DNA from: Calocera cornea HHB12733
Lineage: Eukaryota; Basidiomycota; Dacrymycetes; Dacrymycetales; Dacrymycetaceae
Assembly (NCBI GenBank): GCA_001632435.1
Contig: KV423949.1
Span: forward strand, 129,323-193,322
Length of the DNA: 64,000 bases
Direction: 5' to 3'
Every line of letters starts with the position of its first letter. Position 1 is the stretch's first letter. Shown here in pieces: positions 1 to 64,000 of this stretch. Made by a program: the position numbers and the translations under genes. The notes beneath the pieces are model-generated. The model ran no database searches, was not told the DNA's origin, and saw only the letters and a program-made list of their open reading frames with translations.

Positions 1-327
1 CGGTAGGTCGAAAGTGCCTGGGCTGCGTTGTTTATCACACCTTCTGTACAGTGACTAGAGGGCGTGTGTGTGCCGCCTACAGCGCGCAAGGGCTTACTGA
101 TAGGTCCCGTCTGAAATCTTCTCGAACAGGTCCTCTGCATCTTCTCGAACAGGTCCTGTGCATATTGCTGTTCAGGTCCACCCTTTACGGACTACCTCCG
201 ACTACAATGTCCATGGTATTTCATATGAGAGGTTTGTGACAGGTAATGAGGACGGTCCGAAATGAAATCGGTTCATTACAGCGAAAGAACGGGTTCAGAG
301 TCAAGAGCAGGAAGAAAGAAGAGAAGG
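1..327. other. 3' flank of the membrane protein gene
   Basis: No gene is supported here. The stretch carries a short repeated phrase around 117-165 (two copies of a segment containing TCTTCTCGAACAGGTCCT). It presumably holds the 3' untranslated region of the minus-strand gene that ends at 328. Confidence 0.4.
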
Positions 328-2604
328 CTAGACGTAGCTCTTTCGCAGCTGAAGCGGTGCGAGTCTTTCCGTGCTCATTTCAACACTTCTGCCATCATCG
401 CTTTCTCCAATCCACACATATTCCTTTGCAATTTTCTCAACCACTTCCTTGTTGTCAGCGTTGGAAAGTCCGTCAAATAACTGTAGGCGAGAGGCGCGGG
501 TGGCGATGTCGATCTCCCCGAAGTCGCTGTTGTTCGGTGTGATGCCCGATGAAGCGTAAGCGAACATTAGAGCGCAGACGATGAGGGTGAGTGCAGCGAA
601 GACGGCGAAGATGATGATGGAAGTGAGCGAAAGTATAACCCGATCCCTGGCAATGTTGATCCCCGCTTGTCCGGCATTGTTCCAAGGAACGGCTGCACCC
701 AAAGGCGCATCGACCTGTATTTGAGAAGCACCCAACGCGTAGGTGCAAGTGAGGAGATCCCGCATCCGGAGGTCTGCCCCGAAACGTGCCAAGTCCGGAC
801 TGGTCGCTATATTGTATATGAGATTGGTGATGGCCGTGCCCTGACTGAAAACATTGGCAACCACGGTGAAGAACGCGGTGGAATTGAGAGTAAGAGGTGC
901 GGGTGATTCGAAATCTTCGATACTATTTATCGATCCGGTCGGCAAACTGTGAACAGCGCCGACATAGCGCTGTTCAAGCGACATGATGGTCGATGACGTT
1001 AACGACTCTGACCAGCTCGAGTCGTTCAAAGAGCAAGTTTGAAATGCGGGACCGCATGTCGCCCATCCAATGGCAATGCTCGAGTCGTCGATCTCCTTGT
1101 AGCAAACGTTGATCGCATACGGCGTGGCTGTGAATCCCTGACATGCCGTCATGTTGGAAGCTGCGGCAAACCCATCAAAGGTGAAAGGCTCGAAATAAAG
1201 CATAGCGGCTGGACCTTGGGTTCGAAGGGTATCAGAAATGTTGAACTTTTCCCATGCCGTCAGATTCGTGTTGAGCGTCGAGTAGGTCGAACGATTGGGT
1301 GACTTGCGATCGTCTAAGACGGCGTTGGCAACGCAGAGCGTGTCGGTAGGGTCGTTGCTGGGGTTGCATGCCAACAGATTGGGGAGTCCATCAGCGTCGA
1401 ACACGTACGGAGGTGTGACACACTCCTCCAGGTTCGCTTGATTGCAGTAAGCGTGTCCCGGAGGTGGTTGGGGCCCCGACGTCACCACTTGGGCCACGGT
1501 CCCCGGTAACAAGTATGCGAAACATCCATCGTCGCAGAGAGTGCGGAGCGGCGTAGGGACGTTATGTGATCCTGGTAATTGACTGAGATTGGCGGTGATC
1601 GGAAAGACCTGGGTAGGGTCGGAGGTGAAGGAGTCATACGAAAATCCAATCCGGACAGACATATTTGTTTGGGTTGGGTATAGTATCGCGGTCATGTCAT
1701 ACGGAATGCACGGGCCGATACCAGACATCGTGTTGAAGTCCCAGTACGTGACCTCAAAAATGACTGCCGACTGGAGTCCAACAGTGAGGATGTTTGAAAG
1801 AAGGTAGTTAACTCCTGCAAATGCAAAGACGATGAGAACCCAGACCTTCGTCGACCAGGCCACAGAACGAGATTGCAGTAAGGACAGTTTCCCCTGGACT
1901 CCCGTAGCAGACGACAGCCCGAGGAAGGTGGCAGCATGCACCCCGGTTACAGCCTTTCTCCAGCGAACCGATTCAAGAGCAGATCCAACAAGCATGCCGA
2001 TTAGCGTTGTCCCAGCGGTTGACAAGGTGGTGATGATGAAGATGCTGTCTGTCGATGGCAAGACAAATGCGTTGGTATGGTCCGCACGAGTGGAATTCCA
2101 AGCAAACAAGGCGAGAATGGTGTAGAGGATGATGATTCCGACCATGGTCAACCCATCGAAGGAGAACCACCAACGGAAGATCTTGAAGCGAAGGAACTGA
2201 TTTGTGAAGGGTATTCGTATCGACATCACGCCGTTGATCTTGGACCCTTCGCGCTCGAAACCCTGAGAGACCGAGCTCCACCAGTTGTTGGCAAGCCGTG
2301 GTCTTCGAGGTGGAGTAGATGGTGTCGGCTTGACATCATGTTCTTGGGAAGAACCCGAGTCATTACCCGTTTGCTGGCTTGTTGTTCGATCGCCTGGACC
2401 AGGCCGTTCTGAAGCGGGTAGGAAGGCGAGCGCTTCCGGCGAGGTGGGTAGGGAATGCGAAGGAGTATGACCGCCCTCGGCGGGGAGTCGACGCATGCGA
2501 ACCACCTCCTGGGAGCTATCGTCGTTGAAAGTCAGTTGCGACATGGCACTGGAGACGCCGTCGAGAAGCTGCTGAGATTCGGTATCCGCAGACCGATGAG
2601 ACAT
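328..2604 (-). CDS. Multi-pass membrane protein, unknown function
   Basis: A single uninterrupted 758-residue frame starts at an ATG and ends in TAG. The first ~120 residues are Ser/Pro/Gln-rich and probably cytosolic. Three hydrophobic segments follow: about residues 140-170 (FKIFRWWF... side), 188-215 and 245-275. Then comes a ~370-residue hydrophilic region with many Cys and N-x-S/T sequons, and a last membrane segment near 665-695 (SLTSIIIFAVFAALTLIVCA). The Cys- and sequon-rich loop suggests an extracellular or lumenal domain. This layout, three N-terminal helices plus one C-terminal helix around a large ectodomain, recurs in uncharacterised basidiomycete proteins. I recognise no enzymatic motif. 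The short Ser/Glu-rich C-terminus ends near KSYV. Coding is credible from length and composition; function is unknown. Confidence 0.75.
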   Translation of the reverse strand: MSHRSADTESQQLLDGVSSAMSQLTFNDDSSQEVVRMRRLPAEGGHTPSHSLPTSPEALAFLPASERPGPGDRTTSQQTGNDSGSSQEHDVKPTPSTPPRRPRLANNWWSSVSQGFEREGSKINGVMSIRIPFTNQFLRFKIFRWWFSFDGLTMVGIIILYTILALFAWNSTRADHTNAFVLPSTDSIFIITTLSTAGTTLIGMLVGSALESVRWRKAVTGVHAATFLGLSSATGVQGKLSLLQSRSVAWSTKVWVLIVFAFAGVNYLLSNILTVGLQSAVIFEVTYWDFNTMSGIGPCIPYDMTAILYPTQTNMSVRIGFSYDSFTSDPTQVFPITANLSQLPGSHNVPTPLRTLCDDGCFAYLLPGTVAQVVTSGPQPPPGHAYCNQANLEECVTPPYVFDADGLPNLLACNPSNDPTDTLCVANAVLDDRKSPNRSTYSTLNTNLTAWEKFNISDTLRTQGPAAMLYFEPFTFDGFAAASNMTACQGFTATPYAINVCYKEIDDSSIAIGWATCGPAFQTCSLNDSSWSESLTSSTIMSLEQRYVGAVHSLPTGSINSIEDFESPAPLTLNSTAFFTVVANVFSQGTAITNLIYNIATSPDLARFGADLRMRDLLTCTYALGASQIQVDAPLGAAVPWNNAGQAGINIARDRVILSLTSIIIFAVFAALTLIVCALMFAYASSGITPNNSDFGEIDIATRASRLQLFDGLSNADNKEVVEKIAKEYVWIGESDDGRSVEMSTERLAPLQLRKSYV

Positions 2605-3738
2605 GAATACAGTGAGAGTTTCAACCCTCTTATATATGTCTCGGGGCTGAAACGAAGTCCCCCTGGCTGCTCACCTTCAGGACGCGATCACTTAATGAGT
2701 GATGATCCAGGATATGACCCATCTTGGCAGAGTTTTGTCACTCGTGGTCGGAGGCCGGAGTTCTTCAGTGATTACCGGCTTAGGTAATGTACCACATCCG
2801 GACGACCATTCGCGCGAAAGGGGCCCAGGGCACGTTGATGAACGTGAATAAGGAGCGCTGGGCCAATGAATGATTGGCGCCGGAATGAGAGATCAGACAG
2901 CTGTGCGTTGGGCGATGCGCCTCGTGTTGGGAAGGTGCAGTGTGTGAAAGACCCTTGCAGCCACGGCGTGGAAAAGGGGCTAGGCGGCAGTAGAACTGAA
3001 TTGCAGGCAATTTCCGATAGGTTGCGCGATCAGAGGCAGTGGTTCAGCACGGTTAATGTGCTGCGGACTATCAGAAAGCCGAGACATGAGCAGACGACAT
3101 GAGGTTTCGAAGTCGAGATAGGAGCAACGACACGGAATCTCAGCTCATCCACCGGCACCGCTCCGACGCGAAGCCCTTTGCAACTTGTGTCATCACGCAC
3201 GAGGCACATTTGACTGTCATGATTATTGAGTTCCTCATGGCGCTCTACTGCTAACTAGCAACTGCGCGCCTGTTAAGACCAAGATTCCAACCTCTTCCAT
3301 TTCAGAAGAAGAGAAAGACATGATTAAGATACATTGGTAGAGCGCGTCGAGGGGGTCGACAAAATGGCAAGCCAAAACTATGGGACAATCGAAGCAAGCG
3401 GATCAAAGGCGGAACGAAACAGATATACGATGCGGTGCGCCGCGGAAGGACAGGACAGAGACCGGTACAGCCAAGGCGGCCGGCGTCCACGCCCGGTTAG
3501 AGGACACCATTAAGGGTGTGCACCAGTAACCAGTTGACGCCAGAGAAAATCGTGATGACTGGAGCTCCAAGGGAGAATATGACGTAAAGGTATGGTGGTA
3601 CAGAGAGAGATCCGATCGATCCGGGTAATGGTACACATTCTGGTTTGTTTTTCTTGTCGGTTCGGTTCGGGTTCGTTCGAGAGGTCGTAGATCCAGGATA
3701 TGGGAACAAATGGGGAAAAAGTCTAAGACAGGGGATGA
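2605..3738. other. Intergenic, promoter side of the membrane protein gene
   Basis: 1.1 kb between the start of the membrane protein gene and the stop codon of the Cdc24 gene, both on the minus strand. It should hold the promoter of the former and the 3' UTR of the latter. I see no convincing ORF, RNA gene or repeat. Confidence 0.5.
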
Positions 3739-6700
3739 TCAAGGCTGCACGAACAGCTTGATCTGGTGCGAGGCGGCTGCCACCTCCATCGCCATAGCCA
3801 GGTCGTCCGGCCCGCCGAGGCTGACCAGGTCGCCCTCCTCGTCCATGTACTTGATGCGCAGCGGCCCGAGGGACTCGCCACCGCAGAGCTCGATCTTTCT
3901 CCGAAGCTTGCTCATGAGCTCCTGGTGGCCAATATTCCGCTGCACCGTGATGGCGAACAGGTCGGAGCGGAAGGACACCTTGACCATGACGGGCTTGTTG
4001 ATAGTCGGGACACCGGGCTGCATGGGCAGCGAGGGGAGATTTTGCGGGGCAGGCGAGTTGCTGCGGGAAGAAAAGACCTGCGAGCGCGCGGTGCGTAGGG
4101 GCGGCTGGACAGCCACCATCGGCACGATCTGGGCGCTGTGCGTGGGGATCGGCGGCTGGGGGCGGATGTACTGCAGCGTGCCATTCGGCAGCTGCGCGGT
4201 AGCGGTAGCCAGGAGCGAGCTGTCGTTGGAGCCGAAGGGCGTGTCCGGGCTCTGGTACGGGAAGGTGGGGGAGTCCGAGTCGTCCGTGTTCTCCTCAGCG
4301 GTGGACTGGCTGCTCCCGCTCTCGCGCTTCTGACCGCCCGTGTTGATCGCCAGGGCCGGGACGGGGACGGGCGGGAGCAGGCGGGTCTGCTGCGGTACGT
4401 ACGGGGCGGGGGAGGACACGCTGCGGCTGCGGTTGCCGGTGCTCGTGCTCTCGCTGTCGGAGCGCGAGGCGGACGATTTGCGCGGCGGCATCGGCGTCGT
4501 GGTAGCGACGGCGGGTACGTCAGGTGTGCTGGAGCTGGCATAATTCTGGACGGTGCGCATCCTGCTCTGGCTCGACTGCCTGCTACCCATGCTCATGCCC
4601 TGACCGAGCCTGGAGGGGGGCAGCTGACCGGAGGTGGACAGCGGGGATGCGGGGGCGTTGCCGAAGCTGGCCTCGCTCTGCGCGCTCATGGCGGACATAT
4701 TTGACATCATGCGCGGCATGGGCGGAGGGGCGGGATAGCCGTACTGCCCGCGCCAGGCGGCGTTCGTCGGTCCGTCCGTGCCCTCTGTGCGCGCGCGCTG
4801 GGGAACGACGGGCGGTTCCTGGCCGCGCGGGACGGATGCGCTCGCCGCGTGGTCCCTCCTCCTAGGCTGTTGCTGGTTGGCGTCCGAGTCCCGGTCCGAG
4901 AAGTCGGACTGCGACTGCGATTGCTGAGCCTGGGCGGAGGACGTGGGCGGGAAAGGCGCGTGCATGCCGCGCGGCGGCTGCTGGTGCATGTACGGGTGCT
5001 GGCCCTGCCCGGGGAGCGTGGGCGGGCGCGCATCCGCGCCGACGGAGAAGCCGCGCTCGTGGAGGGGTGCGTGGGAGGTGGAGATGGAGGCGGCGCGGGA
5101 GCGCACCTCGCGCCGGTCGCGCTGGGCCGCGATGAGCTTGCTGATTGCCGTCTCCCACTGGCGGAGTTGCTCCTCGGTGCGACAGCGGAGGACGAGGAAC
5201 TCTTGCGTGTTGCCCACGTCCGTCCAGGTGATCACGAGCGGGTAGGCGGTCGAGTATGTCCCATACGAGGATGCGCCACCTGCAACATCAACATCATCAG
5301 CACGCTGCCTTCCATTGTTATCCATCGCGCAATACGTACTCTGCGGCGCCTCCGCCTGTGCGCGGATGATGTTGCTCAGATAGATCCGCCCCTTGAGGGA
5401 GAGCGGGCTCGTCCGTGCATTTTTAGGTGGAAGGGGCGGGGGCGGGCCGGGTGTGCCCGAGCCCTTGCGCAGGGAGCCCTTGCCCGCGAGGATGTTGTTC
5501 TTGCGCTTCCCATCCTGCCAGGTGGTCGGGTTCGCGGCTTGTTCCTGTCGCATGGATTAGCATGCCTTGTTCGCGATGTCAAGGAAACAGCAGTATGTAC
5601 CTTGCAGCAGAGGATGATCTTCTCAAAAAGGAAGACATGATACTCCCTATCCTGATCTCCCTTGGTGACCATGAAGATCTCATCCAGCACAAGGTCGCCG
5701 AAGTTGTCCAGGTGGTGGCCCTTCCAGTCCTCGACGCGCCGGCGGAGCCCGCGCACAGTCTGCGCGTTCTCGTACTGCCGCTGGCTCTCGTTCACGTGGT
5801 CTGCATAGGCCATCGCCGCCTGCAGCCCGTCGGACACAGACTTGTGGTGCGGGTTGGTAGGCGGAGTGACCTTGAGTAGGTCCTGCGGGGGAAGCAGGGA
5901 GTTAGCTGGCAGAAAATCACTGATAGGAATCCTGGCTTACCTTAAGCAGGAGCGGGTACCGGCAAATGCGCTGCACCGGCTTGATAAGGAACGCCTGGAG
6001 CTCGCTCCTCGCGTCGATTTTCGCATCCGGCAATTGCTGTTGTCACCCATCAGAATCTGTCCATACCACCCAAGATGCGATCAAAAGCACTCACAACCAA
6101 GCTATCCATCTGCTCCACCACCAGTTCTCCCGCGCGACTGAAGTTGGCGCAGTACGGGATGTAGGTATCAAACAGGCTCTGTGCGCTCGTGAACACAACG
6201 CCCCAGTCCTGCTCCGCATCGGGCAGCTCGGCAGTCTTCTCCACCTCGATGAGAAAGCGCCGCTGCTGGTCGAGTATATGCCGCAGGTTCGAGAAGATGT
6301 CGTGGATTGTATCCTGGGTGAGGATCTTCTGGCGGCCGAGGGCGGTCGCGTATTCCTGCAAGTAAAGAAGATCCCATATCAACACCTAACGCGCATACAT
6401 GACATCACCACGCAGCGAGAGCACGTACATGAAGGTTCTCCAGGTCCTGCACGTACTTGCGCTCCGTCCCGAGTATCTCGGTGACGACATGCTTGCGCCC
6501 GCGCTCGTGTTCGTCAGACGGACCGGCGGATGGTAGCCCGGAGGCTGGGAGAGCAGCTCGGAGCACGTCCTTGGCGGCGGACGCGGACGCGTCGCCGTCC
6601 ACCGGAGGCAGCATGGTGGGGGGCATGAGGTCGAGTAAGTGCGAGACGGCATGCACGACCTAAGTTAGGTTGCAACAAAGAACGCCAGTTAGTTAGGGGT

Positions 6701-7355
6701 AAGTGCGGGGTTAACCAGCTACGAGCGCACGTACCTTGACGAACCCGTTGGTGTCGTCCCCCTGCAGTTCGCCGACAGTGAAGCTCGGCGGCCCCTTCCA
6801 CTGGCCCGCGTTCTTAAGCTTCGTGATGGCCATCGAGAAGAAGATGATGGCCTTCTTGGCGTCATTGAGGGAGAACTGCTCGCCCTCGAGCGCCTCGGGC
6901 CGCGCATCAACGCTTGTGATCGGATCGCTGCCGTAGGGAGGGGACAGGTTCCAGATGTACACCAGGGGGACGCCTAGGCGGAAGAGGTCCCATAGCTGGG
7001 AGACAGGGTTGGACGAGTCGCGCTTCGGTGTCGGCTGGGAGGGGTACGCCGAGCCGTCGATGGTGCTGTTGCGCGGGTGGGCGGAGAGTGGGGATGCGGC
7101 TGCAAGGGGGAAGAAGACGGAGAAGCCGCGGACACGAGCCAGGCGCGTGCGGAGGGTCGAGCACTGCTGGTAGAGGCTTGCGCTCGAGCTCGCACCGCGG
7201 TTCAGGAGCGTGTTCTGGATGAAGGGCGCGGAGAGCGGGAGGTTGCCGCCGTTGGCCGCGCTTGGGCCGGTACTGGTCGGGATCGAGGCGGAGGAGGGGA
7301 GGTCGAGACCCGGCTGTGCGCCGTGCAGGGATTTCTTGCGGATGGACGCGGCCAT
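3739..7355 (-). CDS. cdc24: Cdc24-type Rho guanine nucleotide exchange factor
   Basis: Guanine nucleotide exchange factor for Cdc42, the polarity GTPase. Seven exons on the minus strand: 7355-6735, 6659-6429, 6355-6095, 6036-5941, 5882-5601, 5544-5340 and 5279-3739. They close to one 1078-residue frame. Domain order is that of fungal Cdc24. A CDC24-type calponin-homology region comes first (DPxSxLWDLFRLGVPL-like, ~residues 130-215). A DH/RhoGEF domain follows (TEILGTERKYVQDLENL to FLIKPVQRICRYPLLLK). Next is a split PH domain (EYHVFLFEKIILCCK ... TQEFLVLRCRTEEQLRQW). A ~350-residue Ser/Pro/Gln-rich linker leads to a C-terminal PB1 domain (VKVSFRSDLFAITV ... IKYMDEEGDLVSLGGPDDL). PB1 normally binds the Bem1/Scd2 scaffold. 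The intron 5339-5280 is 60 nt and in frame, so its retention would add 20 residues inside the PH domain. The start is the ATG giving MAASIRKKS; upstream codons are low-complexity 5' UTR. Confidence 0.95.
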
Positions 7356-10300
7356 GGTGGGATTTTTCTTGCTTTGAGCGGAGGGGAGGGGGAGGGTGGG
7401 CAGGGCCCAACGGTGGATAGGGGAGGTCAGGCGCGGCGGTGGTGGTGGTGAACAGTAGTAGTATAACACAGAGTGAGAAGGCAGAGAGGGCGTGTGCGAT
7501 GATTGTGCTGGGGGGGAGGTGGTGGTCGGGATGAGGAAGACGGCGACGAGGTCTGATGCAGCAGATGCGAGCGTTGCAGCGAGGGCAGGGCAGAGCAAAG
7601 AGGCCTAACCCCCCCGTTGTGTGCAGGGGTTTGGCGGTGCCCTCACGCGGGGCAACTCTGTGTCCACACGCTCACTCCCGACACCCCCGATCCAGACCCC
7701 ATTTTGCGCACGGGTCGAGGGGACGGCCGCGGTCGGGGTCCCGCGGGTTAGAGGGGAGCATTTTTGCTCCCGCCAGGGGCGATACGCGATACGACGGGCC
7801 GCGTGCTGCGTCCGCTCCAACGGCACCCCGTCACAACCCAGAACCAGCCAGACAGAGAGGTCGGCGATAATGGCGATCAGGGTCGTCCCATCACCCAATC
7901 ACCCAATCACCCATCACCATCACCCATGCCAGACCACCAGAATGTCAGAATGCCAGAAGATGAAGGAGAACGGCCTGGGTTGTAGTGATGCAACTGTACA
8001 GTTCTTCACAACAGTTGTAACCGTTCTACAGTATGATGGCGCCGTTGTCCTATCAAAGGATAAAAGACAAAAGGACAACGAACGTCCATTGCTCCAATCC
8101 CTATTATCGACTCATGGTTGCTTTTTAGGAAGGTGCGCTTGTTTGCCGGTGCGCGGGCAGAGAGCCGGCGCACAGGTGCTGGCTCCAACATACGCATCCT
8201 TGGTGCTTTCCCGCCTGCGACCTTTCCCGCTCTGGCCACCTACTGACCACCTTCTGACCACAACCCAAATCAATGCATATCCCCGACATCAGCCCGGTCC
8301 CCTGGTCCCCCAGACCCCTATCATACATAGCAGCCCAGGCCCCTCTCCCTTCCCAGCTCACAATGCCTTCCTCCGCGTCTCGTCGCCATGCCACTTCCCC
8401 CACTCTGCTTCCACTGCTTCCGCCTTCCCCGATCTGCCCCCGTTCAGGCCAAGGCTGGGCTTCTTCCGCCGCAGACCCCCGGACACCCTTCGCTCCCCGA
8501 AAATGTAAATAAACGGCGCGACTCGCGTCGCCGCGCAACTGTATTGTCCCGGTTGATTATTGATTATCGGTCGTCGGTCGTCTATGGCGCTGATTGTCTT
8601 TCTGCCTCTGCCTCTGCCTACTGGCTCTGGCTCCCCGCAGCCTCATTGGCTCGTAGCCACTAGCTCGCAGGCGCGCTGGCACGGTAGGTTGGTGGGTGCG
8701 AAGTGTCTGCCAGGCGTGTGCCGCTGCCAGGCGCGCCCAATCCAGAGCGCTCCAGCCCGAGCAAGACAATGGTTATGACACGTGTACCACCCTCAAACGC
8801 AAACCAAACCCAACAATAATCCGCTTCGTTTCGGCTCGGTTCGTTTCACCTCCCACACCCATACACCCACTACGCGCCCTCAGATCACTCCCGCCTGTTT
8901 CCGCTCCCATGGAGCAGGAGCAGGAGCAGGGCCCGGACCCCGGCGCCCGATCCGGTCCCCATTTCTCGATTTCGATCTTCGTGCTTGCTTCCCAGCCTTG
9001 CTTCCCCTTGCTTCTCCGGCCGCTTCCAGCGCTTCCAGGAGCTTCTTCCTTATATCCCCGTTTCTCTACGACTTCACAGCGACCCCCGCCCAGCACACGA
9101 ATATTGATATTGACTCTCGTCCAGACCCGTAGCACCCGCTCCAGACCCCTGCCCACAACAATATATATGCCTGGTACAGCAGGACCAAGGACCCTTGCCG
9201 GATCGGGCTCCCCGGTTGCCGAAAGCGGCTTGGTTATCTCACACCTTTCCTGCTTGACAGGCCACCTCTCGGCCGGGCCGACCCCTACCCTGGCGCATCT
9301 TATCATAGGCACAGACAGGGTCGGCAGGGGTTGAGTGTCAAGTGTTGAGCTGTAAGAATCAAGAGGTGTACTCCCGAGGGTGGAAATGATGCAAGTTCAT
9401 GTGCCTTACGCGCAAACAGCCCTGAGACCTCTACAGTACTATAGTCGTTATTTCATCACACCCGTCCGGTACCAGCGCGGAAGCCGTCCATTCCACCCAC
9501 ACCTCGCATGCCACCCCTGGCTAGCTCAGGGCTCATGCGGGGAGCAGCCAGTTTGTCCGGCACAGTGCCCTGGTGCCCGCAAGGCACGCTTGACGTGCGC
9601 CGCACAGCGCTACGGGAATCTCAATGCAATTTGTCCGATCCCTGCTCCGCAACTCCGCCAGACCGCGCGGAGCCGGGACGGAGGCGCGGCACCCCTGCAA
9701 TTTCTCGATCCCGCTCCCGTTGTTCCCATTCAGCCCCGAAGCGCGATATGCTGCCCACAGGGTACTGGCCCGCCCGTGTGTCCATGTCATGGTGCCTTGC
9801 GCGCGACATGCGACGTGACGGGCCCATGAAAGGCGCCGCCACACATGTATCGGGGACAAGGCGGACGTGCCATTTCCTCACTCTGTCCAGGCTAATCATT
9901 GTGGTCTGGCTGCCCGTCGTCGTCACCGTCGAGCAACGTGTTCCGGGGTCCTCCCAGGAAGCGTCGCTCGCTTCCCCCCTTCTGCGCGCATGCGTTCTAG
10001 ATCTTCCACAGACCGGGCCACGCCTCCCCCTTCTCTTACCATTTCTCGTTGCTTCTTTTGTTGCCTTTTTCCACGGCTCGTTTCCTCTCTGGGAACGAAA
10101 GAGGTCATCCGTTGCCGTCGTTGCGAGGTTTAGGAGACGAACGTGAATCGAGGGCCCCGTCTGGCGATTTCATTTGCCGCATCGATTTCGATATCGGGCT
10201 GGCGACCGTTGTGCTGGTTCTGTATTTCTGTGAATACGATGCAAGACACGGCAGCCACATGCAAGACATGAAGATCATGAGGGACATGCATACATGAATG

Positions 10301-12888
10301 TGAAGCGCGAGAAGGCTAATAATGCGCCCTTTGGGGGTCCACATGCCGGAGAGTCAGGGTAGTACCCACGGTCCCCTGGTTGCACACGGTCCCGCCGGAC
10401 CCGTATATGAGAGACACTCCCCTGTCGGCAGGGCCCGCCGACGGCAGTACTGGCCCGGCCTGGCCCACGGCACGCATTCCAGTTGCGATTCGAATGAACC
10501 CCCGCTGCCGTTTCTGTGAGACAGAAAGCTGGCAGCTGCTTTCCATGGCTTGTTCTATGCTTTCTACGTTCGAGAAAGGTGGAGAGCGACAAAAAATGTC
10601 ATGGAATGTGCCGGGGTCGTGGGAAGTGTTGGAGCTGCTCGGGCCTGCCCGGGTTGGAGGGGCTTCCCGAAGACAGTTCCCGGAGAAGAGAAGCGAACTG
10701 TTGTTACAATTCTGCCCGTAAGCAAAGCTGTGTTGTGGTAAAATTGGGAGGCTGTTCAATTCTGGCTTCGTCGTGTCGTAACAGGAGGGAGGGAGCCGGG
10801 GGAATGCCGTCACCGCTATGTATTCCCTGGGCGAGTTATAGTATTACGCCTGCATTGCATTTGCAGTCATCCATGGACCCATGACAACTGAAATAAGTCT
10901 TCCGCCAGGCATACAAAGTGTGCATTCCTTGTATAATTGTCAACGTAAGACATATAATACACTATGATACTATATGCCCCGCTCTGGCAGACCCTACCCA
11001 TTTACAGCAAGTCAATGCCAAACGATGATGCACCGGTGTCTCAGGCGTTGCCGACCTCGGATGCCGGCCGCCTGCCTGTATCAGATCGGACCCGGTGGGT
11101 ATGGGGAAGGGGTTTACAGAGGGATGCGAAGCGGGGTTTGGGGTGCGGGTTGTCACAAGGCGGAGGACTGGAATGCGGAAGTTGTGTGGAATGTTCGATG
11201 GAGTAGGAGAGAGATGCGGGGTGCGTTTTGCGCTTACGGTTGAAGCGGAACAAAAGATGAACCGCACTTCTTCCTAAGTGAAGTAGAATGAATCTGGACT
11301 TCTGTACCGCCTACAGATGGAATGCGGTGGAGCGTGTGTTCTTAGAACAGGTGCATTTCTGCAGAAAGTAGATGTAGACGTGCGCTCCGTGAAGGAGAAA
11401 CTTCATGAGTCCAGACCTGGCGTTTAGCTTGGTTCGGGCATCATCAACGTTTGCCCACGCAATTCGAAATAACCGTTGTCGACAGAAAACAGCCGAGAAA
11501 TTGACGAAGAGCAAACGTCGACAAGGCACGAATCGACGTATTCTAGCCAACCAAGAGCACAGTGATCGACGAGTCTCCTTCATGGAGGTTTCCGAGGAGA
11601 AAAGAGGGTCGGGCTCATTCGAAGCCTACCATCAGAGATAGCCTCGTGAGCTTGTACAGGTTCGAAGTAGGAAAAGCCTATGGAGTGCAAGTGCAGAACC
11701 TCAATCAAAAGAGTTCAGAGCCTAATCACCGCTAACTCAGCAGCCAGCCCAAACTATCGATTAACATCCGTAGTCAACAACACCCCAAATTATCGCCTCG
11801 ATCAACCCCGTAGCTGCATGCATCGCCGGCACAAGCTCCAGCATCCCACCCACGCGTAGCACACAGAAATAAATTCCCACCACGGCGGTCCGGCCTCGCC
11901 TGATGGCCGAAAGGCTGACCAACCCCAGCCTGAGGGTCCATTGTCACCTGCCCAGCATTCCTCGACAATCACATTGTTCGCTTCCCATCACCATTGCGAC
12001 AATCACATCATTTCCCACTTGGGCTGTCAGATGCATATATGGGCGTTGCGTTGGTTACAGAGGTACTGGCATGACGCGGTGGAGCTCTGCGCAGTTGTAC
12101 GCGCTCGTGTCGCCCAAGGTTCAGTGGGAGATAACTGAACCTTGCGCGCCTCGCGGGCCGGGCCGGCTCCCACTGCGCCCTGCCGCTCAGCTCGACGCTC
12201 GGAGAACAACTTTCCTCTAGCGGCTCGCGACTAGCAGCGACGAGCAGCAGAAGAACCTCGGCTCACCCACTCATCCGCTCGTCAGCTGCCAGTCGCGTCA
12301 TCCTCTGACTCGGGCTCAGGCTACTTTGCTGTCAGCATTCTGCGAGGTTCGTGTGCCCGACTGCCCTGGCCGGGCAGACCGGCGAGCCCGGCGAGCCCTC
12401 TGATGTCTTCGTCCGGTCTTCCCTCCCTCGTGCTCAACAGTTCGACGAGACACATACCGGGCTACTGCAGCTGGTAGTCGTAGGTGTCACGCTCGTCGGC
12501 TGTGGCTCCTGCTTAGGGTACCGGAGCAGTATTCCCTTGACCATTGGCTACCCGGCCTCTGCGGGGGACTCTGTTGTGGGCGGCGGGGAGGTGGGTTGAG
12601 CGCGGCCGCGTCACAGTACAGGTCGGAGGCTTCGTCGATGAGGTAGCGCTGGCCTAGGCTAGGCTGTCCCATTGTGTGCGGCGCTCGGCGCGGGCTTGGA
12701 TGAGACGGGAGTTCCTGGGTGTGGGTTAGCGTGCCCCCACCGGCAAGCAGAAGCCCGCCGTGTGTCTCTGCATCCTGGAGACCAGGCAACTGGGCGCCTC
12801 GTGCATAAGGAGCAGCATGCCGCATCAGGAGCCGCTTGAAGATCAGGCTCGGCTTGAGGCCTTCGAGGCTTCGAATTGCCTGTCATCC
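7356..12888. other. Gene-poor 5.5-kb stretch upstream of cdc24
   Basis: No ORF here has protein-like composition, and none joins others by convincing splice sites. The first ~1.5 kb is C/T-rich in a way typical of basidiomycete 5' flanks. A hairpin lies at 10424-10442 (GTCGGC stem, 7-nt loop) and a short inverted repeat at 11265-11283. I found no tRNA, rRNA or transposon ends. It may be a long regulatory or non-coding-RNA region, or decayed repeats too old to read by eye. Confidence 0.45.
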
Positions 12889-12982
12889 GAAATGAAAGAC
12901 TCTAGAATACCCGTGTCAGGGATGTATACACAACACATCAGAATGCCTCTGTAGACATGTCGCATTTTCACTGCTCTCCACC

Positions 12983-13252
12983 ATGAAAGAGGTGACACTT
13001 GGACAGCACTTTCCATCACTCAAGGCTGCAAGTTTTGCTCTGAGCAACCATCCAAAGGAGGAAGGTGCTTCACATGAAGTTGATGACAAGACCACACAGC
13101 TTGTTGTGAAGTGCAAGATGGGGAGCTGTGGGTTCAGGGCAAGAGCTGCTGGTCAAGAGGGGGTATTCACTGTGCGCAGTATTGTTCCAACACATACCTG
13201 CTATTGCTTGCTCCTAAGAAGTGTGCAGCCACAAGCCACCTCAAGTACCTCC
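12983..13252 (+). pseudogene. Broken MULE transposase N-terminus (outer element)
   Basis: About 90 codons beginning MKEVTLGQHFPSLKAASFAL align residue for residue with the start of the inner transposase. Shared features are a hotspot for KEEGASHEV-like sequence, a C-x4-C pair (CKMGSCGFRAR) and a THTC/THNC motif, the usual FAR1/FLYWCH-like zinc region of MULE transposases. A frame slip near 13205 moves the match into another frame (APKKCAATSHLKYL). The same frame resumes after the inserted element at 15185 (LLQDVQKILTVTPDV). The gene therefore was interrupted both by a frameshift and by the nested insertion. It is not functional. Confidence 0.75.
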
Positions 13253-13332
13253 GAGTTAATGTCTAGAATACCGCTCGGTGATGAGCAAAAATCTAGAATA
13301 CCGTTCAGCTCCCAAAAAATCTAGAATAATGT
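13253..13332 (+). repeat. Left terminal inverted repeat, nested MULE
   Basis: Pairs with 15095-15174 over about 80 bp with only a few mismatches. Three TCTAGAATA-type words are spaced about 30 bp apart. Confidence 0.9.
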
Positions 13333-13357
13333 TCTGCATTCAATTACATATTTGTAT

Positions 13358-15007
13358 CTATGTACGTGCCCTTGGTGGCCGAACTCCCCTCTCCTTGCGC
13401 TTTGTTGGGGGTCGTCCACGCCCTCTCTTGATTGGTGGTGCCTGAACCTGCGGGTTTGCCTCCAAGTTTGCAATCCGGATGGGTGGGTACAGAGCACAAT
13501 AGGTGTCCTGCAGGCTGGAAGCCAGATATGCGTCATCCACATACAGACCAGGCTCCACATTGAAACGGAGACACAGAGCAATTGCATGTGCACATGGTAT
13601 GAGTGTCTGCTGGAAGATCCGACAAGTGCAGTATCCGGTGCGGAGGTCGGGTTCTAGTGTGATCTCATGCTCGTCCCCTGCAGGATCTGTTGATGAGCGG
13701 ACCAGAGCTGAAGTCGAGCTGGATGGTAGGAGCTTGTAACGTCGAGCTGCAGCACATCGCTGAGCAAGTATCGCATTCTGGACAGGCACAATGCCATTTG
13801 GATGGAGCTTGGCTTCCTCGCGTCGTTTGCAGAACCGGACCATCTGGTCATTCCATATGTAGTCGAGGAGCTGCAGTACTGGTAGGCCTCGGGCATCACG
13901 AAAGATGCTGTTCATAACCTCTGCTGCATTTGAGGTTACTCGACCAAAACGCGGTGCATTGAAGGCATGGGATGCCCAGCATGCCGGATCGATTCGTGCA
14001 AAATAATTTGCAGCTTCTTCACTGAATTCTGTACGAATCAGCTCGAGACGTTCTTTGAAGACCTTCTCTGTCTCTGCATAGACAAGTGGCCAAAAGTAGC
14101 CTTCGATGGTGGGACCAAACTTGTCCGGTGAAGTGGCATTGGCGCAAATATGCTTCGCACAGTATGATTCATCAATAAGTGGAAGTTCTTCGGATATTGC
14201 TTTGAGCAGCCCCTTCTGGCGGTCAGAGATGATGACTGTGGTTGGTAGGTTGAGCCCAGGAAGGGCTTTTCAAAGAAGTCGGAGGAAGTCTGACCATATC
14301 TCGGTGTCTTCCTTTGGTGCAACAGCCCATGCAAGCAGGAGGAGCTGTTCTTCAGCATCGTAGGTGACCGCAACCAGGAGGATGTAGTCAAATGCTGTCT
14401 TTGTGAATGCACCATCTACTGCAACAAAATGGCGAACATGGTGCCATGCATTTCTTGCAGCTGAAGGACAAATGAACAGCAACCGGAAACTGTTATCCGG
14501 ATGGAGGGTGAGCTCGACAATAGCTTCTGGATCGCGGGCCTGCAGGTGATTTGCATAAGCTGGGAGCTTTTGGAACTCCTCAACCTGCTGCTCAACCGTG
14601 TTGCCTAGGATTGCTTTCTTTGCTCGGTATGCTTGCTGCCATGATGCACCAATGGACTGCTGCTGGATTGCGTCAACAACAGTTGCGGTCTTGACTTTAT
14701 CGGTGATGGGGAGCACCTTCTTCAGCTCATAGACCAGGTAGGACTTTCGACTCGTAGCTGCGCGCTTTTGGGGAGCGAAGGCTTGACAATTATGAGTTGG
14801 ACAAATGCGGCGCACAATGAACTCTCCCTCTCGACCCCTCACTCTTGCCCTAAATGCACAACTCTTGAACCCGCACATCACACTGAGTATCGTTGGTGTC
14901 TTCTCAGCCACCTTATGTGAGGCGCCCTGATCCCTTGAGTGATTGGTGAGAGCATGTGCAGCTTCGTCGAGTGTTTGAAACTTTTGGTCAAGCAGCACAA
15001 CAACCAT
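13358..15007 (-). pseudogene. MULE transposase interrupted by one TGA
   Basis: A 550-codon frame begins MVVVLLDQKFQTLDEAAHAL and is open except for a single TGA at 14272-14270. Removing that stop in thought leaves a full-length protein. It has an N-terminal zinc region (CGFKSCAFRAR ... CPTHNC) and a DDE core: FVAVDGAFTKT with the first Asp, VIISDRQKGL with the second, and a Glu region near YAETEKVFKERL. The C-terminal SWIM finger is CTCRIFQQTLIPCAHAI, C-x-C...C-x-H. A basic AT-hook-like tail follows (IKRGRGRPPTKRK). The stop follows RLL and precedes K; CGA to TGA would be a single C-to-T change, as from deamination or a RIP-like process. That mutation route is inference. The protein could act only through readthrough or a sibling copy. 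Confidence 0.88.
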
Positions 15008-15094
15008 GATGTTGAGCGAAGAGTTGAGAACGCGTCAAGACGGACACAATCTGATGCGTTCTGACGCGTTCTGACAGCACACCCCTGACTGACA

Positions 15095-15174
15095 ACGGTA
15101 TTCTAGATTTTATGGGAGCCGAACAGTATTCTAGATTTTCACTCATCTCCGAGCGGTATTCTAGACATTAACTC
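15095..15174 (-). repeat. Right terminal inverted repeat, nested MULE
   Basis: Inverse of 13253-13332, ending in CATTAACTC directly before the second copy of the 10-bp duplication. Confidence 0.9.
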
Positions 15175-16251
15175 AAGTACCTCCTTCAGGACGTACAAAA
15201 GATCCTGACAGTCACCCCGGATGTCACAACTGCAATGCTTGGGACTGTCAGGGGACACCAACTTTGCCCTGACTTCAGCTATTATCAGGAGGTTCACAGG
15301 TATTCAACTACTTTCAACATATTCAGCTCTCAGACAACATCTTTGGTCTAACAAATACTGACTTTGGATACATTGGCACAGGATTAGGTAAGGCTAAGCA
15401 AGGCTGTGACCCTTCGGCTGTGCGGGGCAGTACTTGGCTGTGTTTGGATGAGTAATGCTGTGGTTGGCAGTGCTTCAGGCAGTGTCGGGTCTCACTTTGG
15501 TGTTTTTGGGAGAAGCTGAGGCTATGTTCACTCTTTTTGTATATTACCTTCGGTACTTTTGGTACCTTCTCCTTAGATCTGATTTCTGAGGAACCTCCAT
15601 AGTCTTGTGAGAAAGCCTGGTCATCACATCTGTGCTCCTGCTCTGAACATCCAAACTCTCTCCAAACTCTGCTTGCTCTGTCCAAACTCCCATTGAAGTC
15701 CCACATATCTCCTATTTGGACTTATGAAGGGCATGATGGGTTAGTTATTGGATACTGTAGGCCACATCCTCCTCCAAATCCCTTGTCTTTGGTCTCTTTG
15801 ACTCAGTCGGGTTTAGTCGGCAGCCTTGCTAGACTGTGTGCCCTCTCAATAATTAGCCATAGATAGCTCAATAGTTATATAGACGGGCATTGTAGATTTA
15901 TGCACCCAGAAACATAGTCTAGAAAATACACACGTGATCCAAGGGTATTCTGGACGATAAGTCATCCAAGTCCCCTGCCATGGGTACATCAACAAGCCGG
16001 ACTATTGTTCGTGGCCAGCAGGGATGGAACAAGACTTGAGAGAGCCATCAATGACTTACTGAAACCCCATTCATGGGGACTGTTCAGAATGTCCATGATG
16101 CTAACCTTATTCGGGCTCCCGAAATCGGTTGTCAATAACTGTTCGAGTGGTTACAAATAGAACTACTTGCATTCCACGATGCAGTCAGCGAATGCGCACA
16201 AGATATTATGTTTGTCGTAAGCACTGGTTAGCTAGGTTAGGAAATGCCCCT

Positions 16252-17640
16252 TCACTCCGACTTCGCAATCCCCGCGGAATTTGCGGTGCCGTTGCTCGCG
16301 GTCGGGTTGCCAGAGTCGGACTGTTCCTTTGTCTCTTCGCCCCAAGACCAAGCCGCCTTGACTTCACCACGGGAGAGGGCGACAGAGAACCATGCCAGAA
16401 GGCACGCCGGGCTGGCAGTGGTATCAGCGACATCGTTGAAAATATGAAATGGCATTTTCTCACCAGAGATAGAGCAGTGCGGGCTGAGCGGCCTGGAACA
16501 CCTCCATCACGCCAATCGTGAGGGACAAACCGAGGAAGTACGCCACGAGAGTTGCCCAGAAATACGGCTTGCGGAACTTTGAAAGGAGGTTGTATGGCGG
16601 AAGCGGTGGGCTGCCAGACAGCGAAAGGTCGTATCGAAGGGCCAGGGCAATGAACAGGCCGGGGATAACAATGTCACCTAAACCCAGGAGGGCGAGCTGT
16701 GGCACTGGGTCTGTGATGCTCGTTTTCGGCCAGAGCACCTTGATGGGCACGTCGAGTCCCTTGGCAACTGTGACCATCTGTTGTTTCGCATTTGTCACTT
16801 TCGACGTTGTCATACGCGCGTAGAACATACCACATTCGTCCCGAATACCCACCAGATATCATACACGAATAGCCCCGCGAGGAGAATCGCACCGGTACGG
16901 AAGCTGTCGAGCTTCAGGACTGCAATGGCGTTGCATCCGAGAGATAGGGAAATGACGTTGGTTAACATCCATGGCTTATCCTCACGCGTGCCATAAAAGA
17001 AGCAGATTAGCGCGGAGGGGATAGAGAGCAGCAGGGTCGGTAGGCGAGCTTGGAGGGAGAACATCTCTGTGCATAGGGGTAAGTCACGCGCTTATATCAC
17101 GATCAGATGCATCAACCTTCTTTACCGCCAGTTAACTGCAGTGTGTACTGAGTCATTCCTTTCCATATTCGCAGTCCGAGGACTGTCTTGACCAATGCTG
17201 CCGAGGACTAGTCCGCACAGCATTAGCAGCTAGACAGCGGCTATGCGGAAGGATAGCCAACCTTCCATACGGAGCCGAACCCGAGCAGAGTAAAGTACCA
17301 TCCGAGCAACCAGTTGACCCACTTCGTGTCGAGATATCGTAGAACAAGGTACAGTGTGAGGAGGGTACAGCTGCCAAGGATCGGGAACATCCAGGCGTCG
17401 GCTGAGGTCAAAGAGGCGACCTCTTCGTCTTCCTCCTCGAGCTGGGCGGCATGTGCCGGAGAGGTTTTTGCTGCGCGTTCTTTGGCTGCATTGGGCGCCT
17501 ATAACGCGCATAGTTGTTAGCGACTATCGGGAAGGTGGAGGAGAACAACAAACCCGAAGGGAAGAGAAGCTGCCGGATACTATGCATACCACAGCGGCAG
17601 TGATGATGCTACCATACGCGGACAGGTGACCAGGATCCAT
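16252..17640 (-). CDS. Signal peptide peptidase, intramembrane aspartyl protease
   Basis: Multi-pass ER protease of the presenilin/SPP clan that cleaves remnant signal peptides within the membrane. Six exons: 17640-17554, 17498-17262, 17207-17126, 17066-16831, 16777-16464 and 16411-16252. They close to 371 residues, the usual SPP size. Catalytic signatures are all present: YDIWWVFGT (first Asp), LLGLGDIVIPG (second Asp in GxGD) and QPALLYL (PAL motif). An N-terminal hydrophobic segment (IITAAVVCIVSGSFSSL) and a short charged C-terminal tail fit type topology. Intron 2 (17261-17208) has a weak GTTGGC donor and is the least certain junction; the others have GTATGT/GTGAGA-type donors. The next gene on the right is divergent. 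Confidence 0.92.
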
Positions 17641-18534
17641 CAAAGCAGTTCGGGCGTCAAACAAGCAGATAGAGTTTGGCAGTAAAGGGACGTAGAGGCA
17701 ACCAGGAGGACAGGACGGAGACGAGGGTATATGTGGGGCGCGTAACTACGTGTTCCCGTGCGCGTCTGCGGTGCGCTCGGGACACGTCACCGCGGCGCGG
17801 GCGTTTCCAGTTTGATGCTGCACTGGCCGGGTGCGATTTAGTGATTGCTGCGCCGATGCAGAGACTTGACCGCGGTGAGATGAAGAGGATGACAGTGTAA
17901 AGAGGCAATGAAAGGATACAGGATGCCAGACAGTGCCGTTCAGGTTCAATCAATGCCAAGGACAAGCTTAAGAAGCGGTACGCGGAGCCATTCAGTTTGA
18001 CCCTGATGAGGATGCGCTGGTGTCGCGTGAAATTCGGACACATTGCCAACTCGGAAGGGGCCGGGCTTCGCCGGCAGAGACCTAGCTCGTGACTGTACAA
18101 TGCCAAGTACGCGGAAGCGTAACAATATCTACGTTGTTTTTGAGGGCGGAATCAAAACTGTACCATCTAGGCCAGAGGAAAATAAAAAGACCGGTGCTTC
18201 CTCCTCAACGAAGAATGGGGTCTAACCAAACATACCTATTCTTCAATGGGAGAAGATGGAAAAGGTGTATTCTGTTGGGAAGAATAACCACCGCTCCCTT
18301 GCGGAGGGAGGGAAGAAGCAAATTGCAATCACGGGCGCAACTAGCATCCGTACCTCGTACGGGAATAAACTGAATCCGGTTGTTGACATGGGCGCAGATT
18401 CGACGGGATCAAAAAAAGATCCGTCTGTTTAGTGGCGGACGAAAGACGCGCGCTGTTCCTACTCAGGGAAGAACTTGCAGCTTCGTCCCCCTCGACTATC
18501 TCTACGCCCGCTGTTCTTCTCAAAGGCTGTGAAT
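17641..18534. other. Divergent intergenic region with 11-bp word
   Basis: 0.9 kb between two divergently transcribed genes (SPP leftwards, six-Cys gene rightwards). It contains ACCTAGCTCGT at 18080-18090, 445 bp upstream of the six-Cys gene start. This is one of three copies in the window (see the 35513 and 37869 entries). Base composition drops to lower GC about here. Confidence 0.5.
18080..18090 (+). repeat. 11-bp word, left copy
   Basis: ACCTAGCTCGT. Inverted copies lie at 35513-35523 and 37869-37879. It marks the left edge of the low-GC block and is upstream, in the same relative orientation, of a six-Cys family gene. Confidence 0.6.
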
Positions 18535-20226
18535 ATGTCTATGGCTCGTGCATCAGAGGGAACCTTTCACGATCTGGTCAAGCTATCCGATAACTTGCAG
18601 GCATGGAATCTCTATATCGCCGAGCACCAGGATGCCGCTGTGGTAAGCTTCTTTGTTGTCGAAGATGAAATGGAGGCTCATCTCTTCTCAGGAGGCTATT
18701 CAAACTGCAGTCAATCGAAATGCTGGACTGGTGTCGCAGATGACGCACGCGATGACACTTCTCATGCCGAGTGGATGGCTGAGAGAGAGGAAGAGGTTGT
18801 TGGCAGAGAAAGAATTGCAAAGGCTGACGTCGGACGTGCGTGATCCTGCATGGCGAACTAACGCGATTGACTTACGGCACAAGCAGAACCATGACACGTC
18901 TTATAGGAGCAGCACACCTCAATCTTCCCGTACTACGAGGACGAACGCGGTGCGTGTATGCGCAATATCGTTGTCGTGGATGCTGATTAGATGAAAGATT
19001 ACTCGTCCATCGGTAACAACGCCGGCTAATCGTACTTCTGTGCGGACTCGATCTCAAGCTAGAAGGGAGAAGTTCTACGCAAGCTGCAAGAAGACCAATG
19101 ACATATGGAATAGAAGAAAGATATTTGCCTATTCGACCGTGCCCTCTCCCTTCGACCTTCGAATCGAAGACAACGATAAAGAGTCTGACCGCTCCCCGGC
19201 AAATGTTCTTCATTGCGTCTTGAGGAAGATCGGAAAGCGCAGGAACGGGGACGCTCACTACGTGTGGATGGGAAAAGACGTGAAGTTGACTAGAGCGGAG
19301 AAGATTGCGCTGATAAAGGGAACTCCTTCGTCCGATAAGGTGGAAGTCATCGATATCGTGAGTTTCTTCTTGACAGTCAATGAACAAGATGGATTTACTC
19401 ATACATTGGGAAACAGTATGCTAAAGATCCTTACGAAGATAAGGTGCATATTGTTGATCACCGTGGATGGGTAAGCGTCCTTGTAGCAATAGTTGAGTGC
19501 CGCACTGATAATTCTGCGTAGTGCTCTCGCTGCAGCAAGATTTATCGTGACCAAGCAAAGGCGGGCACGGCTATGGAGAAGAGAATCATCTGCAGCGGTA
19601 TGCTTATTCAGAGCAACAAAGCAAATCCGATGTGCCAGCCCTGCCGCTTGAAAGGAAAAGGCACGGAGTGTTCTCTTGCCAATGGTAAAGCTTTACTCCA
19701 TTTCATAATCAGATCTATATTCTAACCGTACCTAACAGGTTTCCAGACGGAGCTGGAGAAAGTGAAGTTGATTCTTGGAGAAGAATCGGATGATGGAGAT
19801 TCGGATAAGCCGCCCCCGAAGAAGAGGAAGGGAAATAGGGAAGTCATCAACCTCTATTCTGATGACGAAGAAGAAAAAGCAGCTCTTTTCAGCGATATCG
19901 AGGTCTTCGAAGAAGATGAACCTGTGCGTGTCGAAAAGCAAGAAACCAACATCAAGACTGAGGAACGCGTGGTGTCCGATCTGATTCAGTCCGGGCGCAC
20001 GATGGATCCAGAGGTGTTCAGTAAGTCGACGATTTGATCCTAGATTGTTTCTGACACGCGGACAGAAACCATGCTAACTACCTGCCAAACCCACATTCGT
20101 AGAGTGCGGGAAAGCTTTGACCACATGCGGGTTACGTATGATTTTGTGGACATGACGGAGATGAACAATCGGCTTATTGTGCTGGAGATGACGATTGGGG
20201 ACGCGTTGGCCGATCTCTCGGATTGA
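18535..20226 (+). CDS. Six-Cys (GW-C6) family protein 1
   Basis: I do not recognise a described family. Seven exons: 18535-18642, 18692-18949, 18998-19357, 19417-19470, 19522-19684, 19739-20020 and 20105-20226. They close to 448 residues. Exon 1 (36 codons) is helical with a Trp near its end. Exon 4 is an 18-codon mini-exon ending HRGW. Exon 5, phase 0 to 1 and 163 nt, holds the cysteine module CSRC-x20-IC-SG-x12-C-x2-C-x6-C, probably zinc-binding. Exon 6 is acidic with a PPPKKRK basic cluster, a plausible nuclear signal. The last exon is a ~40-residue amphipathic helix. The same architecture recurs at 21476, 32983 and 35763. Function is unknown; a DNA-binding or chromatin role is only a guess from the Cys module and basic cluster. 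Confidence 0.72.
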
Positions 20227-20481
20227 GGAAAAGCTAATGGGCGGAATATAGGGAGGCGGAAGGCGACAAGGGTGGTGCTGGTATTTCTTTTCTTTCTGTT
20301 TCATATGAAATCTCCTTTTCGGCAAAGATGTTACCATGACTGTTGCTACGACATAATGAAATTTTGATATTTTGTGTTGCTTCCGTGGTGGGTCTGCCGG
20401 CGCTTTTCGACGCGGGAGATTGACAAGCTGCTTTGCTAGCATACATCTTCTTGCGCCGAGAAGAAGAATCTGTCGAACGCT

Positions 20482-21193
20482 ATGCTGGAAGACGAGACAC
20501 TCTATGATGATCCTGAGCTGGATGTCCCACCACATATTATGCCCGAAATGCTGAAAGATGCTGGGTCGGATCCGATCAAGGTCATAAATGTCTACGCAAG
20601 TTTTCCACCATATTTTCGCAACATGCGAGATAACGAGCCTAGAGTTATCAGGGTATGTCTTATTCTGATTCGACCATAGACATATTAACCTTCTTGAATC
20701 AGGCAATGTTAATGCCGGTACTTGAAGCCAACCCGGAGAGAGTTCGTGAACTGTTATCAGATGTCCGAGACTTCCTGGGTCCGGAAGTTCTTCGTAATCT
20801 ACGTGACAAGGAATTGGCGAATAGTCCTGACGTTCGTCGCGCCCAAAGAAGTGCACGAGAAGCAAGCGATCTGCTGAAGGAATTCATTGAAGATGTTGCA
20901 AGTGCGTTCCTCATTGATGTCAACTAACACGGACATCTAACATTATCGCTCTATAGGAAAAGGAGACATCGACTTGGAATGGAAAGACAAACCAGGTGAG
21001 GAGGAGGGTGTACATGCCAAAGAACCACAACTGAGAATGAGTAGCGCGTTTCCTGAGCAAGATGGATTATCATATGAGGAAAATGAAAGCGTCCTGGGAG
21101 GGACTATCCTCCAAAGTTACAAAGGACGACTTCGACCACCTTGAGAAACTAATCAGGGACCTTCAATCCACTATGTCAAGTACAATTAGCTAA
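20482..21193 (+). CDS. Short GW-C6 relative lacking the Cys module
   Basis: Four exons: 20482-20652, 20703-20901, 20957-20995 and 21045-21193. They close to 185 residues. Exon 2 (PERVRELLSDVRDFLGPEVL) resembles exon 2 of the family gene ending at 35763 (SLSESLLVLLGPERV). The last exon is 149 nt long in both genes, begins in phase 1 and encodes a helical tail (WEGLSSKVTKDDFDHLEKLI). No Cys module or Gly-Trp mini-exon is present. It is best read as a shortened paralogue that kept the helical ends. The third intron (20996-21044, GTGAGG...TAG) is needed to reach the helical tail. Without it the frame ends at 21144. Confidence 0.6.
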
Positions 21194-21475
21194 GTTGAGA
21201 TCGTCTATATAGCAATGTCATGCTTCTTCAATTGCCGTGAAGAAGAAAGTTGGTTACAGTACGATAGTGAGCAGGCAAGACTGACTCACCGATTTACGGG
21301 ACAGTGGACTCACCGGAGAGGTCTGCTTGACCGATTCTCAGCCGGATGCAAATTCGTTGGCTGGACCTTGGAAAAAGGATCCGAAACGAGAGCAGAAAAG
21401 CAACGTCCATTTGTGGCCCTCAGACCTTGATCTACTTCGCGAACTCACTTTCTCAACAGCAATCAAGAACACAAC

Positions 21476-23069
21476 ATGGTCGATCTATCTCCTTCGGAAA
21501 GGCTGCGGATGGAGAGCCAATTCCGGTCCGTAGTTGCAGCGTCATGGCAGAGCACATGGACAGTATACATGAAGGCAAATCGGAAGGACGTACGAGTCAG
21601 TCTATCTACCACAACTGGTGATTGATGAAAGTTTGTTAATTTGTGTTCTTACAGGACGTGATGCAGGGGTATATCGATGCGGATATTCGAGCGTTTACCC
21701 GGATGACGCCCGGGATGGTAGAGGCGGCGGATAGGGATTGGCTGTTCCGCAAGAAACAAGAATACGAAGCAGTGCATGGAGATCTATCAGCTTTGAAGTA
21801 CTATGTACGTCTGCCGCTTTTGTTTTCCTCGAAGACGAGTGACAAAGCTCCAGTCTGTGGTGGAAGCTATGAACAATATGTTTGGCGGCGAGGAAGAACA
21901 GGGGATCGATGTGAGTAATGCCATTACATCAAAGGACAATCAGGATATCTCTGACTGGGAGATTAGCAGGAAACTCGTGAACAGGAGTTAATCGTGGATA
22001 AGAGCGGAGATCGATACATATCCGAGCCAGTTCCATCGGTTTGTCGAGGCCGAAGAGGGTATCTCAAAAAGGTCGTTCCTCAAGACGTGTCTAATTCCTA
22101 CATTGCTCCTGGGTATGAAGATCCTTTCAGTGGCGAACTTCATAAAGTGCGTATTGCGCCGGGAATGACCTTATCTGAGCTGGAGAAGAAAATTGCCGCA
22201 CATACGTTACCAAGCGCGGACAAGATCGCATCAATAATGGTGGTATGGCCGTTGCTTTTAGCTTCGGTAATGGTAACTGATAGACATATGTAGAAGGAAA
22301 CACCGCACGGATGGCTGCAGATATTTGAAGGCTGGGTAAACATGCATACCAATTGATGTTGAACCCATGGAAACGCTGACCTTTCTATAGTGCAATACTT
22401 GCATTTTCTACTATCTCGTCGACAAAGCAGCAGGGGTGAGGAAGGACAAGCGCACTCAATGCGGAGGACCTATTTTCCTCCCCGGTGATGCAAGTCCGGC
22501 ATGCTACATGTGTATTGATGGGGAACTTGAATGCGAGCACTTTATCAGTGCGTATGCATCTCATCATACCGGAAATAAGCATTCAGCTGATGTATCAGCA
22601 GATTATTCTCGTGAACTTGATTCTCATAATCCACAAACACCGGAAGGTTCGCAGATGAAGCACGAAGGACAGTCGACCAAAGGCAAACAAGGATCACCAA
22701 ATTCGACTTGGCTGAAGAGACGCCATACTTTATCCTCCATGACGAAGGAAGAGCTGAAGCAGGTACCTGTTGATGACCTGACGAATTGTTTTGGGAAAGG
22801 CACTGGAGAAAACCTAGTGAAAGGGGAAAAGGGCCGCAACAAGGAATTCGGTATGTACACATAAGTCTTGGCACGTGTATGTCAAATCACTAACATTCTG
22901 CCTAGGCGCGCTACTCATAAACCTATCTTTGACAACCGAGAGACTGAAACGTGAAATGACCAAGATTGAGGAGGAGTCCGCTGCTGCCATCCCGAGAGGA
23001 ATGAGAGAACGTATGACTGCTGTCCACACTTACACGAAGGATACCTTGCACCTGTTGACGAATCCATAG
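21476..23069 (+). CDS. Six-Cys (GW-C6) family protein 2
   Basis: Eight exons: 21476-21589, 21655-21804, 21848-21910, 21970-22239, 22294-22335, 22391-22547, 22599-22850 and 22906-23069. They close to 403 residues. Exon 1 has 38 codons with Trp near its end, as in the paralogues. Exon 5 is a 14-codon mini-exon ending IFEGW. Exon 6, phase 0 to 1 and 157 nt, carries CNTC-x19-QC-GG-x10-C-x2-C-x5-C. A long Ser/Thr/charged exon and a helical C-terminal exon (LTTERLKREMTKIEEES) follow; that exon is 164 nt, identical in length to the last exon of the 32983 paralogue. The acceptor at 22598 is a tandem CAGCAG, so a one-codon difference is possible. Function is unknown. Confidence 0.72.
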
Positions 23070-23254
23070 TGTCAGAACACTCGTCGTAGATGTAGATCAA
23101 TGTCGCTCTTACGGGAACAATAGATTTTCATTACGACGGAAAGAGCGTAGTACTGTCAAAGTATGCGGGTGTTGTATTGAGAAGAGGAGAAGGAAGAAAA
23201 AAAGGGGGAGGAAGAAAGAGAAAGGGCCTCACGGGCGACGAATAACTCTGTTAA

Positions 23255-24510
23255 TTAAGACATTCCTGATGTCTTGCGACGCGAACTTTGCGACGGCCCT
23301 TCCTCCAGTCTTCTCTTTTTGGTAGGAGAAGTACTGGCAATGCTCGGAGGGCTTACCATGATAATATCGTAAGGGACGAGGACAAAAGTGGCTTTGCTGT
23401 CCTTGACGATATGATAATACCTTAGACCGAGTTTGATCTTCACCACAGCACCTTGCAATTGCTCCCGCCACGAAGATGGTGGTATGAGCTTTCCGCCCAA
23501 GTCGTAAGCCGGCAATCACAGAGGTACGTGGGTCGACCTCAGCGAAGCAAAGTCTATCGACAGATTCTGAGGAACAACCCAATCCGCCCATTCGTCTGGA
23601 GAATAGACAGGTCCTGTTGGGAGAGTGAGAAAAAAGAAGGGATCAACATGCGGAGGACGTACGTTCAGACGATTCATCTGCAACGGTAGAAGTCCAGTCG
23701 TCTATCTCGGTTGTGGGACGTTTCTGTGCAGTGAGTTAGATTGAGACCAAAAAGACGATGAAACGGATTTACCTCAAATAGAGGCCAACTGAATTTGATC
23801 GTATTGTCCTCCCGTACAACGGACAGGAGCTCCGTACCCGGATGGGCAGCACGCGCTTGTAAATCCCGAAGATTCTGCACTGCCGACCGGTAGAATAAAT
23901 CGAAAGGTGGACGGCCCGGGTTCTGGAGGAGTGCAGTGGCCTTCTGTTTGTGTAGCTCTCGACCAAAAGTGTTCTCTCTCTTCCAACCACCGGAAGGAGT
24001 AAGATTGAAGGCGTCTTCAGAGATTCGGGCGATAAGAGTGAGGTGGGCGATATTTTCACCATCGTGCAAGATGACTCCGTCATTTTTCTCCAGAGTCCCC
24101 CACTGGAGTGCCGCGAGGTCTGCTGAGTCCGCAAGGTTATACCCTGATTCCTTGATCCATGAAACCAAAGACGTCGTCCTTTTCGTAGTAGCCATAGAAG
24201 GGGATGAAGAATAGTGTTCGGTCAGAGAAGATCGAGGAGGTGTTTTCGGAGACGTCATTGCAATAGCCGTTGAATCAGAAGACGAGGGGATATCGGACTG
24301 AGTGACAGTTGTAGGAGCCATTAGTGACGATTCTTCCTCAGCAAGGTTGATGTCAGAATCACTGGCATGAAGGAGAGTATCTTCAACGACGGAGGAGAGT
24401 GTTGTATCGTTGGGAGAAGAGGTGACTGGTATGAGGGACGGAGGGGATTGGGGATCGATGCCGTCTGAAGTGTCCGCACGAGCGTTTTTCCTGGTTCGTA
24501 CTGGAGACAT
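23255..24510 (-). CDS. Basic nuclear-type protein, unknown fold
   Basis: A proposed 372-residue model has exons 24510-23773, 23723-23663, 23613-23528 and 23488-23255. The last intron is only 39 nt and is the weak point. Residues 1-105 are Ser/Thr-rich and disordered. Next comes a folded-looking part (LVSWIKESGYNLADSADLA ... GWKRENTFGRELHKQKATALL). The C-terminal segment is GAVVKIKLGLRYYHIVKD followed by a beta-strand-rich stretch, and then the basic cluster KKRRLEE. The spacing of hydrophobics in that segment resembles the C-terminal part of the gene at 61241, next to the other Helitron. It is transcribed divergently from the Helitron gene, whose start lies 390 bp away. No enzyme motif was seen. 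Confidence 0.5.
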
Positions 24511-24900
24511 ATGATTTGAGAGGGACGAGGAGGGATACGAAGAAAAATTGAGGTAGGATGAGGAGACTACGAAACCGTTGGGGTTATAATCAAATCAGGC
24601 CTATGAGATGACGTGGCGTGCTTCATGGGTTGCGGAGAAGGAAGCGAATTGCGGTGCTCGGTACCAATGATCCAGAAACACCGGATAAGACATATGCATT
24701 TGATATTTGCCATCAAGATCGTAATTTCGGAATAGCCGAAATATAAGAACAGTAGCTGAAGTACTGGATCCGTGATGCAATAAGCGTATGATAATGGATG
24801 AAGATTGTGCTGCGGTAGGACTCCGGATGATTTTAGCTTTGTGAAAATAAACCTAAGAAACAAAATTAGCTGTATTGTCAAGTGTATTCATCCGACAACA
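24511..24900. other. Divergent promoter region before Helitron 1
   Basis: 390 bp, A/T-rich, between two divergently transcribed genes. The frame of the Helitron gene is open back to 24805, but that part is A/T-rich and unlike the family. I therefore place the start at 24901. No element terminus was recognised. Confidence 0.5.
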
Positions 24901-27900
24901 ATGACTGTGGGCGACTTCACTAGTTTGACGAAAACAGACATTCTTGAGACCTTACCGCACATCGATTTCCCACCCCATGTTCGAAGATACAAGTCAACGT
25001 TGCTTGCAGTTTTGGATAAACTTCCGGAGAGCGATATCCAACTATTAATGGAGTTGGCCCGGTGTAAGGAGCAAGAGGCCAGTTCTCGAAGTGAACAAAA
25101 CAAGCAGCATCGACGAGACAAAGAATCCGCGAGAAGGCTCAAGCGCAGGATCGAAAGAGACCAAGACGAAGCACTGAAGAGAAGGCGGTTGATAGACGAC
25201 AACGACAGAGAGACTGCTTGGATGGCGGAAGAAGACAGCAACATCGAGCTCTTTATGCGACCTCCGAGTCCAGACAGGATAAAGAAGGCTGAATTAGACT
25301 TCTTCAATGCGACATCCAACGAAGCATTATTAGCGAATGTTTGCTGCAGCTGTGCGGGAGAATTCTTCAAGTCAGAAATGCGACAATTGCGATTCGAAGA
25401 CGTACCAAGCAGCGAGAGGTTGATACCAAATACATCACACCCGGGGCATGCGAAGAACATCAGACGGGGTAGATTGATCGCGGACGCCGCCCTGACTGCG
25501 GACGAGGTTTTTCTATGCGGCGAATGTTTGGACGCTCTGGAAGCCAATCGATTACCGAGATGGGCACTCGCGAATAGGATGTGGATTGGCGATATACCCA
25601 ATGTGATATCGGTCTTGACAATATCAGAACAAATGCTCATTGCACATCACTATCCGCGGGTATTTCAGTTCAAGATGTATCCGAAAAGAAAGAGGAATCT
25701 TACACTCCAAGATCCCGACTCGGTCTGTCGCGGCATGAGAGGAAACGTGGTCACATTTGCTATCAGTCAAGACGATATTGTGGAGATGCTGGAAGGACGT
25801 CTGTTTCCTCGACCACTTGGCGTTTTATCATCAGTGATAGCGATATCATTCATTGGCCTGATGAAGATGGAGGAAGTGAGGAAGAACTGGCTGAAACGAA
25901 CGTTTGCCGTTCGCCGAGTGGTCGTATGGAATGCTCTTCTCTGGCTGAAAAGAAACAATCGGTTCTACTCGGACATCAAATCAGACGATGCGGCGTTCCT
26001 CCGGCGGATAAGCTGCTTACCGGATGACGAAGTTCCCACCGAGATTCTGGCCACTATCCGGTATGAAGAGAGAAGTTTAGGAGTGGACCTGGAAGACGAT
26101 CATTACAACCCAGAAAGGGTGGAAGGAGATGATGAACAAGGTATGGAATTTACCACCCTTTTGATGAGTGCTCATGACACAACAGAGACCGACCTTGTTG
26201 TTCCCCTACGATGTATCGGTGTCGAAGATACAGACTTGACAAGGGCGACTCAAGCCGAAATACTCATGAGCGCGCTAGCCAATACTCGTCACCCTGAAGA
26301 GGAAGGAGGATACGCTGTGAGGCATGGATCGTCAGCTATCAACGATTTCGGAAAGACACCTAATGGTGATACGCGACCAGGAAGGAATCCGTTAGCAGCG
26401 GCATTCATAGCACTATTCCCATATGGAGAAGGAGGACCTGAGGATGACAGAGAAGTCAATGTAGCCTTTCAGGATCACATCCGGTGGAGTCTTCGATATT
26501 ACGATAAGCGATTTCGTCACCATCCCTCGTGGATATTTGTTGGCTTCGGTATATTGCAGAAACGGGAAGCGCTTCGATCGGCAAAGATCCAAATGGATCG
26601 ACGAGATTTCTTACTTGCTCAAGGACGACTTTCCAGTATAAGGATTCAAGATTTGGTCAAAGCAGCGGGAGAAGAAGAAAGGAACAAGAGATATTCCAAT
26701 CCAGCTGTCGCTACTTTGCGCAAGCAGATCCGTGCTGTCAGTTCTCGCGTAATGGGTTCTGACTCAGCACGCGTGGCTTTGCGAAACCATATATGGGGAA
26801 CGTCCTTCTATCTCGGTCCACCAAGTATCTGGTTCACAATTACACCAAATGATTTACACGATCCGATACTGCAAATATTTGCTGGAGAAGAGATTGATAT
26901 GGATCGGTTTGTTGCATCTGCTGGGCCCGACCGCAATAAGAGAGCGCTCAACGTTGCAAGAGATCCGTATGCCGCTGCAAAATACTTCCAGTACATTATG
27001 GGCATATTTCTTCGCTGCCTTTTCAGAGTGGACACTGCTAGCAATAAACGGCGCGCAGGTACCAGCCAAGGAGGGAAAAGTCTCGCAAGAAATTTGGGAT
27101 CTTCAGTCGTCTCTGAGACCGGTGTTCTTGGCGATATCAGAGCTTATTTCGCACCAATCGAAACTCAAGGCAAATCCACACTTCACAGTCACTTTCTCAT
27201 CTGGTTGAAGAACTGTCCTTCTGCGCAGGAGATGAAGGATCTGCTGCAAAGTGGTGACTTTCGACAAAGAATCTCGGACTACTTGGCCACAATCATGCAA
27301 GCAGACTTGCCTGAATTACGGCCGGACGTCATCAACAACACAGCGACCGATTCGGAGTGTACTTATTCACGGCCAGCGGATCCAAGAAGCGATACATATG
27401 CGGTTGACGCCAAACGATTGGAGCTGAAGGTTGCCCGAACTCTTCAATTGCATAAGTGCAGCACCGACACTTGTCTCATTCAACGAAGAAACGGGGACTT
27501 TAAGTGCAAAAGGAGGGCACCCTTTCCGTTAAGCAGCTGTACGCAAGTTCTTCCAAGCGGAGAATGGAACATCACCCGCTTCAATCCTTATCTAAACGGA
27601 TGGAATCCTTGCATTGCGCGTGTTATGCGGTGCAATCACGATATCAAGTTACTCACCAACGGAGAAGACACAAAGGATCTAGCCTTCTACAGCGCCAATT
27701 ACGCAGCGAAGAAGCAGGGACGGTCGTACAACATGATGGGTCTTCTGCCAACAAGATTATTGCATCATTTCGAGGATTCGGAGAAGATTCAAGACATTCG
27801 GCAACGCAACAAATTGCTTCTTTACCGTTGTTTCAACGTCCTAAATCGAGAACAAGAGAAGTTGGCATCGCAATGTGTTATGTATATCATGGGCTGGGGA

Positions 27901-30794
27901 GATGTCTGGCAATCACATAATTATGTTGCGCTGCATTGGAGCTCTGTATTGGGAGCATTGCATCGACAATATCCCCATCTAACAAACGACACAAGGTACA
28001 CATAGAGCTTTATGAGAGACAAAAAAAAACTGATTTGGATCCCGACAGGATTTGTCGGACAATATCAACAAGCTTGACCAAAGAAAGTGAACAAGGGTTC
28101 CCACAACATCTCGAAGCATTGTCAGATGTGAGTGACGATCCAATGTGATTTTGATATCATTCCGAATTGATGATAAAGGAAGCAATAACCTTAGAAGCCA
28201 CTGTCGACGGTGTCATAGAAGCCCAAGCCGACCAGCTACAGCAGTACATCCACCGAGGAGATGATCTTGAAGGATGGTGTTACTTCAACTTCTTCATTGA
28301 GACCTACGAAGAACATGGTTCAGCAAAACCAGATAATCGTCTTGGACGGCCAAGAAACCGTCGAAGCAACTACCGAGACACCTACAAACTATCGAGTAGT
28401 CGAAGGCGAGTACACAGAACTGTGGGACACAACACATTGCCAAGCTTCATGGGGAGATGGCCTCCTCGCGCGGATGATGTCAGCCAGCGAGATTACTACT
28501 GTGCTTGCATGCTTGCGTTGTTCAAGCCTTGGAGAGATCTAGGACTGTTGAAGGACCACGATGTTTCCTGGAGCGAAGCATTCAACTCGTTTTGTGATAC
28601 GGCACCTAAGAGAGTGTTGGACATCATATCGAACATACAATACTTTTACGACTGCCGAGCTGTAGCAACAACAAGAAGAGCCCAGGACGAAGTCTCAGAA
28701 AACGCAACCCAAGAGACAACAGGAGAGCAGCATCTACCACAACACGAAGAACAAGACTTCTGTAGTGAGGAAGAAGGAGACAATGAGACATACTTTGCAG
28801 ATCTGACTGAAGACGATTGGACCATACTAGCTGAAGGACAGCTATCGGCAAGAGATCTGTCGTACGGGAAAGAGGCTGTACGTATTGGAATAACCGCTGG
28901 CATATTCAATACACCCTGGGATGAATGGACATTATCGGATGCAGCGACCGATCAGATACTGCAAGGCGACTTCACTGCCGAGCTCAGTGACTGGCAAGCT
29001 GCTCTTGCGCGGGATGCGGCATCCCAATCACAGATACAAGTAGGCGCTCTGAATATTACCGGCGGACAACAAGAGCAGTCTACGGTGGTGGCACTTGCTC
29101 AACTTCTTCAACCACAAAACAACACCACTGATTGTCAAGCATCGGGCACATTAGAAGTGATTACTCCAAGCTTAATGGAAGAGCTGAAACCGGCACAACT
29201 TCGCGCGGTACAGATAGTGAAGCAACATGTGGAAAGCACATTCCGGGGCCAGAAACAAGATCAGCTGTTATTGCTTCTATATGGAGAAGGAGGAACTGGC
29301 AAATCTCGGGTGATTCAAACGATTACTACACTATTTCACCATCCAAGCAAACGCCATCTCTTGGTCAAAGCTGCTTACACGGGAATAGCGGCATCATTGA
29401 TAGACGGATCCACACTGCATCATATAGCCATGTTGCCAGTGCACAAGAAGAAGAATGGCACGGACAATATATCTGGGAAGACATTGGATAAGCTGACCGA
29501 GATATGGAGATATCCTTGTTATCTCATCATCGATGAAATATCTATGTGCTCGAAAGACTTTATTGCCAAGATCTCGAGGACGATCAGCACCGCAAGACTT
29601 GCAGCTGACGGAAACACGCCTTGCGATCTCCCCTTTGGTGGATTGAATGTTATAATCGCAGGGGACTTTCATCAATTCCCCCCCGTTGCGGCCAAGCAAA
29701 GCTCGCCACTATATACACCTGCCCACCCTCTACGAGATACAGAAGACGAAAAACTTGGTCGAAGGATATACGAGCAATTTTCCACGGTTATTGTTCTACG
29801 TGAACAATGCAGAGTAACTGACACCACATGGCTGTCGTTTCTTCATCGCGCACGAAATGGCATCTGTACCGAAGAAGATCTTCTTATGCTAAGACAACAT
29901 ACCATTGGTCATCCCGATTGCCCACCCACCAATTTCAGCCGCGCACCATGGAGTACCGCGGTCCTTATTACATCAAGGCATGTTGTACGCAATGAGTGGA
30001 ACAACGCAGCGATTGCTCGACATTGTAAAGATACGCGACAATGCTTGTATATTTCAAGAGCATATGACACTATCGGCGACCGCGAAGTATCATCAACAGA
30101 ACGCTATGCGATCCTGAGTAACAAACGGGGCCGAGAGAAATCAAGGAACGAGCGAGGTGGATTGCCTCAATATGTGCCCCTTGCAATTGGAATGCACGTA
30201 ATGGTCACACTCAATGTGCAAACGGATCTCGACGTAGCAAATGGTGCAAGAGGAGAAGTTGTCGGGATAACACTACATCCTGATGAGCCACAAGGTGATC
30301 CTTCCCTGTCGAAGCGAACACTAAAATATCCTCCGCAATATGTTCTCGTTAAATTGCTGAAAACGAAGGCTGCACAGCTTCCCGGGTTGCCTATAGGAGT
30401 AATTCCCATTATTCCAGCGGAGAAGAAGTTCAAGGTTACAATCAACGTGGGAGATGAAAGAACAGTTATTCGACGCCAACTCCCAATGACACCGGCCTAC
30501 GCATTCACCGATTATCGCGCTCAAGGGCAAACACTACCATATGTCATTGTGGATATCAGCACACCGCCGACAGGAATCATAACCCCATTCAACTCTTATG
30601 TCGCACTATCAAGAAGCAGGGGAAGAGACACCATCAGGTTACTCCGACACTTCGATGCCAAGTTATTTACTTCACACGCAAGTGAATTCTTAAGAGTGGA
30701 GGATGAAAGGATCGACAGGCTAGATCAGGACACCGCTCTACGGTACGAGACTATGACACAAACTGGAAACAACTGGGGAGATAGAAGACAATAG
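24901..30794 (+). CDS. Helitron 1 Rep/helicase (HUH nuclease + PIF1)
   Basis: Rolling-circle transposase of a Helitron. Exons 24901-27995, 28049-28131 and 28195-30794 close to 1925 residues. Introns are 53 nt (GTACAC...CAG with a CTGAT branch) and 63 nt (GTGACG...TAG). Read without splicing, the gene would look broken by a stop at 28003. Order: a Lys/Arg-rich coiled N-terminus (~40-120), a zinc region (CCSCAGEF ... CGECLDAL), and the Helitron-like Rep domain. Its HUH motif is STLHSHFLIWL near 760 and its Tyr pair is in FYSANYAAKK near 935. The PIF1/RecD-type helicase has Walker A GEGGTGKS, DEISM, GDFHQFPPV, TDYRAQGQT and ALSRSRG. All catalytic residues needed are visible, so the element could be autonomous. 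The second intron's donor is less certain. Confidence 0.9.
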
Positions 30795-30913
30795 TGCGAT
30801 CAACGCGGTAGAAGGAAGCTCGGAATTAGACAAGTTCACAGAATCGGAGAAACAACCCAGCCTTCATTGTGGCCAGTGCGGATCAAGACAGATTCATCAC
30901 CCTGGAAAGAAAA

Positions 30914-32576
30914 TCAGCGTACTGGGAAAGATTGAACGGGGACCTTACGTACAACATGGTCAGTATGCATGTCCGAGTGAGAGATTGACAGATTGGATTT
31001 ATCATCGGCAACGTAATCTCCACTAGCTTGCGACTTGCAGACAGAAGCGATTTCTGAGGCAGCTTCGGAGGAAAGATCTTCGTCCATTTCGCAGGCAATG
31101 TCTTTGTCATCGTCGGCAGAGTCCAAGGCAAAAGACATAACACTTTCATCGTCTTCAGTATCCGTCATATTGGCAAGAATCGTCATGTCGTGGAGATGAT
31201 CGAGGAAGCCGATTGCAGTATCCGCAAGGGAGGAAAAAGAAGGATCATTCTTCTCCATGGAGGAAGCATCGGAAAGGGCGAACTGCTGATCCGCCTGGTT
31301 GAACGCAACACAGCCTTGTACCGTAGATTCCGAAGGTGCTGAGCCTGAAAGACTGAATCCGGTAGATGGATGATGCTGCGACTGAAGAGGGTTTGCAGCG
31401 TAGGGGGATAAACCCTGGGAAAACACATCGGCACCACTCCGGTTACCACGACCTTTGCCGGATGGACCGTCATTCCCGCGACCACCACCACCACCAGCTC
31501 CTCCTCCTCCTCCACCTCCTCCGCCACCTCCGCCGTTGCCACCTCCACCACCGTGACCAGGACCATTATCATTATCATCATTGCCTTCTCCATCGTCAGA
31601 GTGCAAGTCGTCTTCGGGATCGGGTTGACCGGGAGGAACGACGATTGGAGTGACAACGCGCATCCATTGATCGATTACCTCGACCATCTTCAGAAGACGA
31701 GAGAACTGAGGCATGGTGAGAACGGAAGCATTATGGAAGTATCGCGATGCAGCCGCAAGCAGCATCAAGTAGGGATGTGCATGATGCTTCAGGGGAGGGA
31801 AAATGGAACCATCGGGAGTGCGGTGGATGGATTGAGTCGACCAATTCGATTCGAGCTCGGGATTCATTGTGATCGGCGAATAAAAGGTGAAAGCACCCGT
31901 GGGAGGCTGTTGGTTCGGCAGACCGAAGAAGACGCGGTAAGGGATCGGCTGGAGGAAGCCTCTAAACGTAGCAATTTCGTAATCCCACCAAGAGTCAGGA
32001 TCCTCTATATGCGCCGAAGCATGCAACTTCGTTAGGTTAGCAAACAAGAGTCGACATGAAGGAAGAGTAGCCACGAACATCGATGAATGTGGGGTTATGG
32101 CCCTGCAGGTAAAGCTTGATCTTCTCAATAGACGAATCTGTCGGCACGATTGTCCAATCGAACCTGTCGAATGCCGAATGAAACGAAGCATCCACTGAGG
32201 GAGATATTCAGCGCAATATCCCGAGTAAGATATGCCAGACTTACGCGTAACCAAGTTACCGCGACTGTGGATATTCAAAATGATGCCGTGCCTCCGAAAT
32301 TGTTCCAGCTGAGGAAAGACATAAGGCGTTGCGAGAATACGTAGGTAATTGGCAACGAACCTGGGGTGCTCTCAGGCTTCTTCGCATGATGTGACACACC
32401 TGGACGTAGGCATCCTGTTCGCGGGTCAAAGCGCATCGCTGATGATCTACACGTCTCAAGGAGGTGCGTGTCCTCTGGGGGGTTTCCGAACCGACCCGAG
32501 ATTCGGCGTACGGAGTCTCGTAGATAGGGCGATTAAGGTTGCGAGGATTAGCCGCATTGAGCAATGGATGTGCCAT
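30914..32576 (-). CDS. HNH nuclease domain protein
   Basis: Four exons: 32576-32361, 32308-32245, 32194-32079 and 32026-30914. They close to 502 residues. Residues ~48-115 match the fungal HNH_2-type pattern: CALTREQDAYVQVCHI (Cys and first His), then GIILNIHSRGNLVTL and SFHSAFDRFDW (NxxxL...LHxxFD form). The His and Asn/His positions expected for a beta-beta-alpha-metal nuclease are present. The middle part (WWDYEIATFRGF ... YRVFFGLPNQ) is typical of long fungal members. A poly-Gly run (31485-31560) and an acidic Ser-rich tail follow. HNH_2 proteins are numerous in Agaricomycetes and of unknown role, so a link with the adjacent Helitron (119 bp away, converging) is inference from position. 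Confidence 0.75.
31485..31560 (-). repeat. Trinucleotide-rich tract coding poly-Gly
   Basis: CCA/CCT/CCG-rich run on the plus strand, read as an almost pure Gly tract in the HNH gene. Likely length-variable. Confidence 0.8.
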
Positions 32577-32982
32577 TATGAACGGGGTTGGACCTGTTGT
32601 TGATATGGGATGATGGTGGTATAGAACGATGAAGAGAGACAGACAATGGACGTGTCGCCAGCGAGGCATGAACGGTAGTATACGGAAGCAAATCACCCCT
32701 AAAAAACACGTGACAAATAACAAGACGCGCTCTTACGCGCTCTTATACGCGCCATAAGTAGCTTCATTTTCGTCTATATAGAAGTAGGTATTCATCATTA
32801 GAAAGGAATGTGCACAACATGCTGTTTCTAACATAGGATGAAGGTAAGCCTATCTATTAACGACGGGAGCAGGATGGTTGCAGATTGTGAATTCCAGAAG
32901 GATACATCAATGTAGGAGAAAGATGAGTGCTACAGCGCTGAGGAGAAATCATGATACCCGAATATAAAGCAACAGTATTACA
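32577..32982. other. Intergenic, 5' flank of the HNH gene
   Basis: 406 bp, A/T-rich. Around 32724-32750 is a short direct repeat ACGCGCTCTTA. Nothing else recognised. Confidence 0.4.
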
Positions 32983-35147
32983 TCACGAGGTGATATAAGC
33001 GGTGAGGAATTCCGCGAGGGTACGCTGCAATCTTTTAACTTCACGATCCATGGTGCTGTAATTGACCGTAGGACGATCTTTCTTCAGCGCGGCTAACTCC
33101 TTCATGAACTTCGTAATATGCTCCTGCATGTCGATGATAAAATTCACTAGACAAAGTGAGACCAACATCCATCAGGAAAAAACCCCATACCTTTTCCAGA
33201 ATCACGCTTGATATCCCTAGTAGCCACGATGCCGGCCTCATCTGCAGCGGCCCGTAATTGCGACACGTCAACCGACGGGGAAGGAGTAAGCATAGGAAGA
33301 ATGTTCTGCGCCAGGGAGGGAGGAGCTGTTGCTCCAATGGGAATCACTGAATTGTCGCCAGACGCTCCGCTCGGCTTCGCAGCATTGTCGTCAAACGCTA
33401 TAGATGCAGCAGCGGCGAAGGATCCGCCGAATGTAGGGACAACCGCACTTTCCAGAGGACGTTTGGAAGGAACCATAGAAGCGGTAGGGCCATCGAAACG
33501 GTTTAAGCGGCTTGATATGGCTTGTTGACGCTGAATCCAGCGCTCGCTGACGATGCGAACCATGTTTGAATCAACTTCAGTCCAGATGAAGCGATTATAT
33601 CGACTCGAATAATAAGCAGCGGCATTGGCGAAGGAGATATCCTTTCCTTGGAGGGAAGCAAGCTCTTCGATCATATCTGGAAGATGGGACGGCTTAATAC
33701 TGCACGTAAAGGAGAAGTGATCTGATACCTTGCGTGAAGGGACACGTAGCATGCTTATCGCGACAATTGTCGCACCCCCATTCTATCTCAGCGGAAGAAA
33801 GCTTCTTGTAAGGACCTCCACAGATTGTCCGATATTTCATAGGGAGTCCGGCGGCTTCTTCCAACGCATACTGAAAGTCACAGGGATCACACTGAGTTTG
33901 TTCAGAAAGGAAGAAAACAAATTGCAGATCGAACATACCCAGCCGTAATGCATACCGCCAGGAACCGGATCAACATCAGGATGCTGAAGGAAGATCAGAG
34001 CATAATCAGGCAGAGAGATAATTCAACATACAGCGACAATATTCTCTACCATAGAAACTGTAGGAAGCACATTATAAACTGCCACGATCTCCATAGCCGT
34101 CAACGTGACGCCAGCACAGATCCTGTAAGTGAAACGCTCGAACGGTTGACCATCTCGAATGATACACTTCTCTTCGGCGGTCCGCAAGTACTCAGGAATA
34201 GGTTTGAGGGATCCATCCGGGGAAAGATGTGTTTTGGAATGTCCCCAACCGGCGGAAATAGCAGCGGAGATTGCCGTTTGGAGTGCATCCAAGTGGGGAA
34301 GTAGAGGAGGGGATTTGCTTGGAGTAGTCAGATCCACGACAGTCTTGGTGGGAGGAGAATGAATGCGAAGGCGCGAAGACGCCGATATAGAGCCACTTGG
34401 CAGAGTGTTGTTATTCGTCGTCGAAGCAACAGCAACAGATGAAGGCGGGTAATTCATGGTGGACGTCGAAGCAGCTGCAACGGATGAAGGCGGGATGTTC
34501 GTTCTGGAAGCCGAATCAGCTGCAACAGAAGAAGATGGGTTTTTCGTCGTGGAGGTCGAAGCATTGGTGAGGGAGGAAGGCGGGTTATTCGTTGCGGACG
34601 TCGAATCAGTTCTCGGTTTCTTCCTTGGTGGCGAAAGATGATCCAGCTACAACGATAAGTATATGCGCCTATGAGCATACGAACCAAAAAAACTCACCTC
34701 TTCTATCTCATTGTCCAATCCGGTATTTCCACCACGGACATTTTCACCTGCTCGTAGACTCGCGCCTGCCGAAGAAGGGGACGCAGGAGGTCCAAGATCC
34801 ACAACACCCCGAAACGCGTCCGAGACGTCTTCTTCATAATCATCGCCAAATATACTTTTCAGGTACCGAAGCTCCATATATTGACAATAAGGAAGGCCCA
34901 ATAGTTGCAAAATCGGAGAGACATTCCGTAGTGACGCCCATTTAGAAACGTCTGACGCGAGAACAGACTTTATTGTGGCCTAAACGAGATGTTGAGCGTT
35001 CAGATATCTGACAACGAAGGTGCATACTTTGGCTTTATCCTTGCCATGATCGGAACGAGTAATAGCAGTCCAGGCGCCAGGAGACGATGAAGCTGATAGG
35101 ATATTGTTGAACACAGATAAAGTAGCTGGTGGCAAAGATGAAGCCAT
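32983..35147 (-). pseudogene. Six-Cys (GW-C6) family protein 3, probable frameshift
   Basis: Seven exons: 35147-35028, 34979-34698, 34646-34032, 33984-33939, 33891-33729, 33676-33191 and 33146-32983. Exon 1 (40 codons, Trp near its end), the 163-nt Cys-module exon (CDPC-x19-IC-GG-x12-C-x2-C-x5-C) and the 164-nt helical last exon match the paralogues. The mini-exon is 46 nt instead of a multiple of three. It reads HPDVDPVP in one frame and GGMHYGW in the next, so one extra base (a CCTTGG run near 33960) breaks the frame. All other junctions close, and 45 nt would give about 624 residues. This is either a real one-base insertion making a pseudogene or a sequencing error. A 45-bp tandem repeat lies in exon 3. 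The 11-bp word sits 366 bp upstream. Confidence 0.65.
34415..34600 (-). repeat. ~45-bp tandem repeat in a coding exon
   Basis: About four imperfect units encode a 15-residue repeat of the form PPSSVAAASTSTxN within the disordered part of the six-Cys gene. Unit boundaries are approximate. Confidence 0.75.
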
Positions 35148-35762
35148 GCTGAGACGGAGGGCCGAAACAAAAATCGACGAGGAAGAAGCAGCGTTATCAC
35201 AGCGACGTGTCCAGAACAGCACAGGGGGGGAACTTTGGATCCGCGGAAGCAAAAAAAGGATCGAGCACGTGGATAGACAGGATACACTACGTTTGAAGCC
35301 TTAGAAGCAAACAAGCTTTTGTAACTCGAGACACAAAAGCTGATGTGAATAACCGACCGCTTTGCGAAGTCATGGACAAAGCTCGGGCCTTCGTGAACCA
35401 ACACCAACTATAAGTAAAAGAGAAACAGATTTCTGAGATAACGCAACAGTGACGGTGCACAGAACGTGAGCCTCTTTGAGTACTGGGAATAACAGAAGTT
35501 ATATCATATCTGACGAGCTAGGTAATTATGGTTATAAGAGGACGACGGGATCAATTCCCGCGTGGGAAGGATAGAGGGCCTAACTTCGTTGTCCAGTAAT
35601 GTATGAAAGCACTCGGAAGGAGTAGCTTTCCCATAAATTTTAAGAGCAAGATACAAGACAAGGAGAGAAGGAGAATCAAGCTAACCGAACAATCCAATCG
35701 TGAGGCAAGTATAAGTATCAATTCGTAGGGATACAGAATAAAACAAAATAAGGTCGCGGTGC
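35148..35762. other. Intergenic between two six-Cys genes
   Basis: 615 bp, A/T-rich. It contains ACGAGCTAGGTAAT at 35513-35526, identical over 14 bp to 37869-37882. No ORF with coding character. Confidence 0.5.
35513..35526 (-). repeat. 11-bp word, internal copy (14-bp match)
   Basis: ACGAGCTAGGTAAT on the plus strand, inverse of the 18080 copy over 11 bp. It lies 366 bp upstream of a minus-strand family gene. Confidence 0.6.
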
Positions 35763-37540
35763 TTAATTGGCAGTGGACAGCGTTTGCACATCAGACATAA
35801 GGGATAGAGTACCAGATGCGTAAACCGAAACTGCATCACGAGAAAAAGATGGGTCGTTGCTCAAAGACTGCAAACATGCAATGCGCCCATGTAGTATATC
35901 CAACGCGGGGCCTGAACGAACATCAAAAGTCTGCAAGATTACGACTGAGACGACATACCAATGCCAAGGAATGAAGATTCAACTGCTTCCCCGGCGGAAG
36001 ATACATCACCCAGTTTGCGCTTCTTGGAAGAAGGATTAAGTTTAAGGGATGTCTTCCTCCTTGCAGACCCTTGTGGAGCACGACCAGAACGCAAAACCGA
36101 CGCAGCACGAGACAACTTTGCATCTGAAACACATATAGGAGAAGGAGGGATGCACAAGGAATAATAAAAACGCACCGCGCTGTAAGGAACAAGTAAGATT
36201 AGCATCACGGCAAGGATCACAGCCTTCGCCGGACTTGTTGCTATGTTTCACGGAACCGGTACATATGACCCTTTTCTCTTCGACGACATGGGAGAGTCGT
36301 TGTTTGACGCGCTTCTTGATGCACTTTTCACACTGGACAAGGCAATTAGACAAAGCTCTTAGACTGCAGAAAGGAAACAAACCCAGCCAACGCCGACAGA
36401 AGGAGGGATCCCAGAAGTAGCAACAAGAGGAGTCTACCAAGCGGCGTAAGAAACATACAGTGAAGAATAGGCACGTACTGTAGAAACACGGTTGACAGAT
36501 TTTTCACCGGTATTAGAAACAATACTCTAACATCAATCAGCTAACATGACTAGCAACTGCGGATAACTATATAAAAACAAGGATTAACAAGACGTACAGT
36601 TCTGGAGCGAAATAAGCATACCATGATTACCGACGAAGAAGAATAAGGTCCCGATTGGGCAGTGATATGATCCAAAGAGGAGCCCGTAGTCGATACGCTG
36701 GAACACCGCATACCAGACTGAGCAACATCGTCAACGGGCGGCTGGAGGTCTGACAACGAATCAGACTCCAATGCCGAATTCTGCGCCTATAATTAGTAAA
36801 GAGAAAGCGACGAATAGTAAACAGATACGAGAATTAGACTTGCATCAATAGGAGCATCAGAGCGAATCTAAGAGAAACCATTAGGACATTTATGAATGGA
36901 TACGGTAAATATAACCATACAAATTCAAGGTGAGACGACACATTCCGGACCTCGCTTGACGAGGAAGAAACTCCAAGCTGAACATCAGCGATGGTGGAGT
37001 CAAAGACCATGTTTTCGAGCTAGAAGGTTTCACAACTATGACTGGGCAACACAAAAGGAAGACAACGTACGAAATCATCAGGATCACGTAATGCTTGCTG
37101 TAACTCTTCTGAGCGAGTCAAAGCAGCCATTTTCTCCCTCGCTGAAGAAACACGTTCTGGACCGAGGAGAACCAACAGAGACTCCGATAGACTGTCGATT
37201 AAAGATGGATTACCATCTAGAGCTTGACAGACGTCGATTTTCAGTGAAGATAACCAACCATCCCCAAGTATGTCGAGTATCTTCGGCGATAAAGATTCAT
37301 ACAGCGACCAATCTGCGCCAACACAAGACCGAAGGACAGCCTGCTCAACGAATCAAGATACAAGATGCAGCTCTGGCAATAGAGGGAACGCACAAGCGTC
37401 GATGGTAAGACCCGTTCGGACACCACCACCGCCCAATATGCTTCGTGCCCTGGTTGAGAGGCCGCTATGATGTTGTCAAATTGCTTCTTCGCCCTTCCCA
37501 CAGAAGATAGGGCATGGTCTGAGGTCGCCACATAAGACAT
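35763..37540 (-). CDS. Six-Cys (GW-C6) family protein 4
   Basis: Ten exons: 37540-37412, 37340-37071, 37019-36951, 36867-36829, 36786-36622, 36526-36479, 36433-36383, 36332-36176, 36123-35959 and 35911-35763. They close to 413 residues. Exon 1 has 43 codons with a Trp near its end (AYWAVVVSER). Exon 7 is a 17-codon mini-exon ending GVGW. Exon 8, phase 0 to 1 and 157 nt, has CEKC-x19-IC-TG-x11-C-x2-C-x5-C. Exon 9 carries the basic cluster SKKRKLGD. The 149-nt last exon starts in phase 1 like that of the short relative at 20482. Introns 1 and 5 are longer (about 70 and 95 nt) and their ends less sure. Function is unknown. Confidence 0.68.
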
Positions 37541-38008
37541 AGACAAGATTTTAAATAAGGGAACACAGAATAGCGTGGTAAGAGAAAGCAAAGATTGATG
37601 ACAGAGAAGATACGGCTGCAACGGTACAAGTGTTCATTCGCACCGGAGGAAGACCCTCTTTAGCGAGACGGAAGCAACGCGGGAAGGAACCATCCTCGCC
37701 AACGAAGAGCCAATGACGAGTCTGCCGAGGAGAAGAAACAACCTCCCCCCCTATCACGCCATACTGCACCGCCACTGAAAAAGAAAATGAGGAAACCATA
37801 GCATTACCTGAACATATCCTGCACGCAGAAAGGGCACGCATTTAGAAGGGGAAATAGACCTAACTCTAACGAGCTAGGTAATGTATGCTCCGACCGCGCC
37901 TCAGGTCTTTGTGCACACCTTCGACTCATCTCAAGTCGCACGGACATGTGTGTCATGTACGGAGAGCGCGACTAAATACGCGCGTTGTATGTACAGTATG
38001 TACAGTGT
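37541..38008. other. Right edge of the low-GC block
   Basis: 468 bp between the six-Cys gene start and the F-box gene stop. It holds the third copy of the 11-bp word. Sequence becomes GC-rich immediately to its right. Confidence 0.5.
37869..37882 (-). repeat. 11-bp word, right copy
   Basis: ACGAGCTAGGTAAT, inverse of 18080-18090 over 11 bp, 329 bp upstream of the minus-strand family gene. With the left copy it encloses 19.8 kb. Confidence 0.6.
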
Positions 38009-39889
38009 TCACTGCGAGAACGTGACAACTTCGACGCGCTGCCGACAGAAAGCAACGTCCTTCTGCGTGACCCTCGAGCACCCCCGAATCTCGAGCTCCT
38101 TCAGCCGCACACACCACTTGTTCTCCGCGCCAGTCCAGCGGTTGAACGCGAACTGACGGAACGCAAACCCCTCCACCGCTCCGCACTCGTCGATCTTGAG
38201 GCTCTCCAGGTACTGCGCGAGCCACGGACCCTTCGGGGTGGGGTTGGCAAGCCAGTTCACCGGATCGTTCGTGAGGTTGCAGCGGGTGAAGGACAGGGAA
38301 CGCAGGTACTTGCATGCCTTGAGAACGTGCAGGAGCTCGGCTAGGCTGCTCTGCAGGTTCGCGAAGGTGAGAGTCTGAATGCCGCGTGCGTGACGGTCGT
38401 CTCCATGAGGAGAAGCAAGGTTGCCAATTTCGGCCAGCTGCACCAGCGCTAGGCCATGCAAATCCTGGAAGCCGTCGGCATTCGGTTGATACGGCACCGA
38501 GCTGAAGGCGATGTCGACGTTGTTGAGGCGGGGTGTTCGAAGGTGCGCGAGGAGAAGGTGGACATTGTCGGCCCGGCACTTCCAGAGCCGGAGCTCCTCC
38601 ACCTCCGGAAATGCAAGCTCCCGCACGCCGGTATGCGGCACCGGCGGTAGCTGCTGATCCCAGTTGTCGATTCTGAGGCTGCGGAGTGCCGGATATGTGG
38701 CAGCGAATTCGCGTAGCGTCTGGAAGTTGTTAGCCCATTGCTCGGGGCGGGATATGTGCAGGCTGCGCAGTGCGCAAGGTGGACCGACGTTGGCGAGTAA
38801 AGCACGGTCGAAGCGAATGCTCTGGAGTTGTGCCGGCATGGTGTAGCGCAGCAATCCTCTGAGCGGCGCCGCTGGGCACGGCACGCACAGGCTGATGTCG
38901 AGCGTCCGCAGCGGGGCGCTCGTGCCGCGTTTACCCACCAGCTCACCCAGGGCGTGCGCGAGCGTGTTGACGGTATATGTGCGTATGGTCAGGCCGGTTA
39001 TGCGCTTCCTATGCGGCTTGACGAGGGCCACCGCAGTGTTGAAGAAGTATTTGTCGATGCGCGCCTCGTGCAGGGTGAGGTTGCGAAGGTATACGGTGAG
39101 CGGGCCGACGCGTGCGCGCTCTAGGTAGAGTTCGGCGGTGTGGAATGAGCTGCCACTGCAGATAGATATATGCGACCAGAGGGAGGGAACGGCATGGCTG
39201 ATGATATGCCATCGGCTGGCGAAGAGGGTTAGTGAGATTCGGTGGAACAAGCCGACCGACGTACCGACACACGAGGTTGGCCTTTCGTCCAAAGGCGGGG
39301 TCCTCCTTCGCGACCTCGGCCATGATGATGTAGAGGATATCTTCGGGGAAGGCGCCCAAGTTCACAGCTTTCTTAGCTGGAACGGCGCGTTTCCTGCTGC
39401 AATATTGGCATGTGAGCGCATAGGATGGTGGGATATGACTCACATCGCCTTCTTCCTCTTCGGCGTGTCCCTCCTCCTTTCCCTCAGCTCCTGCTCCTCC
39501 ATCTTCACGCTAACCGTCCGGCTGATGCCCACCGCCGCCTCGGGGATGACGGGGTTGAACCCGAACTCGGCCCCGCTCGCCGCCGGCGCCGGCGTCGCGG
39601 CGAGCAGGGGAACTCCCGTACTCCGGGTTACCCGCCGAGGCCGATCTCTCTCTACTCCGAGCCCATAGCCCCTCCCTCGGCCGCGGGCGGTTCGGATCGT
39701 CGGTACGCGGGCGATGATCTCCGTCGGGACCGGGGCCGGGACGGCGGGCTGAGGCAGGCCGGTGACGAACCGAAGCGCTGTGCCCAATACGTCCATGTCG
39801 AAGATGCTGTTCGGTTGCTGGGGAAGGAACGGATAGTCGGTGGCCTTTAGTCGTCGAGGAGCCGGTCTGGTCTGGGCGATGTATAGCAT
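38009..39889 (-). CDS. F-box protein with LRR-like repeats
   Basis: Substrate-recognition subunit type of SCF ubiquitin ligase. Exons 39889-39444, 39396-39265 and 39215-38009 close to 594 residues. The N-terminal part is Pro/Arg-rich with a basic cluster (KRKKAIRKR). The F-box spans the second and third exons: LGAFPEDILYIIMAEV ... ANLVCRRWHIISHAVPSLWS, the usual Agaricomycete form. The rest is a run of irregular leucine-rich repeats (LRTLDISL, LRSLHIS, LRSLRI, VEELRLWKC, LRSLSFTRCNL, LESLKIDECG, LKELEIRGC). Start choice: the first in-frame ATG is at 39889, and upstream codons lack one. Substrate is unknown; such genes are highly expanded in mushrooms. Confidence 0.88.
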
Positions 39890-42800
39890 CAGCTCGACGC
39901 GTCGGATAGACGGGAGCACGAGAGACGCGTCGAGACCAGAGACATTACATGCCACCGCCGAAGGCGGCGACTCGCGGCACTCCGGCCCCGGGGACCGTGG
40001 TCCCCATCCGCACCCCCCATTTCGTGGCGGCAAGCCACCACCCGACCTGCGCTGAGACGTGCCGGCTATGCCCCCGGAGTTGCCCAAAACGTGATGTGTC
40101 GCGTCGCCACAAAGAAGCACAGTCGCCACCGACACTCACCGAATCGTCCGCTGCCCTTGCTGCTGTTTCTTGAGGAATGAAGCACGTCGAAGGGCGGGGA
40201 AGAGATAGAAGGACCGTCTTATACCACCGCACCGAGGTTAGTACTGGCGGGGTGGCTTGCTCGGTTGCCCCTTTCCCAAGCTTATTGCAATGTCCCTGGC
40301 TTCCACACATTCCTGTTGCCGTCACACGCCCGGGGCCAAACAAACTCCTCCGGCGGGGCCACTAGCCTGACTGCTCCCGGACCAATCAGTTCGCTGTGCG
40401 AGAATGCCACCGCCGCGCCCGTGAATCCGCGCCACGCGACTCACCCGCCGAGCCTACCACCCACCTGTCGACAGCTCGGACATATCACAGAGCTTCTTTC
40501 GATATACGGACGCGCGTGCCAAATGAAAGGGAGGCAAAGCCGCGCACCCATCGACCTGCCTCATTGGCCGAATCCGCACTGTGGCAGCGGCCCTGAACCC
40601 CTGGTCGCGCGGTGGACGGGGTCCTACGGGCCTGGGTGGAGGCTGGCCGGCTTCGGCTTGTGAGAACAATGGGCCTTCTGTCCTATTCTCATTTAACTAG
40701 TGCCTCTTTCGGCGCAATCCATGTCAACCCAGGCCGATCAATGACGTCATGTTCCCATTGGCCTGACAGATGTCCAGACAGAATGTTTCGCTGCAATCCT
40801 GAGGGGTCACTGTGCCCAATTCGCGGCTCAACCTGGGCCAGATCTGAATACGATCATCACGATGGATCTACATCGATGTCCGATGTGTGCGCCTTCAATG
40901 TATCGAATTTCCTCCTTAGGCGCCGAGCCAAACCCCTATACAACGGCCAGTGCTAACCCGATTATATGACACAAGCCCCGAGTAGCAGGGCAAAGGCCAC
41001 AATACATCGCACTCCGCGATCTGGGGCGGATCTGATCTTCCCTGATCCGCACCGCAGCACACTCCGCAAACAGAGTTCATCTCCCGAGCACACCACCCTG
41101 CGAAGCCCGACTCCCACCAGTATCCTGCATCCTCCCGAAGAGCGCTGCGCTCTGGCGAGGGTCCGACCTTCCGCATGGGTCTAACCGCGTCTTACCGCGC
41201 TGGGAACACTCACGACGACGACGTCGTCGTGGTCATCGTCGCTGGCAGCTTCTGCTGATCCTCCCCATCGTTTCAGGGACATCGGAACATACACCACACG
41301 ACATTCGCGCTCCTCATTTCCACAAGGTCGTCCCTCCCGCCCGCACTGACCAAAGGCGGCCTGACCGCTCATACTTCCCATATGCGTGCGCGGCGCCCTG
41401 CGGCGGTCCGCCCCCATTCGTACAGTACTCGCTTCCAGACCTCCGAAGCACGTAAGAACGCTTCACCCGCTCCGCTCCAACTGCACGCCGGACCGCTGGT
41501 TCCACCTCACGCACTGGAGAAGAGAACAGAACACCGCTGGCGTCATCCCCCAACCTCTGGCGCTCGTTTGCCAGCTCGAGCTACAGGTAGACCAGACCCT
41601 TATAAGTCCTCGGCGCGCCCCTCATCAACATTAACACGTGCAGTGTATGCCGTGCGCTGGCACTCGGGTTCGGACAGCCTGCCAATTCTGGAGCGCGGGC
41701 CGGGGGGGAGACTCCTTCTTTCTGAAGCACTGCAAGGGTGGGCCGGTGCTCGGTCGGCAGATGACTAGCTCATGGTTCAAATGCAGAGCGGTGTGGCAGG
41801 GTACGAGAAGCAGGAGGGCGACATGCGGGCCCCGAGGCCAGCTGGCAGCCAACCAGTTGTTGCTTTGTAGCCTCGTACCGCCCCTGTTGACTGTCCCTCC
41901 GCTTGCGTGCCTGGCAGAGTGGAGTCACTCTTGCTCTTGTTAATACCCATTTCGCGCTCAGTTCGTTGGAGACTCCCGTTGACTGCGCTATACGAGAATG
42001 TTAACTCACTTCGAGAGAACTTGATGTCCGGATTGAGCCCTTCAGGAAGGCCCAATCAGATCCAGCATGCCCCGTGAACTGGCTGAATACGATTGTCTTC
42101 TCCTGGTGAGTCGAGCGATCGGCGAGATCAGTGAGCAATTCCGCGATGTTTTGGCGCTGCTGGGTGGGAGATTTGGACTACCGGTTACGCACACAGTCGA
42201 GCAGCCATGAATATATGCGCGCGGCCCTGCCCCCTTTCAGCGACTGGCCGTCCGTGCCTCGACCGTGTACCTTCCAAGCCTAGGCGCGGCCCGTCCGAAC
42301 GTTGTCTTCTCGCGCCCGAGAAGGCTGCACGGCCCACCGGCAGGAGCGTGCCCAGCTGGGCCGGCACAACGGACTGCCAGCAATGTCGCGCTGCTCAGCT
42401 GAGGGTTCGTGAACTGAGACAGTGCAGCTATTCTTGCTGTTGGAGTGACGCAATGGAGCTGGTGTGGTATTTATTATTATGGAATGCGAAGTGGAATGGG
42501 GTTGCGAAACGGGCGCGGCGGTGTGGAGACCGGACCCCCGGATGGAGGCTGCCTCGTGGCGCAGTGTACGCCCCACGGGCCGTTGCGTGGAAGCAGGGAG
42601 GATCAGAGGAGCTGCTCCGCCCGTCGCTGCCCGTTGCCCGTTGCCCGTTCCGCACGCGCACCCGCCCGGCATTCAAGGCGTTTCCCGACTTTATTGGAAG
42701 ACGAGAGCGCGTGCCCAGCGCGAGCAGTGCGGCGGATGCTCCGGCCTGCCCGACCTGGCAATTGTTCGATTCGCTGCCCTTGGTCCCTGGCGGCTCGTGC

Positions 42801-44011
42801 TCGCGCCTCGTTCCGCGCTTCGGGCGGGCCGCCCCCTGCGCGTGCCCAGCGTGCTTCGCACCTTCTCTCGCCCCTGAAACCCGCGAAGCAACCGTTTCTG
42901 ACGGGTGCCACTGAGTTCTGCCAGCGCGCCGCTGGCCATCCCATCCGCATATGCATGCCCATGGCTCCAACGACGTCCTGATTCTGCGCTACTTCTGCTC
43001 GGCACGGTGCTTTCAAGCCGGCATGCAGTCCAACTCGCGTTATGCATCGTTACTACTCTTGTGACCCTACATTCAATGACAGTCAGCACTAGGCGGACGA
43101 TTGGTATTGCGTGATGATGGACTGCAAGAGGCTCGCTGACAATAGAGCTTTTGTCGGCGTTTAGGGCCCCAAATTCACAGGATCATACAGTAGGGGAACG
43201 AATGGCAGGGGGGCTATTGCCCAATCGGGCGCTCCGAGCGATGTGGGCGCTCTTTGGGACATGGGAGGGTGTGACAGCGGCGACTTGGGCTTGGCCTGCG
43301 CAGGAGCTCCAGTGATCGAGGGCCGGGGATGGCCAGCTTCCGAGTCCGAGTCCGAGTCCGAGTCCGCGTCCGCAGTGACGCGCATGCGGCCGCCCGACGC
43401 TCCGAGCGCACGCACGGTCGCACGCCACTGGTCCGAAAAACTAGGCCGGCTATTAATTTTTCAATCTCGCCCGCAACGCACGCAACGCCGCTTCCGTAAT
43501 ACCCCACTTCTCATGAATCACTAACCGAGTCAGATTTTCAGAGGGGCTGGGCGCTGGTGAGGTCTTGGTCAACGGGGTAAAGGAAGTTGTGGAAGAGGTG
43601 ACTGCTGTACAGGAATTCGATCTGTCAATGGCGCTGGATCGAATGGGAGCCCTGGGGTGGAAGAGCGGTGGCTGTGAGGTCTCAGCGGCAGATGGAAGCA
43701 AGTCGCGGCCGATGAGGACACAATAGAGGCGGACCCTGTGGGTTGGCCCGGGCGTCCACGGGAAGGGGGAAGGGGGAGGGGGGGAGGGGCTGTTCGGCCC
43801 CCTTGAGCGCGGTCTCGAGAGGCGTCTGTGTGTGCGGGAGTAAAAGCGGGGGAAAGGGATGTAATTAGGGTCCGTGAGGCTCCGGCTGTGACACTGGAGG
43901 CCGCCCACCCCTCCCTATCTTCCCAGACGCTGCACCGTCGTCGCCCGCTCCGAACGCACGAAGGGACCGCTCCGACCGTCGTCCCTCTCCTCCAACAACG
44001 GCGGCCCAGGC
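39890..44011. other. Gene-poor 4.1-kb stretch upstream of the areA-like gene
   Basis: GC-rich, with many overlapping frames but none with protein-like composition. It contains a 16-bp perfect palindrome (ACGACGACGTCGTCGT, near 41216-41231), a TATAAG-like box near 41600, and the TCCGAG microsatellite at 43339. It serves as the shared 5' flank of divergent genes. A long leader or non-coding RNA for the GATA factor gene is possible but unsupported. Confidence 0.45.
43339..43368. repeat. TCCGAG hexanucleotide microsatellite
   Basis: Four perfect TCCGAG units followed by a TCCGCG variant, upstream of the GATA factor gene. Confidence 0.85.
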
Positions 44012-47000
44012 ATGTCCGGCATCCCAAACCCCCAATTCTCTTCATCCCTCCCGGACCAGACAATGCCAAACCAAGCAGCGGCCGCACTCGCCTTTGCTCA
44101 GGTCCGCCAGCAGTTCGGCGACAGCGTCGACCTCGAGCAAGCGCTCTCCGCACTCCCCCTCCTCCAGTCACTCCACGGACTGCAGACACCCAACACGCAG
44201 GGAAGCATGCAGGTCTCCCAGAGCCCCGCCGACCACACACCGCAGGGGATGGGCTACCTCTGGGGCTCACAGGTACGCTATATGCGCCCTCTCCCCCCCG
44301 TCTGGAACAGCACGCTGATGCCGGAACAGCAGTTCACCCTCCCAACGCCGCCGCACAGTCTTCCAACCTCCTCTTCCATGCCCTCGCAACTCGACATCCC
44401 CGCCATGCTTGCGGCCGCCCAGGCCCAGGCCAACAGCCCGGCAAGCTCCGGCACCTCCCAACACAAGAAGAAGCCCTCGTCGGGGGGACCAACACGGTAT
44501 GCGCCCATTCAGCCCAAGCCTGCCCGGCCGACGACCAAGATGTCCGCCTCGACGACGACGACCCCGCCGAGTACTACGAGCGGGTCAAATGCCTCCCGTC
44601 CGGCGAGCCCGAAGATCAACCGTGGGAAACAGTCGGTCCCGACCACACCGGCTGACTCATCCCCCGCGAGCACCGCGCCGTCCCAGCCGCTGCCGTTGCC
44701 TCCGGTCAACCTTCCCCGGAGCGCGACGACCGGGCAGCTTCCGGCGCTGGCGACGAGCGGGCCGGGCATGAGCGGGCCGATGAGCCCGGTCGCTCAGTAC
44801 TCGCAGCAACTGCAGATGGTCATGCGGCTTGGGGCGCAGATGGCGCAGCAGGGCATGGGCGGGCCGATGCCGATGATGGAGGGATGGTCGGAGAGCGCGA
44901 ACAACGTCAACTGGGCTGCGCTCGGCATGCAGTTCCCCGGCGGGTCGGGCATGAACATGGGCCAGATGCAGGCGCACGCGTTCCAGACGCCGCTCGACAG
45001 CCCCATCACCCCGCATCCAGGGCACAACCCGACGTTCCAACCGGACTTTGGACGGTCACCCAGCCTGTCTGGCATCCTGAATGAGGACGCCTTCCGCAGG
45101 AGCCAGACGCGGGACCTTGGTTCGCCTCTTGGGTACGACAGCCCACCTCCGACAGGCACGACCGACCACTCCTACGGCGCGTTCGACATGGCTTCGCCGA
45201 ACTCTACACGAGGCGGGAACCTGTCGCTGAGCTTTGACGACATGTTTGCCGGAGCCGAGTCCGACAACGATAACCCCGACAACGACCCGCTTGCTACCAA
45301 GGTGTGGAAGCTGTATGCGCGCGAAAAGGGCACGATCAAGCACGCCCAACGCATGGAGAACCTCACCTGGCGGATGATGGCGCTCAAGCTGAAAAAGAAG
45401 GAGGCGGAGGAGAAGGCGCTGCTGGAGAGACAGTTGCAGGCACAAGCAGAGGAAAGGAGCCCCGCGGCTGCAGTTGACAGGGAGACGAAGAGCCAGAGCG
45501 TCGGCGGTGGCCACGTCGGCGGTGGCAAGGGTAAGGGAAAGGAGGTCGATGTTAGAGAACAGCCGGGGGAGCCGGGGTCAGGCACCGCGGAAAAGGGCGC
45601 CTCCAAGGGTGTTCAGGGGGCCGGCCATCACGCCCGCGCGCAGCTTAGTGTGTCAGGGAAGACATCAGAAGAACCAGGCGCCCCGCTTCCGCCTGGTTCT
45701 GGGTCCAATACCAACAACACATACGGCTCGCTGGCCCGGAAAACCGTAGATTGGGGTGACCCGTTGGAACGCGGCCGCAGTGTGGTCAAGGGCAACCCAC
45801 GCAAGAAGGTCGTTGGATTCGGCGTAGAGGGCGAGGATGCATCACCGGAGTTAGTATTTTGGTCTTCGCGCACGCGTCATCCCAAAAAAGAAGCTGATGC
45901 GTGCTTATCGTTATGTAGCGACGACGATAAGATGGACTGGCGCTCCATCAGCCGGTCCCGCTCCCGCGTCCCCATGGACATCGACTTCCGGGCTGCCAGC
46001 CGCTCACGCTCTCGTCCTCCCAACGCAATGTTCCCATACGATCCCTTCACCCACCCCGAGGCCCACTCTCATAACCTCCTCAGCCAGACAGAGGGCGTCC
46101 TCTTCTCTTCATTTGACTCCCCCGTCGAGCCATCCACCAGCAACTGGCGCGCCATCCCCGGCTCATCATCCGCCAAAGCATCCGATAACTCGGGCAAGCC
46201 TGCCAGCATTCCCATCCCCGGCTCCGCCTCCGCCGGCCGCGATTCCCTCGCTCGCCTCCAGCAGGAAGCAGCACAAGAGTTCGGATTCGACCACCAGGGC
46301 GTCGCACCCGATAACGACCACCTCACTCACCAAAGGATGATCTCGATGCCCGCATCCGCCCAACACGTCTTCCCCAGCATGCCACCGAACGCCGCGCCCC
46401 CAGGGTCCCTGCCAGCGTTCGGCATCTATCCTGGCACCAGCTGGGGAGGTGCTCACTCCGGCTCAAGCAACCGCAAGCAGCCTGCCTTCCCGCGTGTCGT
46501 GCGCAAGACGAGCTTTGACCACACTGTGCCGAAGAATGGGATATTTGATGTGCCGGGTCGTCATCAGGTGAATGGGCGACCAGAGTCTCCCAAGACAACA
46601 CTGGTGCGCAGTGTTGTCTGTTTCTTGCTCCGTGAATCCCCTCTGATGCGCTTCTTTTATAGGGCAAACGCCGTGCAGACCCTATGCCGATGGATGCCGA
46701 GTTCAGAGGCGACGCCATGGAGCAGCCATCCGCGGCGTCTCTCCAGCCGGAGAACCTCATGATCTCGACCCCTTTCGACTTCCATGTCCCCAATCCATAT
46801 GAGGGCATGTTCGATATGCACGCGGCAGACATGATGTCGCCCATGTCCGCAACGGACATGCAACATCACGCCATGCGCACGTCATTTTCTGCACCAGTGT
46901 CGTATACTTCGTCACCGTCCAACGGCTTCGTTCCTCTTCCTCCCACCCTCGAGCACATTGATGTTGGAAGTGCAAATACCGCGACCAATGCGTTGGTGGA

Positions 47001-48098
47001 CGGCGTTGCCAGAATGTCCACGGCCTCCGCCTCGCCGATCTCACCCGTTCATCCCCACTCGTTCCACGGTGGCATGGGTGGTTACAATAACGATCAGCAA
47101 GGCATGATGTCGCTCTTCTATCCCGGTGTCGGCATGGAGGACCCGTCCCAGACGCACTACACGCACGTCGATCCGACCCAGATCCTTGCCAATCAGTCGC
47201 CGGTTGCGTACAGCGGCAGCGCTGGCAGCAGCGCAGGCGCCTATCAGACGAGCCCGCCAAGCGACGGCTGGGGAACCGGCCTGAACACTACATCAACGCC
47301 TTCTCCCGAGCCAGTCGGAGGCTACTCGTCTTCGGTGCCTGCACCGAGTCGGCTCGCTCAAGCGCTTGGCAAGGCGGCGCACCGTGCTGGTGTGCAAAGC
47401 CAGAACCGCAAGATTGCCAGCACAAAGCGCGTTGTGGAAGCTGCGGGTTCTTCGAGCAAGTCTTCTCACCAGAAGAAGCCGTTTGGAGCACCGCTGGTCG
47501 CGCCGAAGAAGTCGAGCTCTGCGGAACCGGCTAAGAGCCCGGCATCTGCGGTTACTACCGGTTCGAGCGCGGGTGACGAGGGTGAAGGGTTACCGACGGT
47601 CTGCACAAACTGTCAGACGACGAACACCCCGCTCTGGAGGAGAGACGCGGAGGGCAATCCGCTTTGCAACGCCTGCGGGCTATTCTTCGTGCGTATATCA
47701 GGATTTGGTCGGTTGGCATCTGTTAACATCTCCTGCAGAAGCTCCACGGCGTAGTGCGCCCCCTGTCGCTCAAGACCGATGTAATTAAGAAGAGGTACGG
47801 TGATTTCACGGTGGAATGGTGTTTTGGTCCTAATTCCCATCCCAGGAACCGTACGTCTGGTCAACCTGGAGGAGCTGCTACGCGCAAGACCGGTGTCACG
47901 GTGACTCCGAGCACTGTTCGAATTGCCGCATCATCCTCCCACGCAAAGCGAAACAGCCTTCCCGGTCCCATTTCGACCAGCCTCGGTGCCAGCAGCACCC
48001 GGACCATTGCTCCGGGCAAGCCAGGCAGCAGTGCCGGTACCAATTCGATGTCTATGAAGCGCCAGAGGAGATCCTCCGATGCGAATCTCTTGGGTTGA
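44012..48098 (+). CDS. areA: GATA-type nitrogen regulator, AreA/NIT2-like
   Basis: Transcription factor expected to activate nitrogen-catabolic genes. Exons 44012-44272, 44330-46603, 46663-47688, 47739-47794 and 47846-48098 close to 1289 residues. An AreA N-terminal-type block lies near 420-460 ([16 protein letters not shown]). The single GATA finger near 1165-1190 is [18 protein letters not shown] with [10 protein letters not shown]-x2-C-x18-C-x2-C. The basic tail [19 protein letters not shown], the classic NIT2/AreA/GATA-1 C-terminal extension, follows. Long Gln/Ser/Pro-rich regions are probable activation domains. The finger is split by an intron after GLFF, and the second intron after KKR is a common position for fungal GATA genes. 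The first intron is 57 nt and in frame, so retention would insert 19 residues. The stop follows SSDANLLG. Confidence 0.93.
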
Positions 48099-48967
48099 AG
48101 ATTGAAGTAACGAATTCTGTACATGCGGAAGTGGAAACGGTGTACGAAGTCCCCTCCCCTCCTTTGATTTTTTTGGTTTTCAGGGTGAACTCTCTACATA
48201 ATGAGGGAGACAATCGTAGACGTCCGAAATGTTGTGGAGCTGACGTGTATTTGTTTGCTGTTTCCCTAATGCCCCGGCACATCCGTGGTGGGCATGTTAT
48301 GACTATGATGCCCAAATAGAGCTCTGGCTTTCGTTCCGCAACTCGACCACAACTTACTGTTCTTGTTTACTCGCTTTCCATCGTGTATCAACATGACATA
48401 CCAGATACTTAGTTCCTGCACCTTCCTACGTAGTTCGGGGCGGTGGAATATCATCATCTTTAGCTGGCACTCCGTACTCGGTTCGATGACAGGACGAGCA
48501 GCCTCGTCTGAGAGAAGCTAAAGATCGTGGAACTCATCCCCGTAGAAATTGGATTCGCTCCATGCGTGAGTGGGACTGGAGGTGCACGCAAGACCCGCAG
48601 TTGAAGAATGGGGTTTTCGTGGGCAGGACCCCACGGTCAATAAGACAACGCACCGCCGCTTCGGGGTCCTGCCGGCCACGGCAGGGTCAGATGGTGGACT
48701 CACGGTTGCCCGTGCTGCCCACTGATGGCATCTAACCGCCAACTTCTTCTTGAATTCGCATGTCTCTGCAACGCGCACGCTCCGGCAGGTTTGGCGTGGA
48801 CGCCATGGATTGCTTTATGCTGTGGCTAGCTTCTTGTCTGACCGTGGTTGCCTTTGAACGGTGCCATTTGCTCCGATTCATGGGGACGCCGTCGCCGTAT
48901 AAATGTGCGGTGGAGGGCCCGAACGGATTCTATACTCGACAGCACATAGTTTCTCCAGGAAGACATC
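48099..48967. other. Intergenic with SDR promoter
   Basis: 869 bp, 3' flank of the GATA factor gene and promoter of the first dehydrogenase gene. It contains a clear TATA box at 48898. Nothing else recognised. Confidence 0.5.
48898..48904 (+). promoter_or_regulatory. TATA box of the first SDR gene
   Basis: TATAAAT, 70 bp before the ATG at 48968, in a position consistent with a ~40-nt leader. Confidence 0.65.
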
Positions 48968-50002
48968 ATGCCGTCTATTCCTGCCCTTCCACCGAACACG
49001 ACGCTCAAGGGCCTCTCCGTGCTCATCACCGGGGCTAATCATGGCGGCCTCGGATACGAGGCGGCTCTATTATGCTTGCAGCTGGGAGCCTCCCCTGTCT
49101 ACATCACGACACGCACTTTTGCCAAGGGAAAGGCCGCCCGAGATACACTGCTAGCCGATTCGGTGGTGAAGCAGAAGAATTCCAACGCGGTGGTCAAGGT
49201 GTACGAGCTTGAGATGTCCAGCTGGGACGGCGTCACCTCCTTCGCCAACAAGTTTGTCAATGACCGGAGAGCGGCAGGTGAGCCACTCGATATCGCTATG
49301 CTCAGTGCCGCCATGGCGAACACCGCTTTCAAATTGGCACCAACCGGCAATGAAGGAATCATTCAAGTCAATCACTGGTCAACCGCCCTCCTCTCTCTCC
49401 TGCTACTTCCACTGCTAGAGAGCAGCACCACGCCTGAGCACACAACACGACTCATGATCGTCTCGTCCGGCCAGCATCGAAATGCAGGCCTTGACAGACG
49501 TCCGCCCAACGACATAGACTATCTCGCTTCCTTGAACGACAAGGCGACCTTCAGCGCAATCCAGCGATATGGGCTTAGCAAGCTCCTGATCATCTTCTTC
49601 CTCCGCGAGCTCAGTGAACGGGTCAGCCGCGACAATGTCATCATCAACACTGTATGTCCCGGCATGATCAAGACCCAGCTCGCTCGCACAGCACCCGGAT
49701 GGGCTCGTCCGATCATCTGGACTCTGGCATTGCTTGAAGCCAACCCGATTGAGAAAGGCGCCGCTTGCTATATACATGCCGTTGCGTGCGTAGGGAAGGA
49801 GAGCCATGGGCTTTGGTACCGCCGCATGAAACTGACCCCGTGAGTACATTTTGAATGGATGATACGAAACCGCGTTAACAAGCGAAACAGGTATGGAGAA
49901 TTTGTCACTAGCCCCGACGGTGAAAAGACACAGAAGAGAGTATGGGAAGAGACGATGCAGGCACTGAACGAAGTGGTGCCAGGTATTGGTGCTAATGTTT
50001 GA
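48968..50002 (+). CDS. Short-chain dehydrogenase/reductase, divergent copy
   Basis: NAD(P)-dependent oxidoreductase of the Rossmann-fold SDR superfamily. Exons 48968-49839 and 49891-50002 close to 327 residues. The glycine-rich loop reads TGANHGGLG, one residue longer than the usual TGxxxGxG. The catalytic Ser is in LMIVSSGQH and the YxxxK pair in YGLSK. The structural NAG motif after strand 4 is replaced (DIAMLSAAMA, where the neighbour has DIAILNAGI). The two genes share most residues and the intron position and are a tandem duplication. The changed loop and lost NAG suggest altered or lost cofactor binding in this copy. Substrate is unknown. Confidence 0.88.
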
Positions 50003-50283
50003 ACCGTCGCTGTGAAATCAAGCCGGTTATGTTGTACACTTTCAAGCTATATTAATGACGAGAATGACCCGGAATCCCTGCTTGTTTTTCCAAGGGTGAA
50101 TTGGAATCGAGCCACTAGGCAAAGGGCGTGTATAGCTTGCAAAGATCCGGAGACGCGGATGACGTGTAGATCGGAAATCCCGGTTAGGTTAGCCTCCGAG
50201 TTCCGAACCGCTCCGACTTCGGGCAACCTATCATTGTTGGTCGTCAGGTATCGTTCCTTCTCGTATCAATCGTATCCTTCACC

Positions 50284-51317
50284 ATGTCTATCCCTGATCT
50301 TCCCCCTAATACTACACTTGAAGGCCGATCCGTGCTCGTCACCGGGGCAAACGTCGGCTTGGGCTACGCATCGGCGTTGAAAGCTCTCCAACTCGGAGCA
50401 TCACCGGTTTATATTACCACGCGAACCGCGTCGAAGGGCAGCAATGCACGCGATTCCTTGCTCGCTGACCCTGTCGTCAAGCAGAGGAATCCCAGTGCTG
50501 TCGTGCAGGCGTACGAGCTGGAGATGGCTACTTGGGAAGGCGTCACGTCGTTCGCCAACAAATTCCTTGCCGATAGGAAAGTCGCGGGGGAAACATTGGA
50601 CATCGCAATCTTGAATGCGGGGATCTTCAACATGGGGTTCGAATTGGCGCCAACCGGAAACGAAGCAGTGCTCCAGGTCGACTACTTGTCAACGGCGTTG
50701 GTGGCCCTGCTCCTGCTGCCTCTGCTCGAGAGCAGTACGACGCAGGAGCACACAGCCCGACTGATGATTGTTTCCAGCACGACGCACACGTACGAGAACC
50801 TGCTCACGGTCCCCTTCGGTGACTCCAACTACATCGATTCTCTGAGTACCAAGGAAGCGTTTTCATCCCCCAGGCAGCGATACGGTCTCAGCAAGCTTCT
50901 GGTTGTTTTCTTCCTTCGCGAGCTCAGCAGCCGGGTCAGCAGCGACAAGGTCATCATCAACACCGTCTGCCCGGGTATGATCAAGACGGAGCTCCCGCGT
51001 CAGGCTCCGTGGTTCATTCGTCCGCTTATGTACGTGTGGTACAGCTTGGCCACGAATCCGGTGGAGAAGGGTGCGGATTGCTATATCCATGCTGTTGCCA
51101 GCGTGGGGAAGGATAGCCATGGGCTGTGGTACCAGAGAATGAAACTCACACCGTAAATTCGCACTCATCCTGAATATTGAACACACCTGATGACACGTTC
51201 TTTAGCTATGCGGATATAGTCACCAACTCGGAAGGGGAGGAGCTCCAGAAGAGGATTTGGAACGACACGATGCAGGTGCTGGGAAGGGTGGTACCTGGTG
51301 TTGGGTCGGATCTCTGA
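50284..51317 (+). CDS. Short-chain dehydrogenase/reductase
   Basis: Exons 50284-51152 and 51206-51317 close to 326 residues. All SDR signatures are canonical: TGANVGLGY, LNAG, SS before THTY, YGLSK, and CPGMIKTEL after strand 6. It resembles the mushroom/ascomycete family of light-induced or retinol-dehydrogenase-like SDRs annotated only generically. It lies 281 bp downstream of its paralogue on the same strand and probably keeps the ancestral activity. The C-terminal exon begins in the same phase in both copies. Substrate is unknown. Confidence 0.9.
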
Positions 51318-52388
51318 GTGCTGTCGATGTTAGATGAGACTTACACCTATTTTCTCCGTTCGGCCTTCGTAGGGATTATATTACAGTCAACTCTGCCTAA
51401 GAGAATCCTGTCGAGATAGGGTGTTTGGAAGGCACTTAGCGAGCGTATTCCCTAAGGCATGGCGGACTTGAGCAGTCGGAGTCGGAATTAAGGAGGCACA
51501 AGGCATGTGACTGCGGTAGCGATTTCTTTTAAGCCACTTACATATCTGAACTTGACCCACAACAGGCCAAATGTGCCTAAGTTGTACCTCTAAACCTGAA
51601 GGCGGCGGCAGATGTGACGGGAAAATTCCAAAAAGAGCGGAATCAGCCTCCGAAGCTGCCATTTTCGGCGCCGACACAGTCGGAATATCTCTAAGTTATA
51701 TAAAAGTATATCATTAAGAAATGTGTCCGCCAACTGTACAGTATGCATATGCAGATTATGCAGCGAGCCCAATTTCCCACCAATCTTGAGTCAGAAACAC
51801 ATTTCGTATCCGCTTAGAGATGATATTCCCTTAGACGAAATTCGCTTAGGCAGAGTAGACTGTACAGGCTAAGTTAGAGCAGTGCGAGAAACTATAAGTT
51901 ACCTGAGCTGAATAGGCAATCGAGACCCCATCAACTTGTCGGCGTCGGTGGCTATGTACCCCCTATTTCAAACCATGGCGACCACAAACCCTCGGCGTTC
52001 TAGTCCCAGTAATCTTTGTTGACAATCGTGCTTAATTGCTGTCGACACATTACTAATAGACTTTCCTGGGAGCATGACCTAAATGGACTGGTAGGGACAG
52101 CGAAGCGGGCGGGAAGCGAGAACCGCGGTGGTCCGATGCGGCGATGTCCAACCCCTCGATCGGACAAACACCTCGAGACTGGCTCTCCCACATCGCTGGG
52201 AACAGCTTGCCTATTCACTCTTCATCGCGCATCTGTCGGCGACCATGACCCAAGAGCCGAGGGTCACGCGATATCGCCGTTGAAACTGCTCCTGAGCGTA
52301 TGCTGATGCCACCTCCCCCGCCCCTGGCCCGCCCCTGTCCGGCCAGGCTCATATGCCTGCCGGGCGCATACACGCAGCCCCGTAACTC
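51318..52388. other. Intergenic with a MITE
   Basis: 1.07 kb between the second dehydrogenase gene and the lipase gene. The middle is occupied by the 479-bp MITE described separately. The remaining ~520 bp before 52389 should hold the lipase promoter. No further gene. Confidence 0.5.
51384..51862. mobile_element. MITE with CAGTC ends, TA duplication (Tc1/pogo-like)
   Basis: 479 bp. It begins CAGTCAACTCTGCCTAAG and ends CTTAGGCAGAGTAGACTG, the inverse with one mismatch, and has TA directly outside both ends (51382-51383, 51863-51864). Similarity extends weakly inward (about 30 bp), and extra TTAG/CTAA words occur inside. No ORF, so it is non-autonomous. TA duplication and CAG...CTG ends fit Tc1/mariner-pogo families. 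Confidence 0.82.
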
Positions 52389-54073
52389 ATGATGATCTCT
52401 TTCCTCCAGAAAGTCTACTCTCTCTTCAACCAGCTCCCATGTCGTCCGTCGGTGTGCGACGTCACCCTCTGCACGCCGGTGTATGCGCTCCCACGGCCGG
52501 TGGTCAAGGACGTATCGGACGCACAGTCGGCGATCGTCACGCGTCATGTCCAACAGCTGAAGCAACCGAAGCTTGCGTCGATCATATCTTCTCAAGAGCA
52601 TGCTTTGAAAGAGATGGTTGAGCTCGTCGGTATCTCGTTGCGCGAGGCAAGTAACGAGCAGACGGCGACGAACCTCGAGCAGTGGACGACTGCGAGCTCG
52701 ACCCAGATGGACGCGGCAAAGCAAGCGTATGGTTCCAGTACGTGACTCCACATCTAATTGACTGTATACATGCCGATGTTTGATCTGCCAGAGAGTTCTC
52801 CGGATGAGGTAGACTGGAACGTCGCCCGCCTTGGGTTGATGCAGTCGACCTTGATCTACCTGCGAGATTTCACCGAGGTCAAGGCTGCTGTGACTGCAGG
52901 TGCTAAACAGGCCAAGAAGGCGTTGGCACAGTCGCAACAGGCTATCGTCTCCATCGTAAGTCGGAGTAACGGAGTAAATACATCAGGGCTTACATAGCCA
53001 TGCTCGACAGGCGGAAACTTGGGGCTTGAGCTTTACGGTCTTGTGCGGTAAGTCGTACAGCACTTCTCGCATCAACACTGGCTGATGTTCCACAGATCTC
53101 GTCGACGTACGCGCATATACGCTTCTCCCGTAACAGAGACTGAACTCCGATATAGGATCATCCCGTCCAGCACTGGCTCTGGGACGGGCCCTTCTGCGGG
53201 GCGTACTACTCCGCCTCTCCCTCCCCATTCATCGTCGTCGCCTTCAAGGTCGTTCCCTCCCTTTCTTCCTCATCGTCTGCTAACTCCCCATCTACAGGGC
53301 ACAACCCCCTCGAACCTCGGTGAGTGGTTCGTCGACATCGACGTTACCGCTGCTGCTGCTGCGCCCGACCCGCTCGCTGGGGCGGCGGGACCAGTGCTAT
53401 TTGGTGCCGAGGTCAGCAAGGGCGTTACCCAGGCACTGTTCTCGCCCTACAGTCTCGGGGAGGCGGCGTCTCATTTGCCGTTCGGTGAGTATCCACCGTA
53501 GGCGGGCGGAGAAGAGGGCTCATCAGTGGCAGATCTCATTGTCATGGGCTTGCAGGACCTTGCTACGGCGCTCGGCGGGACGGTGGAGAAGCAGGTCCCG
53601 GTCTACGTGACGGTGAGCGCCTAATGTCCATGTCTAGCACAGAACTTCATATCAAACAGGGCCACTCTCTCGGCGCTTCCTACGCAACGCTTTTCTACGC
53701 CGAATCCATGCGGCGGTTCACCTCCCCGCTCTCACCCTTACAACCCTTCACGCTTGTGGATCTTCACACCTTCGGTGCCCCACGCGTCGGCCTCTCCTCT
53801 TTCGGGCTCTCCCTGCGCGCCCTGGTCGCCCTCCACGCCCGGCACACCTGGAGAATAGTAGACGAGAACGACATCGTGCCGTCCGTCCCTCCTGTGGACG
53901 GGCTAGAGCAGGTGTTCGAGCATATTGACTGTGGGCTGTTGGTACAGAGCGGCAAAGCGGCGGAGGCGGTCAAGAGCGAGCTGGGGAACGGCTACCCGGT
54001 GGGGTACTTAGAGGGGAGCGTCGCGGCGCACAGTGAGTTCCTTCTGGGGCTAGTTATGGAGGGGAGATACTGA
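52389..54073 (+). CDS. Class 3 lipase-like alpha/beta hydrolase
   Basis: Eight exons: 52389-52737, 52792-52955, 53011-53047, 53096-53106, 53156-53248, 53298-53484, 53527-53612 and 53660-54073. They close to 446 residues. An ~170-residue N-terminal helical region precedes the hydrolase. PFIVVAFKGTTPSN is the oxyanion-strand motif of lipase_3. GHSLGA is the nucleophile elbow with the catalytic Ser; FGAPRVG follows. DENDIVPSVPP contains the catalytic Asp, and HSEFLLGL is a likely catalytic His. The family hydrolyses triacylglycerols or related esters. No signal peptide is evident at this start, suggesting an intracellular enzyme. Exon 4 is only 11 nt, a microexon, and is the junction to confirm. 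Confidence 0.88.
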
Positions 54074-54614
54074 TCATGACGGTGAAGGCTGCGAGAGCTA
54101 CTATGAGGCGATCGTGTCTGCTTCGACGACGCAATGAGGCGATGTGCGAGAAGCGGGCGGGATGTCCCGTTTGCCACCACTCCCGTTTCCTCCTATTTTA
54201 GTTCTGTTGTACTCGGGCGTACTCCTGCACCAGCGCCTGTCCTATATAGGCCCTATTCCGCGAGATGCCATCCTACTGATGCGTGCGTCCCAGTCCCCAC
54301 AGGCGAGCTGTCATGCAAGCCCCAAATGCGGGGAATAATCCCTGGGCAACGTAGTTGCCCAGGTTTTTTGGGGGGGGGAAATGTGCACTTTTGGACAAAT
54401 CCGGCAATTACTCCCGCTGCATAAGTTTACCTCCGCTATCTCGTGATGCGCACCGCGTCCCCACTCCGGCTTGTTGGATGGCTGGTAAGATGCCAGCCTT
54501 CCTGCCCTTGCTTGTCACCGGCTCCCCTCCCGCCTCCTTTACTTACCGGCCCCTCAAAGTTGTAGGGTAACCTCTGCACGGCCAGAACTATGCGCATGGC
54601 TGGCGGTGGGCTGA
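54074..54614. other. Intergenic, left edge of the second Helitron region
   Basis: 541 bp containing a strong hairpin (54341-54363) with an adjacent T6-G9 run, and the first two copies of the TGCGCA word (54447, 54591). Confidence 0.5.
54341..54363. repeat. 10-bp-stem hairpin followed by T and G runs
   Basis: Perfect 10-bp inverted repeat (CCTGGGCAAC and its inverse) with a 3-nt GTA loop, then six T and a run of G to ~54378. A second small stem GGGA/TCCC lies just before. It may mark an element end or a terminator-like structure; no CTRR Helitron end follows it. Confidence 0.7.
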
Positions 54615-57600
54615 ATGGGGCTTTTCCTTAAATATGGTGTCGGAACGGTGCGCATTGGTCGTAGAATTCACCTCCGCAGGATGCAAGCTCATTATGACGC
54701 TGTAGAGTGTGCAATACGTTACCAAGATGGGTCGAGTCAAGCCATTTCTATTCTAAATGATCGCTATCAATTCGAGGTCGTCGGCCGCACCACATTGTTC
54801 GTCAACAGGGAGCCTGGTCGCATGTGCCTGTTGGCCCCAGCGCTGCCGATCCTCGATGGATTCGATTTCTTTACCGTGAAGGCTCTGCGAAACATTGCGC
54901 AATGTGTGGGGCTGTCACTGCCTTCCCGAGGTCGTCGGTCAACATTGCACCCGCTCATCTGTGCACATGTTCGCACGGCGGACTACCTGCCGCACATCTT
55001 TCTGTGGGTCTTCACGCTATGTGCCCCTCGTCCATATTCCGGGACTATTCGGCGTCCTCCTGCTACAATTGTGCCCGCAAAACGGCCGCCGGAAGACGAT
55101 GCGCAAGGTCTGATGGATTTCCCGCCACCATATTCCGAGGATCTTGTCCGATCGATCATCGCAGAGTACACCGATGCTGTCAGCACCAAAACTCTGCGCA
55201 CTGGAGTTTGTGCGAGTTGTGCAGAAGCTGTCAAGTTATCTGTCATGCACACCGTTCCTGTGGAAGACTTGGATTTTTCTCTGCTCGTCAATCCACTCCT
55301 ACCTGTCCGATTTCGACCTACTACATATAATGTGGATGCATATTCGAACGCCATATTGGATGTCGCCGGTCTGTCAAATCCCCAGGAATTGGAAGGGAAC
55401 GCGACACTATGCGCACCGTGCTATCGTGCGCTTCAGTCAGATCGGAAACCCGACCTCGCTCTCGCCAACTGGTTCTACTATGCGCACGATCACGTTCCAC
55501 CTGATGTTCAACATGCGTTCGTGGCATCCACGTTTGTTGAGAAACGCCTGTTCTCCCGCTGTTCGGCAACGAAGATTTGTTATCGGTATTTCGATAATCC
55601 GGAGAGCCGGCTGTACCGAAATGCATTTGACGGCATGCAACGGTTTTCCCGAGGAAATGTCCTCATCCTGCCCCAGGATACTGCGAAGATGCACAAAGTC
55701 TTGCCGCCTCCGGTCGATGACATCAAGGACAGTTTCGTTGCAGTATTTGCTGGACAAGACCAACCGACACCGGAGATGCTGCGCAGAGTGGAGCCTCTGA
55801 AGGCAAATGCACGCACAGTGCGCACAGTAATCGATTTTCTACTGTCGCAGAACAAGGCATATCGGTCTACAACAGAAGATTTCCCAGATGGGCCTACTGT
55901 CTTTTCGCCTGCGAACTTTTCCGCCCTCTTCCCAGACAACAATCCATTATGCGCAGAGTCATCTATTGTGCTTCCGTGTATTGAGGTTGGGCATGTGCAC
56001 ATGCCCGATCCGCAGGCTGCGGTGGAGTCGGATGTGGGCAACAGGAATTCGTTCGAGGACTGCGACATGTCCTCTCCCGATTTTTTTGTGGAGGCCTCCA
56101 CTTATTCCGCCACGGAAACGTCGACAGGTGCATATGAAGCTATGAAAGCTGACGCCCTTGCGCATTGTCTCGACAACCGAGGCTCCTTCCTACTCTCCAC
56201 CCCTGGTAGCCGGCCTGTGCAAGATTTGAGGAACGAGTACCTCCTCACGTGGCTTTTTCCACATTTGGATCCTTTTGGCCTGGGTGGTTTTGATGATCCC
56301 CGTAGAACGCCAAGTGTTTCTATGGTTCGACAACTCGCTCACATGCTCCGGCTGGCTGATCGACGTTATCAAGAAGAGCCGGCATTTGCGTTCATCTTCC
56401 ACAATATCTTGCAGAAACGACAATCTCTGCGCGAAGTCAGATTTGCAATCCCTGAAGGTCGACACCAGACTATTGTGGAACATCTGCACTCTATTGACCC
56501 AGAGGTCCTTGCAAACCTTGCGCAACGTCTGAAGAAGAATCCTCGGGCTCAGCCGATCACAGGGGCTGAGGGGCTTGCTCTGCGCGTTCTTCGTCGAATC
56601 CAAATGTTGCGCAAAGATGTACCTGGATCTGATGCGTACAAGAGGGCACGACGAAATGAGATTCGCTCTCTTGTTTACCGACTTGGATCACCCGCGTTCT
56701 TCATCACCCTTACGCCGTGCGATGTGGATGGATTCCTGTGTCAGTTAGCGATCAACGGGTACAAGGACGCTGAGAAGATCAGGCTTGGCACCACTCGACA
56801 GACGAGGTTTCATCGTGCTATGCAGGTCGCCCACAATCCAGCAATTGCCGCCAGTGTTTTCCATGACACTATGCTCCGTTTTCGAGACATCATTCTGCGC
56901 ATAGGCAATGGGCCCGGATTATTTGGACAGTGCGCAGCGTGGTATGGAATGGTGGAAGCGCAAGGTCGAGGCACACTCCATTGCCACATGCTGGTGTGGA
57001 TCCAAGGCAACCTGTCACCCAAAACACTGCGCAAGATGCTGTCAGATGACCCAGGCTTCAAGAGTCGGATGATTGCATGGTTGGAATCGCTGATCAAGAC
57101 TGAACTACCTGGCGACAAAGAAGTTGTCGTTGAGCAAGATGGTCCACTCCCCATGCCGAAGCTGGACAAGGACTCCGTTGATCCTCGTACTCAGCCTTCA
57201 CCCGATCTGCGAATACATCCGGAGGTGTGGAAAGCCCAGTTCAATGCGCATGTTAAGTCACTCGTGGAACGCAACAACTGGCATGAACATCGCGCAACGT
57301 GCTGGATCCATCTTCGACGAGGTGAAGAGCCCAGCGACAACAACTGCAGAATGCGCATTGATGGTTCCACCCGTCCCTACTCTGATATTGACGCTGAGAC
57401 CGGCTCAATCCTGTTACGGCGTTTACACCCACGCATTAATGAATATAACGACGTTGTTATGTTCTTGCTTCGATCAAACATGGACATTCAGTACCTCGGC
57501 TCTGGAGAAGCCTCTCGCGCTGCGCTTTATTACATCACAGACTACATTACAAAGTCCAGCCTAAAGGTGCATGCAGGGATGACCGCACTCATCTACGCAC

Positions 57601-60587
57601 TGCAGAAGAATCAAGAGAAGTATGCGCAAAGTCTCGATGCGCCAATAGCTGTGTATAGCAAAAGCCTCGTCACGAAACTGTTGAACAGCATGATGGCACG
57701 GCAAGAAGTTTCCCACCAGCAAGTAATGAGCTACTATGTTGGTGGCGGTGACTGCTACAAGAATTTCAAATTTGCGAAACTACATTGGTCCACTTTTCTA
57801 TATCACGTTCAGCAATGGGAGAAGTCTTCTCATCCCGACAATGCGCATAGTGTCTCCAATGCCATTCCTGATCTTAATGTGGGCCCAATCCGGGACGGAG
57901 GTGATGACTGTACCGATGTTGATGATACGGAGTCTGCCTCGGTTCCGACTATGGCCCTAAATATCGACGGTGCTACTATATCAGCCGCAAGTCAGGTGCA
58001 AGACTACATGCTTCGTCCAAGCATTCCACCTTTCACAACCTATTGCTTGTACGACTTTGTGCGATTCACTGAAAAGGAGCTCATTCCGATGAAGGAACGT
58101 TGCGCAGAGTTGTCCTCTTCCTCACAGGGCAGCCAAGATTCCACCGCACTTGACGAAGACCTTGCCCGTCCCGGGAGGCCACGGCTGATGCGAGGCCGCT
58201 TCCTTCCTGACCACCCGCAATCGGCAACTCACCACATGAAGATGCGCATGGCCTGTGTGGTACCGGATATCTCAGGTACCTCGCTGCCGAGAAAAGATCT
58301 TGGGGGGGTACGTAATGAGGCATGGTGCCAGGCAATGCTTCTGTTCTTTCACCCATGGAGGACGTTCGAGGGGTTGAAAGACAATGCGCAGAGTTGGTCG
58401 CAGTCATTCGAGAACACAACATTCGATCCTTTCCACAAGAACATAATGGAGAACATGGAAGTGATGAATGACTCCAAAGAGGCCCGAGATTCGGACTTGC
58501 GAACAAAACATCGCCGATCACGACTGGCTCGACTGTCCGTGAACGCCGAAATGTTTGAATCGATCCAACAATTATTGGGTGATGACACATCTGTCGAGCA
58601 CGACATTCCATCCTTGGACACAATGGATGTCGATGATGATAACCCACCTTTTCTGTCGTCGCTTGACTCTGCGCAGAGTGTCCTTAATACTGGTCGAGCA
58701 CAAGCAGCAGTCTCATTTCTATCTAACATCGGTGGTGTCTTTCGCAGTGCGGAATGCAACACCATGTTTGAGGACCACCACTCTCCCATACGACAACACT
58801 GCGCAGACGACTCACCACAACTGGCGATGTTTGCATCTGAATTGCTTGCTTGGAGAAGAGACAAGCAACTAAACAAGGCCGTTGCATTCCACCCCTCCAA
58901 TGAAAGAGAGCGGCATGCAGACGTTACTATTGGCACATCAATGACAGATGCTACTCATGCTGAGCATACACACCACTGCGCAGAGTATCCTCTCCCATCC
59001 AATGATGTGAAATCAGCATTGGAGAATATTGCCACCGAGCAAAATCTGTTGTCAAATCCGGAGCAGCTGAGAACTCTGCGCATCGTTGCAAACCATTTAT
59101 CGGCCGCCCATCACAAACAATTACTACTCTACATTGGTGGAAGTGCTGGAACGGGCAAAAGCCATGTCATTCGATCCATTGAAGTACTTTTCTCCAAGTT
59201 GGGCATCCGATCAAGTCTCCTTCTCAGCGCACCTACTGGAGCGGCAGCGGTGGTCATTGGCGGTTACACAATCCATGCACTCACACTGTTACCAACAATG
59301 CGCGGTGTTCACGTCAATGACAAGGATTTGCAAGCAATCTGGACCGGAGTGAACTGGCTGGTAATCGACGAGATCTCCATGGTGTCTGCACAATTTCTTT
59401 ATGAGATCTCCCAGCGAATATGCCGTGGAAAACGGGCCGCAGACTCATTGCCGTTTGGGGGCATCAATGTCATATTCACTGGTGATTTTGCGCAATTGAA
59501 GCCTTTTAGTGCTGCACCACTATACAGTCATGCACTAGTGAAGCACATCGTAGGACGCACCGCCAACAGTGCGCATGGTCAGGAAGCATTGGGAGGTGCT
59601 CTGTATTGGCGCCAGCTCAACGAAGTGGTACTTCTCACTCGCAATGTGAGGCAAGCAAATGATACTCGATGGGCCAATCTCCTCAATAGAGTACGAGAAG
59701 GAGAAGGAGGCGAAGACTTTGCGCACCGTGTGGACGATTACCCCCAGTCTGACTTTGACACACTCAATCTCCGGTTGCTCTCCAATATCAATCACACCAG
59801 CTCGACAGAGGCTCAAGCTTTTCTCGATGCACCCTTCATTGTGTGTACAAAAGACATCCGTGATGCATTGAACTTGGCTCTGGCCCGCCGACATGCCGCC
59901 ATACTGCACACTGCCTGTGTCTTATACTTTGCGCAGGATAAGGTTCTACACACACCTGTGTCAGGCAGTTTTCAAGAACGACTTTGGTCCATTCCGATCA
60001 ATAAAACAGACGATGCGCCTAGTTTCATTCCAATGTTTGTCGGGATGAAGATCATGATAACTGAAAATTTGGCTCTATCTCGAGGATTGGTTAATGGAGC
60101 GACTGGCACAATATCTGGTGTACGCTACCGAACAGACTCTGATGGTCGACGCTATGCAACTGCAGTCTTTGTGCATATTCCTTCTACAAACTCTGCGCAT
60201 AGTGGGTTGTCACCACATACCATATGCATCCAGAAGACGACTAAGCGCTTTATCTTTGATACAACGGACACCAGTGGACAGCTGCAATCCTTCAAGATTA
60301 CAAGAGACTACTTTTCGCTATTGCCAGCATACTCATACACGGATTACAAGAGCCAAGGTCGATCACTCGATCGTGCTGTGGTCGATTTGGAAGGATGCCG
60401 AAATATCCAAAGTGCTTATGTAATGTTGTCGCGCGTTCGTCGGCTCGAAGGTCTCGCCATTTTACGTCCGTTTGGTGCCTCATTGTTGAAAATGGACCCT
60501 CCGTCCGATTTGACAACTGAAATCAAGCGTCTTAAAATGATGGACAACTGCACTGCTCTGCTTTATGACAAAGACACGGTCACATAA
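54615..60587 (+). CDS. Helitron 2 Rep/helicase (HUH nuclease + PIF1)
   Basis: One uninterrupted frame of 1990 residues, intronless, unlike Helitron 1. The N-terminal region has Cys pairs (CASC ... CAPC) typical of mushroom Helitron proteins. The Rep domain follows, with HUH motif GTLHCHMLVW near 790 and Tyr pair in YYITDYITK near 975. The PIF1-type helicase is near 1500-1960: Walker A GGSAGTGKS, DEISM, GDFAQLKPF, TDYKSQGRSL and VMLSRVRR. All core residues are intact, so it may be active. Thirty-one TGCGCA words fall inside: 6 read as Cys-Ala, 10 as [LMV]-Arg, and 15 as Ala-Gln/His. The perfect palindrome ACTTTGCGCAAAGT begins at the base after the stop codon. The true start could be the Met at 54681 rather than 54615. 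Confidence 0.93.
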   Translation: MGLFLKYGVGTVRIGRRIHLRRMQAHYDAVECAIRYQDGSSQAISILNDRYQFEVVGRTTLFVNREPGRMCLLAPALPILDGFDFFTVKALRNIAQCVGLSLPSRGRRSTLHPLICAHVRTADYLPHIFLWVFTLCAPRPYSGTIRRPPATIVPAKRPPEDDAQGLMDFPPPYSEDLVRSIIAEYTDAVSTKTLRTGVCASCAEAVKLSVMHTVPVEDLDFSLLVNPLLPVRFRPTTYNVDAYSNAILDVAGLSNPQELEGNATLCAPCYRALQSDRKPDLALANWFYYAHDHVPPDVQHAFVASTFVEKRLFSRCSATKICYRYFDNPESRLYRNAFDGMQRFSRGNVLILPQDTAKMHKVLPPPVDDIKDSFVAVFAGQDQPTPEMLRRVEPLKANARTVRTVIDFLLSQNKAYRSTTEDFPDGPTVFSPANFSALFPDNNPLCAESSIVLPCIEVGHVHMPDPQAAVESDVGNRNSFEDCDMSSPDFFVEASTYSATETSTGAYEAMKADALAHCLDNRGSFLLSTPGSRPVQDLRNEYLLTWLFPHLDPFGLGGFDDPRRTPSVSMVRQLAHMLRLADRRYQEEPAFAFIFHNILQKRQSLREVRFAIPEGRHQTIVEHLHSIDPEVLANLAQRLKKNPRAQPITGAEGLALRVLRRIQMLRKDVPGSDAYKRARRNEIRSLVYRLGSPAFFITLTPCDVDGFLCQLAINGYKDAEKIRLGTTRQTRFHRAMQVAHNPAIAASVFHDTMLRFRDIILRIGNGPGLFGQCAAWYGMVEAQGRGTLHCHMLVWIQGNLSPKTLRKMLSDDPGFKSRMIAWLESLIKTELPGDKEVVVEQDGPLPMPKLDKDSVDPRTQPSPDLRIHPEVWKAQFNAHVKSLVERNNWHEHRATCWIHLRRGEEPSDNNCRMRIDGSTRPYSDIDAETGSILLRRLHPRINEYNDVVMFLLRSNMDIQYLGSGEASRAALYYITDYITKSSLKVHAGMTALIYALQKNQEKYAQSLDAPIAVYSKSLVTKLLNSMMARQEVSHQQVMSYYVGGGDCYKNFKFAKLHWSTFLYHVQQWEKSSHPDNAHSVSNAIPDLNVGPIRDGGDDCTDVDDTESASVPTMALNIDGATISAASQVQDYMLRPSIPPFTTYCLYDFVRFTEKELIPMKERCAELSSSSQGSQDSTALDEDLARPGRPRLMRGRFLPDHPQSATHHMKMRMACVVPDISGTSLPRKDLGGVRNEAWCQAMLLFFHPWRTFEGLKDNAQSWSQSFENTTFDPFHKNIMENMEVMNDSKEARDSDLRTKHRRSRLARLSVNAEMFESIQQLLGDDTSVEHDIPSLDTMDVDDDNPPFLSSLDSAQSVLNTGRAQAAVSFLSNIGGVFRSAECNTMFEDHHSPIRQHCADDSPQLAMFASELLAWRRDKQLNKAVAFHPSNERERHADVTIGTSMTDATHAEHTHHCAEYPLPSNDVKSALENIATEQNLLSNPEQLRTLRIVANHLSAAHHKQLLLYIGGSAGTGKSHVIRSIEVLFSKLGIRSSLLLSAPTGAAAVVIGGYTIHALTLLPTMRGVHVNDKDLQAIWTGVNWLVIDEISMVSAQFLYEISQRICRGKRAADSLPFGGINVIFTGDFAQLKPFSAAPLYSHALVKHIVGRTANSAHGQEALGGALYWRQLNEVVLLTRNVRQANDTRWANLLNRVREGEGGEDFAHRVDDYPQSDFDTLNLRLLSNINHTSSTEAQAFLDAPFIVCTKDIRDALNLALARRHAAILHTACVLYFAQDKVLHTPVSGSFQERLWSIPINKTDDAPSFIPMFVGMKIMITENLALSRGLVNGATGTISGVRYRTDSDGRRYATAVFVHIPSTNSAHSGLSPHTICIQKTTKRFIFDTTDTSGQLQSFKITRDYFSLLPAYSYTDYKSQGRSLDRAVVDLEGCRNIQSAYVMLSRVRRLEGLAILRPFGASLLKMDPPSDLTTEIKRLKMMDNCTALLYDKDTVT

Positions 60588-61240
60588 ACTTTGCGCAAAG
60601 TGATACATCAAACTGGCACGAACTCCGGTTCACCCTTAATATACAAACTATTTGCCACCCAGTCCGCACGATGCAATATCATCAACCTAACCAATGTCAG
60701 TGAATGTGTCCCACTCAGATAACTCGTGCTGCGTCCCTGCACCTTCCTGCTGAATATCGCATCTCATGGCAATGTGATCCTCTGCGCAGTATGAAGTGGG
60801 CGTTCCAGATGCCTTGGACAACACCGATCTCCAGCCCCGCAAGCCTCCCTTCTTCTTCCCACGACATGCCTTTTGATTCTGCGCACTGTGTTCCAGCTCG
60901 AATGGCTTGTGTGTGGCTGGTCTCCAGCCCTGCTAGCCACTCTTGTCATTACAACCACAATGTGTTTGTCTCTGCGCACTGTGAAGGTGTCGGTTCAATG
61001 TTGTCCAGCCCTCCCAGCCACCGAACTCGCTGATGCTACGACTCATACACCTTTGCCCGCTGTGAAAGACCACGTTGGATCAGCCTCTGCTCTGTTCTTG
61101 TCTGTGTACATTGCGCACAGTGGCCAGCCATCATTACGTTCAAGCCTCCTGCATCCTCCAGCCCCCCGCTTGCCACATCTTTGCTATAAAGCTAGTCTTA
61201 TTCTTCGATCATCCGCAAACGCTACTCATTCCTCTCCTTC
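60588..61240. other. Intergenic with five motif copies
   Basis: 653 bp between the Helitron 2 stop and the next gene. It holds TGCGCA words at 60592, 60782, 60880, 60973 and 61113, several with the CTCTGCGCACTGTG form. A GCTATAAAG TATA-like box lies at about 61183. No ORF of coding character. Confidence 0.55.
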
Positions 61241-62171
61241 ATGGCCACCAAACGTAAGAATATAGCAAGCGACTCCAATGCCAAATCAAAGGTGTACGTC
61301 CTTATTACAGTAACTTTAACTTCCTCTGAACCTTGCGCAGAGTGAAACTGGATTCTGACCATGAACACTCCACTGCTCCAGAAGATACAGAGACCACAGC
61401 GGAAGAACTGTGCGCACTGGAAGGGTTCAGCGAGCCTCTCCTTACACGTCTGTTGAACATCCGAAAGTTTGCCGATCGCACTCGCGGCTTTTACTATGTC
61501 ACCATGTTTCCGGACAATCTCAAGTTCGGCTATGACCAAGCTTTCGATATGAGCAACTTTGTCGTCCGTCCGGATAACGTACCGGTTCAAGTGTGGCTCC
61601 TTGGCCGCATCATGGCCCACAAGTTTGTGGGCGATGAGGAGAATGTATGGCCCGACCAGGTATACATGAGCATTATGCCGCTCTCAAAGGTTGACTCCAG
61701 AGCGGCCACCCGCATCACCAATCTGTATTCTCGACCCCGCCAATGTAAGCTTTTAATATCCTTAACGACTTTCACTCAACCACTGCGCAGGGTCTGATCT
61801 GAATCCATTCGGTACTGTCATTGCCAATCATTTTCAGAAGACGTACAACACGGATAAACCTGTCAGCACTTTGCGCATCGTTCTAGCATATTTCTCACTT
61901 CTCCCAGGCAAAAGAATTTACTTCCGTGTATGATGCTACCGAAGAGATGAAGCCGAAGAAACTCATGAAGCATCTTCCTGCTTCCCGCTTGAAGAAAGGA
62001 GACGTCGTCATCACAGAAATGCGCGTAAAGAAGCGATTTGACAAACTCGACGCACACATTCCAAAGAAGGATCGCCCCCACACGATTAGCTTCCAGCTGC
62101 AGACTGTCTATCTTCTGCAAGAAGGCACCGAGCCAGTCGAGAATGATGACGGAGTATCGTATGACTTTTAA
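61241..62171 (+). CDS. Helitron 2 accessory protein, unknown fold
   Basis: Four exons: 61241-61293, 61341-61744, 61791-61861 and 61908-62171. They close to 263 residues. Introns are 47, 46 and 46 nt. The first two end inside a TGCGCA word (TTGCGCAG|A and CTGCGCAG|G); the third contains one at 61872. The protein starts MATKRKN, has an acidic stretch, then a compact region (FYYVTMFPDNLKFGYD ... VPVQVWLLGRIMAHKF). It ends in a basic, beta-rich part: LKKGDVVITEMRVKKRFDK ... TISFQLQTVYLL. That last part has the look of an OB-fold strand pattern, which would suit a single-strand DNA-binding partner of a Helitron. This is inference from pattern, not homology. It may resemble the C-terminus of the gene at 23255 beside Helitron 1. 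Confidence 0.72.
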
Positions 62172-62538
62172 CTATGCGCATCATGGAAGTACACCCCATG
62201 GCTCTTATGCCTGTCTTTACAACTAGTTCTCAATCACTCCATCCTACCAGTGCGCAAAGTCGTTCTCAGCGGATATATTTGTCCCCTTCATTACCATTTT
62301 TGGCACCATGGACGCGTTTAGCCCGGGTGGCTGGCGCAGAATTTGATTCCGTCAGACGATTCATACTTATATACCCTCCCGGGCCTTGGCCCACGGTAAT
62401 CAGCCCCTTCCGCTCTTGCCATAACCCGCCTCATGGTGGCTCCGCAACGCAACACTGCGCAGTATGTCAAGGTCATCCACTCTACCGTCCTCCCTAATGA
62501 CATAAAGACAATGCAGAGACACTGCGCATGGTGAATCG
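62172..62538. other. Intergenic with four motif copies
   Basis: 367 bp with TGCGCA words at 62175 (directly after the preceding stop), 62251, 62456 and 62523 (16 bp before the next ATG). No gene recognised. Confidence 0.5.
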
Positions 62539-62763
62539 ATGGCGTTCCACGACCCGTCTTCGAACTCGTTTCGCGCATCCGCCCTTTTTTACCGGGACTC
62601 GGACCACCTGGCGGACCTCGATAGTCTGTCCAGCGAAATCATTGATCTCAACGTCGAATTACACAATGCGAGAGATATCATATATCGTCAACACTCGGCT
62701 ATCGTGGCATTGCAAGCTCTTCTCCGAGAACGACAGATGGCAGACTCTGCGCATAGTGCTTGA
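62539..62763 (+). CDS. Small coiled-coil protein (74 aa)
   Basis: Short frame from ATG to TGA. Residues ~20-70 form a leucine-rich helix with heptad-like spacing (LADLDSLSSEIIDLNVELHN ... IVALQALLRERQ). The last codons, SAHSA, are written by a TGCGCA word at 62748, four codons before the stop. It could be a complete small protein or one exon of a larger gene. Similar coiled-coil content to the following gene supports a real product. No function assigned. Confidence 0.5.
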   Translation: MAFHDPSSNSFRASALFYRDSDHLADLDSLSSEIIDLNVELHNARDIIYRQHSAIVALQALLRERQMADSAHSA

Positions 62764-63146
62764 CGGACTCTGTATCCTGCCTGCAGGTTTTGCTCTGTAA
62801 TCTATTGCCTTTCTTCAAGCCTTTGCGCACGGTCATCCCTCCGGCACGCGGTCACGTGGATTTTCGTCCCGTGCGGTCTCAGATTGCTTCCGCTTCCATC
62901 GTCGGTCAAGCACAAGTCCACTGTACACTGCGCATCGTCGATCTGCCTCGGTTCCAATGTCTCAACCCCCTCTGACACCTGATCCACCGCGTTCTAACCA
63001 GCCTGCCCGTGGCTCGCCTCGCTGGACCCGCGCACACGTGAGAATGCCCACACGTGACGCCCCGGGAAACTGGCCTGAGTTCCCAGATGGCGGCCGCGCT
63101 CGCAGCTCCGTCGGCCTACCTTCCATAACTCTGCGCATCGTATCTC
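62764..63146. other. Intergenic with three motif copies
   Basis: 383 bp with TGCGCA words at 62824, 62929 and 63132. A Pro/Arg-rich open frame from 62957 overlaps the next gene's start but has no coding support beyond being open. Confidence 0.4.
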
Positions 63147-63824
63147 ATGCCTTCCCAGTCCTCCCTTCGCGCCCCTCTCCGTGGTAGCCCTGCGCATCGT
63201 TCGTCTCCTCGCCCTCTTACCATGAACCGAGGGCGTGGCGGAGGGCAAGCCACGTTTCAGCCGTAAGCCTGCCTCGCCATTACCCTTCTTCACTAAACTC
63301 TGCGCAGGGGTTGGGTTGATAACATGAGGGAAGATAATGACGACGAAAGCGACGACGACGCCGACGCCGACGCCGGTCCAGATGGTAACCCTGCGCAGCG
63401 TCATCCCCACCAGCCCGACGATACTATTGCTCTGAGCAACGCGTGGTTGGCCATTTACGGCGAACAGCACTCTGAAGACACCGCAGCAATGGCTGCTCTC
63501 CGAACGCAGATCCGCGAGCTTAACATCCAGATCAACACTCTCCAGCAAACCAATGCGCAGAGTCAAGCAGAATGCGACCGTCTGAATCTTCAAATCGTCC
63601 AACTTCAACAAGACAATGCGCAACGTCAAGCCGATTTCGACCGCCTTTCCGCGGAAATGATAGCCTTACGCGCACGCAACGCCGAACTACTGCGTGACCG
63701 AGAAGAGCTCCTCCAGCTGCGCGCTACAGTTGTACGCATGGGCACCTCGTCCCAGGCCTTGGGCTTTTCGCGTTCTCGTACGGACAATACAGGGGGGCCC
63801 CATCCTCGCAGTCGCAGATACTAG
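63147..63824 (+). CDS. Coiled-coil protein with acidic stretch (210 aa)
   Basis: Exons 63147-63262 and 63308-63824 close to 210 residues. The 45-nt intron ends in ACTCTGCGCAG, so its acceptor is part of the dispersed word. The N-terminus is Ser/Arg/Pro-rich (RGRGGGQ), followed by an acidic run of Asp-Ala repeats. A long coiled coil covers ~105-190 (IRELNIQINTLQQTNAQSQ, LNLQIVQLQQDNAQRQ). The two NAQxQ copies, 21 residues apart, are each encoded by the word in the same codon position (63554, 63617). An alternative start is the Met at 63223. Role unknown; it could be a dimerisation or scaffold factor. Confidence 0.65.
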
Positions 63825-64000
63825 AGACACTGCGCATTGTATTACATCTACTTCGTTACACGCGCTCAAACAGTGTAGCTATGTAATTGATCTTCTTTTC
63901 CCACTGTTCCAATCATTAGCACTCTTTTTCTCAATGCGCAAACTTTGCTTACGCGACGATTCGATTGCGGCGTTGCCTCCAAGATGATCCTCCAACGGTG
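63825..64000. other. 3' flank, window end
   Basis: Holds two more TGCGCA words (63831, 63935). The array has not ended at the window edge. Confidence 0.6.

Follow-up and report, generated by a model that had tools for sequence, protein, structure and literature searches.

The window analysed here, a stretch of 64,000 nucleotides of the jelly fungus Calocera cornea, ends within a Helitron, E36, whose features are collected in Table 1. The element starts after an A with TCCCTGGGC, a 5' end common to three copies, and ends with GGTGCTA before a T, a 3' end common to two. Helitrons are expected to start with TC after an A, to end with a 3' hairpin and a CTRR-like sequence and to insert without duplication; here TCCC follows A in three copies and CTA precedes T in two, this 3' end not being the full CTRR. 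The 5' terminus has three matches in the genome when up to three mismatches are permitted. Assignment to the Helitrons follows from a Rep (HUH) domain and a PIF1-like helicase in one protein, the product of ORF1 (Helitron_like_N, E = 1e-30; PIF1, E = 2e-18). The earlier note had closed this region at 63940, while the element actually runs from 54339 to about 2.47 kb beyond the end of the window.

Table 1. Features of the Helitron E36 and its surroundings, in window positions
Feature	Position	Strand	Description
Class A Helitron E36	54339..64000 (C36:183661 to ~195792)	+	~12,132 bp, ~2.47 kb of it beyond the window; termini common to relatives
5' terminal hairpin	54341..54363	+	CCTGGGCAACGTAGTTGCCCAGG, then TTTTTTGG
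Palindromic sites	54447..63940	.	57 TGCGCA cores (76 in the whole of E36), 25 of them the full ACnnTGCGCAnnGT
ORF1	54615..60587	+	1990-aa Helitron Rep/helicase: DUF6570, Helitron_like_N, PIF1; 31 sites spread over the three frames
ORF2	61241..62171	+	putative 263-aa protein, 4 exons: 61241-61293, 61341-61744, 61791-61861, 61908-62171 (gene model made here)
Short ORF	62506..62760	+	looks coiled-coil; kept in the C79 and C118 relatives; no Pfam match
Acidic and coiled-coil ORF	63297..63824	+	C118 and C140 relatives arranged alike (by reading); weak coiled-coil matches, none above cut-off
RPA-like gene stretch, first bases	63861..64000	-	gene almost wholly beyond the window

The C140 copy of ORF2 is represented by an NCBI gene model (P0006), and relatives of ORF2 occur in Helitrons of the classes A, B and C described below as well as adjoining Helitrons that lack the motif. 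Among the accessory Helitron ORFs tested (classes A and B), none has a Pfam match above the cut-off. The RPA-like gene, with ORF pieces beyond the window, matches Rep_fac-A_C at E = 7e-6 and 26.3 bits (cut-off 28.5) and has a weak OB-fold match. Rfam and ARAGORN scans of the window returned nothing, and the viral contigs compared gave no match.

E36 carries many copies of a short palindrome. Our recount reproduces the 57 copies of TGCGCA in 54447-63940 and the 16 in the remainder of the window reported earlier. The chance expectation of two to three copies for the region becomes 4.6 when recomputed from dinucleotides, which leaves the strong excess in place; for the remainder, 19.2 copies are expected. 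Among the 57 cores, GT follows in 37 and both flanks are present in 25, in agreement with the first count, and AC precedes in 36 rather than 35; both flanks occur in none of the 16 other copies. Taken singly, the flanking positions are occupied 45 times (A(-4)), 47 times (C(-3)), 47 times (G(+8)) and 45 times (T(+9)). The 14-mer with up to one mismatch gives 53 matches in the window against 2.2 expected. Hence the enrichment is confirmed as real, and it is stronger than first described. Genome-wide, the full 14-mer occurs 161 times in 32.1 Mb (reversed pattern as control: 37), and 102 of these copies are held by six transposon copies. An equal density in ordinary host genes would, by the earlier note, have refuted the observation; the density in host DNA differs from that in the element.

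Two relatives, E79 and E118, share 65-69% of their nucleotides with E36 over ORF1. Of the 31 ORF1 sites of E36, 24 are found at the same position in E79 and 21 in E118, against 12.8% and 9.7%, respectively, for all hexamers. Over the whole element E118 keeps 52 of 76 sites, and a fragment on C258 keeps 19 of 28 where 24% of hexamers are retained. The sites are conserved at the DNA level whatever the reading frame, and in class A pairs only, lost sites are seen to be replaced nearby. In 300 synonymous codon shuffles of ORF1 the mean number of sites was 6.3 and the maximum 14, compared with the actual 31; for the full motif the figures are 0.3 and 14. An origin by chance, through codon preference, from low-complexity sequence or by tandem repetition, for which we found no point in favour, is excluded by these shuffles, by dinucleotide shuffles and by the conservation, and its probability is next to nil. 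The palindromes are selected DNA sites. The amino-acid cost at motif codons appears small (identity to outgroups 0.33-0.54, elsewhere 0.39-0.53).

The conserved footprint is itself symmetrical. Between E36 and E118, identity is 0.80-0.86 in the core, 0.74-0.75 at C(-3)/G(+8) and 0.68 at T(+9), compared with 0.46-0.66 in the spacers and a background of 0.60; the outermost A(-4) reaches just 0.59 in this pair and 0.81 between E36 and E79. Together with the conservation in all frames and the element-specific density, this footprint gives good support to the dimeric DNA-binding protein favoured by the earlier note, and we regard the palindromes as very probably binding sites for dimeric proteins. 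A site-specific micro-insertion, also considered there, finds no support: in each of seven comparisons 25-29 of the 31 ORF1 sites of E36 lie off alignment gaps, and the 2-6 that lie on gaps slightly exceed the expectation of 1.7-3.9 in six of them.

The sites are laid out along the entire element. In the transposons that carry them, one site is found per approximately 110-270 bp over the full length, coding or not; in ORF1 of E36 the dispersed palindromes reach 5.2 per kb, and the sites extend through coding bodies to about 0.1 kb from both element ends. Spacing is irregular, as first described, yet significantly more even than random placement: its coefficient of variation is 0.59 in E36 and 0.56 in E118 against 0.98 for random sites (longest gap 412 bp in each), and the evenness of E36 was matched by none of 5000 simulations. 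Even spacing holds for most elements tested, including a Harbinger transposon on C34 (0.60, p = 0.02), is weaker in class C and is not significant in E116. The sites show no 10.5 bp helical phasing; a weak phase of 150-170 bp is present in E36 and E67 and absent in E118.

Beyond the element ends the sites thin out. E36 is flanked by none in 1.3 kb upstream and three in 9.2 kb downstream, E118 by one in 1.0 kb and six in 9.8 kb, and the reverse-transcriptase-bearing DNA nested in E23 (5.4 kb after ORF1) contains none of the five patterns searched. A mutational or gene-conversion bias that produces a functionless palindrome, in line with the biased-repair origin proposed for cyanobacterial HIP sequences (PMC4390886), would not be expected to spare the host DNA on either side and the nested retroelement sequence, where sites are almost or entirely absent. 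Nor would it be expected to yield fixed positions over 30-35% divergence, even spacing and a class-by-clade pattern, and we consider it highly improbable.

The earlier note treated the motif as a feature of one Helitron. There are instead at least four classes of palindrome, of which this is one, and its own class also occurs in a PIF/Harbinger transposon. Two further Helitron clades carry different palindromes, AAnnnGCGCnnnTT and CACGTG. The classes are discrete, with AC, AG or AA around GCGC, plus CACGTG, and all are centred on CpG. Class A is found in E36, E79 and E118, class B in E140 and E21, and class C in E45, E67, E23 and E116, each being one clade. Thus a short motif is enriched per transposon family and differs in related families, as in the VANC system discussed below. 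The nine class A-C Helitrons reach palindrome log-likelihoods of 39-244. Eight others (E125, E48, E28, E62, E8, E7, E84, E3), scored on partial elements (5.7-9.0 kb of each; E48 with 246 N), have no detectable palindrome and values of 6-15, while thirteen 4-kb blocks of the remaining window give a background of up to 18. Six elements (E86, Ewin1, E120, E262, E77, E14) were left out of this scoring and examined for gapped words only, a search in which the top words of E36, E21, E48 and E86 were uninformative N runs. Since eight Helitrons show no sites in the stretches examined, the sites seem to be dispensable for some. Sister copies without conserved sites would, by the earlier note, have refuted the observation: close sisters keep the sites, while in more distant ones a different palindrome or none was detected. 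Class C is less well conserved: E45 and E116 share 6 of 23 sites with a core identity of 0.57-0.65, scarcely above the background of 0.56. Sites of class A and class C were not taken to be homologous, as their positions fail to coincide in the alignment.

The same classes recur in PIF/Harbinger transposons. Those on C34 and C243 belong to class A, with 18 TGCGCA in 2.7 kb; they encode DDE_Tnp_4 (PF13359, E = 4e-13) and Myb/SANT (PF12776, E = 2e-6) domains, both above the cut-off, and have the terminal inverted repeat GAGCCTGTTCGG with 3-bp target site duplications TGA and TAA. The Harbinger on C268 is of the AG class, the outer bases being G and C in 7 of 10 TGCGCA; only 4 of 18 sites coincide between C34 and C268. 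Judged by site positions only, AG clusters lie over DDE_Tnp_4 matches on C2, C14 and C18, and a class B (AA) cluster over a Harbinger relative on C1. A further AG cluster is located at C11:338483-343021. No gene common to Helitrons and Harbingers was detected in the two Harbingers read. Because the two superfamilies share classes yet no detected gene, we infer that related dimeric proteins form a family that acts in trans, each class being read by one member; the gene for the reader would lie in the host or in another element.

Helitrons move by rolling circle and possess, besides the Rep/helicase, ORF2 and a gene for an RPA-like protein, so an element protein might bind the sites in replication or excision. 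We consider this very unlikely, as Harbingers and Helitrons differ in machinery and share site classes nevertheless, and as the C48 Helitron possesses ORF1 and ORF2 without detectable sites. Host transcription or chromatin factors that raise transposon gene expression (a bHLH-like one at CACGTG and different ones at the GCGC classes) would explain why the classes recur in unrelated transposons, which places the factor outside the element, and CACGTG is the classical E-box. However, the sites run evenly through coding bodies rather than close to promoters, and isolated sites are few in the genome (the six copies account for all but 59 of the 161 full AC sites, the reversed control numbering 37), which makes this explanation unlikely.

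We therefore favour a reading in which dimeric trans-acting proteins coat DNA transposons, most likely against silencing, and assign it a probability of roughly 45%. Certain DNA transposons of C. cornea would have been selected to carry double-stranded sites for such proteins along their whole length, and the bound protein might keep the element body open against cytosine methylation and heterochromatin, much as VANC proteins do for the VANDAL transposons of Arabidopsis. Tiling of the whole body would fit the blocking or reversal of a spreading mark, and not a promoter or an end signal for transposition. There is something to counter, as some element copies have visibly lost CpG and the genome holds DNA_methylase matches (C104 and C177). 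That the bound protein is anti-silencing is a tentative proposal, which we hold to be somewhat less likely than not.

Retention of CpG bears on this proposal. In E79, motif CpGs are kept in 18 of 21 cases and other CpGs in 47 of 123 (p = 7e-5), but 11 of 13 non-motif GCGC are kept too. In the C258 fragment, CpGs common to E36 and E118 are kept in 14 of 21 motif and 42 of 90 other cases (p = 0.15); over all E36 CpGs the numbers are 19 of 28 and 105 of 273 (p = 0.004), with 6 of 17 for non-motif GCGC. Shielding of motif CpGs by a bound protein is only suggested by these figures, and earlier selection on the sites accounts for the retention equally well. We do not claim it as proof of a bound protein, the signal being suggestive in E79, weaker in C258 and confounded by GCGC context.

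Several known systems resemble parts of this picture. En/Spm (TnpA) and Ac carry several copies of a short transposase-binding word in subterminal position; the Calocera elements likewise hold multiple copies of a short putative protein-binding word, but are tiled throughout and not at the ends only. A literature search on such subterminal repeats found nothing. In Arabidopsis, the motifs of the anti-silencing VANC proteins (YAGTATTAY, AGTTGTMC) are dense in one VANDAL transposon family and rare in others, non-palindromic, mostly non-coding, in one orientation and spread by tandem repeats (PMC5735166, PMC10398659). The likeness lies in a motif that differs among related families, in the importance of density, and in an unrelated transposon, AT9TSD1, that carries the VANC6 motif (PMC5735166, PMC10398659). 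The Calocera sites differ from such tandem, one-orientation, non-coding motifs in being palindromic, dispersed, also coding, and in class A fixed over 30-35% divergence, with a protein that is putative.

HIP1 (GCGATCGC) and other iterated palindromes of cyanobacteria are likewise dispersed, at times with flank extensions, and some genomes use a different palindrome; they occur genome-wide in bacteria, vary among some strains and are tied to methyltransferases (PMC4390886). The Calocera palindromes lack such a genome-wide high frequency and are concentrated in certain eukaryotic transposons. By comparison with HIP1, they could be a DNA modification or self/non-self label, that is, a cytosine methyltransferase target or a protective mark, as their CpG centres and the DNA_methylase matches would allow. 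Such a mark would have to be restricted to particular transposons, the scan of element ORFs revealed no methyltransferase, and outer bases at fixed distance resemble a dimer site more; we hold a label to be quite unlikely.

Fungal DNA transposons bearing TET/JBP genes include the same kinds, Helitron and Harbinger, and no retrotransposon, and this anti-methylation tool has been passed between lineages (PMC12730594). There the element carries an enzyme gene, here a repeated cis site. The C. cornea genome has four below-cut-off TET/JBP matches, none in the clusters described. Beyond the coating of single elements, unrelated Helitrons and PIF/Harbingers may have converged on the same CpG-centred palindromes as a shared, evolving recognition code, with whole bodies tiled and held open by dimeric trans-acting proteins and class changed by moving to another palindrome. 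This possibility, to which we lean slightly less than to the coating itself, would amount to a mark that is recognised in more than one transposon superfamily, in contrast to transposase or VANC sites private to an element; our literature search found no description of such a system.

To our knowledge, little is known of transposon escape from silencing outside plants. As selection has written the site into transposon DNA, together with its spacing and no fewer than four classes of specificity, a short DNA duplex should suffice to fish directly for a reader protein. Since classes are shared between Helitrons and Harbingers, one can ask whether elements exploit a factor that belongs to the host or to another element, and if the sites exclude methylation, they would be ready-made short tags to keep DNA open in a fungus. 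ORF2 was set aside as a candidate reader; its two AlphaFold models are of low confidence (mean pLDDT 45 and 49). Two of the three ORF2 introns end within a motif copy, with TGCGCAG as acceptor.

Within window positions 54447-63940, the core TGCGCA occurs 57 times, and 16 times in the remaining window (dinucleotide expectation 4.6 and 19.2); the tallies of the earlier note, which had claimed a dispersed palindrome in this region, were thus reproduced. Of the 57 cores, 36 have AC at the mirror position, 37 have GT and 25 have both; the two together flank none of the 16 outside cores. The genome-wide count that had been set beforehand as a check (32.1 Mb, 302 contigs) also speaks for the claim: the full 14-mer, i.e., the core with outer AC upstream and GT downstream, occurs 161 times versus 37 for the reversed pattern, and 102 of the 161 lie within six transposon copies, namely elements E36 (35), E118 (25) and E79 (19), numbered by contig, and copies on contigs C258 (11), C34 (6) and C243 (6). 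A Helitron helicase match also falls at 16-38 kb of the window, but these 22 kb hold only 4 TGCGCA and lack the full motif.

Transposons carrying the palindrome and their parts
Feature	Position	Length	Content
E36	window 54339 to ~2.47 kb beyond window end	~12,132 bp	76 sites
E36 ORF1		1990 aa	DUF6570, Helitron_like_N, PIF1
E36 ORF2	window 61241-62171		four exons by the report's gene model
E36, two short ORFs			coiled-coil type
E36 RPA-like gene	minus strand, beyond window		Rep_fac-A_C 26.3 bits, cut-off 28.5
PIF/Harbinger copy	C34:172883-175604 (L043:884-3605)	2,722 bp	DDE_Tnp_4 and Myb/SANT matches
Second PIF/Harbinger copy	C243 (L049:1148-3869)		99.5% identical to C34

E36 is a Helitron on contig C36, of which the window covers positions 129323-193322, and its ORF1 has a 68% match to a predicted protein of Calocera cornea HHB12733. 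Site density is 4-8 per kb in each of six stretches (5' leader, ORF1, the gap that follows, ORF2, middle and RPA stretch), with no site in the last 103 bp. No site lies in the 1,338 bp ahead of the element and 3 lie in the 9,207 bp behind it; the flanks of E118 hold 1 site in 1,037 bp and 6 in 9,799 bp, respectively. In the gene model of ORF2, motif copies provide the splice acceptor TGCGCAG in two of three introns.

An ORF1 search of the genome gave at least 33 matching places (24 of 48 candidates scored), among them two relatives, E79 and E118, that bear this palindrome too (69% and 65% nucleotide identity over ORF1, respectively). The comparison of sister copies, likewise named beforehand, found the sites kept: 24 of 31 ORF1 sites stand at the same aligned position in E36 and E79, 21 of 31 in E36 and E118, and 19 of 28 in E79 and E118, versus 12.8%, 9.7% and 9.9% of hexamers in general. 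Over the whole element, 52 of the 76 E36 sites are common to E118. Between these two, conservation reaches 0.80-0.86 across the core; C(-3) and G(+8) stand at 0.74-0.75, T(+9) at 0.68 and the spacers at 0.46-0.66. In this pair A(-4) is no better conserved than background (0.59), but its value is 0.81 between E36 and E79. C258 bears a 3' fragment of a fourth such Helitron (78% identity) with 23 sites in 3.6 kb, which retains 19 of the 28 E36 sites of that stretch versus 24% of hexamers. All three reading frames of E36 ORF1 are occupied (15, 10 and 6 sites), and 300 synonymous codon shuffles, the control proposed earlier, yield a mean of 6.3 and a maximum of 14 sites versus the 31 present.

Dyad discovery assigned the Helitrons to class A, ACnnTGCGCAnnGT (E36, E79, E118), class B, AAnnnGCGCnnnTT (E140, E21), and class C, CACGTG (E45, E67, E23, E116). 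Each class forms a single clade in the ORF1 tree (local support 1.0). In the stretches examined of eight further Helitrons the method detected no palindrome; E48, one of these, and class B E140 are equally close to E36 in ORF1 (52%). Conversion between classes A and C was rejected, since their sites lie at non-homologous places. Class C is less well conserved than class A, with 6 of 23 sites in common for E45/E116, 11 of 20 for E67/E116 and 14 of 25 for E23/E116 (hexamer background 6.5%, 10.3% and 10.9%).

The cluster on C34 belongs to a PIF/Harbinger element and not to a Helitron, as follows from its matches to DDE_Tnp_4 and Myb/SANT, from its inverted ends (GAGCCTGTTCGG in C34 and C243) and from 3-bp target duplications. 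The latter, TGA and TAA, differ between the two copies, which were probably mobile recently. Six of the 18 TGCGCA of C34 are full class A sites, the same palindrome as in E36. A relative on C268 (71% identity over 1.0 kb) carries AGnnTGCGCAnnCT instead: 7 of its 10 TGCGCA are flanked by an outer G and C, and 5 show the full AG pattern; only 4 of C34's 18 sites coincide. Genome-wide, the AG pattern occurs 183 times (38 reversed). Among some 50 matches listed it clusters on C2 (11), C11 (9), C14 (6) and C18 (6), the last two with the same spacing; judged by site positions only, C2, C14 and C18 coincide with DDE_Tnp_4 matches, and the nine AGnnTGCGCAnnCT sites of C11:338483-343021 spread over 4.5 kb that has no DDE_Tnp_4 match and none of the listed Helitron matches (24 of 48 Helitron candidates scored). 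Class B occurs 591 times (421 reversed), and a Harbinger relative on C1 has 11 such sites over 2.5 kb, again by site positions only. Frame comparison found no gene common to the C34 and C268 Harbingers and seven Helitrons; a single weak match (E 0.008) is taken as chance. As the same site classes occur without a detected common gene, the palindrome repertoire crosses both superfamilies.

Site spacing is more even than random: its coefficient of variation is 0.59 in E36 and 0.56 in E118 versus 0.98 +/- 0.11, reached in 0 of 5000 simulations, and the longest gap is 412 bp in both (~770 expected). Evenness also holds for E79 (p 0.005), C34 (p 0.02) and class B E140 (0 of 5000, the longest gap lacking such significance), and is weaker in class C (E67 0.005, E45 0.018, E23 0.014, E116 0.11). 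Where a class A site is lost in one copy, the partner copy tends to hold another close by (three ORF1 pairs: p 0.005, 0.09 and 0.001), although some short distances may be alignment slips; four class B/C pairs showed no such tendency.

The palindromes are a real, selected and unusual feature. Judged from sequence, they are very probably protein binding sites (roughly 0.9). Dimeric proteins of one family, binding along the entire element, would fit the symmetry of the sites, their conservation regardless of frame, the even tiling and the switches of class. Such a protein would act in trans, host-encoded or borrowed, because unrelated elements have sites in common, and its effect should be favourable, as elements would not retain sites for a harmful factor. 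A tiled coding body would suit shielding from a spreading mark; by analogy, an anti-silencing role is conceivable at somewhat under even odds. VANDAL/VANC is the nearest precedent (PMC5735166, PMC10398659) and HIP1 the nearest dispersed palindrome (PMC4390886). Among the open-licence papers that the searches listed, no title or abstract opening described dispersed palindromes in fungal Helitrons, Dacrymycetes or Calocera. Some fungal DNA transposons, Helitrons and Harbingers among them, carry TET/JBP genes as anti-methylation tools, with none found in retrotransposons (PMC12730594). Weak TET/JBP-like matches below the Pfam cut-off lie at C49:9728, C100:113531, C111:108640 and C176:58571; those on C111 and C176 agree in score and span, so that they may represent two copies of a repeat.

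E79 (L006), E21 (L009) and C258 (L050) resemble CpG-directed decay, their relatives having normal CpG; in E79 and E21, TGA stops occur as well, several of them where CGN codons once stood. Methylation-driven decay is plausible, since the genome has DNA_methylase matches and these copies have lost CpG (observed/expected 0.62, 0.66 and 0.77, respectively). CpGs survive in E79 at 18 of 21 motif positions versus 47 of 123 elsewhere, but also at 11 of 13 non-motif GCGC, and in C258 at 14 of 21 versus 42 of 90 (p 0.15); with all E36 CpGs counted, the C258 figures become 19 of 28 versus 105 of 273 (p 0.004). These values do not amount to proof.

In E23, a retroelement seems to be inserted, since class C sites cease just past ORF1, a reverse-transcriptase match comes next and ORF2 follows only at C23:113713. 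Five palindrome patterns sought in 5.4 kb of this reverse-transcriptase-bearing sequence gave no hit. TCGA occurs there (L013:6991-8415 and L042, C23) at 18.1 per kb versus ~5 in the window, 2.2 times the dinucleotide expectation, with asymmetrical flanks.
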